Shown piece by piece: positions 1 to 64,000 of a DNA stretch of 64,000 nucleotides. This stretch comes from Opitutus sp. GAS368. GTDB taxonomy: Bacteria > Verrucomicrobiota > Verrucomicrobiia > Opitutales > Opitutaceae. The DNA is taken from NCBI GenBank assembly GCA_945903465.1, contig CAMDOF010000002.1, forward strand, positions 1-64,000. Reading direction: 5' to 3'. Each line of letters starts with the position of its first letter. Within the stretch, counting starts at the first letter, position 1. A model generated the notes under the pieces. The model saw nothing but the letters and a program-made list of their open reading frames with translations, searched no databases and was not told where the DNA came from. Made by a program: the position numbers and the translations under genes.

Positions 1-319
1 CGGTTCCGCCGGGCGCAACGCCCGGCTCCACCACCGGGGGCTCCGGCCTGGCGGGTTGGGCTGTGCGCTTCGTTTCATTAGGATCAATCATCGGATTCAT
101 TGGCTTTCGGGTTTACTGCCCCGTGTCCAAGGAAATTGGTGGCGATATACGTTGGGTGCTCTCTCCAAATATCGGCGCGGCGCCGGATCATCGCATAATC
201 CCTTTTACCTCAATATTCGTCCAACGCATCCATTCCGAAAATTGCCCGATTCTCGGAGCACCGATTCATCACTAATCAGGCAAATAAAATAAAACACTTC
301 TCCGCTCTGAAAGCTCAAA
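1..319. other. Left-edge stretch with no recognised gene
   Basis: No recognisable gene lies here. A perfect 8-bp inverted repeat with a 3-base loop (GCCGGGCG, positions 8-15, against CGCCCGGC, 19-26) sits close to the edge and could be the end of a terminator or an interspersed palindrome. One forward frame is open from the edge to a stop at 273-275, but its product resembles no family known to me and has no clear coding character. It could be the tail of a gene starting outside the window. Confidence 0.4.
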
Positions 320-1195
320 TTAAATGAGGGAGCTGGTATTAAAGCCGCCGCGAGAGGCAAAAATAAAACGTTCGCGCCCCGCAAGATCACGCTGACCCTC
401 CGTCCGCCCAAACCCCGCGTTCGTCGCCAGCACTTTTATTTTTTCGTGCTGAGTAATTCCCGTTTCCAAGGCGAGCACACCGCTCCCGCTCAAATAGAGG
501 GGCGCCCCGGCCAAAATCTTCGCTAAGTCCGCCAAACCGTCTTCCGCCGCTATCAGCGCCTGCCGCGGCTCAAAACCGCGAACTTCCAAAGCCGTCTGCG
601 CCGTTTCTGCCTCCGTTAGATACGGAGGATTGGAAACAATTAAATCGAACTCCGATCGCTCCACGCTCTCATACCAATCCGACTGGAAAATACGCACTCG
701 ATCAGCCAACCCTGTTTTGCTGGCGTTTTCCTGTGCTAAAGACAGTGCCGCCAAACTCGCATCCACCGCCACCACTTCTGCCAAAGGGAACGCCACCGCC
801 AGCGCCAAAGCGATCGCGCCTGACCCCGTCCCGAGATCCAGTATCCTCCGCGGGGCCTCCAAGCCCGCATAACGCACCACTAATAACTCGATTAAAAACT
901 CCGTCTCCGGTCGCGGAATCAATGCGCGCCGGTCCACTTTCAAACGCAGCCCCCCAAAATCAGTCTCCCCTATAATATACTGCAGGGGCTCGCGCTGCGC
1001 CCTTCGACGTATCAGCGGGCGAATTTTCTCCAGCTCAGCCTCAGTTAAGGGCCGCTCAAACTCCATGTAGAGCTGCATCCGTTTTCTCTCCAGGGCGTGC
1101 CCAATCAGTAATTCCGCATTGAGCCGTGCCGACTCCACCCCCTTCCCCACCAAGAATTCTGTCGTCCGTTTAATGATTTCAAGAAGCGTATGCAT
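320..1195 (-). CDS. prmC: Peptide chain release factor N5-glutamine methyltransferase
   Basis: PrmC (HemK) methylates the glutamine of the GGQ motif in release factors RF1 and RF2, using S-adenosylmethionine, in the cytoplasm. The 291-residue product has the family's N-terminal helical domain, the SAM-binding motif DLGTGSG at residues 120-126 and the substrate-binding NPPY signature at 189-192. The ATG at 1195 is chosen because it starts the family-typical MHTLLEI and lies one base after the stop of prfA; a longer frame would run into prfA. The prfA-prmC pair is a common bacterial operon that places the methylase next to its substrate. Length and motifs are normal, and the gene looks intact. 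Confidence 0.95.
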   Translation of the reverse strand: MHTLLEIIKRTTEFLVGKGVESARLNAELLIGHALERKRMQLYMEFERPLTEAELEKIRPLIRRRAQREPLQYIIGETDFGGLRLKVDRRALIPRPETEFLIELLVVRYAGLEAPRRILDLGTGSGAIALALAVAFPLAEVVAVDASLAALSLAQENASKTGLADRVRIFQSDWYESVERSEFDLIVSNPPYLTEAETAQTALEVRGFEPRQALIAAEDGLADLAKILAGAPLYLSGSGVLALETGITQHEKIKVLATNAGFGRTEGQRDLAGRERFIFASRGGFNTSSLI

Positions 1196-1196
1196 G

Positions 1197-2318
1197 TCAG
1201 TCGTTGTGCTCCGGCGGCAACCTCGCCGGTGTAAAATCATGCCCGGTCAGCGCTGCTAATTTCTCCTCGTAATCCGCTTTCTGTAACGCCGCGACCACCG
1301 GTTCAAGATTACCCTCCATCACGTGAGGTAAACTGTAAAGCGTCAGACCAATCCGATGATCCGTCAGCCGATTTTGCGGAAAACTATACGTCCGGATCCG
1401 CTCGCTCCGATCACCTGAACCAATCTGGCTACGCCGCGTCGCCGCATATTTCGCACGCTCCTCCTCCTCCCGGCGTTTAAGTAAACGCGAACGTAACACC
1501 GTCATCGCCTTCGCCTTGTTCTTTAACTGCGACCGCTCATCCGCACACGTCACAATCAATCCCGTCGGCTTATGGCAAATCTGCACAGCCGAGTCTGTCG
1601 TGTTCACCCCTTGCCCACCGGGCCCACTCGCTCGCGTCACCGTGATCTCCAAATCCTGCGGATCAATCTGCACATCCACTTCCTCCGCCTCCGGTAATAC
1701 CGCCACCGTCACCGTCGACGTATGAATCCGTCCATTCGCCTCCGTCACGGGCACGCGCTGCACCCGATGCACCCCGCTCTCAAATTTCAACTGTTTATAA
1801 ACGTCCCCCCCAGAAATTAGAAATATCACCTCTTTGAACCCACCTCGTTCCGAAAGACTGCTACTCATCGGCTGAATCTTCCAACCGCACGCGTCCGCGT
1901 AACGTGAATACAACCGGAAAAGCGCCGCCGCAAAAAGACTCGCTTCGTCTCCGCCTGTACCCGCCCGGATCTCCATCACCGTATTCCGCGAGTCCGTCGG
2001 CTCAGGCGGAATCATCGCCAGCAGCACGCGCCGTTTTAGTTCCTGCCGCCGTACCACCAACTCAGGTAACTCCGCCGCCGCCAGCTCCCGCAACTCCACC
2101 TCAGCCTTCATATCTACTCTCAATCCTTCCGCCTCCCCCAATTCCCGAACCACCTGCCGGTAGCGTCGATATTCTTCGATTAACTGCGCTAGCTTCTGAT
2201 GTTCGCGCGTCACTTCCGCCGCCCGCCTTGGATTCGCATAAAACGTCGCCTCGGCCATCTGCGCGCTCAACTCATCGTGACGGCGTTCGAAGGGTGCTAA
2301 ATCAGGGAGTTCTTCCAT
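1197..2318 (-). CDS. prfA: Peptide chain release factor 1 (RF1)
   Basis: RF1 recognises UAA and UAG stop codons in the ribosomal A site and triggers peptidyl-tRNA hydrolysis. The 373-residue protein shows the tripeptide anticodon PVT at residues 190-192, which marks RF1 and not RF2 (RF2 has SPF), and the catalytic GGQ at 234-236 within a [14 protein letters not shown] context. An open frame extends upstream to 2441, but I place the start at the ATG at 2318 (MEELPDL), since the extra 41 residues have no family counterpart and enter the promoter region shared with the divergent HAD gene. The stop is separated from prmC by one base. Because RF1 terminates at UAG, the in-frame amber codons near 52 and 54.7 kb should be read as true stops. 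Confidence 0.95.
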
Positions 2319-2433
2319 GGAATGTTCGGAAAGTAGGACGTGCGCTATTTGCGAATTGCGCAAGCCCCACATTAAATTACGGATGGCTCGCTCCTCTGCG
2401 CACCGCGGGTATCCCTCGCTCCGCCCATCCGCC

Positions 2434-3459
2434 ATGGCCACGACTCTTTTTACTCAAAACACCATCGCCTGCATCTGGGATTTCGATAAAACCCTGATTC
2501 CCGAATACATGCAGTCGCCCCTTTTCCGGCGCTTCGGTATCGATGAGGCCTCCTTTTGGGAGGAGACCAACAAACTCGCTGAACACTATCAAAAACGGGG
2601 CTATCACCTCTCCCCTGAAATCGCTTATCTCAACCATCTCCTCACCTACGTCCTTGCCGGGAAAATGAGCGGCTTGAATAACAAAATCCTTCACGACTGC
2701 GGCGCGGAGATTTCGTTTTACCCGGGGCTTCCCGATTTTTTTGAACAGGCCAAAGCTTTCGCTCGCGAAAAGCCCGAGTACGCCAAGCACGATATCACAC
2801 TCGAACACTACATCGTTAGCACCGGGCTCGCTCCAATGATCCGGGGTAGCGCCATCGCCCCGTACGTCGACGGAATTTGGGCCTGCGAATTCGTCGAAAA
2901 TCCGCTGCAACCAGGCTTCCTTAAACAGAAGGAGCTGTCGTTAGACGCCACGGCGGAAATTGCCCAAATCGGTATGGTCATCGATAACACGACCAAGACC
3001 AAGGCCATCTTCGAAATCAACAAGGGGACGAACAAAAATCCCGCCATTGACGTAAACTCAAAAATGGCGACCGAGGATCGCCGCATTCCTATCCCGAACA
3101 TCATTTACATCGCTGATGGTCCTAGCGATGTCCCCAGTTTCTCGGTCGTAAAAAATGGAGGCGGACGCTCCTACGCCGTCTACAATCCCGATAAGTCCGC
3201 TGAGTTTGCCCAAAATGACCGCCTGCTCCAATCGGGCCGCATTCACGGCTACGGTCCGGCCGACTACCGCCTTGGCTCTAGTACCCCGCAATGGATTCGC
3301 CTCCATATCCACCAAATCTGCGATCGGATTGTCGCCGACCGCGAAACCGCCGTCGCCTCCAAAGCCTCGAAGCCCCCACGTCATCTCAACCCGACCCCAG
3401 CTGAAGAAGCCGCCCAACGATCCCGACGAGAACCCGAGCAATCATCTTTCTTAAAATAA
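2434..3459 (+). CDS. HAD-superfamily phosphatase-like hydrolase
   Basis: The 341-residue cytoplasmic protein has all four haloacid dehalogenase motifs: DFDKT at residues 16-20 (nucleophile and acid/base aspartates), the serine/threonine of VSTG near 128-131, a lysine cluster TTKTK at 186-190, and ADGPSDVP at 227-234 (Mg2+ ligands). This predicts an Mg2+-dependent phosphohydrolase or phosphotransferase with an unknown substrate. A large insert between motifs I and II (residues about 25-125) would be the cap domain that sets specificity. The C-terminal 30 residues are polar and probably disordered. The start at 2434 (MATTLF) is preferred over an in-frame upstream extension that overlaps prfA. 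It is transcribed divergently from prfA. The family is certain, the substrate unknown. Confidence 0.85.
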
Positions 3460-3655
3460 AACAAGCTTTCGCTCACTGGTCGTTCCTGACTCTAATCCAC
3501 AGACCATTGATCTGCGCTTCTCCAACGGTGGGCTAACCGTTTTTGCGGAGACCAATTATGCCGATAGCTATAGAAATGATGCCTTTCACCGACGGGTAAC
3601 AGGCTCGTGCGACCTTGCAGTCCGAAGTATCGAACTTAGATCCGTTGGTATTAGC

Positions 3656-3694
3656 CCAAAAAAAAAGGCGCCTACCATCGAGGTCGGCGCCTTT
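3656..3694 (-). terminator. Rho-independent terminator of the alanine-rich repeat gene
   Basis: Read on the minus strand, a GC-rich stem (AAAGGCGCC pairing with GGCGCCTTT) closes a loop of about 13 bases and is followed by a run of nine T residues. It lies 20 bases past the stop of the alanine-rich protein gene. It is the classic intrinsic terminator layout. Confidence 0.85.
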
Positions 3695-3714
3695 CCGATC
3701 GAAAGGAGAATTTT

Positions 3715-4719
3715 TCAGTTCGAACGGCTGACCGTAATCACTGGGACCGTTGGCGTAGTAACAACCGGAGCCACAACAACCGGAGCCACCACCGGAGCCA
3801 CAACCGCTGGCGCCACTGTTTGGACCGCGGTCGTAATCGTGGCCGCCTGCGTTGGTGCCGCCGTGACCGCGGCTTGGGCAACTGCCTGAGCCTGCGTCGG
3901 GGCCGCGGTCACCGCCGCGGTCGTGATTGCTGCTGCTGCCGCCGCCGGAGCGGCCGTAACCGCCGCTGTCGTGATTGCCGCTGCTGCCGCCGGCTTCGCC
4001 GTAACCGCCGCCGTCGTGATTGCTGCTGCCGACGCGGCCGGGGCCGCGGTCACCGCTGCGGTCGTGATTGCTGCTGCTGCTGCCGCCGGAGCGGCCGTAA
4101 CCGCCGCCGTCGTAACCGCCGCGGCTTGCGCCGGGGCCGCGGTAACCGCCGCTGTCGTGATTGCCGCTGCCGACGCCGGCTTTGCCGTAACCGCCGCCGT
4201 CGTGATTGCTGCTGCCGACGCGGCCGGGGCCGCGGTCACCGCCGCGGTCGTGATTGCTGCTGCTGCCGCCGCTGGAGCGGCCGTAACCGCCGCCGTCGTA
4301 ACCGCCGCGGCTTGGGTCGGGGCGGCCGTAACCGCCGCTGTCGTGATTGCCGCTGCCGACGCCGGCTTTGCCGAAACCGCCGCCGTCGTAACCGCCGCGG
4401 CTTGCGCCGGGGCCGCGGTAACGGCCGCTGTCGTGATTGCTGCTGCTGCTGCCGCCGGAGCTGCCGTGACTGCCGCCGTCGTGATTGCCGCTGCCGAGGT
4501 CGGCGCCGCAGTTACCGCCGCGGTTGTGATCGCCGCGGCCTGCCCAGGATTCGCTGAAACCGCATCTTGAACGATCTTAGCGATTTCGACGTCTGAAGCG
4601 TTCGCCGCTTTCGCAGCGGCTACAGCTCTTTGGACACCGGAAACAACTGCAGTCTGTGCAAAAGCGGTGAACGAGGTTAAACTGACTAGCGCGGCTAACA
4701 ACAACGAGCGAGTTTTCAT
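3715..4719 (-). CDS. Secreted alanine-rich tandem-repeat protein
   Basis: The 334-residue protein begins with a clear Sec signal peptide (MKTRSLLLAALVSLTSFTAFA, cut after residue 21). A short linker (residues 22-60) follows. Residues 61 to about 298 consist of some 16 tandem copies of a 14-16-residue unit built around ITTAAVTAAP, 14 of them close to identical. The tail is a proline/valine-rich segment (APVVAPVV, residues about 300-325) ending in ITVSRSN. Composition is almost only A, T, V, P and I, with very few charged residues after the linker. No catalytic family matches. I infer a structural fibre, stalk or surface coat protein. The neighbour at 4962-6683 is a FecR-domain protein carrying scattered copies of the same unit and the same VSRS tail, so the two probably act together. 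An AT-rich 240-base gap upstream probably holds its own promoter. Confidence 0.8.
   Translation of the reverse strand: MKTRSLLLAALVSLTSFTAFAQTAVVSGVQRAVAAAKAANASDVEIAKIVQDAVSANPGQAAAITTAAVTAAPTSAAAITTAAVTAAPAAAAAAITTAAVTAAPAQAAAVTTAAVSAKPASAAAITTAAVTAAPTQAAAVTTAAVTAAPAAAAAAITTAAVTAAPAASAAAITTAAVTAKPASAAAITTAAVTAAPAQAAAVTTAAVTAAPAAAAAAITTAAVTAAPAASAAAITTAAVTAKPAAAAAITTAAVTAAPAAAAAAITTAAVTAAPTQAQAVAQAAVTAAPTQAATITTAVQTVAPAVVAPVVAPVVVAPVVTTPTVPVITVSRSN
3826..4539 (-). repeat. In-frame tandem repeat array (42-48 bp units)
   Basis: About 16 consecutive units of 42, 45 or 48 bp encode variants of ITTAAVTAAP plus a spacer (AQAA, TQAA, AASAA, AAAAA or KPASA). Units differ by whole codons and by synonymous GCC/GCG/GCT exchange, so the array has expanded by codon-phase duplication under selection for the protein frame. 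Higher-order blocks repeat too: the order of spacers AQ-AAA-AAS-KP recurs twice. Confidence 0.9.
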
Positions 4720-4961
4720 ATGATTGTCGAATTAGATAAAAAAATTAAGCGGAGGTGGCTATGCGATAAATCGTAAATAGAGCAGCAATAACAAACAATT
4801 TCTCGTTAAGACTTCAATGCAAATAAAATAAATCTATAGTCCAAAAAAATTAAACTGAGCTCGGTTAAATCACGAGAACTTGGCCAATGCAGTTCCATTG
4901 TCGATCGATCCTTAGTCCACCCACGCCTTCAAATCTACGTGAGTGGACAGCCGATTTTTCA

Positions 4962-6683
4962 TTATTCCCCCGAACGACTCACGTTAATGATGGGATTAAC
5001 CGGCGTCACTGGCGTGGTCACTGGTGGCGCCGCGACCGCTGGAGCTGGAGCCACGACAGCTGGGGCCGGAGCCACCACCGGCGCTGGGGTGACGACCGCA
5101 GGAGCGACGGTGGTGGTCGTACCCGCGGCTGAGGTCGTCGCAGTCGTCACCGCGGTGGCGCCCGTATTTGACACGGATGAGTTAGAAGTCGACGTGGTCG
5201 CAGTACCGCCGGTGGTCGCGGGGGCCGCGGTCGCGGTGGATGATACGCTGGTCGAACCCGAGGCGCTATTAGTACTGACGGAAACACTGACGACTGGCGC
5301 GCTGACGCTGGCTACGACGACACCGCCGCTGGAGGCTCCCGCAGTGGCACCAGAGGAGGATCCGGAATTAACCGCGGTGCTGATCGCGGCGGCCGTAATC
5401 GTGGCCGCGGCCGCATTGCCAGACTGCGCGGAAGACGCCAGCGAAGTGGTCGTGGCGGTGTTGGCAACCGTGCTCACCGCGGAAGTAACAGCTGTGCTGT
5501 TCGCGGCTTGCGTGGCGGCTTGAGTAATTTGCGCGACAGAAGCGGCCGGATTGGCGGCTTTGACGGCGGCGACGGCCTCGCTCACCTTCGTCTGCACAAC
5601 GCCTTGCGCGGCACCCTGCGCGGCGGCGGCGGCTTGATTGGGGGCGGCCGTGACAGCGGCCGTCGTGACGGCAGCGACCGCCGCGTTTAACGAAGTTTGG
5701 TTTCCGCCGGTGCTTGAAGTTGATGACGAGACCGCGGCGGCGGCGGCTTGGGTCACGGTGCCGATCTGGGCCGACGCGCCCGCGGCGGAAACGGCACTCA
5801 CCGCGGCCTGGGTCACGGCGGAAATGGCCTTTAAGGTCGCCTGTTGATTTGCCCCCGTCGCGGAGCCGACGCTGACAGTCGCCTGCACGGCGACCTGCAC
5901 GATCGCAGCGGCTTGGGTCGGAACCGCAGTTACGGCCGCACTGGTCACAGCTGCGAGAAGGCTCGTGGCAACGGCCGCTGAGCCCACGGAAGTCGAGGCA
6001 GCCGACACATTGCTTGCGACCACCTGAACGGCGGCGACAATATCTGCCTGAGCCGCCGGATTATTTTGAACGAAAGACGCCACACTTTGAGAAGCCGTCG
6101 CCTGGCCGGTGACCGCTTGGCCAAAAGGAATAATGATCGGAGGAATACCGGGGCCACGATCGATGATGACGTTGCCGCTGAAGGTCGCTACCGAGGTATC
6201 GGAACCGCCACCAGCGCTGGGAATTACCGTGACACCATAAACCGTCCCACGCGCTGCCGCCACGCCGCGCGGCGTCCGAATACCAAATTCCGTCACCGGG
6301 CGCTTGGAGGGGTCCAGCGTCGAGATGATATTCCCTTTTTCGAGATTCAACTCAGCCACGCGTTTGCCAGCGTCGGCGCCTTGGCCCATTCGCAAAACGC
6401 GCACCTCGACCTTGGATCCGCCACGAATCGTGGCCACCGCGCCCTCGAAAGTTTCGAGAAATACTTCCACCTTGGGAGGGGTTTCGATGAGCGCGCCCTC
6501 TACTAGTTGAGCGTTCACCATCGCCGGCGCGGAGACGCCACCCTTGGGGGTTACGGTCGCTCCGGACCCGTTAATTTTAACGATTCGCGCAGTGATATTT
6601 TGGGCCCAAGCAGAGGAAGGAACCAACAAAACCAAGAGGAGGCTAAACAGGATTTCGGAACAGAATCTGTGAGGTAGGTTCAT
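4962..6683 (-). CDS. Secreted FecR-domain protein with alanine-rich C-terminal region
   Basis: The 573-residue protein has a Sec signal peptide ending SSAWAQ near residue 28. A FecR-type domain covers residues about 30-200: a GSGATVTPKGG start, a charged beta region, and the diagnostic TPRGVAAARGTVYGV stretch near 140-155. From about residue 210 the chain becomes alanine, valine, serine and threonine rich. It contains degenerate copies of the ITTAAVTAAP unit seen in the gene just downstream (SAAVTAVPTQAAA, TTAAVTAAPNQAAA). The C-terminus is PA/PV-rich and ends in INVSRSGE. In classical systems FecR is an inner-membrane anti-sigma regulator; this one has no cytoplasmic domain and no sigma factor beside it, so I infer an exported structural or anchoring role. 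A 240-base AT-rich gap separates it from the repeat gene. Confidence 0.8.
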   Translation of the reverse strand: MNLPHRFCSEILFSLLLVLLVPSSAWAQNITARIVKINGSGATVTPKGGVSAPAMVNAQLVEGALIETPPKVEVFLETFEGAVATIRGGSKVEVRVLRMGQGADAGKRVAELNLEKGNIISTLDPSKRPVTEFGIRTPRGVAAARGTVYGVTVIPSAGGGSDTSVATFSGNVIIDRGPGIPPIIIPFGQAVTGQATASQSVASFVQNNPAAQADIVAAVQVVASNVSAASTSVGSAAVATSLLAAVTSAAVTAVPTQAAAIVQVAVQATVSVGSATGANQQATLKAISAVTQAAVSAVSAAGASAQIGTVTQAAAAAVSSSTSSTGGNQTSLNAAVAAVTTAAVTAAPNQAAAAAQGAAQGVVQTKVSEAVAAVKAANPAASVAQITQAATQAANSTAVTSAVSTVANTATTTSLASSAQSGNAAAATITAAAISTAVNSGSSSGATAGASSGGVVVASVSAPVVSVSVSTNSASGSTSVSSTATAAPATTGGTATTSTSNSSVSNTGATAVTTATTSAAGTTTTVAPAVVTPAPVVAPAPAVVAPAPAVAAPPVTTPVTPVNPIINVSRSGE

Positions 6684-6866
6684 GAATTTGAAGCGAGCTA
6701 TAAACGGGCATCAGTCTGATTACAATTTTTAAGAATTTTTTAAAAGATTTCGTGCGACTAAACCCACGCCGCGACCGACGAGACCGACTGGCGAGGTGCA
6801 CGCTGAAGCGGGATGACCTCAGCTGAGAGTCGGCGGGCGAAACGGCGCGCTCGCGCCCAACCCCGA

Positions 6867-7316
6867 CTACGGCAACTTGGCCTGCACTGCCTTACTGACG
6901 ATCCCAAAGTCGATTAACGCGGCCTCAGGCAGCTTCTTCAACGCCGCGATCACTTTACCCATATCTTTTTTCGTGAGGGCACCCGTCTCCAAAACCGCGG
7001 CAGCAATGAGCGCGTCGATTTTCTCAATCGGCAAGGCTTGGGGCAAGTATTTCTCGAGCACGCGGATCTCGATCTCATTAGCGGTGACGAGATCAGGCCG
7101 CCCGCCTCGCGCGAAATCGGTGTTCGCGTCTGCGAGATTTTTAACCGCTTTCCGCAACGTGCTCAGGGCGAGCGGATCATCAATATCCTTATTTGCATCC
7201 ATGGCTGCACGCTTGATGGCCGCATCCAGCGTGCGGAGCGACGTAAGCGTGGCGGCGTTGCGCGCCTTCATGGCGATGATAATATCGGAGCGGAGCGTTT
7301 CGTAAATGGAGGGCAT
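6867..7316 (-). CDS. yqeY: GatB/YqeY domain protein
   Basis: This 149-residue cytoplasmic protein matches the stand-alone YqeY family in full length. It has the helical start MPSIYETLRSDIIIAMKAR, the central VLEKYLPQALP stretch and the C-terminal DMGKVIAALKKLPEAALIDFGIVSKAVQAKL. The domain is also the C-terminal tail of GatB, the tRNA amidotransferase subunit that binds tRNA, which suggests tRNA or ribosome binding, but no reaction is established for stand-alone members. It lies upstream of the FecR-like gene with a 183-base gap and diverges from the DUF2237 gene, sharing a 65-base promoter region. Confidence 0.9.
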   Translation of the reverse strand: MPSIYETLRSDIIIAMKARNAATLTSLRTLDAAIKRAAMDANKDIDDPLALSTLRKAVKNLADANTDFARGGRPDLVTANEIEIRVLEKYLPQALPIEKIDALIAAAVLETGALTKKDMGKVIAALKKLPEAALIDFGIVSKAVQAKLP

Positions 7317-7381
7317 GGTGGCAGATTTTTTTCCAAAATCTCTCCGTGCATTCGCGGGCGCAACTGTGTTTTAATTTAAAC

Positions 7382-7753
7382 ATGCATCCGCTACCCTCGC
7401 GCAATGTCCTCGGAAGTCCGCTACGAGTCTGCTCACAGGCGCCGCTCACCGGTTTTTTCCGGACGGGCACGTGCGACACCTGCGCGGAGGATCACGGCTG
7501 CCATACGGTCTGCGTGGAGGTTACGGCAGAATTTCTTGAGTTCAGTCTTGCCGCCGGCAACGATCTCACCTCGCCGCGCCCGGAGTATGGATTTACGGGG
7601 CTGCAACCTGGTGACCGCTGGTGCGTGTGCGCCGCCCGCTGGCAAGAGTGTGTAGACGCGGGTTTCCCTGCGCCAGTGGCGCTCCTCGCGACGCACGAAC
7701 GCGCCCTAGAACTTATTTCGCTCGAGACCCTGCGAGAGCACGCGACGGCGTAA
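7382..7753 (+). CDS. DUF2237 family protein
   Basis: The 123-residue protein matches DUF2237 along its length: NVLGSPLRVCSQAPLTGFFR, a cysteine-rich CDTCAEDHGCHTVC segment, EFLEFSLAAGNDL, and PRPEYGFTGLQPGDRWCVC. The family is widespread and uncharacterised. Its conserved cysteines suggest metal binding or redox chemistry, but that is inference. The ATG at 7382 is used because it starts the family homology; an in-frame extension to 7346 enters the divergent yqeY promoter. The gene is the last intact one before the mobile-element remnants at 8.0-9.3 kb. Confidence 0.85.
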   Translation: MHPLPSRNVLGSPLRVCSQAPLTGFFRTGTCDTCAEDHGCHTVCVEVTAEFLEFSLAAGNDLTSPRPEYGFTGLQPGDRWCVCAARWQECVDAGFPAPVALLATHERALELISLETLREHATA

Positions 7754-8048
7754 GCGCCCCGCCAAGGCCACGCCCCCATAACGGGGCAGGCGGCAACACC
7801 CGCGCCTCTTATTTTTAAGAACAGAGCCGACCGCGAAACTCGCCGCCGCCTCGTTGGAATGTTTGCACTGCCGGTCGATACAAAAACGCCATGGCCGTCG
7901 GTTCTTTTCTCAGCCGCGAACGCCAGCGATTGGTCATGAGTGATCTGCGCACCCACTGACGCCGCAGCTCACTGCAAATTTAGATCAGCATCTTCTCGGC
8001 AATGAAGGCGGCCAGGTTGACGTAAATTTGTATCTTTAATTTAGATAC

Positions 8049-8540
8049 ATGAGTAGTGTCGGGCGAGCCGCTTCACCGTCGCCCTTCGCTTTGCGCTACC
8101 CTCGTCAAACCGTGCCGGCGGTTTTCCCGCACACGGCTTACCGAGTCCCCTTTGCTTCGGATTGGTTTCAGCGGAGTTTATCGCGTCCAAACCGCTTTGA
8201 GCGGCCAGTTCCCCAGCTGGTAGGGTGCTTCGCCTCGGTCGTCGGTGAAGAAGTTGCCGAGCCCGTGGGTGCAGCTGGATTCCCGCCACAATCACGTCGC
8301 AGCCGGTGGCGCCCCAAGGCCTGCGGTTTATCAGACACGTGCGTGCGGTTGCCGTACTGAAACGCCTGCGCCCAGCCTCCGGTGATCTGGTTGACCTTTC
8401 GGACCACCGCCACCGCCGCTTGGTCTCGCGTGCGCACTTTCACCGGCGGCGCGAACACCGTCTATTTCTGGCGATCAGGAAATCACCGGAGCCGGGTGAA
8501 CTCTTGGTGCGGTAAGCGCATGTCATGCAGGAGGAAAAAG
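8049..8540 (-). mobile_element. Group II intron 3' remnant (domains V and VI, maturase fragment)
   Basis: On the minus strand, 8139-8107 folds as a group II intron domain V: a lower stem AAGCCGTG/CACGGTTT of 8 bp, a 2-base 3' bulge, an upper GCGG/CCGC stem and a GAAA-type loop, 33 nt in all. A GGGCGA/TCGCCC hairpin (8084-8061) stands where domain VI belongs, and the element ends in CTACTCAT at 8049, a typical intron 3' end. Upstream, 8458 to about 8370 encodes VVRKVNQITGGWAQAFQYGN, which resembles the maturase X region of intron reverse transcriptases. Stops and frame changes break the reading frame, and domains I-IV and the polymerase are gone. The first bases of the 3' exon form a perfect 6-bp hairpin (8030-8048). 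The left end (about 8540) is uncertain. Confidence 0.7.
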
Positions 8541-8639
8541 TTTAAGAAGAGTTTTTTGATGAAGTTTCTAAGAAAATACTCATTCGGGCGAAGGTGAGAT
8601 TAAAATCGCCAGAAATGCACGATTTCACGATCGCCGCTG

Positions 8640-9302
8640 GCACCGGCGTGTAGCCGGAGCGCTGCTGCCAGTCGGCGGGCAGCCGGGCGAGGACCCGCGG
8701 CCAGCACGTGGCTCGCCAGATTGGGCACCTGTACGTGCGCCGGGATGAGCCGGCGGCTGTTCTTGACCACCAGATGGAGGTTTTCGCGCCGCTGCCCGGC
8801 CGACCAGCCGATCCACCGGTCACGCCCGGCGACCGCCCACGCCGCCGCACTAAAAGCCGGGGCCGCCACCGGACCTTTTCCACTGCGCACCAAATACCGC
8901 AGTTGCGCGCCCCATAACGGACCGGCACCGAGATAATGGAACTGGTCGAGCAGTTCGTTCCATTCGCGCGACAACGCCGAAGATCCCGCGGGCAACAGGA
9001 CAATCTCCAGCGGACCGAGCGACTCCAGCGCCCCCGCGATGGGCGGCCATGGGGCCGGCGGACCGGCGCGAACCTGACGCGCCCGGTGGCGGTCCGCGCC
9101 GAGGCGGCCGCAAGTGCCCACGGCGCGTCAGCTCGGCCAGCGCCTTGCGGGCCCCCATCGTCGCCGGCTGAGCGGAGGGGGACATCCAGCTCAGGCGCGC
9201 ACACAGCTCGCGCGCCAACGCTCGCCGCGAACAATCCGGGGCCCGCGGCTGGAGTTCCTTCAGCAGTTCGTCCGAGGTTTCACGACCGGCCAGGGGCATG
9301 CC
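8640..9302 (-). pseudogene. Degraded DUF4338 (DruA-like) gene, split over three frames
   Basis: Three overlapping frames on the minus strand carry consecutive parts of one DUF4338 protein. The N-terminal part (9299 to about 9120) reads SRRALARELCARLSW and MGARKALAELTRRGHLRPP. The middle (about 9000-8700) reads REWNELLDQFHYLGAGPLWG, QLRYLVRSG, RDRWIGWSAGQRRENLHLVV and VPNLASHVLA. The C-terminal part (about 8700-8645) reads RVLARLPADWQQRSGYTPV. A one-base shift at about 8697-8701 joins the second and third, and another shift lies near 9110-9120. The protein stops short of the conserved end after GYTPV. DUF4338 is the domain of Druantia DruA and also occurs as a solitary, multicopy, transposase-like gene. 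No other Druantia gene is present, so a dead mobile gene is likelier than a defence system. Confidence 0.75.
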
Positions 9303-9473
9303 GCTGACCCTGACCGGAGCAGCTCACGGTGTTCAGCAAAAAAGACAGGGAAGACGATCAGGTGGGAGTGCCCCGACCGTGCGAGCAGGGGGAGGCAACT
9401 GGTTGGTTCCGAACCTGGGGGGAGACACCTTAAATCGTGAGGGTGAAGCTCGGTGAGACGCGCGCCGAGACGC

Positions 9474-9503
9474 AAAAAAGCCGCCCAGATTGCTCTGGGC
9501 GGC
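9474..9503 (-). terminator. Rho-independent terminator of rpsA
   Basis: On the minus strand, a perfect 10-bp stem (GCCGCCCAGA/TCTGGGCGGC) with a 4-base loop at 9503-9480 is followed by six T residues at 9479-9474. It starts 32 bases past the rpsA stop codon. This is a textbook intrinsic terminator. Confidence 0.93.
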
Positions 9504-9534
9504 AGCTCCGTTAAAAGCTGAAAACGGTTGAGGC

Positions 9535-11205
9535 TTAGTCCTTTTTCGCGGCCTCGTCGAGAATATCGCCAAGGTTCATCATATCGTTGCCAGCGCTCCG
9601 ATTGAGCTGCTCGTAAGCCGAGGTTTCGGCAGCGAGTTGCGATTCCGAGTAATTGGCTGCCTTGATCGACAAACCAAGGCGACGTTCCTCGCGATCGATC
9701 TTGATGACCCGCGCGTCGACCTCTTGGCCCGGCTTGAGCACATCCTTCACCTTGTCGATGCGCTCTTCGCTAATTTGCGAAATGTGCACGAGCCCATCGA
9801 TGCCATCCTTCAGCTCTACGAAAGCGCCGAACGAAGTAATCTTGGTGACGCTGCCCTTGACGACATCGCCGATCTTGAAGAAAGCGTCGATATCCGACCA
9901 CGGATCGGTGGCGAGTTGCTTCATGCCAAGACTGATGCGTTGTTGGTTAGAATCGACATCGAGCACGATTGCATCGACTTCGTCGCCCTTTTTAAGAACT
10001 TCGGACGGATGGTTGACCTTGCGGGTCCAACTCATGTCGGAGACATGCACCATACCGTCGATGCCCTCCTCCAGTTCGATGAAGGCCCCGTACGTGGTCA
10101 TATTGCGAACCTTGCCGCGGACGCGCGCGCCCATCGGATAGTTATGGCGAACCATGTCCCACGGGTTCGGCTCAAGTTGACGGAGACCGAGGGAAATCTT
10201 CTGGTCCTCCTTCTGGATACCGAGGACCACGGCATCGAGCTCCTGACCGACGCGCAGCAACTCGGACGGCTTGGTGATGCGCTTGGTCCAAGACATTTCG
10301 GTGATGTGCACGAGTCCCTCGACGCCGGGTTCGATTTCAACGAAAGCGCCGTAAGGCACCAAGTTGACAACTTTTCCGTGAACTTTCGCCCCGACTGGGA
10401 ACTTGCGGTCGATTTCGTCCCACGGATTTTTCGTGGTTTGTTTGAGGCCGAGGGAAACGCGCTCTTTATCACGATTGACCTCGATGATCATGACTTGAAC
10501 CTCTTCACCCTGCTTAAGCATTTCGCTTGGGTGAGAGATACGCCCCCACGACATATCGGTTATATGAAGTAAGCCGTCCATACCATCGAGATCGATGAAC
10601 GCACCGAAATCGGTGATGTTCTTGACGACGCCCTTGCGGATCTGACCGGGCTGGATGGAGTCGAGGAGATTGCGGCGTTTTTCGGTGCGCTGCTGCTCGA
10701 TGAGTTCGCGGCGGGAGAGAACAATATTCTTTCGCTCGAGATTGATTTTGAGAACCTTGAAGTCGTAGGTCTGGCCCACGTATTGGTCGAGGTTCTTGGG
10801 GGGTTGAATGTCGATATGCGATGCCGGCATGAAGGCATCGACGCCGATCGAGATGATGAGACCGCCCTTGACCTTGGCCTTGACGCGACCAGCGGCGATC
10901 GAGCCCTCGGGGAACTTGGTGAGGATGTTATCCCAGTTTTTCTTTTGCTCGGCTTTATCGAACGAGAGCACCGGGGCGCCGCTCTTGTCCTCGAGTTTTT
11001 CAACCATCACTTCGATGGTGGAGCCGATTTGCAGTTCACCGATATCGATGAACTCATTGGCAGGGATGACGCCTTCGGATTTACCGCCGATGTCGACGAC
11101 AACTTCGTTCTGGCGAATTTCGGTAATGGTGCCCGGGACGATGGCGCCTTCCTTCAATTTATCGAAGGATGACTGCGCGAGCAGATCTTGCATGACTGAA
11201 CTCAT
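9535..11205 (-). CDS. rpsA: 30S ribosomal protein S1
   Basis: S1 binds mRNA on the 30S subunit and helps initiation on structured or weak-Shine-Dalgarno messages, which fits this genome. The 556-residue product contains six S1 RNA-binding repeats, visible as recurring blocks such as GAIVPGTITEIRQNEVVVDI, VVKNITDFGAFIDLDGMDGL, VVNLVPYGAFVEIEPGVEGL and VTKITSFGAFVELKDGIDGL. Repeats three to six are the most alike (GLVHI.EMSW pattern). The start is uncertain: ATG at 11205 (MSSVMQDLL) or at 11193 (MQDLLAQ); neither has a good ribosome binding site. A strong terminator follows. The usual upstream partner cmk is absent. The gene appears intact and monocistronic. Confidence 0.95.
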   Translation of the reverse strand: MSSVMQDLLAQSSFDKLKEGAIVPGTITEIRQNEVVVDIGGKSEGVIPANEFIDIGELQIGSTIEVMVEKLEDKSGAPVLSFDKAEQKKNWDNILTKFPEGSIAAGRVKAKVKGGLIISIGVDAFMPASHIDIQPPKNLDQYVGQTYDFKVLKINLERKNIVLSRRELIEQQRTEKRRNLLDSIQPGQIRKGVVKNITDFGAFIDLDGMDGLLHITDMSWGRISHPSEMLKQGEEVQVMIIEVNRDKERVSLGLKQTTKNPWDEIDRKFPVGAKVHGKVVNLVPYGAFVEIEPGVEGLVHITEMSWTKRITKPSELLRVGQELDAVVLGIQKEDQKISLGLRQLEPNPWDMVRHNYPMGARVRGKVRNMTTYGAFIELEEGIDGMVHVSDMSWTRKVNHPSEVLKKGDEVDAIVLDVDSNQQRISLGMKQLATDPWSDIDAFFKIGDVVKGSVTKITSFGAFVELKDGIDGLVHISQISEERIDKVKDVLKPGQEVDARVIKIDREERRLGLSIKAANYSESQLAAETSAYEQLNRSAGNDMMNLGDILDEAAKKD

Positions 11206-11587
11206 AGTGCGAATACGCCGGCCGAACGCCTGTTCCAAAAGCGCTCTTCCGACGGGTCGACCGCGCCTTATGAGCGCGGCCGGATTGGTTAATGGTTATG
11301 CTGACGAGACAAGTTGGCGGGAACCCGCGGCGTAACGCCAACTTGAAAAACTGACGACCGCGAGTGGGCAGAGTCCGCGGCCCAGCGGCGCGCGGCAAGC
11401 CCGAACTTGAGAAAATCGCCGACAGAGCTAGCGACCTCCTGATCCAGATCAACGGAAACTACTGATGACCGGACTACGTGGGTTAGGAAAATCGCGACTT
11501 CCGAGCGGTCGACGTTTGACCCGAGGAAGCCACCGACCGAAAAGTCCCGATCGATTCCAGATGAGGGCGGAGCGCTTGCACGGGCGG
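11206..11587. other. Gene-free stretch upstream of rpsA
   Basis: About 380 bases between the lipoprotein gene stop and the rpsA start hold no open frame of coding character. The rpsA promoter and leader should lie here on the minus strand. I see no convincing -35/-10 pair or S1 autoregulatory structure. Confidence 0.5.
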
Positions 11588-12070
11588 TTAACGCGGGCTT
11601 GGGCTCGGGCTCGAAACACCGAGCAGCCCACTGACCCTTTCAAAGAAAACCTCATATTGCGGAGTATCGGTCAGGGGTGACTCGGTCGCTTGGCCGGCGC
11701 GGTTTGAGGAGTCCGCCTCCAAAATTTCCGTAAGGCGAATCGCCACTTCCGTGCCCCCGGAAAGCGGATGGCGCAAGCGCACCTTCATCGCCAACTGGCG
11801 GGCGGTGCCGAGGCGCTCTCCCGCGCCGACCCCGCTGATTGCGTCAAATTCGCCCTGCGCCGGACCACCCCGTTGGAACGTGTAACCCATTTGGATGGCG
11901 GCGGCGCGGACGGCATCGTAAGTCGGCCTTAACTCGGAAGAGAACGTTTTCACCTTCGGAGCCGAGCGAGCCGCCAAACGCTCGCGCACGCCGCTGGCGG
12001 TGTCGGAAATTGACTCGCAGCCAGAAAAAGCCAAAGCGAACACAGCAACGATGAGCACACGAAAGTTCAT
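11588..12070 (-). CDS. Small lipoprotein of unknown function
   Basis: The 160-residue protein starts MNFRVLIVAVFALAFSGC, a lipoprotein signal with the lipobox FSGC and the acylated cysteine at residue 18. The mature part is mixed alpha/beta: ELRPTYDAVRAAAIQMGYTF, a central segment with GEFDAISGV, RQLAMKVRLRHPLSGGTEVAIRLTEI, and PQYEVFFERVSGLL. This looks like a small domain with amphipathic strands, similar in style to uncharacterised outer-membrane-associated lipoproteins of Verrucomicrobia, but I cannot assign a named family. The start at 12070 is set by the signal peptide; the frame is open further upstream without coding features. LspA, encoded at 19.3 kb, would process it. Confidence 0.75.
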   Translation of the reverse strand: MNFRVLIVAVFALAFSGCESISDTASGVRERLAARSAPKVKTFSSELRPTYDAVRAAAIQMGYTFQRGGPAQGEFDAISGVGAGERLGTARQLAMKVRLRHPLSGGTEVAIRLTEILEADSSNRAGQATESPLTDTPQYEVFFERVSGLLGVSSPSPSPR

Positions 12071-12317
12071 AGAAGGGCGATGCGGTGAAGTCCCGCCACC
12101 GGCAAGTTCCAAGTGAGCAAACTCCCCGCGATGCTCCGTTGGACGAGCGAGGCAAGAGCCGCGGCGGGCGCGGCGGGCAAGCCGACTTCGAGAAAGCATC
12201 GGGTCATGCGTTGCAGGACCATCCCCACCCGCCGCTGCCGACGCGCGGACCGGACGACGCCTCAGCCGGTAGGACCGGCGAGTTCACCGAGGGAGACCGA
12301 GCCGATCCCAAACGAAT

Positions 12318-13388
12318 TTAAGCTGGTTGCTGCTGAGAGATGCAGTGCAACGTACCGAGTCCCCAAATTAAATGGTAACAATCAATGGGGACGACCTCGC
12401 GATGAGGAAAGCAGCCACCGATGATTTCGCAGGCGGCAGCATCGCGTTTTTTCTGGCGGAAAGTAGGGACGAGAACCGCACCGTTGATCACAAGAAAGTT
12501 GGCATAACTAGCCGGCACGCGCTGGCCTTGGAATGCCATTGGCCTCGGCATGGGCAGGGGCACGATCGTGAATTTCTTACCGGTCGGAGTCCGGAAGCTC
12601 TGTAACCGCGCCCTCACCTCCTCCAGAACACGATGGTTCGGGTCCCGCTGGTTGGATTCGACTGCGGTGATGAACCCATCGTCCCGGTAAAAACGAGTGA
12701 TATCGTCGATGTGTCCATCAGTGTCGTCCCCGAAAATACCATCGCCGACCCAGAGAACGGCCTGAACGCCGAGAAAATCGCGGAGATTTTTCTCGATGGT
12801 GGCTTTTGAAAGCAGTGGGTTACGGTTTTTATTTAGGAGACACTGCTCGCTGGTAAGCAGAAGTCCTCGGCCGTTTACATCGATCGACCCGCCTTCGAGA
12901 ATCATATCGTTTTCAAAGCGGCGAAGCGCGAGTTTCTCCCCGATACTCGGAGGAATCGCATTATCTAAATTGTAGGGTGGGTATTTGTCGCCCCAAGCGT
13001 TGTAACGCCAATCAGTGAGGGCGACTTCGCCAGTGCGATCATTTTTTACAAAGATGGGTCCATGATCGCGACACCAAGCATCGTTGGTGGGATGATCAAA
13101 AAAGTCGACCTGCGCCATATTCGCACCCGCCGCCGCGCACAGTTTCTTGGCGCGCGGCTGCAAACGGGCAGCGGCGTTGATGCGGACCCGCTCGAAACGG
13201 CTGATGACCGCCACGATCTGCGCAAACGCAGAGGGCACGGGGCGAAACTGACCGGGCCAGGAGGAGCGTTTATGTGGCCAAGAGAGCCAGACAGCGACCT
13301 GAGGTTCCCATTCGGCCGGCATCCGAAAGCCCTGTTGGGCCGGAGAGCGCGATGAGGTTTTTTTTAACACGCGATGATCAGCGCTCAC
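12318..13388 (-). CDS. aguA: Agmatine deiminase
   Basis: It hydrolyses agmatine to N-carbamoylputrescine and ammonia, the first step of the deiminase route to putrescine. The 356-residue sequence shows the family blocks: GFRMPAEWEPQVAVWLSWPH near the start, NDAWCRDHGPIFV, LEGGSIDVNGRG, WVGDGIFGDDTDGHIDD with its catalytic acidic and histidine residues, and the catalytic cysteine in GLGTLHC close to the C-terminus. The start is taken as the GTG at 13388, directly after the aguB stop; the ATG at 13322 would remove residues that family members usually have. It is coupled with aguB in the same operon, so both polyamine steps are made together. No arginine decarboxylase is in the window. Confidence 0.92.
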   Translation of the reverse strand: MSADHRVLKKTSSRSPAQQGFRMPAEWEPQVAVWLSWPHKRSSWPGQFRPVPSAFAQIVAVISRFERVRINAAARLQPRAKKLCAAAGANMAQVDFFDHPTNDAWCRDHGPIFVKNDRTGEVALTDWRYNAWGDKYPPYNLDNAIPPSIGEKLALRRFENDMILEGGSIDVNGRGLLLTSEQCLLNKNRNPLLSKATIEKNLRDFLGVQAVLWVGDGIFGDDTDGHIDDITRFYRDDGFITAVESNQRDPNHRVLEEVRARLQSFRTPTGKKFTIVPLPMPRPMAFQGQRVPASYANFLVINGAVLVPTFRQKKRDAAACEIIGGCFPHREVVPIDCYHLIWGLGTLHCISQQQPA

Positions 13389-13389
13389 C

Positions 13390-14268
13390 TTAATCAATAA
13401 AGCGTTTAGTGAGGTCGCCGTACGCATCGATCCGGCGGTCGCGCAGGAAAGGCCAGTGGGTACGAGTGACATCCACTTTCCCCAAATCGATCGGCACAAG
13501 CATGAGCTCTTCTTGATCGACGCTGCCCTTGGCCAAGATTTGACCGCTGGTTCCGGCGACAAAACTTTGGCCCCAAAACTGAATACCATCGCCCCCTTCC
13601 GGAGTTTCGGTGCCGATGCGGTTCACGGCGGCGACATAACAACCATTGGCGACCGCGTGGCTCCGCTGAATGGTTTCCCAGGCACCGTGCTGATTGACGC
13701 CATACTCGGCTTTTTCCTTGGGGTGCCAGCCGATCGCGGTCGGGTAAAATAGAATTTCCGCGCCCTGCATCGCCGTGAGGCGGGCCCCTTCAGGGTACCA
13801 CTGATCCCAGCAAATCAAGACGCCAATCTTGCCGAAGCGGGTGTCCCACGCCTTGAAGCCGAGGTCCCCGGGCGTAAAATAAAACTTCTCATAGTAAAGC
13901 GGATCATCGGGGATGTGCATCTTCCGGTAAACGCCGAGCATCGTACCGTCGGCATCAATGACGACCGCAGTGTTATGATAGAGACCGGAAGCGCGTTTCT
14001 CAAAAAGCGAAGCGATGATCACGCAGCCATATTTTTTCGCAATTTTTTGAAAGGCCCGAGTGGTGGCCCCGGGAATCGGCTCAGCGAGTTTGAAGTAATC
14101 GTGATTCTCGGACTGGCAGAAATATTGGGAGCGAAAAAGCTCCTGCGTGCAGATAATTTGCGCGCCCTGCCGAGCGGCGCGTGCCGTGAGCGCGAGGGTT
14201 TTCTTGAGATTAGCCGCGGGATCTTGGCTACACGCATGCTGAAGAAGACCGAGGGTGACCGTTGACAT
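13390..14268 (-). CDS. aguB: N-carbamoylputrescine amidase
   Basis: This nitrilase-superfamily amidase converts N-carbamoylputrescine to putrescine, CO2 and ammonia, completing the pathway begun by AguA. The 292-residue protein carries the Glu-Lys-Cys triad: E43 in CTQELFRSQYF, K116 in VYRKMHIPDDPLYYEKFYF, and C153 in LICWDQWYPEGAR. The YFTPGD and MHIPDDP segments are typical of the AguB subgroup within the nitrilases. It precedes aguA with only one base between stop and start, an arrangement that suggests translational coupling. The product is cytoplasmic. It appears intact, with the start MSTVTLGLLQHA placed at the usual position. Confidence 0.94.
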   Translation of the reverse strand: MSTVTLGLLQHACSQDPAANLKKTLALTARAARQGAQIICTQELFRSQYFCQSENHDYFKLAEPIPGATTRAFQKIAKKYGCVIIASLFEKRASGLYHNTAVVIDADGTMLGVYRKMHIPDDPLYYEKFYFTPGDLGFKAWDTRFGKIGVLICWDQWYPEGARLTAMQGAEILFYPTAIGWHPKEKAEYGVNQHGAWETIQRSHAVANGCYVAAVNRIGTETPEGGDGIQFWGQSFVAGTSGQILAKGSVDQEELMLVPIDLGKVDVTRTHWPFLRDRRIDAYGDLTKRFID

Positions 14269-14346
14269 AAAACAGGGGAGAAATTTTCGGTTTTTTTGCG
14301 GATTTAAGCGACGGCCCGCGGAGCGAAGTCCGCCGCCAGCTACCGT

Positions 14347-15231
14347 TCAATAAACCACCTTATTGAGCGGGTACTCCACGATCCCCTCAACGCCGAGGGC
14401 CTTGAGTTGAGGGATGATTTCCCTCACGACACTTTCATCGATGATCGTCTCCAGCGCGACCCAGTCGGGGGAGCTGAGCGGGGAGATCGTGGGATTGCGC
14501 AAGGCCGGGAGCGCCGACACGACCGCGTCGAGGACTTTTTTGGGCAAATTCATTTTCAGGCCCACCTTCGATTCCGCTTCGAGCGCACCGCGGAGCAGCA
14601 AGGCGATCGTCTCGATTTTCCGGCGTTTCGCGGGGTTCGCCCAGCTCTGGCGGTTGGCGATCAGCTTGGTATTGGTCTCAAGCAGAGTATCGACAATGCG
14701 CAGGTTGTTCGCTCGGAGAGAGGAACCCGTCTCCGTGATATCGACGATAGCGTCGACGAGATCGGGAACCTTCACCTCGGTCGCTCCCCAGGAAAACTCC
14801 AATTCGACCTTAACGCCCAACCGATCAAAGTAACGCTTGGTCGTATTGATCAACTCGGTCGCGACACGCTTACCCGCGAGGTCAGCCGCCGTCTGCACTG
14901 GGGAAGCATTCGGGACGCACAACACCCAGCGCGATTTGCGGGTCGAGGCGCGGCTGTAAATGAGGTCGCATACTTCGACGACGTCGGAGCCGTTTTCCTG
15001 CACCCAATCGTAACCCGTCAGGCCGCAGTCAAAGAATCCGTGTTCGACATAACGACTGACCTCCTGGGCGCGGATGAACCGCCCGTCGAGTTCGGCATCG
15101 TCGATCGTCGGACGGTAACTGCGCGAACTCGTCGTGATTTTCCAGCCCGCTTTCGCGAACAGATTTTTCGTGGATTCCTCTAGACTGCCTTTGGGCAATC
15201 CGAGCATGAGCAATGGTCTTTTTTCGGACAC
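14347..15231 (-). CDS. hisG: ATP phosphoribosyltransferase, long form
   Basis: HisG condenses ATP with PRPP in the first, feedback-controlled step of histidine synthesis. The product of about 294 residues has the N-terminal LGLPKGSLEE, ELDGRFIRAQEVSRYVEHG, CGLTGYDWVQENGSDV, the PRPP-binding VDAIVDITETGSSLRANNL, and a C-terminal regulatory domain (about the last 75 residues, NLPKKVLDAVVSALPALRNP to IVEYPLNKVVY). The presence of that domain marks the long form, which does not need HisZ. Start codons are ambiguous: GTG at 15231 or 15246, or ATG at 15207; I prefer 15231. No other his gene is nearby, so the pathway is scattered. It is divergent from ileS. Confidence 0.92.
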   Translation of the reverse strand: MSEKRPLLMLGLPKGSLEESTKNLFAKAGWKITTSSRSYRPTIDDAELDGRFIRAQEVSRYVEHGFFDCGLTGYDWVQENGSDVVEVCDLIYSRASTRKSRWVLCVPNASPVQTAADLAGKRVATELINTTKRYFDRLGVKVELEFSWGATEVKVPDLVDAIVDITETGSSLRANNLRIVDTLLETNTKLIANRQSWANPAKRRKIETIALLLRGALEAESKVGLKMNLPKKVLDAVVSALPALRNPTISPLSSPDWVALETIIDESVVREIIPQLKALGVEGIVEYPLNKVVY

Positions 15232-15416
15232 AGGCCGAAAGCACACGCCGAGGCAAAAGCACTCAAGACAAATTCCTGCCTTCCGCGTTCACTACGATAA
15301 AATAAGCTCGAACGCCGCCCGCGGGAACAGCTCGCACAATGAGGCCGCGGTAATTCTTCTTTCGGAACCCTTGACTCTCCTTTTGATAGCCGTAGCCTCC
15401 CGCCCCTCTAAACGGC

Positions 15417-18269
15417 ATGGCTCAAGAATTGAAAGAAACGCTCCAGCTTCCCAAAACCGATTTCTCGATGCGGGCTGGGCTCGCGCAACGTGAGCCGGGC
15501 CGAGTGATTCACTGGGAAAAAATCCAGCTCTATCGTGCAATTCAAACCCGTCGCGCCGGCGCGCCCGCCTTTGTGCTTCACGACGGTCCGCCCTTCACCA
15601 ACGGCGATGTCCACATCGGCACCGCGTTAAACAAGGTTCTGAAGGACACGGTGAACCGCTTCAAATCGATGCGCGGGTTTCGCACACCCTACGTGCCCGG
15701 GTGGGATTGCCACGGGCTCCCCATCGAGCAAAAGGTCTCGCGCGAAGTCCAAGAGCAGCAGCTCACGCTCACGACGTCCGAACTGAGAGCACGCTGCGAT
15801 GCGTTTTCCGAGGGGTGGATTCAAAAACAGACCGCACAATTTAAGCGACTTGGCGTACTGGCCGACTGGTCCAGTGAATACAAAACGAAGGCGCCCGCCT
15901 TTGAAGCCGACATTATTCGGACATTTGCCGCCTTCATCGAGCAAGACCTGGTTTATCGCAGCAAAAAACCGGTCTACTGGAGCATTCCCTTCGAAACCGC
16001 GCTGGCCGAGGCGGAGATCGAGTACAAAGACCACATCTCACCTTCAATCTGGGTAAAGTTCGCGGTGCCGGCCGAGCTTGGCAAGGCCCGCGGGTTGCCC
16101 AGCGAAAAACCTCTTAGCGTGGTCATCTGGACGACCACTCCGTGGACGATTCCAGCCAACCTCGCCATCGCGGTCCACCCGGAGACCAACTATGTTGTCG
16201 CTGACCTTGGCGCCGAGCGGATCATTGTGGCCGAGGCGCTGCTGGGCGCCGTGCTCAAAGCGGCCAAAGGGGAAGGCGCTCACAGCATAACAACGACCGT
16301 AAAGGGGGCGCAGCTTGAACATCTCGCGACGCGCCACCCTTTCATCGATCGAGCTTCTCCCGTGGTGCTCGCTGACTACGTCACGACAGAAAGCGGCACC
16401 GGTTGCGTTCACACCGCACCGGGCCACGGCGCGGATGACTATCTGACCGGTCTCAAATACAAACTGGAGATTTACTGCCCGGTGGGCGACGACGGTCGCT
16501 ATCTCAATGATGGGCGGGTACCGCTTGATATGGTCGGGTTAACCACCCTGGAGTCGGTCGAAGATCTCGCGGCGAAGAAAACCTCCGCGGCGAATATCGC
16601 TGTCTTGCGAAAACTGGATGCCGCGGGCGCCCTCTTCGCGAAAGAGCGTTTCACCCACAGCTATCCCCATTGTTGGCGCTCAAAAACGCCCATTATTTTT
16701 CGGGCAGTTGATCAGTGGTTTGTATCCTTGGACAAGGCGGGGCATCGGGCGATTGCGCTGAGTGAGATTGAAAAAATCTCCGTCCAGAAAGGCTGGGTCC
16801 CGGCGTGGGGCGAGGCCCGTATCAGGGGAGCGGTCGAGTCTCGACCTGACTGGTGCATCAGCCGCCAGCGCGCGTGGGGCGTCCCGATTCCCGCGTTCTA
16901 CGATGCCAACAAGAAAGCTTACCTGGATGCGGGCGTGGCGCGGGCGATCGCCGACCAGTTCGCCAAGCACGGCACTAATTTTTGGTACGACCGCACGCCA
17001 GCGGATATCCTCGAAGGAGTGGTGCTGCCCGCGGGTTGGCCGGCCGCCAGTGCGCTGACGTGCGGCCGCGACACCTTGGATGTCTGGATCGATTCAGGTT
17101 CAACGCACGCGGCCGTGTTGCGCCGTGGCCAAGGCAACACCCAGTGGCCCGCCGATCTTTACCTGGAAGGTAGCGATCAGCACCGCGGCTGGTTTCAATC
17201 ATCACTGTGGACGAGCGTGATTGCCTGCCAAGCGGCGCCCTACAAAGCGGTGCTCACCCACGGATTTATCGTGGATAAGAACCGCCAGAAAATCTCCAAG
17301 AGCTCCACTTACCAGAAGCCGCAAACGGCCGATGCCTACGTCGCGCAACACGGGGCCGACGTCATCCGCCTGTGGATTGCTTCTCAAGATTTCCGCGACG
17401 ACATTCCCGTCGACGAGGAGATCCTCAAGCACGTCGGCGACTCGTATCGACTCTTCCGCAACACGTTTAGGTACCAGCTATCGAACTTATTCGACTTTGA
17501 CGCAGACAAGGATGGTGTGCCGATCGCTCAGCTGGATACGCTTGACCGCTGGGCACTCCACCAGACGGCCGTGCTTATTCGCGAGTGCACGGCAGCCTAC
17601 GATGCCTACGAGTTCCATCGGGTATACCAACTCTGCAATCAGTTTTGCGCAGTGACGCTTTCCGCGACTTATCACGATGTACTCAAGGATCGGCTTTATA
17701 CCCTGAGCACCCGATCCCCGCTCCGACGTTCATCCCAGACCGCGATTCACCTGATCTTCGACGCGCTGGTCCGCCTGCTCGCGCCAGTGCTGACGTTTAC
17801 GTGCGACGAAGCTTGGTCCTATGCCACCAGCCGAGCCGAGTATTCGGAGGATTCCGTGCACCTCCAAGATTGGCCGATCGCGCCGGCGACATGGACCGAC
17901 GCTGCCGTCGAAGCAGACCTAGTTGCATTGCTCCGCCTCCGCGGCCAAGTCAACGAGGCGATCGAACCGCTGCGGGCAGCTGGTAAACTAGGTAAATCGC
18001 TCGACGCGGCCATCACGTTGCAGATTCCAGCCACGGATGCCGCCGCACGTAGTATGGTGGCTCGCCACCAGCGCTTGCTGCCCGAGCTCTTCATCGTTTC
18101 TCACGTGACAGTTACCTCGGGTGAAAGCGCCGATTTACGCGTGTTCGTCCAACCTTGCACCGAGCTTAACCTCACCCGATGCCCACGGTGCTGGCGATCA
18201 GTGCCCACGCTAATTACGAGCACGCACGGCGAGGTCTGTCCTCGCTGCGCCGAAGCGCTCAATCTTTAG
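15417..18269 (+). CDS. ileS: Isoleucyl-tRNA synthetase
   Basis: It charges tRNA-Ile with isoleucine in the cytoplasm. The 950-residue class I synthetase has the HIGH-type motif HIGT at residues 66-69 within FTNGDVHIGTALNK, the KMSKS-type motif KISKS at 625-629, the editing domain between them (about 190-410, with TTTPWTIPANLAI and GTGCVHTAPGHGADD), an anticodon-binding domain, and a C-terminal zinc ribbon CPRCWRS...CPRCAEAL. Length is standard for the bacterial type. The upstream region has TTGACT at 15371-15376, but a weak -10 candidate 16 bases on. It is followed by a DksA-like gene and lspA in the same direction; ileS-lspA adjacency is common in bacteria. Confidence 0.97.
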   Translation: MAQELKETLQLPKTDFSMRAGLAQREPGRVIHWEKIQLYRAIQTRRAGAPAFVLHDGPPFTNGDVHIGTALNKVLKDTVNRFKSMRGFRTPYVPGWDCHGLPIEQKVSREVQEQQLTLTTSELRARCDAFSEGWIQKQTAQFKRLGVLADWSSEYKTKAPAFEADIIRTFAAFIEQDLVYRSKKPVYWSIPFETALAEAEIEYKDHISPSIWVKFAVPAELGKARGLPSEKPLSVVIWTTTPWTIPANLAIAVHPETNYVVADLGAERIIVAEALLGAVLKAAKGEGAHSITTTVKGAQLEHLATRHPFIDRASPVVLADYVTTESGTGCVHTAPGHGADDYLTGLKYKLEIYCPVGDDGRYLNDGRVPLDMVGLTTLESVEDLAAKKTSAANIAVLRKLDAAGALFAKERFTHSYPHCWRSKTPIIFRAVDQWFVSLDKAGHRAIALSEIEKISVQKGWVPAWGEARIRGAVESRPDWCISRQRAWGVPIPAFYDANKKAYLDAGVARAIADQFAKHGTNFWYDRTPADILEGVVLPAGWPAASALTCGRDTLDVWIDSGSTHAAVLRRGQGNTQWPADLYLEGSDQHRGWFQSSLWTSVIACQAAPYKAVLTHGFIVDKNRQKISKSSTYQKPQTADAYVAQHGADVIRLWIASQDFRDDIPVDEEILKHVGDSYRLFRNTFRYQLSNLFDFDADKDGVPIAQLDTLDRWALHQTAVLIRECTAAYDAYEFHRVYQLCNQFCAVTLSATYHDVLKDRLYTLSTRSPLRRSSQTAIHLIFDALVRLLAPVLTFTCDEAWSYATSRAEYSEDSVHLQDWPIAPATWTDAAVEADLVALLRLRGQVNEAIEPLRAAGKLGKSLDAAITLQIPATDAAARSMVARHQRLLPELFIVSHVTVTSGESADLRVFVQPCTELNLTRCPRCWRSVPTLITSTHGEVCPRCAEALNL

Positions 18270-18293
18270 TCCCATAACCATCCCAACACCCCT

Positions 18294-19268
18294 ATGGCTA
18301 AGAAAAAACCCGTCTTAAAAAAGTCCGCCCCGAAATCGAGTACAAAGAAGCCCCGAACGGGGAACGGCAAAGTACGCAAGCCTGCTGGGCGACCTGCCCC
18401 GAAAGCGAAACCTGCTGCCAAGCCGAAGATGAAGCTTAAGCCAAGCTCGCGGCCTCAAGTACGAGCGCCCTCGCCGCCCTTGGGGAAGCCCGCCGAAAAA
18501 TCTCCCACCATGGAAAAGCCCTCTAAAAAAACCGCGCTACGCGATAGCATATTAAAACGCAAAGCGGCCCTCAAACCGATCGCCTTCAGCCTCGATGAAG
18601 TCCGCGCGATTGCTTTAACCGTCACCTCGAAGACGAACTTGCCCTTCACCGCCAAGAGCAGTGAAAAAGCCGCGGCTAAGTTAGCCTTGGCGAGCAGTCT
18701 TGAAAAAGCCAAGCCGCAGCATGTGAAGGCGGCCTCGCTCGCTGACATCCTCGGCTTTAATCCAAAAAAAGAAAGGCGGGCCGAGCCGATGAGCGACAAG
18801 GATATCCCGGAGAAATTCAAACGTTACTTCCGCCTTTTGGTGGAACTACGCCTCCACCTGACCGAAGGGATTGAGCGGCACTCGGAGGAAACGCTCAAGC
18901 GGTCGGCGAAGGACGACACGGGTGACCTTTCCTCGTATGGCCAACATATGGCGGATGCCGGCACGGACACCTTTGACCGCGACTTTGCCCTGAGCATGGT
19001 CGCCAGCGAGCAAGAGGCACTCGCGGAGATTGATGCGGCTATCAAGCGAATCAATGCCGGCACTTACGGCATATGTGAAATCACGCAAAAACCGATCGCG
19101 CGCGATCGACTCCTCGCCGTGCCGTTCACCCGACATTCGGCCGAGGCGCAGAAGGATATCGAGCGGAACCGGCATCGCTCCCGCACCCAAGCCGGACTCT
19201 TCGGCGAGATGGGGGACGAAAGCGGTGGGGGTGGTGGCAAGATGACGGAGGACGACGGCGGCGAGTAA
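18294..19268 (+). CDS. DksA/TraR-like protein with long basic N-terminal region
   Basis: The 324-residue protein has two parts. Residues 1 to about 160 are very rich in lysine, proline and alanine (KKPVLKKSAPKSSTKK and similar), low complexity and probably disordered, similar to histone-H1-like tails. Residues about 165-290 match the DksA/TraR fold: a coiled coil (KFKRYFRLLVELRLHLTEGI, ASEQEALAEIDAAIKRINAG) followed by TYGICEITQKPIARDRLLAVPFTRHS. In classical DksA the last part is a four-cysteine zinc finger; here only one cysteine remains, so zinc is probably not bound. The acidic DTFDRDFAL segment at the coiled-coil tip resembles the RNA-polymerase-contacting tip. It lies 24 bases after ileS and probably forms an operon with lspA. 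The role is inferred to be RNA polymerase modulation, possibly with DNA binding. Confidence 0.85.
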   Translation: MAKKKPVLKKSAPKSSTKKPRTGNGKVRKPAGRPAPKAKPAAKPKMKLKPSSRPQVRAPSPPLGKPAEKSPTMEKPSKKTALRDSILKRKAALKPIAFSLDEVRAIALTVTSKTNLPFTAKSSEKAAAKLALASSLEKAKPQHVKAASLADILGFNPKKERRAEPMSDKDIPEKFKRYFRLLVELRLHLTEGIERHSEETLKRSAKDDTGDLSSYGQHMADAGTDTFDRDFALSMVASEQEALAEIDAAIKRINAGTYGICEITQKPIARDRLLAVPFTRHSAEAQKDIERNRHRSRTQAGLFGEMGDESGGGGGKMTEDDGGE

Positions 19269-19314
19269 CCCAACGCCGGCCGCCCTCGACCCGTCGAATC
19301 ACCACCTACCGCCT

Positions 19315-19887
19315 ATGCCCAAAGGACTGCCGACGCGTGATTCGACGGCTGGGCCCACCCCAAGCGACGAGGCTCCGCCGCCGCTCAGGCTGAGCCAACG
19401 TCTGCGCGTCTATCAAGTCCTTTGGCTGCTGGCGATCGGGGTCCTGTTCGCGGATCAAATCACCAAGGCTTGGATCATCGCTCGGGTCCCGTTTAACCCG
19501 ATGCACGTGCACGCACCAGGGGCAGACGTGACCGTGATTCGCAATTTTTTCTACATTATCCATGTAGGCAATACGGGGGCGGCGTGGAGCCTTTTCGCAG
19601 GTCGTAGCGTCCTCCTCGCCTTACTCGCCGCGAGTACGCTTGTCGCTATTTTTTTCTGGCGCCACTCCCTCGGATTACGACACGCACGCGCGCAAGTGTG
19701 CTTTGGGCTCCTCTGCGGCGGCATCGTCGGCAATCTCATCGACCGCATCGTGCATAAGCACGTCATCGACTTCATCGATTTGCATTTCGGCAATTACATT
19801 TATCCGACCTTCAACGTCGCCGACTCAAGTATTTGCGCGGGCGTGATCCTCTACCTGCTGCACTCGCTGCGCACCCCTGACGCCTAA
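19315..19887 (+). CDS. lspA: Lipoprotein signal peptidase
   Basis: LspA is the inner-membrane aspartyl protease (signal peptidase II) that cleaves the signal peptide of diacylated prolipoproteins. The 190-residue protein has four hydrophobic segments (about 33-52, 98-115, 125-142 and 165-185) and both catalytic aspartates: D143 in GNLIDR and D170 in FNVADSS. A polar N-terminal extension of about 25 residues precedes the first membrane segment. VGNTGAAWSLFAG near 84-96 is the conserved family loop. Substrates in this window include the lipoprotein at 11.6 kb and perhaps the sulfatase at the right edge. It is the last gene of the ileS operon and converges on yicC. Confidence 0.95.
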   Translation: MPKGLPTRDSTAGPTPSDEAPPPLRLSQRLRVYQVLWLLAIGVLFADQITKAWIIARVPFNPMHVHAPGADVTVIRNFFYIIHVGNTGAAWSLFAGRSVLLALLAASTLVAIFFWRHSLGLRHARAQVCFGLLCGGIVGNLIDRIVHKHVIDFIDLHFGNYIYPTFNVADSSICAGVILYLLHSLRTPDA

Positions 19888-19907
19888 AGTCGCCGGGTTA
19901 AGGCAAG

Positions 19908-20780
19908 TCACTCTACGTTGGCGATTTGCTCCCGCACCCGCTCCAGTTCGTTTTTCAACTCAATCACCGTCCGCGCTATCGTCACGTCGTTCGCCTTGCT
20001 ACCGATCGTATTGATCTCGCGGCCAATTTCTTGGAGGATAAATTCCGCCTTCCGACCGATTTCACCCTCCGCTCTCAGGAGGCTGTTAAATTGATCGAAA
20101 TGACTCCGGAGCCGAGTGATCTCCTCCGTGACATCGCAACGGTCAGCAAACAGCGCGACCTCTCGCAAGACGCGCTCGTCGCCCAAATCCAGATCGAGCC
20201 CCGCCTCACGCAGGCGCTTATGCAGTTGCTCACGGTAGTGGGTCGGCACATGGGAAGCTCGGAGTGCGACGGTTTCGACATGGCGATGAAGGAGTTCGCT
20301 CCGCCCGATAAAATCAACCAGCAGCGACTCGCCTTCCCTCGCCCGCATCGCGACAAAGCTGCGCAAGGCGGTCCCGACCGTCTCCAGGACCAACTCGCGA
20401 GCCGCCTCTGGAGTCGGGAAATCATTGGTCCGGCGCTGGGCATTCACCACTTGCCAGAGCAACTCCGGAGTTGGCTGAAACGCCACCCTCTCTCGCTCGG
20501 CAAACGCCCGCAAGCGAGCGAGCGTCGCCGCCGCCGCGGTCTCATCCCAGTTCAGCGCCGCGGTATTTTTTTCACCCGTCACCTCAATCGCCACGTGGAC
20601 CTTCCCACGCAGCACCGCTTTGCGCACGTGCTCCACAATTTCAGGTTCAAGGCTATCCCAATCCTCTGGCAGCCCGACCGTGAGGTCGAGCGTCTTACGA
20701 TTTACGGCGCTAATCTGAATCGTCAACGAGAGGTTGCCCAACGCCGCCGTCGCGCGCCCGTAGCCGGTCATACTTCTCAT
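19908..20780 (-). CDS. yicC: YicC family endoribonuclease
   Basis: The 290-residue cytoplasmic protein starts [10 protein letters not shown], the signature of the YicC/YloC family, and ends with the conserved DUF1732 block ([35 protein letters not shown]). Members have been described as Mn2+-dependent endoribonucleases that act on RNA, with small-RNA turnover shown in Escherichia coli. The first ATG at 20780 overlaps the trpB stop by four bases (ATGA), so translation is probably coupled to trpB. It converges on lspA across 20 bases. The gene looks complete. The functional link with trpB is not obvious. Confidence 0.93.
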
Positions 20781-22003
20781 AAAGTAACTCCGAGAATTTT
20801 GGCGACTTGCTGAACATCTTTGTCTCCCCGCCCAGACAAATTAATAATCAAAATCTCATCGGAGCGCATGGCCTTCGCCCGCTTGAGGCCATGCACGAGG
20901 GCGTGCGTGCTCTCCAGCGCCGGAATGATCCCCTCCAAACGCGAGCAGAGCTGAAACGCCGCCATGACTTCGTCGTCGCAAGCGTAGGCATAGGTGATGC
21001 GCTGGCGATCTCGGTAAAAGGCGTGCTCGGGACCGATCGCGGCGTAATCGAGCCCCGCACTCACGGAATGGGTCAACTCGATCTGACCGTCATCGTTCTG
21101 TAAAATATAGGTCTTACAACCCTGCAAGACACCGAGTTTCCCACCCTCAAAGCGAGCCGCATGATCCCCGCGTTGAATACCGCGCCCGCCCGCTTCCACT
21201 CCCACTAAGCGCACCGAGGGCTCCTCCAAGAAATCAAAAAAACAGCCCATCGCATTAGAGCCACCACCGACACACGCAATCATCTCATCAGGCAAACGGC
21301 CCTCGCGGGCTAGAATTTGCTCGCGCACTTCCCGGCCAATCACCCGGTGAAAGTCTCGAACCATCATCGGATAGGGATGGGAGCCCAAAGCGGAACCGAG
21401 AATATAATGCGTCCCCCGCACATTCGTCACCCAATCGCGCATGGCCTCGTTGATCGCCTCTTTTAAAGTCTTCTGCCCAGCCTGAACCCCGCGCACTTCG
21501 GCGCCCATAAGCCGCATGCGAAAGACATTCAAGGCCTGACGCTCCATGTCGACTGCGCCCATATAAATCACGCACTCGAAACCAAACTTTGCGCAGACCG
21601 CCGCAGTCGCCACACCGTGCTGGCCCGCCCCGGTTTCCGCGATCACGCGTTTTTTGCCCATTCGGCGTGCCAGCAAACCTTGGCCGAGCGCGTTATTAAT
21701 CTTGTGCGCTCCCGTGTGCAAAAGGTCTTCGCGTTTTAGATAGATCTTGGCCCCGCCACAGTGCTGAGTGAGGCGCTCGGCAAAATACAACTCGGTCGGT
21801 CGTCCGGCAAATTCCTTCAAGTGATGCTGCAACTCCTGCTGGAAGGTCGGATCTTGCCGCGCCACATCGTAAGCCGCCCCCAGTTCTTGCAAGGCCGTCA
21901 TCAACGTCTCCGGTACAAAAACTCCGCCATAACGGCCAAAGTGCCCACCGGCGTCGGGCAATGAAAAACGATTGATGGGCGAAGGGGAGATGGCGGCTGA
22001 CAT
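20777..22003 (-). CDS. trpB: Tryptophan synthase beta subunit
   Basis: TrpB joins indole with serine to give tryptophan, using pyridoxal phosphate. The 408-residue protein has the PLP lysine K101 in [15 protein letters not shown], the phosphate-binding GGGSNA near residue 249, [13 protein letters not shown] near the start, and the [13 protein letters not shown] region toward the end. It is of the TrpB1 type that normally works as an alpha2beta2 complex with TrpA, yet trpA is not next to it; the downstream partner is yicC. Upstream lies a 303-base gap without a visible tryptophan-rich leader peptide. It is divergent from the secreted protein gene at 22307. Confidence 0.96.
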
Positions 22004-22306
22004 AGTTCGAATAAAAGATAAAAACTCGCTCGGCTACGTCGAGAGTTCAACCTCGTTTCAACGTTATCCGCTAAAAATGCGCCTACTGCTTTTTACGCCG
22101 CGCACCGTCTGATTGGTTCTACCCCGCAGCGGGCGCCGCCGGGACCCGCGCGCGCCACCACTCACCTCGTCCGTGCACAGCCAGGGCCAAACGGAACGTC
22201 GGGCCGCTCGCCAGCGGGCGTTTGGTTTTTATCAATTTCTTTTTCGTAATTTCTTTTTCCCGCGCTTGCAGGAAGCCAGCCATCGCCCCATTTCTGTCCA
22301 GTCGCC
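22004..22306. other. Divergent intergenic region, trpB and secreted protein
   Basis: This 303-base region separates two divergent genes and must hold both promoters. I see no leader peptide rich in tryptophan, no clear attenuator and no coding frame of family character. Confidence 0.45.
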
Positions 22307-22960
22307 ATGGTTCGATTCATCACCCATTACCTCGCCGTCACGGTTGCCGGGATTGCGGGACTTTTACCGATCGCCAACGCTCAGGCATTAAACGATCCGA
22401 AGGTCGGTGATACGCCCATTCTCGCGTCGCCCAGTTCAAGCCAACCGTCAGCAGCCGCGCCCCCCCGACGACCGCGCGCTATTTCTGGAGAGGCCGCCGC
22501 CGCGCTCGCCGCGGCGTCGCCTAAGTATACCCCAGCGGCACCAAAACCTGAGCCCAAGCCTGTCGTCGAGGAAGTCGACCTGCGCGATATCGACAAACCC
22601 AAGAACGCCATTGTGCGCTTACCTAAGTATATCGTGCAGGAAGCGAAGCCGCCGGTTTTTTCCGAGCGCACCATCCATACCGCCAAAGGGCTTACCGCGA
22701 TCGCGATGCGGCGCTATATTTCCGATGCGGATCGGGCCCTGAATCGGTTTACGCTCCCGCTCTTCGGCACCTCCAAGGAATCGCGCGCCCTCACGATGTA
22801 TGCAGAGGATGAGCGCTTAAATAACATGGCGGATCTAAACGACGCCGGCGTCAACGCCCGGCAAACCGACGCCGCAGCCGGATCGTATATTTTAAAGGAA
22901 TCTCAAAAAACTTACCTGCGATCGAGCGACTTCGGCTGGAGCGCGCACCCGACAAAGTAG
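22307..22960 (+). CDS. Secreted proline/alanine-rich protein of unknown function
   Basis: The 217-residue protein has a signal peptide (MVRFITHYLAVTVAGIAGLLPIANAQA, cut near residue 26). Residues about 30-90 are proline, alanine and serine rich, likely a disordered linker. The rest is more ordered: VEEVDLRDIDKPKNAIVRLPKYIVQEAKPPVFSERTIHTAKGL, then RRYISDADRALNRFTLPLFG, and a C-terminal NNMADLNDAGVNARQTD segment. A short VRLPKYIV block is reminiscent of strings seen in Opitutaceae exported proteins and near TonB receptor plugs, but I recognise no family. It is probably periplasmic or outer-membrane associated. It stands alone, divergent from trpB. Confidence 0.7.
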   Translation: MVRFITHYLAVTVAGIAGLLPIANAQALNDPKVGDTPILASPSSSQPSAAAPPRRPRAISGEAAAALAAASPKYTPAAPKPEPKPVVEEVDLRDIDKPKNAIVRLPKYIVQEAKPPVFSERTIHTAKGLTAIAMRRYISDADRALNRFTLPLFGTSKESRALTMYAEDERLNNMADLNDAGVNARQTDAAAGSYILKESQKTYLRSSDFGWSAHPTK

Positions 22961-23468
22961 TTGTCCGCGCGCCTCGCATAAAAACCGCCGAGTCCCCCCT
23001 CCGCTATGAGGGTAGATAACACGCCGATACCAAATAATATTCTCGGCCATCGGTCCGACCCTTCCTACCGCCCCGAGGAAGCGGACCCTCAGCACCCCGA
23101 TCACGTGGAGGCATGGCCAGCTACCTCGGTCCAAAGACGCCGGAAGCGACTGACCGGGCGCCTCGCTCGCTCCGCCCCGCCCCCGCTGGTATTCCCCCAA
23201 ACCCGCCTCCTCATTTTCCCAGTCGGCTCGTTGGCAGCCGGCTGCGGACGACCAGCGATCTACCCTCCCGTACAGCGCACGATGGCACCCTCGGTCTCGC
23301 CGTGCACACTCCCAGACCGCGCGCCGCCACATGCGCCGTCGGACCCCTAGTCGCCCGCCCTTTTCCTCCAAGCCATTTCCTCAAATCCCAATTGCACGAT
23401 CCCCCTCCACTCTTTAAAATGCCTGCTGAAACTCCGCGCCTCCTGATCTCGTCTTATTTTAATAATTC
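22961..23468. other. Gene-free stretch before birA
   Basis: About 500 bases of GC-rich sequence lie between the secreted protein and birA. Open frames here on both strands have arginine/proline or arginine/glycine-rich products typical of chance frames in GC-rich DNA. An AT-rich patch at 23440-23466 directly before birA could contain its promoter. Nothing else stands out. Confidence 0.5.
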
Positions 23469-24458
23469 ATGCCGAAAGCCGAACACGTCATCCTCCGCGA
23501 ACTTTTAGCCCATGGGACAGGTTGGGTTTCGGGGGCCGCGCTGGCGGGCAAACTCGGAATCAGCCGCGTCGCCGTGTGGCAACATATGGAAAAATTGCGG
23601 GCCGCTGGATTCACATTTACCGCCCAAAGGTCCCGTGGCTATCGTCTCACCGGAAATCCTCCGCACCTTTATCCTCCGCTCATCGAAACTCAGCTCAAAG
23701 ATGGCTCAACCCATTGCCCGCTGAAAATTCTCGATGAAGTCGACAGCACCAACGATGAGGCCGCCCGCCAACTCGCGAAGGGACAGAAAACGCCATTCGC
23801 GGTCTTGGCTCGCCGGCAGACGCAAGGCCGCGGGCGCTTCGGTCGCGTCTGGAACAGCGAGTCACCCGGAAACCTCTACGCGAGCTTCGTCTTTCGTCCC
23901 CAGCTCGAACCCGCTCGGATGCAAACCTTCACGCTATGGATGGGTGTAAACATCTGTGAACTCATCGCCAATTTTATTCATATCGAACCTGGCATCAAAT
24001 GGCCCAACGATATCCTTTTTGAAGGACGTAAAGCGGGGGGCATGCTCACGGAGGCTCGGGTCGATGCCGATCAGATCAGAGACCTGATTTTCGGACTTGG
24101 CCTCAACGTCAACCAGACGCCGACCCTCTGGCCGGCCGATCTCCAACGAAGGGCCATCACTCTCGAGGAAGTCACCGGCGTTCCGCTGGACATTAACCGA
24201 CTCACGGCCGCGCTCGTCGGTCGCGTGCTGCTCGCCTACAAAAACTTTGTCGAGGGCACCCATCTCGCCACGTTCGCCGACCTCTGGCATCGATTCGACG
24301 TACTACGCGGGAAACCGATTTGCCTGCTGGAGGGTCCGCGCCAGCATCGCGGCATCGTCAGCGGAATCGATAACGAGGGCGCGCTGCTCCTGCGCGACAC
24401 CCAAGGCAAGGCGCGACGGTTTCGAGCGGGGGAAGTCACGATTGAGAAATCTTCCTGA
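23469..24458 (+). CDS. birA: Bifunctional biotin ligase and biotin repressor
   Basis: It activates biotin with ATP and transfers it to the biotin carboxyl carrier protein of acetyl-CoA carboxylase. The 329-residue protein has an N-terminal winged helix-turn-helix (residues 1-62, LAGKLGISRVAVWQHMEKL), so it can also repress biotin genes. The catalytic domain has EVDSTNDEA, the biotinyl-AMP-binding GRGRFGR at residues 120-126, KWPNDI near 178, and GLGLNVNQT; a small C-terminal domain (from about 280) closes it. No biotin operon is in the window. An ABC transporter cluster starts 105 bases downstream in the same direction, but a functional link is doubtful. Confidence 0.94.
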   Translation: MPKAEHVILRELLAHGTGWVSGAALAGKLGISRVAVWQHMEKLRAAGFTFTAQRSRGYRLTGNPPHLYPPLIETQLKDGSTHCPLKILDEVDSTNDEAARQLAKGQKTPFAVLARRQTQGRGRFGRVWNSESPGNLYASFVFRPQLEPARMQTFTLWMGVNICELIANFIHIEPGIKWPNDILFEGRKAGGMLTEARVDADQIRDLIFGLGLNVNQTPTLWPADLQRRAITLEEVTGVPLDINRLTAALVGRVLLAYKNFVEGTHLATFADLWHRFDVLRGKPICLLEGPRQHRGIVSGIDNEGALLLRDTQGKARRFRAGEVTIEKSS

Positions 24459-24563
24459 AATTACTTAGACAGCCGCTGAGAATGGGGCACGCTCGAGGGG
24501 AACTTGCAGATCGCGCCAAAGTCACTCGTTCACGCCTCTCCCTCCCTCCTTTTTACATCACGC

Positions 24564-25556
24564 ATGTCCGCAGCTCCCACCGCCATTGAAGTCACCCGTC
24601 TGATCAAGACCTACGGTGGGGTCACGGCTGTAAACGATATCAGCTTTAGCGTGGCCCGCGGTGAAATTATCGGCTTTCTTGGGCCCAATGGCGCGGGTAA
24701 ATCAACCACGATGCGCATCCTGACCGGCTATTTGCCGGCGTCTTCTGGCAGCGTAAAAATCTGCGGCGTGCCCGTCGCAACGCAACCCGATGAAATCAAG
24801 CGGCGGATCGGCTACATGCCCGAGAACAACCCGCTCCCGGAAGACATGCGCGTCTCCGAGTTCATGTACTTCCGTGGCCGGATCAAAGAAGTCCCCCGGA
24901 GGAAACTCGGTCCCCGCATCGATGAAGTCCTCGAATTGTGCGACCTGAAACGTGTCCGGCACAAAATTATCGGGCAACTTTCCAAGGGCTACCGGCAAAG
25001 GGTTGGCATCGCGGATGCGATCCTCGCCGAGCCGCCAGTCATCATCATGGATGAACCGACGATTGGGCTCGATCCCCACCAGATCCTGATCGTCCGTGAT
25101 TTGATCGCCAGCCTCCGCGGTCGCATGACCGTGTTGATTTCGTCGCATATTTTACCAGAAATTGAGATGACCTGCGACCGCGTGCTCATCATCAATCAAG
25201 GGAGGGTCGTCGCTCAAGGCACGCCGGCCGAGCTGCGTCGAGAGATTTTAGGGCGCTCGACCTACCAGCTCCAAATTAACGGTGATCCCTCCGAATTCAC
25301 TCAAGCACTCGCCGGCCTCGATCCAGAAATGAGAGTCGAGGTCACCGCCGGCGCGGCCAGCGATGGCTTCCGCTTGGTCACGATCACGACCACCCGTGAT
25401 GACGACCTTGGCGAGGTCCTGCTCGGCGCCTGCCTCGCCCGCGGCTTGCGCGTCAGGGCGCTGAGCCGAACGACGCCCACCCTCGAAGACGTCTTCCTCG
25501 CGGCCACGCGCCGCAGTTGGGACGCCGTGGCCACGTTTCAATCCCCCGGTAAATGA
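24564..25556 (+). CDS. ABC transporter ATP-binding protein, GldA-like
   Basis: The 330-residue ATPase has Walker A GPNGAGKST (residues 40-48), signature LSKGYRQRVG near 138, Walker B VIIMDEP near 159 followed by TIGLDPHQ, and the H-loop SSHIL. A 100-residue C-terminal extension (RSTYQLQINGDPSEFTQALAG onward, ending TPTLEDVFLAATRR) is typical of the multidrug/gliding subgroup (CcmA/GldA). The ATG at 24564 (MSAAPTAIEV) is chosen because the homology begins there; a 20-residue in-frame extension is unlikely. It heads a co-directional cluster with the permease and GldG-like protein. In Bacteroidetes GldAFG is required for gliding; in other phyla the substrate of this transporter type is unknown. 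Confidence 0.9.
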   Translation: MSAAPTAIEVTRLIKTYGGVTAVNDISFSVARGEIIGFLGPNGAGKSTTMRILTGYLPASSGSVKICGVPVATQPDEIKRRIGYMPENNPLPEDMRVSEFMYFRGRIKEVPRRKLGPRIDEVLELCDLKRVRHKIIGQLSKGYRQRVGIADAILAEPPVIIMDEPTIGLDPHQILIVRDLIASLRGRMTVLISSHILPEIEMTCDRVLIINQGRVVAQGTPAELRREILGRSTYQLQINGDPSEFTQALAGLDPEMRVEVTAGAASDGFRLVTITTTRDDDLGEVLLGACLARGLRVRALSRTTPTLEDVFLAATRRSWDAVATFQSPGK

Positions 25557-25635
25557 GGCTCGGCCATCCCCCTGTAAAAACCGGTGATCTGGCGCCACTG
25601 TTCGCCCGATTCCGCCACGACCGACTCCTTTCACC

Positions 25636-26397
25636 GTGAAACATTTTCCCACGCTGCTAAGCCATGAAATTAGGATGCTGCTCGTCAGCCCGGCCACCTA
25701 TGTCGCGGCCACGCTTTTCCTTGGATTCATGGGACTCATTTTCACCAAGATTCTCGAAATTTACAGCAGCGCCCCCCAAGAGGCCTCTCCCGCGAACGTT
25801 TATTTCCAACTGTTCTGGCTACCCGCCTGCGTCATGGTTCCGCTGCTCACGATGAAATGCCTCGCCGAGGAACGTCGTCTTGGGACGATTGAAACCTTGC
25901 TGACCACGCCGGTCACCACGACCGAAGTCGTCTTGGCGAAGTTTGGCGCCGCCTATTTTCTCTACACGACGCTATGGGCATCGACCCTGGGATTTTTTAT
26001 CATCCTGAAGAAATTTTCTGGCGATGCCCGCTTCCTCGACTCGGGACCTCTGGTCGGCGGTTTTCTGTTCATAGCGGTATCGGGCCTCCTCTTTGTGGCA
26101 CTCGGGGTGCTGGCAAGTTCCGTCACCAGCAACCAATCGGTCGCCGGCATTCTTGGATGCGTGATGCTCGCCACTTTAATCCTCGGCGGCAACGCCCTCT
26201 CCGACTCCGCTTGGATGACCCAAGGCATGCTCAATCCCGCCAAAGCAGTAATCGACTACGGGCACGTCTTTTCGCATCGCGACGACTTCACGCGCGGGGT
26301 CATCGACTCGCGCCACGTGTTGTTCTACCTCAGCGGCACCGTGCTCGCCCTGATCTTCAGCATTCTCAGCGTGGAAGCAAAACTCCTCCACGCATGA
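25636..26397 (+). CDS. ABC-2 type permease, GldF-like
   Basis: The 253-residue inner-membrane protein starts MKHFPTLLSHEIRMLLVSPATYV, an N-terminal cytosolic helix leading into the first of six predicted membrane segments (about 20-42, 56-75, 103-125, 140-165, 170-190 and 226-246). The MKCLAEERRLGTIETLLTTPVTTTEVVLAKF block near residues 74-104 is the conserved coupling region of ABC-2 permeases of this group. It would pair with the ATPase upstream. Its last codons overlap the start of the GldG-like gene (ATGA, 4 bases), which suggests coupled translation of the membrane complex. Confidence 0.9.
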   Translation: MKHFPTLLSHEIRMLLVSPATYVAATLFLGFMGLIFTKILEIYSSAPQEASPANVYFQLFWLPACVMVPLLTMKCLAEERRLGTIETLLTTPVTTTEVVLAKFGAAYFLYTTLWASTLGFFIILKKFSGDARFLDSGPLVGGFLFIAVSGLLFVALGVLASSVTSNQSVAGILGCVMLATLILGGNALSDSAWMTQGMLNPAKAVIDYGHVFSHRDDFTRGVIDSRHVLFYLSGTVLALIFSILSVEAKLLHA

Positions 26398-27881
26398 AGC
26401 CACCTTTTCTCGAAAGTTTTCGCGCCGTGCGTTGGCTGCGCACGCTGAACCTGATTCTCCAGGCCCTGCTCTTTATTCCTCTTTTTGGCGGGCTGAACTA
26501 CGTCGCCAGAAATCATGCGTGGCGATTTGATCTCACCCAACAACACAAGTTTTCACTCTCCGCCGAGACTCTTTCCTACCTGCACAATCTTGATCGCCCC
26601 GTCCACATCATCGTCACGCTCTCACCCGACAGCGATGACCCGGAAGTCCGCGGTTTGGTCGACGAATATGTGTACGCCACCGAAAGTCGGTCGGTTGGTA
26701 AAATCACAAAAGAAACCCTCGACGTATACCAGAACCGGCGGCGCGCCGAAGAGCTTGGCATTGAGCAGGCCGATATTATCGCGCTGCTCTCTGGGGATAA
26801 GCGGCGCCTCGTGCCCGTGAGCGAACTTTATACACTTAAGCAAAAGCAAAGGCAGTCGTTTCACGGCGAGCAGGTCCTCACCGCGGCCATTCTCGAGGTC
26901 GCCATGCCCACTCGCCAAAAAATCTATTTTCTCGCTGGTCACGGCGAACTGCGGATCGATAATGCCGATGCGCAAGCCGGCCTTTCCGGTTTACGCGACC
27001 AACTCAAGATCAGGAACTTTGAAGTCGATGCCATCGATCTCACCGCCACCCGGAAGATTCCCGCCGATGCCGCATTGATCGTCGCCGTCGCCCCGCAAAG
27101 CACCTACGCTCGTGCCGAACAAGAACTCTTGCGGCAATATCTCGGTGCGGGGGCCGGCCGCATGTTACTTTTTCTCTCACCCAACATGAGCACCGCTGCA
27201 CTTGGGCTCGAGGATTTACTTCTCGACTGGGGCGTGCTCGTTCAAAACGACCGCATCCTTGATCCGGCGCAGGAAAACATGGCTGAAAATGGTGATCTTC
27301 TGGTCCGCGCTTTCGTCTCCCACCCCATCACGAAGACACTGATCGATCTCGGCAACCAACCACTCCGTCTCGGTGCCGCCCGCACGGTTATGCCCGATCC
27401 CGGTCGGACCCTAGGCAGCGGGCTCAGCACCGTCGCAATCGCCGCCACTTCCACCAACGCTTGGGGGGAGCGGAGCTTTCGACCGGGCGTCATCCCCCAG
27501 TACGATCCGGGGATTGATACCCGCCCCATGCCCGGTATGGAACCAGCAGACCGGCTCGGCGTCATCGTCGCCTCTGAACGACTCGCCGTCCGCGACCAAC
27601 TCCCTTTCAGTGTTCGCGGAGGAAAATTAGTTGTCTTTGGCTGCGGTGATTTTATCGCCAACGGCCGCCTCGATACCGCGAGCCTGCTCATCGCTCTCAA
27701 TGCCGTGAACTGGACCGTCGACCGTGATAAGCAGCTCACCATTCCGCCGCGCCCGGTCGACCGTTTTATGCTGGCCCTTAGCGCCGCTGATTTTACCCGA
27801 CTCCGCTATGCGCTCCTGCTGGGGCTACCAGGTGGCGCCATGCTGCTTGGTCTGCTCGTCTACTGGACTCGTCGCACTTAG
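26394..27881 (+). CDS. GldG-like ABC transporter auxiliary protein
   Basis: The 495-residue protein has a membrane helix near the N-terminus (residues about 18-38, LNLILQALLFIPLFGGLNYVA) and another at the C-terminus (about 470-488, LLLGLPGGAMLLGLLVYW), with a large extracytoplasmic domain between. The FDLTQQHKFSLSAETLSYL segment and the KIYFLAGHGELRIDNAD core match the ABC-type auxiliary family (GldG/DUF4350-like) that sits beside ABC-2 permeases. The domain resembles the periplasmic intraflagellar-transport-like fold reported for relatives. The ATG at 26394 overlaps the permease stop. With the ATPase, permease and DUF4340 protein it forms the four-gene arrangement known from Bacteroidetes, Verrucomicrobia and Spirochaetes. 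Confidence 0.85.
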   Translation: MKPPFLESFRAVRWLRTLNLILQALLFIPLFGGLNYVARNHAWRFDLTQQHKFSLSAETLSYLHNLDRPVHIIVTLSPDSDDPEVRGLVDEYVYATESRSVGKITKETLDVYQNRRRAEELGIEQADIIALLSGDKRRLVPVSELYTLKQKQRQSFHGEQVLTAAILEVAMPTRQKIYFLAGHGELRIDNADAQAGLSGLRDQLKIRNFEVDAIDLTATRKIPADAALIVAVAPQSTYARAEQELLRQYLGAGAGRMLLFLSPNMSTAALGLEDLLLDWGVLVQNDRILDPAQENMAENGDLLVRAFVSHPITKTLIDLGNQPLRLGAARTVMPDPGRTLGSGLSTVAIAATSTNAWGERSFRPGVIPQYDPGIDTRPMPGMEPADRLGVIVASERLAVRDQLPFSVRGGKLVVFGCGDFIANGRLDTASLLIALNAVNWTVDRDKQLTIPPRPVDRFMLALSAADFTRLRYALLLGLPGGAMLLGLLVYWTRRT

Positions 27882-27992
27882 GTGGTCGCCGCGCGAACCA
27901 CCCCCAAAACCGCATCTTCCCTTTTCTCACTTTTTTTAGCGCGCACTCGCCGGCTCCCACCGCCAATCTCCACCTTTAATCCAACTCACTAA

Positions 27993-29960
27993 GTGCGCAC
28001 CAAAGTCACGCTTGTACTGATTTTCCTCAACGTCGCGCTGTTCTTTTTCATCTTTAAGTTCGAGCGCCACTGGCGCATCGAGGCCCAGTCTCTCGAGACC
28101 CGTCGACGCGTTCTCGGTCCCGAGGCCTCCGATATCCGATCCGTCCAAGTCACCAGCGCCGACCCCAGCGGTTCGTTCCTGCTCGTCCGGCAAAGAGATA
28201 CGTGGTCCCTCCGCCAACCCCTCGACTGGCCAGCCAACCCCCACGCCGCCAGCGCAATCGTCAACGAGCTCCAACTGCTCGAACACGAGGCGAGCTTCCG
28301 CGTCGCCGATCTTTCTAAAAACAGCCAATCGCTCGCCGACTTCGGACTCGATCATCCAAAAATCACCGTCACTTTTTCATCGACCGCTCCCGCCGCGCTC
28401 GGCGCACTCCCAGCATCAGGCACTTCCTTAAAAATTGGGGACGCCACCAAAGACGGCAAACGACTCTATATTTTATCCGCCAACGGTGAACGTGTCCATG
28501 TCGTGAAGCGCGGCCTACTCGACACTCTGACCACCCCGCTTGAACAGATTCGGGCCGATACGCTCCTCTCAGTCCGCGTCTTCGAAGCACGCTCACTCAT
28601 TATCCAAACGACCGCGGACGCCACTCGCTCCAACCTCGGCCTACGCGTCCGGATCCGGCGCGATGGCACCCGGTGGACTTTCGACGCTCCCATTACCGCG
28701 CGCGCCAGCAAGACCGCGATCGAGCTCACCCTGAACGAACTCAACGCGCTCCACGCCAAATCATTTCCAGCCACGCCCAACGGCGCCCTGCCCTCGGGGA
28801 CCTCCACCCTTAAGATAACCATCGAGGGCAACGGCCGGCAGGAAATTCTCTACCTCGGGGACGCGGTTAACCCAAGCGCGGCTTCTTCGATGCCTTCCTC
28901 CAACGAATTTTACGCGCAGCTCGAGGGGCGTAATGCACTCTTCACCGTCATCGTCCCCCTCCCGCTCATCACCGCCTTGCGCAACGCTCAGGAAACTCTC
29001 CGCGAAAAACGGCTCCTCGACTTTGAAATTAGCGGCGTCACCGCCGTCACCCTCGCTGCGCCCGTCCAGCCCAACCTCGCCCCACTCACTTTACAACGCC
29101 TCGAACCTTCCGCTGGCCAACTCACCACCACCCCTTCTTGGCAGATCATCCGGCGCAGTGAAAACGCCGCCCCCGGTGCCCAAACGCTGCCGGCCGATCG
29201 CGCCTCCGTGCAACGCCTGCTCGAACTCTTAAGCCTTCTCTCTGCCCAAAAATTCACGAGTGATGCGCCGACCAGTGCTGACTTGGAGGAGTGGGGCTTC
29301 AACCGGCCCGCTCGTGAAATCACGCTTACGGCGCTCGGCCTGACCGCGCCGGTGATCCTCCGCCTCGGCACCGACGTGGCAAAAAACGTCTACGCCCGAA
29401 TCGGCACGCAATCCGACGCGGGGACCTCGATTTATCAGGTCCCGGCCGAAATCCTCACCGAGCTGACGATTACGGCATCCGCTTGGCGCGATCGCGCCAT
29501 CGCCGAACCCCTGCCCCCCACGACCCACATCTCTCACCTGCGCCTGAGCGAAGTGGAAAGCAAGAAAGAGCTCCTCGCCACGACCGCCGATGCCACTCTT
29601 GCCGCCACCGGCGTGGTGCGGGATCCGGCAGCGATCCGGACAATCCTCGGCGCCCTGCGGACGCTGCGCGCACGCGAGTTTGTCGCCGGTGGGTTTACCG
29701 ATCGAGTCGCCGGGGCAGGCGAAGATCGCCCCTGGTTTTACCTCCTTGAAGCGACGCTTACAACCGCCGGTTTAACCAACGCCGCCCCGGCCAATATCCT
29801 CAAACTATACCTCACGGAAAGACTCGGCGGGAACCAGCAGTTCGGTGGTATCAAGGAACTCGATACCGTATTTTCGCTTGAACAACCACTCATTGATGCA
29901 TTGTGGGCAGCCGTCTATGGTCCCCGTGATCTCGGACCGCGCCGCGAACCGCAGAAATAA
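27993..29960 (+). CDS. DUF4340 domain protein
   Basis: The 655-residue protein begins at a GTG with MRTKVTLVLIFLNVALFFFIFKFERHW, an uncleaved membrane anchor, and continues as a large extracytoplasmic protein. Repeated beta-rich modules fit DUF4340 domains: SIQ-type strands followed by W.L..P..W and D..I..L...L (residues about 45-115, 360-450 and 480-560). Such proteins regularly follow the GldA/F/G-type transporter genes. The reaction is unknown; a structural or sensing role at the periplasmic face of the transporter is an inference. It follows the GldG-like gene by 111 bases, with a poly-T stretch that does not form a clear terminator. Confidence 0.85.
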   Translation: MRTKVTLVLIFLNVALFFFIFKFERHWRIEAQSLETRRRVLGPEASDIRSVQVTSADPSGSFLLVRQRDTWSLRQPLDWPANPHAASAIVNELQLLEHEASFRVADLSKNSQSLADFGLDHPKITVTFSSTAPAALGALPASGTSLKIGDATKDGKRLYILSANGERVHVVKRGLLDTLTTPLEQIRADTLLSVRVFEARSLIIQTTADATRSNLGLRVRIRRDGTRWTFDAPITARASKTAIELTLNELNALHAKSFPATPNGALPSGTSTLKITIEGNGRQEILYLGDAVNPSAASSMPSSNEFYAQLEGRNALFTVIVPLPLITALRNAQETLREKRLLDFEISGVTAVTLAAPVQPNLAPLTLQRLEPSAGQLTTTPSWQIIRRSENAAPGAQTLPADRASVQRLLELLSLLSAQKFTSDAPTSADLEEWGFNRPAREITLTALGLTAPVILRLGTDVAKNVYARIGTQSDAGTSIYQVPAEILTELTITASAWRDRAIAEPLPPTTHISHLRLSEVESKKELLATTADATLAATGVVRDPAAIRTILGALRTLRAREFVAGGFTDRVAGAGEDRPWFYLLEATLTTAGLTNAAPANILKLYLTERLGGNQQFGGIKELDTVFSLEQPLIDALWAAVYGPRDLGPRREPQK

Positions 29961-30007
29961 TTCTGCGCTTAAAACGACGGCGAACGGAGCCCGCGACTGA
30001 TCACAAA

Positions 30008-32848
30008 ATGAGCCCGCCAGCGAAGTTCATCCGTGGCGCCCTCGGCCTGCTCACCGGCGGGGTATTCTCCATCATCCTTTGGACGCTCTGGCTGGGGCTG
30101 GCACTCCTCCTCGCTGGCCTCATTTACATTCTCACATCCAACGAACTGGCCATCCCCCAGTTCGGTTTGAGAAAACTGGAGAGGTGGCTGGCCGAGACTG
30201 GTGTCAAGGCCACCTTCGGGCGCACGTCGTTTGATCCCACCGGTCGCCTGCTCATCGAAGATGCCCGCATCTTTCTGCCGAACTCCACTGAACCGGTCGT
30301 TGTCGCCCGCACCCTTTTCATCCGCTTTGATGCAAGGTCCCTTTTAAATGGTCGCTTCGTGCCCCAAGAAATCAGCTTGAGCGGCGCCTCGGCCTTCGTG
30401 CCAAGTATGCTTTCAGGCAGCGGCCAGCCTGAGGAATTTATCCGCAGTTTGCATGTCACTCTGCACATAACCGCGGAGGTCGCGCACCTCGTTCAGTTAA
30501 ACGCCCGCATCGCCGGCGCCAACCTCAGCGCATCAGGACAGCTGCCGCTTACGATCGGCACGGGCCAGGCACCTTTGGGCGAAATAATGGCGATCCTCGT
30601 GCGGGGCTTCCCGACAATTTGCCGACAAGCGATGGACCTAGCAGCGGTCCTCGCGCCCATCGAAGAACCCACCGTTGAGCTCACGCTCCTCCCTCCCGTG
30701 CTCGGGGTCCAGAACCTGCGCGTCACCGTGCTCAGCCGTGAAGTCAATCTTCCCCCGAATTTCGAAGGTAAAATCGCCAAAGTCCGCGCCACCACGGAGG
30801 TGCGCCTCACCAACGCCGACCAACCCGCGGTCATCTCCATCACGGCAGAGGATCTTTGGCTAGGATCGGCCACTCAGGTCCACGGGATCACCGCGCTCGC
30901 CTTTGGCCGCTGGAACTTTGCCACTGCCACGTCCCCTCTCGACCTGCGCGAGTTAGCGATCACGGCTGAAACCAGCCGTTTCGAAGACTTCACGGCGAAG
31001 GCATCGTCCGCGCAAATCTACCCGCTGCCAGGCTCGCGGCTGGCTGCTACCATCGTGGCCGGATTACTTGACTCGCGTCTCGCTCTGAATGCCGAGGCCG
31101 ACCTCGCCACCCGCAGTGCGCGCATTCGCTTCTCCGGAGAAATCGCCCCCACCGTGCTGGCTAATATAAGCCGCCGCGCGGGCACCGACGTCCGCCGATT
31201 TTACGACTTTGAAACACTTTCCGCCGAGAGCGCAGAGGTAACTTTAAGCGCCGGATGGAAATTCGCCCAGCTCACTGCTCGGATCCGGGTTCCCCGCATG
31301 CGATCGTACGGACTCGCGATGGAAGACGGCCGCGTTCGCGTCGAATTGTCTCCGCAACGCTTTTACGCTCAAGAAGCCTTTGCCCGCGTCGGCCAGAACT
31401 CGGCGCAAGGCACCTACGAGCACGACCTCACCACCCACCAGTATCGTTTTCTCTTGGACGGCAAACTGCGCCCTCTCGACATTTCCCCTTGGTTCCGGGA
31501 ATGGTGGCCGAATTTCTTCAAACAACTGGAATTTCCGCTCGCCCCCCCCGAGGCCAGCGTCGATGTCTCCGGGTCGTGGCGCACCCCCGCTGAAACCAGT
31601 GTATTTATTTTTGCGGATACCCTGAAGCCCATCATGCGCGGTACCCGCTTCGAGCAGGTGCGCGTGCGGCTTTTCATTCGCCCGGCATTTTATGACGGGC
31701 TCGAAGTCTTCGCCACCCGCGGCGAAGGTTCCGCCCGCGGCACTTTTCGTTTGACGGCTTTGCCCAATAGCAACAAATGGCAGAAACTTGAGATTGGGCT
31801 TACCTCGAACGTGGATTTGGAGAGCATCCGCGAAACCCTCGGCCCAAAGCTCTCAGCGCCGCTCGCCGCGATCAGCTACGCCGGCCAGCCTGAGGTAAAA
31901 TTTCAAGGAACTTTTTTTGGTCCGGCCGCACCCGCTGGGAGCAGGGAGCACCTGCGGATTGAAGCGCGCAGCGTCGGCGATTTCCGCCTATACCAATTTC
32001 CCATCGAAGATGTCTCGTTTATCGCGACGATTGATGGCGACTCCATCGCGGTCGATGATATCGGGGCAACCTTCGCCGGAGGCACCGCCAACGGCCACGC
32101 GCGCCTCGAGGGGACCGGAGATCAACGCAGCCTCGGGTTCGACCTCTCGCTGCAAAACGCTAGCCTCGGCCAGGCCGCGCAAAAGCTGCAAGAATTTTTC
32201 GCGCTGCGCGCCGGGCGCCCCGCCAGCCCTCCGAGGGAATTTATCCATCAAAAAGCCAACGTTCGGCTCGATCTCGCGGCCTCGGCTGAGGGTCGGGCGA
32301 GCGCACCACTGAGTTTTCACGGAGAGGGCAACGCCTCGCTCCGCGGCCCAGAAATCGGTGAGGTCCCCCTACTTGGGCAACTGTCCGAATTATTGAAATT
32401 CACCGCTTTGCGCTTCAACGAGGCGCGCGGTAATTTTAAGATTAATGAAACGAAACTCCATTTCTCGCAGCTCGAAATACGCGGCGCGAACTCGGCGATC
32501 GAGATGAATGGTGACTACGCGCTCGACCGGAGCGAATTAGATTTTAGCGCAAAAATATTCCCGTTTCACGAGAGTGATAGCCTGCTGAAAACAGTCGTCG
32601 GAGCTGTGCTCACCCCGTTCTCAAACGCCTTCGAGGTAAGATTGACGGGCCCCCTGGAGGCGCCCCAGTGGGCCTTTGTGCTCAGCCCCAGCCAGCTCCT
32701 CAAAGGCTTAATCGAAGGAGAGGGATCGCCAGATAAAAAACCGGATCCGATGATCGGATCTAGCTCGAGCGCCGCGCCCGCGAGCACGCCGACCGCGATC
32801 GCGGCGCCGTCCTTCGGGCCGGCCCCACGTGCCCCCGTCGCGCCCTGA
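30008..32848 (+). CDS. Large AsmA-like envelope protein
   Basis: The 946-residue protein has a single N-terminal membrane helix (about residues 15-42, GGVFSIILWTLWLGLALLLAGL) and a long extracytoplasmic beta-rich region. The layout (membrane anchor, RPLGLRKLERWLAETGVKATFGRTSFDPTGRLLIEDARIF-like opening, many Leu/Ile-alternating strands, and a C-terminal FNEARGNFKINETKLHFSQLEI... region near 790-850) matches AsmA/TamB/DUF3971-type bridge proteins, thought to move phospholipid between the membranes. The proline/alanine tail (about 915-946) is low complexity. It follows the DUF4340 gene by 47 bases, so it may belong to the same operon. The molecular function here is an inference from fold class. 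Confidence 0.8.
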   Translation: MSPPAKFIRGALGLLTGGVFSIILWTLWLGLALLLAGLIYILTSNELAIPQFGLRKLERWLAETGVKATFGRTSFDPTGRLLIEDARIFLPNSTEPVVVARTLFIRFDARSLLNGRFVPQEISLSGASAFVPSMLSGSGQPEEFIRSLHVTLHITAEVAHLVQLNARIAGANLSASGQLPLTIGTGQAPLGEIMAILVRGFPTICRQAMDLAAVLAPIEEPTVELTLLPPVLGVQNLRVTVLSREVNLPPNFEGKIAKVRATTEVRLTNADQPAVISITAEDLWLGSATQVHGITALAFGRWNFATATSPLDLRELAITAETSRFEDFTAKASSAQIYPLPGSRLAATIVAGLLDSRLALNAEADLATRSARIRFSGEIAPTVLANISRRAGTDVRRFYDFETLSAESAEVTLSAGWKFAQLTARIRVPRMRSYGLAMEDGRVRVELSPQRFYAQEAFARVGQNSAQGTYEHDLTTHQYRFLLDGKLRPLDISPWFREWWPNFFKQLEFPLAPPEASVDVSGSWRTPAETSVFIFADTLKPIMRGTRFEQVRVRLFIRPAFYDGLEVFATRGEGSARGTFRLTALPNSNKWQKLEIGLTSNVDLESIRETLGPKLSAPLAAISYAGQPEVKFQGTFFGPAAPAGSREHLRIEARSVGDFRLYQFPIEDVSFIATIDGDSIAVDDIGATFAGGTANGHARLEGTGDQRSLGFDLSLQNASLGQAAQKLQEFFALRAGRPASPPREFIHQKANVRLDLAASAEGRASAPLSFHGEGNASLRGPEIGEVPLLGQLSELLKFTALRFNEARGNFKINETKLHFSQLEIRGANSAIEMNGDYALDRSELDFSAKIFPFHESDSLLKTVVGAVLTPFSNAFEVRLTGPLEAPQWAFVLSPSQLLKGLIEGEGSPDKKPDPMIGSSSSAAPASTPTAIAAPSFGPAPRAPVAP

Positions 32849-33020
32849 CGGGTGCAGCGCGAACTCTGGTCGGTCCCGATCCAAGCACTTGCTTCGAGGC
32901 CGACGCGCCTAACCGACTGAGCCAAGTGCCACTGGTCCCTCGCCAGCCGCCCTGATAAAAACTAAGCGGGAAACGAATTGCCGAGGAGTCCCCAAGTGTT
33001 TCAGATCACCTTCACTTTTG

Positions 33021-36000
33021 ATGTCGTCATTGCCCAAACTAACCAATTTGCAATGGCTCGAACGAACCGGCATTTTTTTAGCGGCCGCGCTCATCGGGGT
33101 TAGTGGTCTGAACTTGGCAGGCCGGATACTGCGCCTGCAGGATCTCTTACCACCGTTTGCCGGGCTTCCCGCCCTCGAGTTTAATGCGGCGCTCGGCTTT
33201 CTTCTCATCGGGATGACGGCTCTGGCACTTGAACTCAACCGACCCCGATTTGCTCCGCTCGGTCTCTTGCCCGCTGCGATCGGCGGACTCTCGCTCATCC
33301 AAGATATCCTCCAGCGAGATTTTTTAATCGATGAACTGTTGGTTCGTGATCGGCTCCAAGCGCACGCTGAACATCCAGGAAGGATGGCCGCCATCGTTGC
33401 AGTTTGGTTGCTCGTCGCTGGCACCACGCTCGTCCTCTGGTCGCCGCGGGCCGACTTCCCCGCGCGCCTTTTCATCAAGTCGATCATTGGCACGCTCCTC
33501 GCCTCCGCCGGGTTCGCTACTCTCCTCGGCTACGCTGCCGAACTGCCCTTTGTATACGCGTGGGGCTCGGTTCCCGCCAGCTCGCCCGTCGCCGCTATTT
33601 TAATTATTCTGAGCGGCGCGCTCATCCTCTTGCGGGCTTGGCGTACCGCCATCCTCACAACTGGCTCTAGCCCCGATTGGTCGCCCGTTCCCGCCATCGT
33701 GGGCGGAATCGCGTGCACACTCTTAACCTGGCACGGAATTACGGAACGCGAAAACAACAGCGTTGCGCAGACAACGCTCGCCCAGGTCGAAAACGTTGCG
33801 GTAGAAATCAAAGCCACGCTCGACCAACAGATGAGCGAGATCGAACGTTTGTTCGCTCGCCCTTGGGGCGATCAGGCCGAAAATAATTTCACCGCTTGGG
33901 CGGCGGATGTCGCCGCGCACAACCACGGCACCACCACCGGCTACGCAAGCGCCACCACGCTTGGCTGCCTCGGATATTATTTCGTAGATATTTCGCGGCG
34001 CACGGTGTGGGTCCAGCCTGATAAGCCCGACGCGAACCCGCTGTATTTTGATCACGCCGCCGTGACCGAGCGGAATGCCGCACTCAACCAAGCCCGGCTC
34101 GCGCGAGGTCCCGTGATTTCCCAGACAATTTCGGTCGACGGAAATTTTTCCAACCAGCCCCCCCGACTCGGATTTGCGATCTATGTGCCCGTCATTCGGA
34201 GCGGGCGTCTGGCCGGATTTGTGGCGGCCGAGTATGCGTACCGCACTTTCTTCCAGGCCCTTCTCAGGCAATTAAAAATCGAACCGGATTACCACGTCGC
34301 GATTTCTATCGGGGGCCTGCCGGTACTGGGACCAAGCCCCCAGGCGAAGTCGGCGGCCCCGGCATACTTGAGTGAGAAATCCCTCACGATTGCCGATCGG
34401 CGCGTGCGCCTCAGTTTGGCCCCGAGTACGGCAAGCTTGCGCAAAAACCAGACCCGCCTGCCTGAGTTTACTCTCGCCGCCGGTTTGAGTCTCACCCTCC
34501 TTGTCAGCCTCACCCTCCATCTCGCGCGGCGGGCGCGGTCGGGCCAAAGAGCCGCGGAGCTATCGCATAAAAAACTTTCGGTCGAAAACGAAGAACGCCG
34601 CCGGATCGAGGCCCGTCTTAAAATTTCCGACGAGCGTCTTCGGCTCGCCCTCGACTCCACGCAGATCGGCATCTTCGAGTGGAACGTGCCCTCTGGCTAT
34701 ATCTACTATAGCCCCGGCCTTTGGGCCATGCTCGGCTATGACTCTACGCGTATGCCGACCACCGTCGAGGCTTGGCAGATCCTCATTTATCCCGAAGACC
34801 TCCCCCTTTACCGCCGTCGAACCGAGACTCAGCTGCACGGGACCGCTTCGTTCATCGAACCCGAATACCGCGTTCGCGCCAGCAATGGCGACTGGCGCTG
34901 GGTCTACACGCGCTCCAAAACAGTTGCCACCACCCCCGATGGCCGCCCCGCCCGCATCATCGGTACGGTTCAAGATATCACCGCTCGCCGCGAAGCCGAA
35001 TTCGCCTTGCGCGAAAGCCAAACCGAAGCACGCAAACTGTCCCTCGTCGCCGCCAAGACCGATAACCCTGTCTTCATCGGCGCTCCCGATGGAAAAATCG
35101 AATGGGCCAACGAAGCGTTCTGCCGCGTCATGGAGTATCGGCTCGACGAAGTCATTGGTCGGAACCCCGCGCAATTCGTAATCGGCCCAGCCACTAACCT
35201 CCGCACCTTAGTCCGTGTTCGCGCCGCCATGCGCAACGGACAAGGCATCAGCACCGACATCCTCAGTTATTCAAAGTCGGGTCGCAAATATCACCTCCAA
35301 GTCGAGGCGCAGCCCATCCGCAACACCAACGCCGAAGTCGAATACTATATCGCCGTCGCCACCGACATCACCGCACGCGTCGAAACCGAACTCCAGCTCC
35401 GCCGTGCCAAAACGGAAGCCGACGAAGCCTCCCGCGCCAAAAGCGAATTCCTTGCCTCGATGTCACACGAAATCCGCACACCCATGAACGGGGTTATCGG
35501 CATGACGAGCCTGCTCATGGAGACCCCGCTTAATATCGAACAACGCGACTTAGTCAGCACCATCCGCAACTCCGGCGACGCCCTCCTCACGGTCATCAAC
35601 GATATTCTCGACTTTTCTAAAATCGAATCCGGCAAGATGGAACTTGAGAAGGTCTCGTTCGAACTTTCCCTCTGTATCGAGGAGGCGCTCGATATCTTTG
35701 CCGTCCAAGCGGCGACAAAAAAATTAGAGGTCGGCTACCAAATTGCCAGCGATGTCCCCGCTTGGATCGTCAGCGACATCACCCGCCTCCGCCAAATCAT
35801 CGTCAACCTCGTCAACAACGGGATAAAATTTACCCCCACTGGCGGTGTCTCGGTGGAAGTCCGCCGGATCGTGCGCCCGCCCCAACTCCTCCGCGGTCTG
35901 ACCACCCGCCTCGGTCCCACCGATCCGGTGATTCTCGAATTCACCGTTCGAGATACCGGTATCGGTATTCCCGCGAGCCGCATTGACCGCCTGTTCAAAG

Positions 36001-37022
36001 CATTCAGCCAAGTCGACTCATCGATCACTCGGAAATACGGAGGCACCGGTCTCGGCCTCGCGATTTGCCAACGTTTTTGCGTGTTACTGGGCGGGGCGAT
36101 TCGCGTCGAGAGCGCCGTTGGTCAAGGATCCGCTTTCATCTTCACGATCCAAACGGAAAAAGCCGCTGACGGGACGGCCTCGCGTCTTCCCAGTATACCC
36201 CGAAAACTCGCCGGCGGCTTGGTGCTTTGTATCGAAAAAAATCTGGTCACTCAAATCCGCCTAAGCACCATTTTCGATCGCTGGAAACTCGAGTGCGCCG
36301 TCGTTCCCGACGTACCGGCGGCCTTGGCCCTCCTGCCTAAACTTACCCGCTCACCTGCGCTTTTGATCATGGATTCCGGCCAATCGGACGACTCTTCCGC
36401 ACTTGATGCCCTCACCGTCCTAACCTGTCCCCGCATGTTACTTTGCCCTCTCGGACATACTCCCGCTTTCCGCGCTGGCGCCCCCCTGACCGCCAGCACA
36501 TCCAAGCCCATCCGCACGAGCTCACTCATTCACGGCATCATCAGTTTGTTCCACACGACCGTTCGATCAGACATCGATCCAATCTTCACGAAGGAGCCGT
36601 TGCTGGGAGAGGAAATCCCGCTCGAGGTCCTGCTCGCCGAGGACAATCCCGTCAACCAAAAGGTCGCGCTCCGTTTCCTGCAACGTCTCGGCTATCGCGC
36701 TGATGCGGTAACCAATGGGTTGGCGGTCGTGAGCGCACTCCAAAGTCGTCACTACGATCTCGTGCTCATGGACGTGCAAATGCCCGAGATCGACGGCTAC
36801 GAGGCCACCCGTCAAATCCGCGCCCGCCTCCCCGCCAAACGCCAACCGATCATCATCGCCCTGACCGCCAATGCCATGCAAGGCGATCGCCAACTCGCCG
36901 TGAACGCCGGCATGAACGACTACATTTCGAAGCCCGTCAAGATACCCGAAATCGAGGCCGCCATCCGCCGACATTTCAGCAAAACATCGACTAGCGCTCC
37001 TCCCCAAGTGCTCAAAACTTAA
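33021..37022 (+). CDS. Hybrid sensor histidine kinase/response regulator
   Basis: The 1333-residue membrane protein senses outside signals and controls a phosphorelay. Order of parts: several N-terminal membrane helices (about 15-215), a CHASE-like periplasmic sensor (about 240-460), a further helix (about 485), two PAS domains (about 540-670 and 680-790), a HisKA dimerisation domain with phospho-acceptor H816 in SMSHEIRTPMNG, a HATPase (N-box NLVNNGIKFT, G-boxes DTGIGIP and GTGLGLAI), a weak pseudo-receiver (about 1070-1180) and a true receiver with phospho-acceptor D1251 in LVLMDVQMP and the SKPV lysine. The ATG at 33021 is preferred to the TTG one codon earlier. It lies 170 bases after the AsmA-like gene, so co-transcription is uncertain. 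Cognate output is unknown. Confidence 0.9.
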   Translation: MSSLPKLTNLQWLERTGIFLAAALIGVSGLNLAGRILRLQDLLPPFAGLPALEFNAALGFLLIGMTALALELNRPRFAPLGLLPAAIGGLSLIQDILQRDFLIDELLVRDRLQAHAEHPGRMAAIVAVWLLVAGTTLVLWSPRADFPARLFIKSIIGTLLASAGFATLLGYAAELPFVYAWGSVPASSPVAAILIILSGALILLRAWRTAILTTGSSPDWSPVPAIVGGIACTLLTWHGITERENNSVAQTTLAQVENVAVEIKATLDQQMSEIERLFARPWGDQAENNFTAWAADVAAHNHGTTTGYASATTLGCLGYYFVDISRRTVWVQPDKPDANPLYFDHAAVTERNAALNQARLARGPVISQTISVDGNFSNQPPRLGFAIYVPVIRSGRLAGFVAAEYAYRTFFQALLRQLKIEPDYHVAISIGGLPVLGPSPQAKSAAPAYLSEKSLTIADRRVRLSLAPSTASLRKNQTRLPEFTLAAGLSLTLLVSLTLHLARRARSGQRAAELSHKKLSVENEERRRIEARLKISDERLRLALDSTQIGIFEWNVPSGYIYYSPGLWAMLGYDSTRMPTTVEAWQILIYPEDLPLYRRRTETQLHGTASFIEPEYRVRASNGDWRWVYTRSKTVATTPDGRPARIIGTVQDITARREAEFALRESQTEARKLSLVAAKTDNPVFIGAPDGKIEWANEAFCRVMEYRLDEVIGRNPAQFVIGPATNLRTLVRVRAAMRNGQGISTDILSYSKSGRKYHLQVEAQPIRNTNAEVEYYIAVATDITARVETELQLRRAKTEADEASRAKSEFLASMSHEIRTPMNGVIGMTSLLMETPLNIEQRDLVSTIRNSGDALLTVINDILDFSKIESGKMELEKVSFELSLCIEEALDIFAVQAATKKLEVGYQIASDVPAWIVSDITRLRQIIVNLVNNGIKFTPTGGVSVEVRRIVRPPQLLRGLTTRLGPTDPVILEFTVRDTGIGIPASRIDRLFKAFSQVDSSITRKYGGTGLGLAICQRFCVLLGGAIRVESAVGQGSAFIFTIQTEKAADGTASRLPSIPRKLAGGLVLCIEKNLVTQIRLSTIFDRWKLECAVVPDVPAALALLPKLTRSPALLIMDSGQSDDSSALDALTVLTCPRMLLCPLGHTPAFRAGAPLTASTSKPIRTSSLIHGIISLFHTTVRSDIDPIFTKEPLLGEEIPLEVLLAEDNPVNQKVALRFLQRLGYRADAVTNGLAVVSALQSRHYDLVLMDVQMPEIDGYEATRQIRARLPAKRQPIIIALTANAMQGDRQLAVNAGMNDYISKPVKIPEIEAAIRRHFSKTSTSAPPQVLKT

Positions 37023-37138
37023 GGTCACCCGCCGCGAAAGCCCCTTGGCCGCAAAGGCCAACGCCCACCGACGCCCGCAACCGGCGGGCCGCGGAAGGTT
37101 CAAAAATTCCCATGAACGAAAAATCTTCCGCCGCGCCT

Positions 37139-40100
37139 CTACAGGTCGAACTTAACCTGGAAAATGTATAACGAGGGATCAACGATTCTAAACGCGAGCG
37201 GCGAGCCGTCCGGAAACGCTCCCACAGGCTGCAGGCGACCATTTTCCCCAAGGTTCCGCGCGTTAAACTGAAGGGTTGCACCCACTTTATTCGAAAATAA
37301 TTTCAGGCGGTAACTCACGAACGCATCCACGTAGTAATGCGCCTTGTCGTAAATTGGCCGAGTTGGATCGAGCTCCGTAATCGATGCAGGAAATTTCTGC
37401 ACTCCGTAATAACCGATGCCCGCTTTGTCCTCCCATCGCAGCGCACCACCCACGCTCACATTCTTCAAAATGCGGTGTTGCGTCAGCCCCGCCAGTTGCA
37501 GGCTATTGGAAATTTTAAGACGATATTTACGAATCTGAGGGTTCGCTTTACCTTGCTGCTGGAGCAGAATTTTCAGTGGTAGGTCCACGTTGTTGGTGAA
37601 GGCCTGATGCGGCGTGGTCCCCCCATAGCTCGTGTCCCACCAAAGGGTACCCGTTCGCGGGTCGCGGATCGTCGTCCAAACCGGCAGGCGGTGCGCAATC
37701 CAATCGGTCGTCGAGGTGGAGACATTCGTATTCGTGGTCTCGGTTTCGGAAAAGGACGACTGCACGGTCCAATACCGCGTCGGATTAAAATTCAGTTCAA
37801 ACTCGGTGCCGCGGGCTTCCACATCTTGCGTCGCGGAGATACCGGGGTCGGGGAGTTGCAACTCATTCTGCTCATCTACCGAAAGGCCGGTTTGGCGAGC
37901 AATCTCTGCTTGGACCTGCGCAGCGCTGAATGACGGGTTAAACTGCGTGATCCAGGTCCGCGCGTTGTTCACGAGCTGCCAAGCATCACTCTGAAAGACA
38001 TCCAATCTCAGAACGCGCTGGGCCAGCGTAGCCGCGTCGCTCCCTCGCGTCTTGATGCGCTTCGTTTCGAAGCGGTTCACTCGCAAAATAAACTTCCCGT
38101 CGTTCAGATTCAGCCAAAAGCCCCCATCGCGCCCTTCTCCTGTCGAATTAGGCAGCACGTTGCGAAAGACATCCTGCTGTGGGCCCTGGGGATTAAAGCT
38201 GTCCGATTGGTTATAGGTTAAAGTCAGGCCATTCAATCCCCGCGCCGCGAAACCGAGCACGCCGCTTTGCTCGCGCGCGCGCCGAATAAAACTCAAATCA
38301 CGGAAGGGCCGCACCACCGCGCCGGCCGTCCGCGTGCGCCCGCCATTGGTCGCATAATCACCCGCTGCCCAACCGTTCATCACTTGGTAATTAAAGTCGC
38401 GGCCATCTGCGGTGAGGGCGCGGGGCTCGAGCCCGCGTTTATCCTGCACGGTATCATCCCGCAGCCCAAAGGTCGTGACCAAGCGCCCGTTAAGAAACAG
38501 GCTTTGCACCACCGCGCCTTTCGTCCGGTTTATCGTCTGCGAATTACTGCCGCCCCCCGCGCTGTCGAGCGTCGGTCTCTGGTCAAGTTGCGCCACCTCG
38601 CTTTGAAATACCCCCGTGGCGGCATTGCCCCACACATAAGTCGCAGGACCGTAGTTGAACGTGCTCGGTGCATAGTCGACGTTCGTCCCCGTCGCATCAC
38701 CTAGGTAATAGCGAAAATAACCGCGGAAACGCGCCGCGGCCGCGACCTGGCCGCCGGTGATACTACTGTTGAGCGCGGGGAGCGTGCCGGCCGGCACCCA
38801 GGAATGATTCGAGGCGAGAACATCGCGGTAGCTGAAGCGCCGTGTGATCGCATAACTGTATTCTTGGTATCCAGTCGCCTGATGCAAACCAAGCCAACTT
38901 AAGACATTCTTCTCTTGCGTGAGATCGAGTCTGTAGGCGAGTTGGCCGCGCCAGGTTTCGCTACGCCCGGGAATCCACTGGGTTAAGGGTGCGTCAAGTC
39001 CGATATAGGGTCGGCCAAAAAACGGGTTCGTCCGGCCGTCGAGGAGCCGGGCGTTGACATCCACGAGCAACTGATTGCTCGCCCCGGTTCCAAAAATATT
39101 TCGCTGATAGCGGAGAGAGTCCTCACGGGCCCAGTCGACTTGACCGACGAGCGTGTGTCGCGGCGTGTTCAGAAAAATTTGCTGGAGCTGCCAGCGATAA
39201 ACCAAGGTGCGATCCATCAACCGATTCATCGCGCCAAGATTAAAGCGCGACCAATCGTAGTAGGTTTTGTCTTGGATCGACGGCGTAGTCGTGAAGAGCG
39301 GTTGATTGGTAAAGCGACCCGAAGCAACCCCGGTGGCCGAATTAGCCCCCATGTAGCGGTTGCTCGAATTACCGGCCAGTGGCGTGAGCCCAGTATTGCC
39401 CGTGGGGGCCGTCCAATAGGCAATTGCCCCGTTTTCGATAAACAGGTAGCTCCGGTCGTTACCAGAAAACGACCGCTGAAAAACATCCGGGATGGTGCTA
39501 TCACTCGTGAGGGCCGTCCGCGTCGCCGCGGGGCCCGGACCATTGAGGCCATAAGCAATCCCGTTAAGGGTGTAAGTCGAGGTGACCGGATCCCAAGCGG
39601 GGCGGCCGCTCTGAAGCCAGTAGGCCAAGCCGTCGCGCGGCATGAGCGTGTTCGGGCGGTTACCATTCATCCGGTAGTAGGCGTAGGACGCGTTGACCGT
39701 CGTCCCGGCAAACGGCTGGAACTTCACCATGCCATTATACCGAATTGAATCGGTCCCGGACGGTTTTCGGACATAGCCATCGTGCTGCGCGGCGCCACTG
39801 AAACGAAGCGCCAGCCGATTTTTCCAGAGCACGCGGTTGGCATCTAAATCGAAACGATAGCCGCCCACGCTATCGGCGCGAGTCCCCGATTGTGTTTTAT
39901 TTTTGGATACATTGGCGACCGCCGGCAGCAGATTAAGCGTGCCGCCCGCACTCCCCAAGCCAAAGACATTGGCATTCGGCCCTCGGCTGATTTCGACGCC
40001 ATCAATATTTAGCGGATCCACCGGGGTGAGCCCCGAAAGCCCGACATTTCCCATGGAGAGATTGGCCGAACCGATGCCGCGCACGCGATTCGCACCGCGC

Positions 40101-40471
40101 GGATTATTCATCACGTTATCGGCGACGTGGCCGCTATTGTTCACGGCAAAATCAGTATAGTCGCCACTGCCCTCCGTGCTGACCGCGTAAAGAAAGATAT
40201 CATTAATATCGAGCATGGCGAAGTCAGCCATTTGCTCCTTGGTCATGACCGTAATCGCCGCCCCGATGTCTTCCAACTTGGAATTGAGCCGAGTTCCCGA
40301 CATCGCATTACCGGAAAAATAACCTTGGGCCTCCGCGACAACCTCGAAGGGAGTTAGTTGGACAGGAGGCTTGGGGCGCTCGGCATTTTCGCTCGCGGGC
40401 GACGGCACGATCGTCTGAGCGCCCGCGATACTCACGATGAGCCCAATGAAAGGGAGATAACGATTATTCAT
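37139..40471 (-). CDS. TonB-dependent outer-membrane receptor
   Basis: The 1110-residue protein imports a large substrate across the outer membrane using TonB energy. It has a signal peptide (MNNRYLPFIGLIVSIAGAQ), a TonB-box-like LTPFEVVAEAQGYF segment, a plug domain (MSGTRLNSKLEDIGAAITVMTKEQM to RVRGIGSANLSM and GVEISRGPNANVFGLGSAGG), and a 22-strand beta barrel ending in LYIFQVKFDL, with the usual terminal aromatic and hydrophobic residues. Opitutaceae use many such receptors for plant-type glycans. The start at 40471 is set by the signal peptide, though the frame is open upstream. The next gene upstream (40765-42108, same strand) is a Tat-exported oxidoreductase. Confidence 0.88.
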   Translation of the reverse strand: MNNRYLPFIGLIVSIAGAQTIVPSPASENAERPKPPVQLTPFEVVAEAQGYFSGNAMSGTRLNSKLEDIGAAITVMTKEQMADFAMLDINDIFLYAVSTEGSGDYTDFAVNNSGHVADNVMNNPRGANRVRGIGSANLSMGNVGLSGLTPVDPLNIDGVEISRGPNANVFGLGSAGGTLNLLPAVANVSKNKTQSGTRADSVGGYRFDLDANRVLWKNRLALRFSGAAQHDGYVRKPSGTDSIRYNGMVKFQPFAGTTVNASYAYYRMNGNRPNTLMPRDGLAYWLQSGRPAWDPVTSTYTLNGIAYGLNGPGPAATRTALTSDSTIPDVFQRSFSGNDRSYLFIENGAIAYWTAPTGNTGLTPLAGNSSNRYMGANSATGVASGRFTNQPLFTTTPSIQDKTYYDWSRFNLGAMNRLMDRTLVYRWQLQQIFLNTPRHTLVGQVDWAREDSLRYQRNIFGTGASNQLLVDVNARLLDGRTNPFFGRPYIGLDAPLTQWIPGRSETWRGQLAYRLDLTQEKNVLSWLGLHQATGYQEYSYAITRRFSYRDVLASNHSWVPAGTLPALNSSITGGQVAAAARFRGYFRYYLGDATGTNVDYAPSTFNYGPATYVWGNAATGVFQSEVAQLDQRPTLDSAGGGSNSQTINRTKGAVVQSLFLNGRLVTTFGLRDDTVQDKRGLEPRALTADGRDFNYQVMNGWAAGDYATNGGRTRTAGAVVRPFRDLSFIRRAREQSGVLGFAARGLNGLTLTYNQSDSFNPQGPQQDVFRNVLPNSTGEGRDGGFWLNLNDGKFILRVNRFETKRIKTRGSDAATLAQRVLRLDVFQSDAWQLVNNARTWITQFNPSFSAAQVQAEIARQTGLSVDEQNELQLPDPGISATQDVEARGTEFELNFNPTRYWTVQSSFSETETTNTNVSTSTTDWIAHRLPVWTTIRDPRTGTLWWDTSYGGTTPHQAFTNNVDLPLKILLQQQGKANPQIRKYRLKISNSLQLAGLTQHRILKNVSVGGALRWEDKAGIGYYGVQKFPASITELDPTRPIYDKAHYYVDAFVSYRLKLFSNKVGATLQFNARNLGENGRLQPVGAFPDGSPLAFRIVDPSLYIFQVKFDL

Positions 40472-40764
40472 GAGAAAGTTCGCCAAGGGAAAAAAGTAAC
40501 CGAAAGAACGTGCCGCGCTGAAACGGGAAACCCAGGCCGGAACGTTCCCCGCGGATCGATCGACGAGAGACCGAGCGCCGCGCTCCCAGCGAGACGGCCG
40601 GCCCCGTGTGCAACCGGCGGAGGGCACCACGCCCGACGCCGTACGCGCACTGCACCGCGAAAGCCCAGCGCACCGCCACCCCAAAACCGCTTAAGCAAGC
40701 ACCGGAACACTCCTGCCTGGACAACCACGGGCACAACCCTTGGAGCAAGTAATTTTCCAGCATT

Positions 40765-42108
40765 TCAAACCGTCGTGAGTTTCGGCACCACGAAACCCGG
40801 ACGATATTCGCGCGTGAGCGATTTATTGAAACGGTCATCCTTAAACCGCTCGGTCTTGGGATCAAATTCGAGGGAGTGCCCGACCCGGAAAGCCAGATTG
40901 CCCAAGTGGCAGTGGGCGCATGAGACGTGGGCGTCACGCGGACTCATCGGAACATCCTCCGGTTTGCGCGAACGCACGGCATCGAAGAAGCGCTTGAAGC
41001 GGTCCGCCTTTACCCCATTGGGCGCATCGGCTGGCAGCGGGATGGCCTCGCGTGGCCCACTCTTCACCTCCTTGTAGGTGAAAAATCCTTTACCGACGAC
41101 GTACATGCCCTTGGTCCCGAAGAAGCTGTTGCCGCAATTACCGCCATCGGCCTCCTCGAAGGAGCCGAGATTCCGCACTTCAAAAGTCATGATGGTCCCG
41201 TCGCCGTAGCCGAACGTCGTCGCCTGCGTGTTGGGGGTCTGGCCATCGTCATCGAGACCGAAACGCCCGCCCGCGCTATACACGCTGCTCGGCATGCCGC
41301 CGTTGTGACCCCAGCAGGCAATGTCCATTTGGTGCACCCCTTGGTTGCCGATCTCGCCGTTGCCGTATTCCCAAGAATAGTGCCAATCGTAGTGCACCCA
41401 CAGTCCCGGCTTTTGCGACCGCGTGCTATTCGCTTGAAAGGGCTGCTCGCGCGCGGGCCCTTGCCAAAGATTCCAATCTAAAGACGACGGCGCCGGCCCC
41501 GCTCGCCCCCGACCGATTGAGCCGCGGTTGCCATTTTTATAAACGTAGCCTCGCGACTCGATGATCTTCCCGATGAACCCAGAATGGATGAGCCGCATAT
41601 CGCGAACCAAGGTTGCATTCGACCGGCTCTGCGTGCCGTGCTGAAGGATGCGACCATATTTCTTCGCGGCCGCCATCACCTGCTGCCCCTCAAAAATATT
41701 ATGCGACATCGGCTTTTCAACGTAGACATCTTTGCCGGCCTCCATCGCCCAGATCGACGCGAGCGCATGCCAATGATTCGGCGTGGCAATCGTCACGGCA
41801 TCGATGTCGGACTGCTGTAAAGCCTCGCGCATATCTTGATAAACCTTCGGGGCCTTCCCTTGGGCGGACTCGACGGTCTTGACGCCCTTGGCCCGCACCT
41901 GCGCATCCACGTCACAGAGCGCCACATACTCGGCGTCGTCCTTCATCGTGAGGATGTCCTTAATGTGGGAACCGCCTTGGCCGTTAAAACCGATCGTACA
42001 TACTCGCACGCGATTATTGGCACCAAAAACTTTTCCCTGCGCTTTCATGCCGGCCACGATCACGGCGGCCGCGGAGGAGCCAAGGAAATGTCGACGAGTA
42101 AGTTTCAT
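40765..42108 (-). CDS. Tat-exported Gfo/Idh/MocA family oxidoreductase
   Basis: The 447-residue protein starts MKLTRRHFLGSSAAAVIVAGM, a twin-arginine signal (TRRHFLG). The NAD(P)-binding Rossmann domain follows (RVCTIGFNGQGGSHIKDIL, EYVALCDVD), then DIDAVTIATPNHWHA and VYVEKPMSHN, where the EKP lysine is the catalytic residue of the family. The C-terminal domain contains WHYSWEYGNGEIGNQGVHQMDIACW and SCAHCHLGNLAFRVGHSLEFDPKTE, typical of planctomycete and verrucomicrobial members. Export by Tat, already folded with cofactor, suggests oxidation or reduction of sugar derivatives in the periplasm. It is upstream of the TonB receptor on the same strand (gap 293 bases) and similar in type to 42752-44116. 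Confidence 0.9.
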   Translation of the reverse strand: MKLTRRHFLGSSAAAVIVAGMKAQGKVFGANNRVRVCTIGFNGQGGSHIKDILTMKDDAEYVALCDVDAQVRAKGVKTVESAQGKAPKVYQDMREALQQSDIDAVTIATPNHWHALASIWAMEAGKDVYVEKPMSHNIFEGQQVMAAAKKYGRILQHGTQSRSNATLVRDMRLIHSGFIGKIIESRGYVYKNGNRGSIGRGRAGPAPSSLDWNLWQGPAREQPFQANSTRSQKPGLWVHYDWHYSWEYGNGEIGNQGVHQMDIACWGHNGGMPSSVYSAGGRFGLDDDGQTPNTQATTFGYGDGTIMTFEVRNLGSFEEADGGNCGNSFFGTKGMYVVGKGFFTYKEVKSGPREAIPLPADAPNGVKADRFKRFFDAVRSRKPEDVPMSPRDAHVSCAHCHLGNLAFRVGHSLEFDPKTERFKDDRFNKSLTREYRPGFVVPKLTTV

Positions 42109-42751
42109 AATGGGTAGCTTGGCCAGAGGCCGCAGCGTGATGGGAATGAGGGGCTGAGAAGTTTTAGAAGACCGCCGAACGAACAGCGGCGTAGGGTGAA
42201 TGAAAGGGGAACCAAACCATGACGGGCCCGTGCCGATCCTGCCGATGACGCCACTAACCGCCGCGGCAACTCGACACCCAAGATTCGTCCCTCCGAAAAC
42301 AGCCGAGCGCGAGCTTAAATAATTCCCAACGGGCAGGTCCCCATTGGGGCGCAGGCGAATCTCAACTCATTCTTCGCCGGTCGGCAACGGACCGACGCTC
42401 TTGTCACGACCGATCTCCTCCCTCAAAAAAACCTTCGCACCCGCCGATCATGCAATCCGTTGCCCGATTTTATGAGCAACCTAAGATCAGCGCCTGATTT
42501 GAGCCGTAACACCAACAACCGCTTGCGCACGCCGGCAACCTCAGTGGAGAGAATCGTCCGAAAAAATCCTCCCGATGCCATCCTCAAGGCCGTTTGGGTT
42601 GGGGCCGACCCACGGGGCCCGCGTGATCACTGGGAACCTCGAATTTCTACTGAGAACCGACAACCGGCCAACTCGGATAACCTTCAATCGATAGATTAAA
42701 AGCGGGCGAGCGACCCATCAAAGATGAAACCAGACGCGGTCGCGCTATCGT
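42109..42751. other. Gene-free stretch between two oxidoreductase genes
   Basis: About 640 bases without a supported gene. It must contain the promoter of the oxidoreductase gene that ends at 40765. A small forward frame at 42460-42699 has no family character and weak coding signs. I see no repeat or structure worth calling. Confidence 0.5.
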
Positions 42752-44116
42752 TTATAAACTCCAGCCATCGCGGTACGGAGTGTGGAGCAGGTCGTCGGCG
42801 GCGGGGTTATTTACGAACTGCAGTTTGGCCGAATCCCATGCGAGGCGCTGGTTGGGCAAACGCATCGCGAGGACGCCAAGGAGGACGGTCTCGGTGAGAG
42901 CGCCGCCGTATTCAAAAGTCGAGCACGGGGGCGGCGCGCCAGGGCCGGCCTTACAAGCGCGGAGCCAGTCGGCTTCGTGAGACCCGGTGACGCGAGGCAG
43001 CGTTTTTTCCGGGCGCACAAGTTCCTTCATGCGCGTTTCCGGCAGGAGGCGGAGGCCACCCGCACCGTGGGAGCCGTGAAGCAGCGTGCCTTTGTCGCCG
43101 ATGATGAGGGCGCCGCTACCGGGAAGTTTGCGGCCGGGTTCGAGGTCGGCTGGAATCGGCGGCTGGAGGCGGCCGTCATACCAGGTGAGTGCGACGGGCG
43201 GGCGGGCGCCGCGGGCGGGAAACTGGTAACGGACGATCGAGGCGCGCGGAAACGTTTGGGAACTCACTTCTTTTTCCCAATGGGTCGTGGTGGCTTCGAC
43301 GGAAGTCGGCGCGCCCAAGTCGAGCGCCCAAAACGCGGGGTCGATGATGTGACACCCCATGTCGCCGAGCGGACCGGTGCCGAAGTCGAGCCACGCACGC
43401 CACTTCAACGGGTGGTAGTCAGGATGATACGATCGATGGGCGACGGGGCCGAGCCAGAGATCCCAATCGAGGGTAGCGGGTACGGGCGGCGTCTCTTTGG
43501 ACTGAGCCTGCACGGCGAAGTTGGACCACGGATCGCCGCCGACGGGGCGGTCGGTCCACGCGTGCACCTCGCGTACGTCCCCAATGACGCCAGCGGCGAG
43601 CCATTCTTTGAGGAGTCGGATCGACTCGGAAGAGTGGCCTTGGTTGCCCATCTGCGTTTGCACTTTGGCCCGGCGGGCGGCCTCGGTGATCGTGCGGGCT
43701 TCGCGGATGGTATGCGTGAGCGGCTTTTGGCAGTAGACATGTTTGCCAGCAGCCAGCGCGGCTAGGGTGATGACGGCGTGGGTATGGTCGGGAGTGGCAA
43801 TAATGACGGCGTCAATGTCCTTTTGCTTTTCCAACATCTCGCGGTAGTCAACGTAGGTTTTCGCCGCCGGGTAGCGCGCGAACGTTGACGCGGCATATTC
43901 GGAATCGACGTCGCAGAGCGCGACGATGTTTTCCCCGGCGCAGGCCTTGAGATTGGCGACGCCCTGGCCCTTGGCGCCGACGCCGATGGCCGCGAGGTTA
44001 AGTTGATTGCTCGGGGCCCCGGCGCCAAAGAGGTGGCCGCGGAAAAACTGGAAGCCGAAGGTGGCGGTGGCCGAGGCTGCGAGGAAGTTTCGGCGAGTGG
44101 GGAGCGGGTGTTTCAT
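42752..44116 (-). CDS. Tat-exported Gfo/Idh/MocA family oxidoreductase
   Basis: The 454-residue protein starts MKHPLPTRRNFLAASATATFG, a Tat signal (TRRNFLA). The Rossmann region is LAAIGVGAKGQGVANLKACAGENIVALCDVD; DIDAVIIATPDHTHAVITLAALAAGKHVYCQKPLTHT gives the catalytic lysine of the QKP form (usual EKP). The C-terminal domain includes WHPLKWRAWLDFGTGPLGDMGCHIIDPAFW, which is the substrate-pocket segment. It shares the architecture of 40765-42108 but is clearly a different subgroup. It lies 181 bases upstream-side of the frameshifted TonB receptor on the same strand, so all three may respond to the same substrate. No partner dehydrogenase cofactor gene is nearby. Confidence 0.9.
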   Translation of the reverse strand: MKHPLPTRRNFLAASATATFGFQFFRGHLFGAGAPSNQLNLAAIGVGAKGQGVANLKACAGENIVALCDVDSEYAASTFARYPAAKTYVDYREMLEKQKDIDAVIIATPDHTHAVITLAALAAGKHVYCQKPLTHTIREARTITEAARRAKVQTQMGNQGHSSESIRLLKEWLAAGVIGDVREVHAWTDRPVGGDPWSNFAVQAQSKETPPVPATLDWDLWLGPVAHRSYHPDYHPLKWRAWLDFGTGPLGDMGCHIIDPAFWALDLGAPTSVEATTTHWEKEVSSQTFPRASIVRYQFPARGARPPVALTWYDGRLQPPIPADLEPGRKLPGSGALIIGDKGTLLHGSHGAGGLRLLPETRMKELVRPEKTLPRVTGSHEADWLRACKAGPGAPPPCSTFEYGGALTETVLLGVLAMRLPNQRLAWDSAKLQFVNNPAADDLLHTPYRDGWSL

Positions 44117-44297
44117 GAGCGAAGGGGGCAGCGCAAGGCGAGGACAGGACGCATCGGGAAGATAAGCCCCAGTCCGGGCCGCGCGGCAAGCGCAAGGTGG
44201 ACGAACCGCAGTGGTCCGAGCAGTCCCCTCCTGAGCGGCTAAGCCGGTGGCACGGGACTGCCGGCCTCTAAAGTCGAGGCGCCGGAGGACACCTCCA

Positions 44298-47200
44298 TTA
44301 GAAGGTTACCGTCGTCGTGAACGCGTAGCGGCGCGGGGTTTGGAAGACGTAACTGAATTGCTGGGTCTCGCTAGCATCGGTCAGGATCGGTTTCGATTCG
44401 TCGAGCAGGTTATCGACATTAATCTGGACTTTGATCGTGCGAGATTTTTTGAAGCGCCACTCGTAGGCGAGCATGGCATTGGCGAGGGTGTAGGCAGGTC
44501 CGTAGATGATGGCATTCTTCCTCGTGGTATCGAAACCGACGACCCCCTTGCCACGGTAATTGGCACCGCCGCCGACCGTGAGGCCACGCAGAATCCCTTC
44601 GCTGCTCCGGAACGAATAGGCGGTGAAAAAATTCCCCGTATATTCACGCAATTGCCGTCGCGTGGACCCGGCGCCGGCGGTGATAGCACGGTAAATCGTA
44701 TCCACCTCGCGGAGCGCGGTGAGCACGGTGGCCGGGCCGCCGGTGACCGGATCAGGATTGGGGATGCTAGTGACGATTTCGCTACCGAGCGGCTTGGTGG
44801 CGTTTTGCATCCACAGAGCGCGGTTGCTCTCGAGGTAGACCCCGTTGCGCGGGTAGAGCGAAGAGGCGATCTGGTGGGTTTGCGCGCCGTTGATGGCGAC
44901 GCGCCAGTTGCCGGTGGGATTGGCGGTGATTTCGACCTCGGTGGCCTTGCCGCTTAAGTCCAGGCTGTCGGACGCGGCTCCACGCTGGAGGTTGGACTGG
45001 CCGATGGCGCGCCAGATCGAGTTCATAAAATTGTTGAAGTTGTTATCGTAACCGACCGCGGCGTTGGCGTCATCGGTGGTGTAGCGGGCAATCGAAGCGT
45101 TGACCTTGTTGTCCCAAAGACGGAAGCGCAGACCGTAATCTCGGCCCTCGCCCTTGCGGTTGCCGATGAGGGCACCGTTGATGTCCTGGTCGGTCTGCGG
45201 CCGGAAGCTGTTCGACTGGTTGTAAAATACCGCGAGCCACGAAAGTGGATGTAAAACCGTGCCGAAAGTTTTGGTGTCGCCCTGATTAAACGCTTTCTGG
45301 CCGTTCATTTGTCGGCGGGGATAGAGGCGCGTCACGGCGGCGCGGTTGTTATTCAAGTCGCCGTCGTTCTCAGTATCGATGGTGTCGGTCCAGACGCGGA
45401 GTCGGTCGCGGCGCAGGCCGCCGGTGACAACCACACGGCCATCGAACCACCGGCTCTGGGAAGCGAGCTTCGAGGTATCGGTTCGGGCGAGGAAATCGCG
45501 GCTGGTATCGCCGACGCGGACCATGCCTTCGGTGATGCCGCCCTGGCCGGCGAGGCGGTAGCGGTTGGGATCGGCGAGACCGTGCCCGCGAGGATCGGGC
45601 TTCGAGAAATCGAGATAGGTGCGGCGGATAATCTGATTATTGCCGCTCGAGAGATCGAGCGGGAAGGTGGCGGTGCCGACGGGAGTGGTGTTGCGGTTGT
45701 CGAGGGTGTCGTCGCGGTTGAACACATTGGTGCGGCTGACGAGCGCGGCGAGATCGTGTCGGCCGAGCCAACGATTACGGGGGGTGAGATCGAGCCGGTA
45801 GGAGGTTGTCAGGCGGTAGTCGTCGATCGTCCGGTCGGCAATCAGGAGGCCGTAATTGCGGCCCTCAATATAATAGCGGCCGAGGTTTGGATTGGGTTCG
45901 GTGGCGGTGACGATGCCGAGAGCGTTGCTGGCGACGGGGCGCACGGCGTTGGGATCGACGAGCAGGACAACCTCGCCAAAGCCGGTCGGCCGATTCTGGG
46001 AGCGTGACTCGCGCTGCCGGTTGAAGGCGGCCTCGATGGAGAAGTTGTCGCCGAGGCGTTGTTCGAGGAAACCGGCGTAGTTAAAATAGTAAAAGTCATT
46101 GGTCCAACCCGGGCTCGTGATTGCGGCCCAGCGGGGCAGCTTGGATTCATCGAGCACCGAGGCACCGATATTGGCGAGGGCGCTGGCGCGGGGGCCGACG
46201 CTGGCGATCCGACTGCCGTTCCAACTCACTGGAGCGCCCCCGGAAAACGGATCCCAGACTGCCGGGGCAACCGTGTTGGCCGTCGTGCCGTTGACCGCCT
46301 GGCCGTAGGTGTTGGCAATGAGCCGACCGGCGGTCTCCCAACCGACGAACCCCTCCCTCGCGGGATAAGGCTGGGCGTGTAGCTGATCGACGTCCCCGTA
46401 TTGGCCATCGAAGCGAATTTCTGTGCTTTTAAAAGGCCGATACGTGGCGGCGAGCGCGCCCGCGCGACGTTCCGAGGTCTTGAACTCGCGCAGTCATTCT
46501 TGTCGTGCCACAGCAGATTCGCACGGACCGCGAGTTTGTCTTTCAACAAGGTTCTACTGAAATCGTATTCGACGCGGTGATCGTCCCAGCTGCCGATGCG
46601 GGTGCGCAAAAGGTTTAAATCTTGGCCGATGATCGCGCGCTTGCTCGACGTGTTGACGATGCCGCCGGGAGCACCCACGCCGAAAAGCACCGAGTTGGGC
46701 CCGCGCGAGAAATCGATGCGCTCGACGTTGAACACATCGGACGAGAGCCGCCATGTGAAGTAGTTGCGACCGACGGCAGCATCAATGAAGCCGCGGATCT
46801 GGATATTAACATCGTTGGCGACGAGGAAATTACCGGTGTAGTTGCTGGTATCCTCGGAGGCGTTGAGGGCGAAATTCAGCGAGGATTTGACATCGAGAAT
46901 TCCGAGGTCGGAAAGGAATTCGGAGGTGAAAACGGAGATCGCCGCGGGTGTGTCCCAGATTTCGGAATTCAGGCGCGTGCCGGCGAGTGTACTGGAGGCG
47001 ACGTAGCCGGAATCGCGGGAGGTATTTACCTGAAAGGGACTAAGGACGACGGCATTTTCTTTCGGTGCGGGATAGGCGGTCGGCGCCTCGGTGGCAGTCA
47101 ATGGCGCGAGCCAGCCGGCGAGAACGGCGATAAAAGTGCGAGAGGTTTTCATAGGATTTTCTTCTAATTTGGGTTGCGTCAGAGAGACAGGCGCGTCCTT

Positions 47201-47542
47201 CGGCGCCGCTAATTCGGTTGAGCGCCTGCGACTCACGACGAGGGCTCCGGTGGCGGGGTCCTGCGCGGCTTCGAGCACGGAGCCAGCGAGCAACTGGGTG
47301 ACGGCGTCGACCGGCGGATACTCACCTTGCAGCGCGTTCGTGCGCACGCCGGCGGTCGAAGTGCGGGAGAAAAGCACTTCAAGACCAGACTGGGTGGCGA
47401 AGAGTCGCAGCGTGTGTTCGGCAGCGTCGGCGGGCAGATTGAAGCGCCGGCGGACCCCGTCGACCGCGGAGACGCGGGGGATTGCCGCGCAGAGCAGGAA
47501 GAGAAGTAAAAATAGGCGCAAGGATGGTGTTAGGCGAGCCAT
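44298..47542 (-). pseudogene. STN-domain TonB-dependent receptor (FecA-like), frameshifted
   Basis: The receptor is readable in two frames: the N-terminal part ends at 46226 and the C-terminal part opens at 46229. A single missing base near 46490-46492 explains it: before it the product reads LLWHDKND, and the shifted frame continues EFKTSERRAGALAATYRPFK up to the second part, with NDWREF as the likely original. Parts in order: signal peptide (MARLTPSLRLFLLLFLLCAA), STN signalling domain (FNLPADAAEHTLRLFATQSG), an internal signal-like segment (MKTSRTFIAVLAGW) near residue 130, plug (LSPFQVNTSRDSGYVASSTLAGTRLNS) and barrel. The STN domain fits the adjoining FecR and ECF sigma genes. It may be a real mutation or a sequencing error. 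Confidence 0.8.
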
Positions 47543-47557
47543 GGCGGACGCAGAGCG

Positions 47558-48589
47558 TCATCGAGTATCTCCACGGACCGGACCGAAAAATCCCTTATGA
47601 AAATCGGCCCGCACGAACCGCGGGCGGTTCAGCACGAACGCGTGCTCGCTGAGGCGCTGCGCCTCGACTCCGTAATCGGCGCGCAGGAGTTGCAAGAGAG
47701 CCGACGTGTTGTCGGCGCGCACAAAACCGCTGACACGCAATTCGCCGAGGGTCGGAGAGGCGAGGCGGAGGTGCACGTTGCCATGGCGGTTGAAGAGGAT
47801 CACCACTTCGCGTAACGGCGTATCGTTAAACTCCAAGCGAGGCACACGCCACGCCAGGCGTTCGGTCTGCTCGGGCTCGGGAACCTCGACGACAACGAGA
47901 GCCGGAGCCTCCGGCAGGAGATCAGCCGGAGTAATCGCGACGGCGGCGCCCTTGGCAACGAACGCGAGCGGCGGCGTGGGGATCCGTACCGGATCGAGGG
48001 TGGCGCGGTCGACGGCGACGCGACCATCGGTGACGAAGACGTCAACCTTGCTCCGAACTAGGCGCACAGCGAAAGCGGTGCCGACCGCGCGCACCGAGAC
48101 TTCCCCCGCAACCACGACGAAGGGCCGAGTGGTCTCATGCGCGATTTTAAAGTGGGCCTCGCCGCGCAGGATGGTGACGCGACGGACTGCGGAAGAAAAC
48201 TCGACGTGCACTTGGGCATCGCCGTTAAGTTCGATCTGCGAGCCATCCGCGAGGAGTTGGCGCGCGGGTTGCATGAGGGTAGCACTCGCGGTCAGCGCGG
48301 GGGAGGACGCGGCGGCCGCGAGGATACGCACCACCGATGGCGCGCTGCTTGAAGCACTCGCGGTCAGCGCGGGGGAGGACGCGGCGGAGTCGGTGTGCAG
48401 CCACGTGAAACCGGCGAGCAGGACAAGGGCAAGAGACGTCGTCGCGATGACCGCGCGTCGCCGCCATTCGCGGCGACGTTGCACCCGGCGCTCCACGGCG
48501 GCGAGCACGGCCTCCGCAGTCGCGGTGCGGCCGGGCCAGTCGAGCGCATGGTCCGGAGAGAGTGGCGGAGTAGTCGGGCCGTCGGCCAT
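47558..48589 (-). CDS. FecR-family anti-sigma regulator
   Basis: The 343-residue inner-membrane protein has a cytosolic N-terminal part (1-45, basic toward the membrane), a membrane helix (about 46-62, AVIATTSLALVLLAGFTWL) and a periplasmic FecR domain (about 105-195, with GSQIELNGDAQVHVEF, HFKIAHETTRPFVVVAG and SVRAVGTAFAVRL). A C-terminal STN-like module follows (LEFNDTPLREVVILFNRHGN to DYGVEAQRLSEHAFVL). In FecI-FecR-FecA systems, receptor occupancy passes through FecR to release the sigma factor. It lies two bases after the sigma gene and 15 bases before the receptor, so all three form one unit. Residues 72-107 contain a duplicated AASSPALTASA, from a 33-bp direct repeat. Confidence 0.88.
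   Translation of the reverse strand: MADGPTTPPLSPDHALDWPGRTATAEAVLAAVERRVQRRREWRRRAVIATTSLALVLLAGFTWLHTDSAASSPALTASASSSAPSVVRILAAAASSPALTASATLMQPARQLLADGSQIELNGDAQVHVEFSSAVRRVTILRGEAHFKIAHETTRPFVVVAGEVSVRAVGTAFAVRLVRSKVDVFVTDGRVAVDRATLDPVRIPTPPLAFVAKGAAVAITPADLLPEAPALVVVEVPEPEQTERLAWRVPRLEFNDTPLREVVILFNRHGNVHLRLASPTLGELRVSGFVRADNTSALLQLLRADYGVEAQRLSEHAFVLNRPRFVRADFHKGFFGPVRGDTR
48282..48386 (-). repeat. 33-bp direct repeat inside the FecR gene
   Basis: Two identical 33-base copies lie at 48282-48314 and 48354-48386, 72 bases (24 codons) apart and in frame. They encode the repeated AASSPALTASA in the linker between the membrane helix and the periplasmic domain. A recent in-frame slippage or recombination event is likely. 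Confidence 0.85.
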
Positions 48590-48591
48590 GA

Positions 48592-49140
48592 TCAGCGATT
48601 CGCGTCGGCGGCGGTCAGTCCGCAGCGTCGGAGAAATTCTCCGCAGCGTCGGGTGCCGCGGGCGACCTGCACCTCGACGGTACGCTCGGACAGACCGAGA
48701 CGTGTGGCGACCTCGCGTTGCGAGAAGCCCGAAAGTTTTCGGAGGACGACGATCTCACGGCAACGCTCGGGCAGGTCGGCGATGGCGGCGGCGACGAGTT
48801 CAATTTTTTCTGTGGTGGAGAGAGCATCGGAGGGAGAGTGGGCCTCCTCAGCCACGGATAACCCGGCCAAATCCCTTACTGCGACGAGCGGGGAGGCTTG
48901 ATCGTGGCGCAGAAGGTCAAGGGCGCGGTTGCGGGCGATCTTAAAGAGAAAGGCGCGAGCGCAGCTGATTTGCCGACCGGCGCTGGCGGTCCAAATGCGG
49001 AGCAGCGAATCCTGCACGACATCGTCGACATCGCGCACCCCGGGAAACGCACGCTGCATGTAGGCGCGCAGAGCACCGCGATGAGGATCAACCTCCTCGG
49101 AAAACCAGCGCGCGCGGTCGATGGGGGGCGGCATTGACAA
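48592..49140 (-). CDS. ECF (FecI-like) RNA polymerase sigma factor
   Basis: The 182-residue sigma-70 family protein has region 2 (ALRAYMQRAFPGVRDVDDVVQDSLLRIW) and region 4 (ADLPERCREIVVLRKLSGFSQREVATRLGLSERTVEVQVARGTRRCGEFL), the latter with a helix-turn-helix. It lacks regions 1 and 3, as extracytoplasmic-function sigmas do. It is the first gene of the minus-strand operon sigma-FecR-receptor and should activate the promoter of that cassette when FecR signals. The start could be ATG at 49140 or at 49134. No -35/-10 for the sigma was identified. Because the receptor is frameshifted, the regulatory loop may be broken. Confidence 0.9.
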   Translation of the reverse strand: MSMPPPIDRARWFSEEVDPHRGALRAYMQRAFPGVRDVDDVVQDSLLRIWTASAGRQISCARAFLFKIARNRALDLLRHDQASPLVAVRDLAGLSVAEEAHSPSDALSTTEKIELVAAAIADLPERCREIVVLRKLSGFSQREVATRLGLSERTVEVQVARGTRRCGEFLRRCGLTAADANR

Positions 49141-49430
49141 AAGAACGTTCCTCAGCCGGAAAAAACGTATGGAGCAAGCGTTGAGCGTAGCGGCGGGGGC
49201 ATAACGGAGGGAGCATAGCGGAAAAATGAATCAGCCCTGAGGTCAACGCACGGTGAACGCAGGATCAACGAGAAGAGCGCAAAGTGGGGGGGCCGTAGTC
49301 AACGTGACGAGGCGAAGGCGATTTATTCGGAGGCTAAAAAAGAAACGACGAAAGGGCCGGAGTTGACGGTTGAATAATTTGCGCTTGGGCAGAGAACGCG
49401 CGGGCGTCAGGAAGGAGACCTACGAATTAC

Positions 49431-50513
49431 ATGCCCGCTGCCGACTATTATCTACCGCCTCCCGTGCGCTGCGAACGCCTGAAGACGCTCAGTGCGCAGG
49501 CAGATGGGACGGTCGAAGGGCGGTCTGGCGGCGGGACGATGCGGGTGGAGTATGCGCTGCCGGCGCAGGCGAGCGACGAGGTGCGGGAGTATTTTCGGAG
49601 CAGCTCATCCGCCGAGTGTGCACCAGATTTCATCGCGCGGCTAACCGGCGGTCGGGTGTTTGGATCAGGCAACGTGTTGTCGGCCGACGGGCGCGCGATT
49701 GCGCGAGATGTCTCGTGGGATTTTGGACGGGCCTTCGATGAACACTGGCTCTTGTCTTATCAAAAAATTCGGCGGCCGGTGCCGCTCAGCGGGACGGTCG
49801 CGGTGGTTGCGACAACGTTGGGCGAAGGCTATAGCCACTGGTTGATCGAGGAGTTACCGCGGCTGCTGGCGCTCGGGCCGACGGCGAGTGGGGCGACAAA
49901 AATAATCGCGCATGCTGAGCAACCGTTCGCGCGCGCGGCGCTGGCGCTGCACGGGTGGCGAGGAGAAGTGATCGAACCGAAGCGTTATGCGCACTACGTT
50001 TGCGAGGAACTCCTGGTGCCGAGTTTACCCGGGAGCGAAGGGCGCACGACGCCGGAGGTCGTGAGGCGGGTGCGGGCATTCGTGGCACCTTGGCACGACG
50101 CGAGCGCGGGGCCGAGGGGCGAGCGGATCTATATTTCTCGGGAGCAGGCGCGGCGGCGGCGCGTGGTGAATGAGGAAGATCTGTGGACGCAGCTGGAACG
50201 GCGCGGGTTTGTGAAGCTGCGGCTGGAGGAGCTGACGTGGCGCGAGCAGATCAACGTATTTCGGCGGGCGAAGGTGGTGGTGGCTCCGCACGGGGCGGGG
50301 CTGGCGAATCTGGTGTTTTGCTCGGTGGGGACAAGGGTCGTGGAATTTTTTAACCGCGGCTATATGAACGGAAATTTCTGGCGCTTGGCGGCGTTAAACG
50401 ATCTCGACTATCGGGCGGTCGTGCCGGCCGGGCCAGAGCCTTTGGCGCAGATAGCAGCGCAGGGGCGCAAAGATATTGTGGCGGATGTGCGGGCAGTGCT
50501 GCGGGCGGTTTAG
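49431..50513 (+). CDS. Family 61 glycosyltransferase
   Basis: The 360-residue protein has the C-terminal DUF563/GT61 block: YSHWLIEELPRLLAL near residue 136, RIYISREQARRRRVVNEEDL near 228, and the diagnostic RRAKVVVAPHGAGLANLVFC (about 278-297) followed by EFFNRGYMN. GT61 enzymes transfer sugars such as xylose or N-acetylglucosamine; bacterial substrates are mostly unknown. No signal or membrane helix is seen, so it acts in the cytosol, perhaps in polysaccharide or cell-wall glycan synthesis. It stands alone, divergent from the sigma factor cassette over 290 bases, and next to a decayed region. High GC and absence of neighbours of the same pathway suggest it may be accessory. Confidence 0.85.
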   Translation: MPAADYYLPPPVRCERLKTLSAQADGTVEGRSGGGTMRVEYALPAQASDEVREYFRSSSSAECAPDFIARLTGGRVFGSGNVLSADGRAIARDVSWDFGRAFDEHWLLSYQKIRRPVPLSGTVAVVATTLGEGYSHWLIEELPRLLALGPTASGATKIIAHAEQPFARAALALHGWRGEVIEPKRYAHYVCEELLVPSLPGSEGRTTPEVVRRVRAFVAPWHDASAGPRGERIYISREQARRRRVVNEEDLWTQLERRGFVKLRLEELTWREQINVFRRAKVVVAPHGAGLANLVFCSVGTRVVEFFNRGYMNGNFWRLAALNDLDYRAVVPAGPEPLAQIAAQGRKDIVADVRAVLRAV

Positions 50514-50590
50514 GGCCACGGCCGGATCGTTCATGCGTCGCGGCGTGGGCGAGGATCGCATGGGCGCGGCGCGTGCAAAGAGGGTGGCAA

Positions 50591-50701
50591 GCGAAGTGGG
50601 AACGGTTGAAGCTGAGAAGCTGACCGGCCGCCAAGAGCTTGGCGTCCAGTCGCACGGGCGAGCGAAGTAGCAACGGTTGAAGCTGAAAAGCTGACCGGCC
50701 G
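50591..50701. repeat. 40-base direct repeat
   Basis: The copies at 50591-50630 and 50662-50701 are 71 bases apart and differ at three positions. They share ACGGTTGAAGCTGA and AAGCTGACCGGCCG. The function is unknown; they look like an interspersed non-coding repeat. Confidence 0.75.
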
Positions 50702-51630
50702 AACCGGCGGTGCTCTCGTCGCAGACTTGTTTACCGTTGCCGGTCGTTGCTCCGCGACGTCGTGGCGGCGTTGAACGGGAAGGGCGCTCGCTTACCCACG
50801 GCGCCGTGGGCGTTGCCCTGCGGCGATCGTGGCGATAGCGGCGGTGGTGATAGCGACGACGTTTTTGCGAGCATGGGCGTTGCCTGGGGTAACCGCCATC
50901 GAGAAGTTGCTCGGGGTGGCGCCAGTGAGGTCGGCGGCATCGCACTGAGTTCGGCGGCATCGCACGAAGGACACGGTCAGGCGGCGGCCGACCGGTTCGG
51001 GCAGGGGCGCCGACGGTGGCGGTGGCCATAGTTCGGGCTTGCTGACCACGGCGGATCGCCCCGGCCGCGCGTTGGAACCAAGGGTAGCGCCGCTGGGGCG
51101 CGCGGACACCAGACGCCATCGCGCGTTTGCACGGGTGCGTCTGATCGGCTTTGGCGAACCCAAGCCCGCTCTCTGGCACCGGCCGGACGCCGCCGCCGCC
51201 CAACAGAAAATGCTCGCGATACGCGCCGACACTGCCGACCCCAAAATTGCCCCTCGAAAACTCGGTCAAATGTCGACTCACGCAACGATGCCGGGGGCGT
51301 TTTAATCGTGGTAAATGAGTGCCCGCGCATCTCCCCAATTCCGTTCGGTGGAGAAGCCGAAGAACCATCTTGGGACCGACGTTCCGGACGAGCGGCCGTA
51401 GCTCGGCACGAAAAGCGGCAGCACCCCTGGTTCGAACTTTACCCGCGATCGGTGACGTGCCACATGCGCTTCGCTTTGCGGAGGCGTCGTAGGGCAGGTC
51501 AGGACTGTAGCCGACCTGACCGCCCCACCCTTTTTCTCCGGGCAAGCGCGGAATCTCCGTCACATGATCGGCGCGAACGCTGATGGCCGCATCGCCGGCC
51601 CGTCCCAAGAATGCGGAGAAACGTGGGCCC

Positions 51631-51673
51631 ATCGCCATCAAGACGGCGCGGTCCCGCCCGTCTTGATGGCGAT
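51631..51673. repeat. Perfect 16-bp inverted repeat (hairpin)
   Basis: Arms at 51631-51646 (ATCGCCATCAAGACGG) and 51658-51673 pair perfectly across an 11-base GC-rich loop. It stands 49 bases past the end of the truncated TonB receptor on that gene's strand, where a terminator would lie, but there is no T-run. It may be a terminator-like transcript end or an interspersed palindrome. Confidence 0.75.
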
Positions 51674-51721
51674 CATGATCGACAGAAACCGAAACGGCTC
51701 AGCCCCGATGGCAGCCGCGCC

Positions 51722-52959
51722 TCAGAACTCCAACCGGTTGCTCAGCGACCAAGTCATCGGCTCGGCGATCCGGTTGACGGCGATGGTGCCGTCGGGTTGG
51801 GCAGCCACCGGAATGAGTTTCCGGTTCACCCCAAGATTGCGCACGTTGAGCTGCAGCGACCATTTGATGCCGTGCGTCAGTCGGCGCGAGTAGCCGACCC
51901 AAGCATCGTAATTAGTCTCAGTCGGGCCGTAATACGGATGCTTCACGTCGTTAAGTGGATTAAAGGTCACGACGCCCGAAGGCACATTAATCACCGGATA
52001 ACCGATCGCGACCTTGTCCTGCCAGCGGACGGCGCCGCCGATTTTCACGTCTTTCAGCCGGCCTTCATTAATCGTATAGTTGGAGACGATATTGTAACGC
52101 CACTTGCGCGCTTCCGGAGAGGGGCGGCCGTCAAGTGCAAGTTCCTTCTTGATATCGACCACCTATTGCGCGAGTTGGTCTCGGAGCGCGGTGGTCGAGT
52201 TTCCGACACTGGGAATATTACCGGCCGGTCCTTGCATCAGGGCCGTCATTTGATCGCCGAACTCATTAAGCGCCGCGCCGGTGTTGCTGCGGATCGCCAC
52301 CGATTGTGATGCGTTCGCGGAAATCCGCCAATTCTTGGTCGGGTTGTAAGTTACTTCGTAGTCCCAACCCTTGGCCACGACGTCGGACGTCGACACCACC
52401 GTATCCACCCGATCATCGTGGGTCTGCGTGCTCGTACCGACGTTTTTATAAAGGAAAGTATCGAGAAACCGTTTCCCAAACGGAGCCGCGAAAAAGTCGT
52501 TCCAGACCTTCAGGGCCGCGACCGCGCCCGGGGTGTTCGGCAAGCCGTTGTCGTAAGGTTGCTGATCGGTGTTGATCCGGTTCGCATTACCGGCGGCGAT
52601 ATTTTGGTAGGTTGTGTTTACCTGACGTTGGATGGCATTCTGGGGGTTGCGTAGATTGCTATTGGTCGAGTTGGCGGCGGTCGTCTCGAAATTGATGACA
52701 CGGAATTCGAGCTTACCCTTGAATAGGCTTAGCCTGCCGCCGAACTCTTTGGTTTTGCCCGTCGGCGCCGCAATTACAGTGCCGTCCAGACCGGTTCGCG
52801 GGCTCGTAGGCGAGCTATTGTCGGATTTATTGTAGGTGAGAGAAGCTTCGATCCCGGATGGCAGTTTCTCGGTGATAAATCGCGGGACGTGCCCAACCAG
52901 CCCGTAGTTGAACGTGTTAACCTTCGTATGGATCGCCTGCAGGAGGGGCCAATTCTAAA
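51722..52959 (-). pseudogene. Truncated TonB-dependent receptor with amber codon
   Basis: The minus strand carries the C-terminal part of a TonB receptor barrel in one frame from about 52959 to 51722: NTFNYGLVGHVPRF, LPSGIEASLTYNKSDNSSPT, LFKGKLEFRVINFETTAANS, GWDYEVTYNPTKNWRISANAS, GAVRWQDKVAIGY and a terminal WSLSNRLEF. A TAG stop at 52165-52163 interrupts it in frame between LRDQLAQ and VVDIKKE. The 5' end breaks off near 52959 with a second stop just before NWPLLQ; the plug, signal peptide and about half the barrel (some 600-700 residues) are missing. The remains resemble the receptor at 37139-40471 in style. The truncation point adjoins an hsdR fragment. Confidence 0.8.
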
Positions 52960-53001
52960 ACCAAGTTCTGACTTATTTGAGTTTGCGCTTGAAAGCCTAA
53001 A

Positions 53002-53210
53002 ATGATCGCCGCGGAGTTGATCGCTCAGGCGAAGAAGAGCGGGACCATCAACTGGAGCCTCCGGGCAAGCGCACGCGCCAAGATCAAAGTCAGGGTGAAA
53101 CGCATCCTCAACCAACACAGCTACCCGCCGGCTCGACGGGAAAGGCGATGAAGACCGCGCTTGCGCAGGCGGAGCTGCTGCGAGCGAGTGGACGCGAGGC
53201 GAATTTTTGA
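53002..53210 (+). pseudogene. hsdR: C-terminal remnant of a type I restriction enzyme R subunit
   Basis: The forward frame from 53002 reads AELIAQAKKSGTINWSLRAS then ARAKIKVRVKRILNQHSYPP up to a stop at 53149-53151. This matches the C-terminal domain of HsdR (DUF3387), with its NAT.DW....ARA..R..VKR.L...GYPP pattern. The expected last helix (AMKTALAQAELLRASG) is readable in another frame up to a stop at 53208-53210, so a frameshift lies near 53140. Only about 65 of some 1000 residues survive. No hsdM or hsdS is nearby. This is the scar of a lost type I restriction-modification locus. Confidence 0.75.
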
Positions 53211-53343
53211 GGCTGGCTGATCGCGAGGAATCAGGAATCGTCGCTTCGTTCCTCGTAGGGAAAGGAGGGCGGAGTTTTTAAAACCCCGTTTCTTCGCATG
53301 AATTCCCGCTTCCTTTTCCGCCATGCTTCACTTCGCTCAACAC

Positions 53344-54237
53344 ATGAAAACTCCCCTAACCCTCCTGATGATGCTCCTGCCGGCGATGCTACCGGCGGCC
53401 CCAGCACCGACGGTCGAACTGGTTTTCGCCGCGGGCTCCGAGTGGGAAGTCGTCTCGGCTGGACATCAGTTCGCCGAGGGCATGGCCTGGGATGCAAACG
53501 GAAATTTTATCTTCTCAGACGTGCCCCGGAACCAGCTGTTCAAAATCGACAAGACAACCGGTGCTAAGACGATTGTCGATGGCGCCAGCGGGCGGGCCAA
53601 CGGAATCGCGTTCGGCCCCGACGGCCGCCTGTACGGCTGCGCCAGCGGCGATAAATGTATTTACGCGTGGACCCCCCAGACTTGGCAGAAGGTCGCGGTC
53701 ACTCAGGGGACCCAGTCCAACGACATCGCCATTCTCAAGGATGGCACGATCTTCTACACCGACCCCAGCACCAGCCAGGTATGGCGGCTGGCGAAAGATA
53801 CGTTTGCCCGCGAACTCGCTGCGAAACTCCCTTGGGGTCCCAACGGTATCGCACTTTCCCTCGACCAGAAGACGCTGCTCGTGGCGGAATTTAATGCCGA
53901 CACCATTCATGGCTTTCCGATCGGCCCCGATTCCAAGATCAGCGGCCCCGCCAAGCCCGCCTTCAAGTTGGGCGTCCCCTCAGATCTGCAAGGCAAGTTG
54001 GACGGCATGATGGTACTGCCCGACGGTCGCCTGCTCATCGGCACGGCGCTAGGCACCCAAGTCGCGTCGCCGGTGGGTGCGCCCGCCAGCAGCAAGGCGC
54101 TCATCGTGATCCCCTCGCCGCACGGCCGGTCGCGTAATAACTATATCCGCATCAGCCCTGATGGCGAATGGGTCTACTCCGCCTACGCGCTCGACCTACT
54201 CCGCCGCAAGATCCGTCCCGACTTCGGCCAACCTTGA
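53344..54237 (+). CDS. Secreted SMP-30/gluconolactonase-like protein
   Basis: The 297-residue protein has a signal peptide (MKTPLTLLMMLLPAMLPAA) followed by a six-bladed beta-propeller of the SMP-30/gluconolaconase/LRE type. Typical strands are GMAWDANGNFIFSDVPRNQLFKI, NGIAFGPDGRLYGCASGD, SNDIAILKDGTIFYTDPSTSQVW, PNGIALSLDQKTLLVAEFNAD and KLDGMMVLPDGRLLIGTA. The acidic residues and asparagines of metal binding (FAEGM, NGIA, DG) are kept, so hydrolysis of sugar lactones in the periplasm is likely but not certain. It may end a little early relative to some relatives. The start at 53344 is set by the signal peptide. It is the first intact gene after the decayed zone. Confidence 0.85.
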   Translation: MKTPLTLLMMLLPAMLPAAPAPTVELVFAAGSEWEVVSAGHQFAEGMAWDANGNFIFSDVPRNQLFKIDKTTGAKTIVDGASGRANGIAFGPDGRLYGCASGDKCIYAWTPQTWQKVAVTQGTQSNDIAILKDGTIFYTDPSTSQVWRLAKDTFARELAAKLPWGPNGIALSLDQKTLLVAEFNADTIHGFPIGPDSKISGPAKPAFKLGVPSDLQGKLDGMMVLPDGRLLIGTALGTQVASPVGAPASSKALIVIPSPHGRSRNNYIRISPDGEWVYSAYALDLLRRKIRPDFGQP

Positions 54238-54538
54238 AGCCGCAAACGGCGTTTAAAGAGACTGCCGGAAATTTCCGCTCGAGCATCTGGACTTTCTAAA
54301 CGAACCCCGCGGATTTAAGTCACCGGCAACTTCGATCACGGCAAAACAGGCCGAGAATGACGGCACCAACGGCGCTCATTTAAATCATGACTTCCGGAAA
54401 TTTCTTAGCCGCCCTGAGCAGGAAGCGAGGACTGCGGCCGTCCAGTTGTTCTCCGTCGTGGGCGCACTCGGGTGAACCGAGGTTTGCAATCGGGCGGACG
54501 TCTACCCTCAATCGATCGCCACACTGCACGCACACAGT
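54238..54538. other. Gene-free stretch
   Basis: About 300 bases between the SMP-30-like gene and the broken membrane protein gene. No frame with family character and no strong hairpin is visible. Confidence 0.45.
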
Positions 54539-56104
54539 ATGATCGTATCTTGGCACTGGTTATTACGCTGGCGGATAGCGGCCGCCGGTCTTCTGGCCGT
54601 CGCGGCCTTTGCGTGGCTGGCCGGTCGCTTCTGGCACCCTTACTACGGCTTCACCAAATTCGTGCAACTTGACGAAGCCGATGCGCGCAGCGGCATCCAC
54701 GAAGTCCGGGAAAATCCCGTGTTCACCTAGCCTGGTTTCAACGGCTACGACGGCGCCGCCTACGTCCAAATCGCATTCCATCCGCTGCTCGATTCGCCCG
54801 AATTGCCCGGGGCCGTAGGTAACGTGCCCTACCGAGCTAGGCGCATTTTGGGCAGTGCACTCGCATGGGCCATTTCGGGGGGCAATCCCGCCACCATTGC
54901 GACGACCTACGCGGCCCTGAACCTCGGTGTATGGCTGGCGCTCGCCGCCATATTGTGGCGGCTCCTCCCCGTGACCGACGGCCGGAGCTACTTGGCGTGG
55001 ATTGGAGTGATTTTCTCGGCGGGCGCGTTGCATTCGGTGCGACTGGCGTTAACCGATTTGCTCGCCGCCACGCTGATCGCTGGAGCGCTTCTCCTGGCCG
55101 AACGCGGCCGCTCGAAAATCGCCCTCGGCATCGTCGCCATGGCCGGGCTCGCGCGTGAAACCGCCCTCGCCGCCGTCGCCGGACTGTGGCGGGGCCCGTG
55201 GACCGCGACGCAACCGTGGCTCGGTAATCTCTTCCGCGGCACGCTGGTCGGATTGCCTCTGCTCTCATGGATGATTTACGTCCGGTGGAAAGCCGGACCG
55301 GCGCCCCAAGGCTTTGGTAATTTCACTTGGCCGGTCCTCGGATGGATCGAAAAAGGGTCCGACACCCTCGCCGACTTCGTTCGCGCGCCAGACTATCACT
55401 GGCTCAATACCACCACCCTGCTGGCCCTGATCGCACTCACCGCGCAGGCGGCGTATTTTATGCGGCGATGGCGCCACGACAACGCTTGGTGGCGCCTCGG
55501 AGCGAGCAGCGTGGCGATGATGGCGCTGCTCGGAACCTCGGTGTGGGAAGGCCATCCGGGCGCCGCGACCCGTGTTTTGCTGCCAATGGGAATCGCCTTC
55601 GCCATCCTCGCCACCCGGGACCGAGCTGGGTGGACTTGGATCGCCGCTGGCAGTCTCACGATATTTAGCGGTGTCCTCGCGCTTTGGAAAGTACCCGCGG
55701 ATACCGCGGAACTTGCCGCCGGCCGCTCGGATCGCGGTGCTTACGTCGCACACCTCTCCACGGGATGGTACGGTCCAGAACGTCACGGCAACAACGTCTG
55801 GGCCTGGAGCGCGGGCCGGGCCATGCTCACGATAAAAACTGCGCCGCGCACCACCGAGCCGATACGAATCCGCTTGAAACTGCGCGCCATCTCGCCCCGC
55901 GAGATGGCCATCCGCACGGGTGAAACCTTGCTCTGGCGAGGCGCCGCGGGCGAGAAGCCCACCTGGATCGAATTCGATACGCCCGTCATTTCAGCGGGCC
56001 ACCTGACGCTCGAACTCCACGCCGCCGCTGCGCCCGTACCTGAAAACACCGCCGCCGACGCCCGCCTGCTCGGCTTCGCGGTGTACGGAATGTCGGTGAG
56101 ATAG
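54539..56104 (+). pseudogene. Membrane glycosyltransferase-like protein interrupted by amber codon
   Basis: One frame runs from the ATG at 54539 to 56104 and is broken only by a TAG at 54728-54730, 63 codons in. Without the stop the protein would have about 520 residues. The N-terminal piece starts MIVSWHWLLRWRIAAAGLLA and ends VRENPVFT; the frame then continues PGFNGYDGAAYVQIAFHPLL and YRARRILGSALAW, with at least eight further hydrophobic segments and a soluble C-terminal part (about 430-520). The GYDG motif after a first helix, followed by YRARRIL, is a pattern of integral-membrane GT-C-like mannosyltransferases; I am not sure of the sugar. Both halves keep a consistent frame and codon use, so the stop is recent or the call is a sequencing error. 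Confidence 0.65.
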
Positions 56105-56657
56105 GCGCGATGCCGATTAAATGGGAGCACCTCCGTGCTGCGCGGCTGATCGCCATCGTCAGTGCCATCACTATCGCGCATGGGTGCGCCGCACACCTCC
56201 GCCTGTGAGTGAACCTGCCGCGCAGGCCGACGACTAACGTGATGCGCCAAGAGGCGCGCCTCGCTCCGCTCCACAAAGCCCTGTGACGACGCGCCGATCG
56301 CGAAACATTGGCTTACCTGAGCGATCTGCCACCCGCGCAAATCGCCGCGGATCCATCGAGCATGGAGGAGCATGCCCTGACCCAGTTCGCCCTGGTTCCG
56401 TGGGTGCTGGATGCGCGGAACGCCGACGGACTCCGAGCGATCTCCCATCTACGCAGAGCGCGACCGGAAGCACGCAGGCCGAGAGGTTTTCGCATCGTTA
56501 AAGATTTTGGCGACGGCGTACTTTTACCGAGGAAAGGAAACCCATGACCTCGGTGGCGCTTGGCGCCGTGATCTCCGCGCGGATCCTCGGATGCCTCATC
56601 GTGGCACTGCCCTGGCCGCGTCACCGTATTCTCCACGCGGTGACGTGAGGAGCCATT
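56105..56657. other. Gene-free stretch
   Basis: About 550 bases between the broken membrane gene and the ceramidase-like gene that ends at 56658. Frames here (for example 56308-56547) lack family character. No terminator hairpin with a T-run was seen. Confidence 0.45.
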
Positions 56658-58043
56658 TCAGGCCAATAAACGATCGATCGCGCCGGATAAGAGATCCTCC
56701 GCACCGGGCGAAAAAAATGCATAATCGACCTCGTAGCCACCACTCGGAAACTCGGACCGCGTCGGCACGTACCAAGGACCGCAATCGCCATAGGCGGCCG
56801 TGGCCACAACGCGTCCGGGGTGCGCGGCTTGAGCCCGTAATTGATATTCGACAAAGGGCTCGGCGGGAAGGTGCAGAAGCGTGGCGTCGTTGAGATGAAG
56901 CGCACTGAGCACAAACGGAACGCGGCGTTCATAACGCTGAATCGAGGCAAGTTTAAAGGCGGGGCGCATCCGCAAGACGACGGCATCTTTCGGCTTCTGC
57001 ATCAATTCCTGCAAAGCGCCCACGCCTAACGCCGGATTGGGCTCCGGTTGGATCTCGGCAGTTCGCCATTCACAGCGCGTCAATACCTCCGGCCGCAACG
57101 TACTTTCCGAAGCCACGATACCGCGATAAATCCGTTCGGTGAGACGCACCCGCGCCTCCGGCGAACCATCATTATATTTTCCCGCAGCAATATTTCCGGA
57201 GCAACCGGTGAAATAAAGGTGCCTGCAGTTCGGCTCATCCTGCTGGCGCCTTTTACGGGCAAGGCCGCAAAAATCACTGCTCACCCGCCCATCGCCATAA
57301 TAGCTCATGGGATGCGTCGTATAATAATGGCACGCCACCACTTTCTCGCCGCGATCATAAAATGCCACGGTCCGCAAATAGGGATCAATCAATCCCTCGG
57401 GTAAAGCCGAGAGGGCGGCATCGCGATTAGAACTTCCGCGCATTTGCGTGACCCGCCCAGCGGGATTGCGCGCGACCCGCCGATTCGAGGCAACATTTTC
57501 CACGCGGGCGGACCCGTGCGCCACAGCGGTGATCGCGCGGGGCGCGCGCAGCGCGGCCACCACCGCCGCTCGCCCCGCGTCCAAACAGCGTCGGTGAAAA
57601 TCGCGATCAAACACCCGCGGCAAATCCGCCTGCGCGTGGAGCATTCGTTCCGCGTCAAAACACACCAGGGGCGCGTTGTGCTGGTGGACCGTGTGCACCG
57701 TGACACGGTCGGGCGTCGTGCCGGCCGCCTCCGCCAACGCCGTCCGCCACGCCACGTGCGCCTCATTAAGAATACCTGTCCAATCAACCACGCACACCAC
57801 GATCGGCGCACCACAACCCAGAAGCACGAAGCCGATCGCCTCGAGCGGGTCGTCCACTGCTGAAACCGGTTTGATCCAACCACCGCAGAGCGAGTGCCCC
57901 ATTGGCGGCGTCACATCGAAGCGGAAAGGCGCCACGTGTAACGACCCCAAACCTTGAGCGGCCGGCAATCGCGATGACGCCAGCGCCGCACCGCTGGCGA
58001 CCGCCGCGCGTTGGATAAATTCCCGGCGAGAAAAAGAGCTCAT
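56658..58043 (-). CDS. Tat-exported ceramidase-like hydrolase
   Basis: The 461-residue protein has a Tat signal (MSSFSRREFIQRAAVASGAAL) and matches the neutral/alkaline non-lysosomal ceramidase N-terminal-like superfamily of planctomycete and verrucomicrobial exported proteins. Features are DVTPPMG near 45, VVDWTGILNEAHVAWRTALAEAAG, HTVHQHNAPLVC with the zinc-type HxH near 150, CHYYTTHPMSYYGDGRVSSDF, FTGCSGNIAAGKYNDG, and LHLPAEPFVEYQLRAQAAHPG near the end. Substrate is unknown; amide or ester hydrolysis of lipids is possible, but many members are probably not ceramidases. The start at 58043 is set by the Tat signal. The next gene upstream is a related protein. Confidence 0.82.
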   Translation of the reverse strand: MSSFSRREFIQRAAVASGAALASSRLPAAQGLGSLHVAPFRFDVTPPMGHSLCGGWIKPVSAVDDPLEAIGFVLLGCGAPIVVCVVDWTGILNEAHVAWRTALAEAAGTTPDRVTVHTVHQHNAPLVCFDAERMLHAQADLPRVFDRDFHRRCLDAGRAAVVAALRAPRAITAVAHGSARVENVASNRRVARNPAGRVTQMRGSSNRDAALSALPEGLIDPYLRTVAFYDRGEKVVACHYYTTHPMSYYGDGRVSSDFCGLARKRRQQDEPNCRHLYFTGCSGNIAAGKYNDGSPEARVRLTERIYRGIVASESTLRPEVLTRCEWRTAEIQPEPNPALGVGALQELMQKPKDAVVLRMRPAFKLASIQRYERRVPFVLSALHLNDATLLHLPAEPFVEYQLRAQAAHPGRVVATAAYGDCGPWYVPTRSEFPSGGYEVDYAFFSPGAEDLLSGAIDRLLA

Positions 58044-58333
58044 AAGTGTAAAGCCGGAGAGGCCAGAGATGCGTACCGCCACAAATTCATATAACTCCGC
58101 TCCCCGTAAATTCGTCGCCAAAGAATGCCGGCAGCAGGGTAAAAATCGATGGCGAGCCTACTTTGATCGCGGCGGCGGAAACTAACCGCCCAACCAAGCG
58201 GGGCCGAGGCGGCGACGTTTGCCACCTGATCCCTTCACGTGAGCCGCCCTTCTGCAGCGGGCACCCCGCGCCGTCGCACCCGTTCAGTCGGTGACTTTGG
58301 TTGGTGGTTCTCACAAAAATCTACGTGCCAAAA

Positions 58334-59704
58334 TTATGGCTTCACAGAAGCCTTCGTCCGGTACCCTGACTTTGCAAAAACATCCAGCAACAATTGCTGA
58401 GCGGCCTTCACGAGCAACGCGCCACACTCATCGGTACCCGCACCCGCCACACCGACCTCGTAGCCGCCCCGCACCTTTTCGCCTGGCATTCCGACATAGT
58501 GGACGCCGTTGCCATTGGTATAACCCAAAACGAGCGTTTGCGGAAATGGCGATTGCTCACGGATCGCCATGCCCAGCTCGGTCATCGTTTCACCAGGCAA
58601 GCCGACGATGGCGAGAGGCCCGCAGGCGATTACTTGAATTTCCGCACGCACATTTTCCACCCGCAGCCGCTTTTTACCCTCGGGAGTCAATGGCAAGTCG
58701 AGGGAGGTCTGGCCCACTTGAAGCGGAGCCGTTGCCAAGGTTACCCCGTAACGAACCGCCAACTGCGCCTTGGTCGCCAGACCGGCGGCCATCGTCGCCA
58801 CCGCGGCCTCGCCCCGTTGCCACGGGTTGATATCACCACAACAGCCTTGAAGAAAAAGGCTTTCACCTCCGAGCGCTGCACTGATCGTGCGCGCCGCCGG
58901 CCCTGGCCAGTCGGCCGAGATCGCGGGGTTCCCAGGATAAATTGAAACTGAGTGACAGGCGACGTGAAAGAGCGAGGCCACCGGATTCTTTTCAGTATCG
59001 CGCAAGGACACAATCGCCAGAGTCCGATCCAGCGGCCCAAAACGCGCACCGCCCTGAAGGACCTCCGGGTTCCACTCGGGAGATCCGCCGGGGGTCGTCA
59101 ACGCGGACTTGGCATCGACCACCCCCCACGCCGGGGCGCGCGGCCGCCGGTTGTAAAGATATTCGCCCACCGCCACCCGGCCGATCGAAAGGGAGACGGG
59201 GCGGGCGGTCGCCGCAGCCCGCTGGGCTGCATCCACGCTCGCCGCGAGTAGTTTTTCCATCCAGCGCCGAAAGGGAGGGAACTCGTTTTGCGCGGGCATA
59301 TAACGAAGCGCCCACCAGGTGTCGCGCTCAGCACCGCGCTGATTGTCGCCATAAACGGGCGACCACGGCGCCGAATGATTATGGCTCGCATTAATGAGAA
59401 TATTCTCTCCCGGCATCGCCAGGGCGCCCGCGACTACCTTGCGGACGGCGTCACGCGCCGATTCCGAGACATCAACTAAATCCCACCGCAAAATCACCGC
59501 CTTAGTTCGGCCATCGTCGAGCACGAGTGCGTGTACATTTAAAGGATCAAGCACGACGCCATAGGGCTTACCCGTCACCCAGTTCAAGACGGCTACCTCG
59601 GGTGTGATATCCGCACGGGCAGCGCCAGCGCGGAGTACAAACGGAAGATCAGCCGCGCGAGCGGCAGACAGAATGAGAGCGATCGCGATCAACCGTGAAA
59701 ACAT
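58334..59704 (-). CDS. Secreted ceramidase-like hydrolase
   Basis: The 456-residue protein has a Sec signal peptide (MFSRLIAIALILSAARA) and belongs to the same superfamily as the gene at 56658. It shows RAGAARADITPEVAVLN, LINASHNHSAPWSPVYGDNQRG (metal-binding HNH), FHVACHSVSIYPGNPAISADWPG, FLQGCCGDINPW and LVLGYTNGNGVHYVG. The paired HNH and CCGDINPW blocks are close to those of true neutral ceramidases, where they bind the active-site zinc. Sequence divergence between the two neighbours is large (different signal types, different motif variants), so they are not a recent duplication. It lies about 290 bases upstream of the other on the minus strand; together with the dehydrogenase and sulfatase it suggests a degradation locus. 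Confidence 0.84.
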   Translation of the reverse strand: MFSRLIAIALILSAARAADLPFVLRAGAARADITPEVAVLNWVTGKPYGVVLDPLNVHALVLDDGRTKAVILRWDLVDVSESARDAVRKVVAGALAMPGENILINASHNHSAPWSPVYGDNQRGAERDTWWALRYMPAQNEFPPFRRWMEKLLAASVDAAQRAAATARPVSLSIGRVAVGEYLYNRRPRAPAWGVVDAKSALTTPGGSPEWNPEVLQGGARFGPLDRTLAIVSLRDTEKNPVASLFHVACHSVSIYPGNPAISADWPGPAARTISAALGGESLFLQGCCGDINPWQRGEAAVATMAAGLATKAQLAVRYGVTLATAPLQVGQTSLDLPLTPEGKKRLRVENVRAEIQVIACGPLAIVGLPGETMTELGMAIREQSPFPQTLVLGYTNGNGVHYVGMPGEKVRGGYEVGVAGAGTDECGALLVKAAQQLLLDVFAKSGYRTKASVKP

Positions 59705-59812
59705 AAAGAGGGTGTTTGGAAGAATCCGTCAGCCGGAGAAATTTAAAATGAAATCACACCTGAGAAAAGATTGAAGATGCCGCTTACGCATCAGCCGCAC
59801 CCGGGATTGCCC

Positions 59813-62800
59813 TCAAGGAACCGCCAGATAAGCGAGCAAATCCGCCATATCCGAGAGCGGGATCGCGGCCTCCAATCCCTCCGGCATGAGGGAGAGGGCA
59901 GACCGGGTGATCTTCGCGATATTTTGCCTGAGAATGATCTCATCGGGTGCGCCGATCCGCTTTACCGTCAGGCTCGCGATATTCTCATCCGTGATCAGCC
60001 CAGAGATCGCGGCCCCGTCTTTCAACTCGACCGAATACGCGATATAGTTAGCCGCGACCTCACGATTGGGATCCAGAATATGCAGCAGGATCTTCCCTCG
60101 ATCCCACCCCTTGATCGTCTCCAGATTGGGTCCGAGGTCCACACCTGTACCGGCAAAGCGGTGACAGGCGGCGCACGTTGCCGCAAAAACCTTGGCTCCA
60201 CGAGACCGGTCACTAGCGAGCGCAAGGGCGGCCTGATATTTTTCCACCACCTCATGCCGCGAGGTCGAGACCCGTTGCTCGAAGACCTGTTCGGCACGCG
60301 CCTTGAGGGTGAGATCGGGGTTGGCCAGCAGCGGGGTGCGCCGCGCCGCATTGACCTCGCTCGGGGTGATCACCTTATTTTCGAGCGCCGTCAAGAGCGC
60401 GGCTACCCGCTCGCGACGCGACAATAAAGCACCAAGCACTTCCTCACGGGCAGCTGGCGTGTAACTAGACCAATTCGCTAAAAATACCTTGGCGACATCG
60501 GCGTGAGCATAAGAACCCAGCGCCGTAATCACCGCGCTTCTGACCGGAGGCGCCACGGCCGTACTGAGCAGGGACTCTAACAAGGCCCGTGAATTAGCGA
60601 AATCGTCGAACGAAAGCAGTTTGACCGCGGCGGCTCGCCTGATTGGCGCAACCGCCGGCGACTGCGCGGTCCGGGCGGCCTCTGCTAAAAGATGGTCGAC
60701 GCTTTGCGCGGGAGCCGAAGCGGCGTCCCGAAACGCCGAACGGAAATTTTTACCCGCTTGGCGAAGCCCATCGCCCAATCCATGCCAGAACATTGTCTCT
60801 GCGCTCACACTGGCCTCGGCGCGGCGGCCCGACGTGGCAAACGCCTTCACGACCGCGGCAAGATTTACCGACTGGTTCTGGGCGCCTGCGATAAAAGCGA
60901 TCTGCCGAAATACCTCGGCGCCAGCTTCGACCCCGGCAAGCGAGGCTTCGCCGAAGACAAGCGGAGCGAGCCGGAGGCATTGGTCCGGTGGCGCACTCAA
61001 GACCGCCGCGCGGACCCAACGGTCGGCGGGCGATTGCACCAGCACCGCAAACGAAGCGGCCACCGCCCCCGCGTCCTCCGGCACCCCCCCGGCCGCGAAG
61101 GCCACCTGATAACGCACCCGAATCGCCGGGTCACGAGCCAGCGCAAAAACCTGAGAACGTAACGCCGCGGACGAACCGAGCCGCGGCACAGCTAGGCGAA
61201 CCGCGTGCTCCCGCACTCCCGCCGAGCGATCGGTCAAACCTCGCTGGATATTCGCGTCGGTTAAGGCACCGAGCCCGTCCAACGTCCACAAGGCGTGCAG
61301 GCGAGCCAGCTCAGCGGCGCTCCCCTCCAGCAAGGCGACCAAAGGGGCGACCGCCTCCGCCGAATTGCGCTCAAAGAGCAACCGCTGCGCGGTTTCACGC
61401 CACCACGAGTTCGGATTTTCCAAGGTCGCCACCAGCTCGCGGATACTAGCCGCCCCCAACCGGGGGGGCGACGGCGCGCGAAAACCAGGCGGTGCCAAAC
61501 GATAGAGACGCCCACGCTCGCGGCCTTTTTCAAGATCAAGTTTCAACCGGATATCATCGGGAATCGACCAGGGATGCTCGATGGTCTCACGATACATATC
61601 AACGACGTGCAACGTCCCATCTGGCGCATTGATAAAGTTGACCGCACGAAACCAAAGATCGGTCGAGGCAATAAACTCCGCATCGCGATCGGCTGTTTCA
61701 ACTTTGAAAGTGACCCCGTCTGGCCGCACGGTCTGGCGCTGCACGAGGTTATTCGCCACCTCCGCCACAAACGCCTGCCCACGATACTCCTCAGGGTACG
61801 CTGCCCCGCGATAAATCGTAATCCCCGCCGCCGAGGTGAATACCCCGCCGCCCACCAGCTCGCTGCGCGGCACCGCGTGGTTCTCTGCCACCCAGCGCCG
61901 CGCCCGCAGATCCCGCCAAGGCTCGACCGGGCTAATGCGCATGACGGGCAATTGGTCACCGGATTCGCGGGCATCGTAGACCGGATTGGGTACCGGCAAA
62001 AGCGGATTGCGGCCAATCAGCGTACCGTCGAAGACCACATGCTGGGCCGGATTCCGGATGTTGCAAAGAAAGCGGTTGCCCCAATCATCCATCCCGTGAC
62101 CAAAGCGCGCCCCACCGGCCACAGCTTCAATTTGCGCGCTCCGAGGATCAATCCGCAGATCATTACGAAGAATTTTCAGAGGAAGCATGGCCGGAAAGCG
62201 CGAACTCGAAATCGACCCGCCGTTGGAGCCGCCGGCAAAGGTGATTCGGTTATCCAGCCCCCAAAGCGGCGTGTTAATCACCGCCTGCACATTATATTTC
62301 CGAAATCCCGTAAATACTTTCTCCCGCACATCTGCCCGCTGATCACCATCCGTATCTTTCAAATACCAGACGTCCGGCGTGGCCGTTACAAACACTCCAC
62401 CCTGCCAGCAACAAATCCCCGTAGGCCACGAAAGCCCCTCCGCAAAGATGAAGCTCTCGTCAAATTTCCCGTCGCCATCCCGATCAATTAATTTCCGCAC
62501 CCGGCCAATCGGGGCGTCCGTCGAATTCTCCTTCCACGCCTGATGCGTCGTCTTATCCGTATAAGGATAATCAAGCATTTCCACCACGTAAGCAGCCCCA
62601 TTTTCGTCGTAGCACATCGCGACCGGACTGGAGACCAGAGGTTCAGCCGCGAGGAGATCCATGGTGAAGCCGTTTTTCACCCGGAACGTGCGGGCGACGT
62701 CGCGAGGCTCCACCGCTGGAAAACTGGGAAACTGCCCCGCTGGCAGAGCAAACTCCGCGCTCGCGCCAACCGCCGGAGAAACCAGCGCCTGCGAGGACTT

Positions 62801-62926
62801 ACTCTGCGCCGCAAACGTGGCCGGCAACTGAACCGACGCAACCATAACGAAGCCGAAGGCCAGCATCCAGCGCACGCGGCTAATTTGGTAATTCAGCGCA
62901 AAACAAAGAACATGAGGGGTAATCAT
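59813..62926 (-). CDS. PVC-type membrane-bound dehydrogenase with HEAT repeats and cytochrome c domain
   Basis: The 1037-residue exported protein has an N-terminal hydrophobic stretch (about 20-40), then a seven-bladed propeller-like dehydrogenase domain (about 75-440; MDLLAAEPLVSSPVAMCYDENG, DRDGDGKFDE, WPTGICCWQGGVFVTATPDVW, HGMDDWGNRF, EVANNLVQR, VDMYRETIEHPWSIP). A HEAT-repeat region follows (about 490-860, alanine/leucine rich, LLALL-type helices), and a C-terminal cytochrome c domain with CAACHRFAGTG (about 910) and the MPEG ligand methionine near 1015. These domains define the Planctomycetes-Verrucomicrobia families TIGR02604 and TIGR02603. The role is oxidation of a sugar or related compound with electrons passed to heme. 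It is divergent from the sulfatase. Confidence 0.88.
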   Translation of the reverse strand: MITPHVLCFALNYQISRVRWMLAFGFVMVASVQLPATFAAQSKSSQALVSPAVGASAEFALPAGQFPSFPAVEPRDVARTFRVKNGFTMDLLAAEPLVSSPVAMCYDENGAAYVVEMLDYPYTDKTTHQAWKENSTDAPIGRVRKLIDRDGDGKFDESFIFAEGLSWPTGICCWQGGVFVTATPDVWYLKDTDGDQRADVREKVFTGFRKYNVQAVINTPLWGLDNRITFAGGSNGGSISSSRFPAMLPLKILRNDLRIDPRSAQIEAVAGGARFGHGMDDWGNRFLCNIRNPAQHVVFDGTLIGRNPLLPVPNPVYDARESGDQLPVMRISPVEPWRDLRARRWVAENHAVPRSELVGGGVFTSAAGITIYRGAAYPEEYRGQAFVAEVANNLVQRQTVRPDGVTFKVETADRDAEFIASTDLWFRAVNFINAPDGTLHVVDMYRETIEHPWSIPDDIRLKLDLEKGRERGRLYRLAPPGFRAPSPPRLGAASIRELVATLENPNSWWRETAQRLLFERNSAEAVAPLVALLEGSAAELARLHALWTLDGLGALTDANIQRGLTDRSAGVREHAVRLAVPRLGSSAALRSQVFALARDPAIRVRYQVAFAAGGVPEDAGAVAASFAVLVQSPADRWVRAAVLSAPPDQCLRLAPLVFGEASLAGVEAGAEVFRQIAFIAGAQNQSVNLAAVVKAFATSGRRAEASVSAETMFWHGLGDGLRQAGKNFRSAFRDAASAPAQSVDHLLAEAARTAQSPAVAPIRRAAAVKLLSFDDFANSRALLESLLSTAVAPPVRSAVITALGSYAHADVAKVFLANWSSYTPAAREEVLGALLSRRERVAALLTALENKVITPSEVNAARRTPLLANPDLTLKARAEQVFEQRVSTSRHEVVEKYQAALALASDRSRGAKVFAATCAACHRFAGTGVDLGPNLETIKGWDRGKILLHILDPNREVAANYIAYSVELKDGAAISGLITDENIASLTVKRIGAPDEIILRQNIAKITRSALSLMPEGLEAAIPLSDMADLLAYLAVP

Positions 62927-63538
62927 TACAAAAATACAGGGAGCAAATTGAAGGGCTTCGCTGCCACCAAGGCGTTACTTAATCATTGGCTAGTCAACGA
63001 AAAATCCGTTGGCCGAAATCTTTCCGACTGCACCCCCGCTGAGAGGCGCCGCACCCTCTATTTCCCTTTCCGCGGCGCGCGCAACCGGTTCGAAATTCCC
63101 GGAAATCCGCGTTCCCATTTATAATTTAAAACCAGCCCACCGCCACACCGTCTCGCGTCGCCGCCACCGGCACAACCGCCAACGCACCCAGCAAGGCCCC
63201 GCGGACCTCGGGTCAGTGCGCAGACCCGTTCCAACCACAGGCAAGCTCCGCGCGCGCCGCTCAGGTGATTCCGCGGATCGAGCAAGCCGCGCTCACCCGT
63301 CGGGCCCTCTCCCGTTCACCGCAAACCGGTTGGCTGGAGCCGCCGGCAGTTTTCAGCTCAGAACTGCTCCCACCAAATGATTCCTGGCCAAATATTTTTT
63401 AAAAAAATCCACGCTCGTCAGCGCCGTGGCAGCGTTTACTCCTCTTCCAGCCGTCCATGCCGCCCGCGGTCCCACCACGAAAACGCCGCCACCTGCCAAT
63501 CGGCCAGCCCCGCCACGAATCTCCCCCGTTTCTTTAAA
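62927..63538. other. Divergent intergenic region, dehydrogenase and sulfatase
   Basis: This 612-base region separates two divergent genes and should hold both promoters. There is an AT-rich patch at 63116-63132 and another at 63385-63412, either of which could be a promoter core. No gene was recognised. Confidence 0.5.
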
Positions 63539-64000
63539 ATGCACCCATTAACCCGTCCCATCTCCGCCCTGCTCGGCCGCAGTGCCCACACCCTCCTCGC
63601 CCGCGGGGCGCTCACCCTCCTCGCCCACGGGGCGCTCACCCTCCTCGCCTGCGGCGCGCTCGCCCTGCCCTCGCCGGCGCGGGCGGCCGAACGGCTGCCC
63701 AACGTTGTCGTGATCTTTACAGATGACCAAGGTTACGGCGACGTCGGTGTATTTGGCGCCAAGGGCTACCTCACTCCGCATCTTGACGGACTGGCGCGGA
63801 GCGGCACCAAATTTACCAATTTTCACGTCGCCCAAGCGGTCTGCTCGGCTTCCCGCACCGGTCTCCTCACTGGATGCTATCCCAACCGACTAGGCATCCA
63901 TGGGGCGCTCGGGCCGAGCTCGACCCACGGTATCCACGCTGCGGAGACCACCATCGCGGAACTCCTCAAGTCCCGCGGGTACGCCACGGGGATGGCGGGT
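63539..64000 (+). CDS. Exported sulfatase, N-terminal part (runs off the window)
   Basis: The gene starts at 63539 and continues beyond the right edge; 154 residues are visible. After a signal region it begins [20 protein letters not shown] (the two aspartates bind Ca2+), [16 protein letters not shown], and [13 protein letters not shown] with C102, the cysteine that becomes formylglycine in the CxAxR form of the sulfatase motif. It hydrolyses sulfate esters of a carbohydrate or other compound outside the cytoplasm. Its signal region is unusual: residues 18-41 are three copies of an 8-residue unit, and C38 lies in a lipobox-like LLAC. It therefore may be a lipoprotein or be cut after residue 49 (ARA). 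An activating enzyme (anSME) is not in the window. Confidence 0.9.
63590..63661 (+). repeat. Three 24-bp repeats encoding the sulfatase signal core
   Basis: Three tandem 24-base copies at 63590-63613, 63614-63637 and 63638-63661 encode [16 protein letters not shown] and TLLACGAL. They differ at only a few bases. The copies make up the hydrophobic core of the export signal and their number sets its length. Confidence 0.9.

What the first reader, a model, noticed from the sequence alone, without database searches (positions are those of the whole stretch)
3715..6683. Two-gene alanine-rich repeat system with shared unit and shared VSRS tail
One secreted protein is built of about 16 copies of an ITTAAVTAAP-type unit; its neighbour combines an exported FecR domain with degenerate copies of the same unit. 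Both end in a PV/PA-rich stalk and a near-identical terminal motif (ITVSRSN versus INVSRSGE). Seen directly: repeats, signal peptides, tails. Inference: a fibre or coat (repeat protein) plus an anchor or assembly factor (FecR protein), with the tail as an attachment or sorting tag. No characterised family I know has this layout. An AT-rich 240-base gap between them suggests separate promoters and levels.
Basis: partly seen in the sequence, partly recalled or inferred. Interest (0 to 1): 0.7.

Follow-up and report, generated by a model that had tools for sequence, protein, structure and literature searches.

The report
FecR sensor and helical-repeat partner
Two neighbouring exported proteins of a Verrucomicrobiota bacterium, one a FecR-domain protein whose relatives sit beside a cyclic-nucleotide sensor and the other a likely rod of short helices, end in the same short tag, which changes in step in both and hints at an undescribed docking or sorting signal on the cell envelope.

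Summary
Gene A (3715-4719, -) encodes an exported protein with 14 strict copies of [IV]TTAAV[TS]A[AK]P kept by strong purifying selection (pN/pS 0.01). Gene B (4962-6683, -) encodes an exported FecR-domain protein. Both end in ...VSRS.... The window's genome keeps a cyclase that groups with those B-linked ones, but on another contig. The C-terminal motif [VI]S[PR][SA] is the most striking feature: 40 of 52 complete B proteins, against 0.0008 per window elsewhere in them; 10 of 12 first genes of an exopolysaccharide-export operon; A genes in 8 of 10 genomes with B and 0 of 7 without. Within a genome A and B tails resemble each other more than A tails resemble other A tails, while shared residues use the same codon little more often than chance, so recent gene conversion is unlikely. 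Best reading: an envelope FecR-CHASE2 signalling module with a helical companion, joined by a shared docking or sorting motif. Its partner is unknown; a TonB-box explanation was tested without support. New variant of a known kind.

The parts
3715..4719 (-). Gene A: exported alanine-rich helical-repeat protein, 334 aa
   Evidence: ORF; pN/pS 0.01 among repeat units; homologues with the same N-terminus; AlphaFold mean pLDDT 89.9, pTM 0.80
4657..4719 (-). Signal peptide of A (about residues 1-21)
   Evidence: by eye; similar N-termini in relatives
3814..4593 (-). Predicted alpha-solenoid of A: 17 consecutive 14-residue helices, residues 43-302
   Evidence: DSSP on the AlphaFold model; 14 strict unit copies at residues 64-274
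3718..3759 (-). C-terminal tail of A, TTPTVPVITVSRSN
   Evidence: sequence; pLDDT 51-54; matches the B tail within genomes
3658..3691 (-). Probable terminator of the A transcript (GGCGCC, 13-base loop, GGCGCC, T run)
   Evidence: by eye; not listed by the scan, which allows loops of 3-8
4720..4961 (.). AT-rich gap between B and A, 242 bases, 37% G+C
   Evidence: no minus-strand sigma-70-like match
4962..6683 (-). Gene B: exported FecR-domain protein with helical region, linker and tail, 573 aa
   Evidence: ORF; PF04773; homologues
6603..6683 (-). Signal peptide of B (about residues 1-27)
   Evidence: by eye
6108..6596 (-). FecR-fold beta domain of B (residues 30-192; Pfam match at 6168-6443)
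   Evidence: match to the PupR signalling domain 6ovk, Z 15.1, rmsd 2.9 over 137
5331..6083 (-). Helical region of B (residues 201-451) with one exact and three loose copies of the A unit
4965..5018 (-). C-terminal tail of B, TTPVTPVNPIINVSRSGE
   Evidence: motif in 40 of 52 complete relatives; pLDDT under 50 for residues 560-573

Best explanation
B is the exported FecR component of a FecR-CHASE2 cyclase envelope-signalling module of Opitutae; A is a FecR-less helical-rod companion. Shown: A's repeat is under protein-level selection; B has a FecR domain; relatives of B often lie directly downstream of a CHASE2 adenylate/guanylate cyclase; the window's genome has a cyclase that groups with those B-linked ones, at another locus; A, B and the first gene of an exopolysaccharide-export operon carry the same short C-terminal motif, and the A and B tails match within a genome. 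Inferred: the motif (roughly (D/N)P-x-I-x-V-S-[PR]-[SA], in a disordered proline-rich tail) docks these proteins to one common envelope partner that co-evolves with them. B, held there, would report envelope or matrix state to the CHASE2 sensor, changing cAMP or cGMP and so tuning exopolysaccharide; A, a rod of about 17 short helices with the same tag, would occupy the same dock as spacer, matrix component or competitor. Partner, ligand and direction of control are not known.
For: FecR: PF04773 31.4 bits, and a FecR match in 17 of 17 aligned relatives at E<=1; fold match to the PupR signalling domain, Z 15.1. Cyclase: CHASE2 (E 3.4e-35) plus Guanylate_cyc in a representative; same strand, 1-772 bases upstream of B in 33 of 57 loci. 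Window's genome: its C7 cyclase groups with the B-linked cyclases of L094, L104 and L129 (95/95; 60% identity to the nearest). All 20 of the 57 genomes (own included) with a B match at E<1e-10 have CHASE2. Tail: 40 of 52 against a background of 0.0008; persists in B proteins with a charged linker (L101, L124, L132). A tail strict in 8 of 10 genomes with B, 0 of 7 without. A/B tails match within genomes: permutation P 14/362880; 7.9 identities within pairs against A-A 4.3 and B-B 5.4 between genomes, while 33 of 69 shared residues use the same codon, 25.6 expected. EPS link: at a locus X-BBP2-Wza-Wzc, X has the motif in 10 of 12 genomes; in one genome (L070) the first gene carries FecR plus repeats. 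Literature, passages only: FecR-CHASE2 neighbours in a Burkholderia biofilm operon (PMC5192318); a CHASE2-cyclase construct and cAMP in succinoglycan production (PMC5498481).
Against: No experiment. In the window B is next to a yqeY-like gene, not to the cyclase, and 24 of 57 loci show no adjacent cyclase (some are cut short). CHASE2 also occurs in 18 of the 33 genomes without a B match, and is absent from two with a weak B match, G052 and G054. A-like genes without B occur with CHASE2 (G008, G024) and without it (G007, G009, G010, G015, G020). The tail (here [VI]S[PR][SAN] in the last 14) is kept in 18 of 21 complete B without an adjacent cyclase and in 24 of 31 with one, so it is not simply a cyclase ligand. 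Genomes without the X-type Wza keep the B tail (G013, G018, G021; G016 as VSPN). The window genome's own X has VSVAR. Of 27 non-EPS A-like genes only 9 have the strict motif. Genomes are related, so the tests overstate independence. AlphaFold of A rests on 7 low-complexity sequences.
Confidence: 0.45

Rival explanations
1. One reading: A is a surface fibre or coat subunit, B its anchor or assembly factor, and the tail is their mutual attachment tag.
For: A is a very regular repeat protein under strong selection predicted as a long alpha-solenoid; A and B tails match within genomes; A's strict tail is seen mainly where B is present.
Against: An A-like gene follows B in only 6, perhaps 7, of 57 loci, yet B keeps the tail in 40 of 52; A-like genes occur without B; B's frequent neighbour is a cyclase.
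Confidence: 0.2
2. The shared tail is only a relic: A arose from B (or both from a common ancestor) by duplication that lost the FecR domain, and the ends are little constrained.
For: Same order of signal peptide, helices, proline-rich linker and tail; tandem arrangement; one exact repeat unit in B; at the EPS locus FecR-like and repeat-type first genes replace each other.
Against: Motif far more frequent at the end than elsewhere in B (40 of 52 against 0.0008); within-genome matching with codons close to the chance level.
Confidence: 0.2
3. The tail is a TonB-box-like strand that couples these proteins to TonB.
For: The hydrophobic-x-V-S pattern resembles pre-plug strands of some TonB-dependent receptors of this genome (for example EITVSAT in L224).
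Against: A tail-derived profile does not score the pre-plug regions of 30 receptors significantly above other regions of the same receptors (p 0.07; p 0.070 with 27 after leaving out three regions that were evidently mis-cut).
Confidence: 0.05

Closest known systems
FecR-CHASE2 gene pairs (Burkholderia BiofilmReg operon: LysM-FecR protein plus CHASE2 histidine kinase; PMC5192318, passages read)
   Same: Exported FecR-domain protein encoded next to a CHASE2 sensor; biofilm context
   Different: Here the sensor output in relatives is a class III nucleotide cyclase, B has a long helical region and conserved tail in place of LysM, and a FecR-less repeat protein may follow
Sinorhizobium meliloti CHASE2 cyclases CyaD1/CyaD2/CyaK with Clr (PMC5498481 and PMC13001267, passages read)
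   Same: CHASE2 adenylate/guanylate cyclase signalling linked to succinoglycan, with a FecR-domain protein (SMc02177) among the Clr targets discussed
   Different: No shared tail or helical-repeat protein in the passages read; FecR gene not described there as the cyclase's neighbour
FecR/PupR anti-sigma regulators (PF04773; 6ovk)
   Same: FecR signalling-domain fold
   Different: B starts with a signal peptide (by eye) rather than a cytoplasmic anti-sigma domain, and no sigma-factor gene was recognised beside it
PEP-CTERM/EpsH exopolysaccharide-associated protein sorting (PMC1569441, passages read)
   Same: Short C-terminal signal on otherwise varied exported proteins, associated with exopolysaccharide loci
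   Different: No PEP motif, C-terminal transmembrane helix or basic cluster in the tails of A and B
Designed helical repeat proteins (8cws Z 18.7, rmsd 4.3 over 273; 5cwb DHR4 Z 12.8, rmsd 2.0 over 130)
   Same: Arrangement of short consecutive helices in the A model
   Different: A is natural, alanine/threonine-rich with a 15-16-residue period; helical repeats reach such Z values easily, so no relationship is claimed

Membership tests
FecR domain proteins (PF04773) | Profile match above the curated cut-off | tested here: met
   31.4 bits, cut-off 24, on the domain alone; 32.3 bits in the whole-genome search; no hit in the full-length scan
FecR domain proteins (PF04773) | FecR signalling-domain fold | tested here: met
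   6ovk Z 15.1, rmsd 2.9 over 137; 4m0n Z 14.4, rmsd 2.8 over 135
FecIR-type anti-sigma regulators | Cytoplasmic N-terminal anti-sigma domain and neighbouring ECF sigma factor | tested here: not met
   B begins with an export signal (by eye); nearest neighbours scanned are YqeY, HAD-like and DUF2237; release-factor and PrmC-like ORFs beyond are named by recall
FecR-CHASE2 signalling pair | FecR gene adjacent to a CHASE2 sensor gene | tested here: inconclusive
   Met in 33 of 57 relatives; in the window's genome the related cyclase is on another contig
FecR-CHASE2 signalling pair | Functional coupling of the two proteins | not testable with these tools
   needs mutants and cyclic-nucleotide assays
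PEP-CTERM sorting signal | PEP motif followed by transmembrane helix and basic cluster at the C-terminus | tested here: not met
   A and B end in VSRSN and VSRSGE after a proline-rich stretch without a hydrophobic helix (read by eye)
TonB-box proteins | Motif resembling the genome's own receptor TonB boxes | tested here: inconclusive
   p 0.07
Known helical-repeat families in Pfam (TPR, ARM, HEAT and others) | Profile match of A | tested here: inconclusive
   0 families at E<=1 for A, 0 at E<=0.1 for its relative in L056; biased composition may hide matches, as the FecR match of full-length B was missed
Known solenoid folds in the PDB | Structural match of the A model to a natural family | tested here: inconclusive
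   Best natural-protein rows Z about 7 with rmsd above 8, within the range common for helical repeats

The most novel reading that the evidence does not exclude
The motif [ILVF]-x-[VI]-S-[PR]-[SA] near the C-terminus defines an undescribed envelope docking or sorting system of Opitutae, used by FecR sensor proteins, helical-rod proteins and the first protein of an exopolysaccharide-export operon, with a receptor that co-evolves with the tag in each lineage: a PEP-CTERM-like principle without membrane helix or sortase.
Probability: 0.35. Interest if true: 0.75.

Novelty: new variant of a known kind. Interest (0 to 1): 0.55.

Why it matters
CHASE2 is an extracellular sensor domain whose inputs were called unknown in 2016 (PMC5192318, passage) and of which one route, through an outer-membrane barrel in Sinorhizobium, has since been described (PMC13001267, passage). 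A family of exported FecR proteins that sit beside a CHASE2 cyclase, share a tag with an exopolysaccharide-operon protein and sometimes travel with a helical rod gives a concrete, testable input module. If the tag has a dedicated receptor it would be a further class of C-terminal envelope signal in Verrucomicrobiota, and the within-genome matching of tails is a handle for finding that receptor.

Tried and rejected
Tail as CHASE2 ligand alone: weakened, because the tail is kept in 18 of 21 complete B without an adjacent cyclase (24 of 31 with one). Those genomes may hold a cyclase elsewhere, as the window's does. The A-like genes of five CHASE2-less genomes end in VSGS, but VSGS is also the state in two genomes with B (G025, G003), so it may be a variant rather than a remnant.

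Tail as part of the EPS machinery alone: weakened, because G013, G018 and G021 keep the B tail (G016 as VSPN) without a Wza of the 51-62% identity group (which covered 35 genomes and left out G024-G036).

TonB box: p 0.07 with 30 receptors, but three pre-plug regions (L229, L234, L240) were mis-cut; without them p 0.070 with 27. Two earlier regex attempts at extracting receptor boxes failed. In one search one B tail stood in the list of A tails; all were pooled.

Gene conversion or recent duplication as the cause of matching tails: 33 of 69 identical codons, 25.6 expected from codon usage. Nine genomes were used; G003 was left out because its B is cut at a contig end, and genomes without both genes were not usable.

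Tail profile in the own genome: found only B and missed A itself at E<=10, so it cannot exclude other bearers. A scan of 2309 coding-like ORFs in fetched loci gave 35 distinct tail hits; by my reading all but L127:10538-11026 belong to the A, B or EPS-first-gene sets (two are pieces of interrupted B frames), but the loci were chosen around those genes and overlap.

PDB by sequence: no match to the B-domain profile at E<=1. Ice-binding by regularly spaced threonines in A was considered and not tested. Paper searches: CHASE2 with FecR 3 papers (two opened), Opitutaceae with FecR 0, FecR domain with exopolysaccharide 4 (listing), Verrucomicrobi with C-terminal and sorting signal 9 (PMC1569441 opened), Opitutus with exopolysaccharide and TonB 1 (PMC5615132 passages, not used), CHASE2 with adenylate cyclase 8 (two opened). 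All opened papers were seen as passages only. I make no claim about print beyond those searches.
Full report
What is there. The window is the first 64 kb of contig C2 of an 8.16 Mb draft genome. On the minus strand B (6683-4962) is followed, after 242 AT-rich bases, by A (4719-3715). Upstream of B lies a YqeY-like gene; downstream of A, convergent, a gene with a sub-threshold HAD match. The ORFs beyond it I name prfA and prmC by recall.

Gene A. Fourteen strict repeat units differ by 322 synonymous and 7 non-synonymous single-base codon changes (72 further codon differences had several changes); differences by codon position are 79, 33 and 391. So the array is maintained as protein. AlphaFold, on an alignment of 7, gives an N-terminal helix and then 17 helices of 14 residues, mean pLDDT 89.9 (five models 69.7 to 89.9), with a tail at pLDDT 51-54. 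The best structural neighbours are designed helical repeats (8cws Z 18.7, 5cwb Z 12.8), which for a helical repeat shows arrangement only. Pfam has no match at E<=1.

Gene B. The domain alone scores 31.4 bits against PF04773, and 17 of 17 aligned relatives hit FecR at E<=1; the model's beta domain matches the PupR signalling domain at Z 15.1 over 137 residues. After it come helices (201-451), some strands (464-526) and a disordered tail. One exact and three loose copies of the A unit occur in the helical part; overall similarity to A beyond composition is modest (313 against a shuffle mean of 276.5, maximum 327).

Genomic context. Of 57 loci found in species-representative genomes, 33 have a CHASE2-cyclase ORF on the same strand 1-772 bases upstream of B, and 33 have the HAD-like gene convergent within 2.5 kb (L107 and L120 had no callable B ORF, and several loci are cut by contig ends). 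An A-like gene with a similar tail follows B in L083, L087, L098, L112, L135 and L136, and perhaps L134. The window's genome has two CHASE2 cyclases elsewhere; the one on C7 groups with the B-linked cyclases of L094, L104 and L129 with support 95/95, so the pair seems to have been separated here rather than lost. Among 57 genomes, own included, 24 match B at E<=0.001 and 40 have CHASE2: 22 of the 24 with B, all 20 with B at E<1e-10, but also 18 of the 33 without B. The association is therefore one-sided and partly a matter of kinship. In 252 family genomes the A profile reaches E<=1e-10 in 21; that threshold misses known A-like genes such as those of G007 and G010, so 21 is a lower bound.

The tail. 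In 52 complete B proteins of 57 loci, [VI]S[PR][SA] lies in the last 12 residues in 40, against 0.0008 per 12-residue window elsewhere in the same proteins. It survives when the linker is not proline/alanine-rich (L101 DITIISPSN, L124 NEQIVSPSS, L132 DITIVSPAQ). In nine genomes with both genes, A and B tails match within genomes: 71 identities, permuted mean 47.4, reached by 14 of 362880 permutations; the P/R residue agrees in 8 of 9. In one of the nine (G012) A and B lie on different contigs. Within-genome A-B similarity (7.9 of 13 columns) exceeds A-A (4.3) and B-B (5.4) between genomes, yet shared residues use the same codon in 33 of 69 cases, 25.6 expected. Relatedness inflates the permutation test; the codon result argues against recent copying. 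Across 27 A-like genes outside EPS operons the strict motif is in 9. It is in 8 of the 10 genomes known to have B (exceptions G025 and G003, both VSGS) and in 0 of 7 in which the B search found none (G007, G008, G009, G010, G015, G020, G024); the remaining ten genes (L250-L259 without the L253 repeat of the L135 case) give 1, and their genomes were not searched for B. G020 is only 70% complete. This fits a tail that matters for A when B is present, though the seven include close kin.

A third bearer. Searching the Wza of one EPS operon in 35 genomes and reading the surroundings gave a conserved locus X - BBP2 - Wza - Wzc, preceded by a leuS-like ORF (by recall) in 9 of the 10 newly read loci (the tenth, G003, is cut by the contig end). 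Names rest on similarity to proteins with Pfam hits, of which the BBP2 hits were below the cut-off. Counting L077 and L081, X has the motif in 10 of 12 genomes (LP.[QE][FY]TVSPA-type as a rule); the exceptions are the window's genome (VSVAR) and G003 (VSTAK). X looks FecR-like: sub-threshold PF04773 (E 0.01-0.02) in 4 of 9 ordinary X scanned, and 47.4 bits in L070, where FecR, helical repeats and a TASPS tail occur in one 874-residue first gene of another EPS operon. In G012 and G026 X is an A-type repeat protein. FecR-like and repeat versions thus replace each other at one locus, which ties A, B and X together.

Interpretation. From passages read: FecR-CHASE2 neighbours in a biofilm operon (PMC5192318), a CHASE2-cyclase construct and cAMP in succinoglycan production (PMC5498481), signalling to CHASE2 cyclases through an outer-membrane barrel (PMC13001267), and an mtxA-CHASE2 cyclase cluster in magnetotactic bacteria (PMC4439547). 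I infer that B is the exported partner of a CHASE2 cyclase and that the tail docks B, A and X on a common envelope component, which I could not identify. A CHASE2-only or EPS-only reader of the tail is disfavoured, and a TonB-box reading was not supported.

Verdict. The recurring unit is a FecR protein, often with a CHASE2 cyclase, with a tagged and sometimes FecR-less helical relative. New variant of a known kind, interest 0.55.

Noticed in passing
window 8168-9121 (-): Remnants of mobile elements between the DUF2237 gene and an S1-type ribosomal protein gene (named by recall): a group II intron maturase fragment (PF08388, E 0.0015, below cut-off) and a DruA-family fragment (PF14236, E 1.1e-18).
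   Followed up: partly
L143:5725-9986 (G000:C15): A second FecR gene next to a second CHASE2 cyclase in the window's genome, whose tail (IPASQLSTKP) lacks the VS motif; FecR-type genes in L030-L032 end in IIPTNPGG or IVTTTPGG, perhaps a second tag.
   Followed up: partly
L256:1081-2918 (G104): Two tandem A-like paralogues with near-identical tails (NQGSASPN and NQGSSSPN) and no FecR-domain match in the 3.3 kb held.
   Followed up: no
G000: 150 TonB-receptor plug matches in one genome, with 150 of 427 candidates scored.
   Followed up: no
window 3820-4570 (+): Long open frames antisense to the A repeat array (245 and 215 aa), probably a by-product of the repeat's codon structure.
   Followed up: no
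L072:8322-11928, also L075 and L080: In relatives without B a TonB-dependent receptor gene lies directly upstream of the A-like gene (Pfam checked for L072 only).
   Followed up: partly
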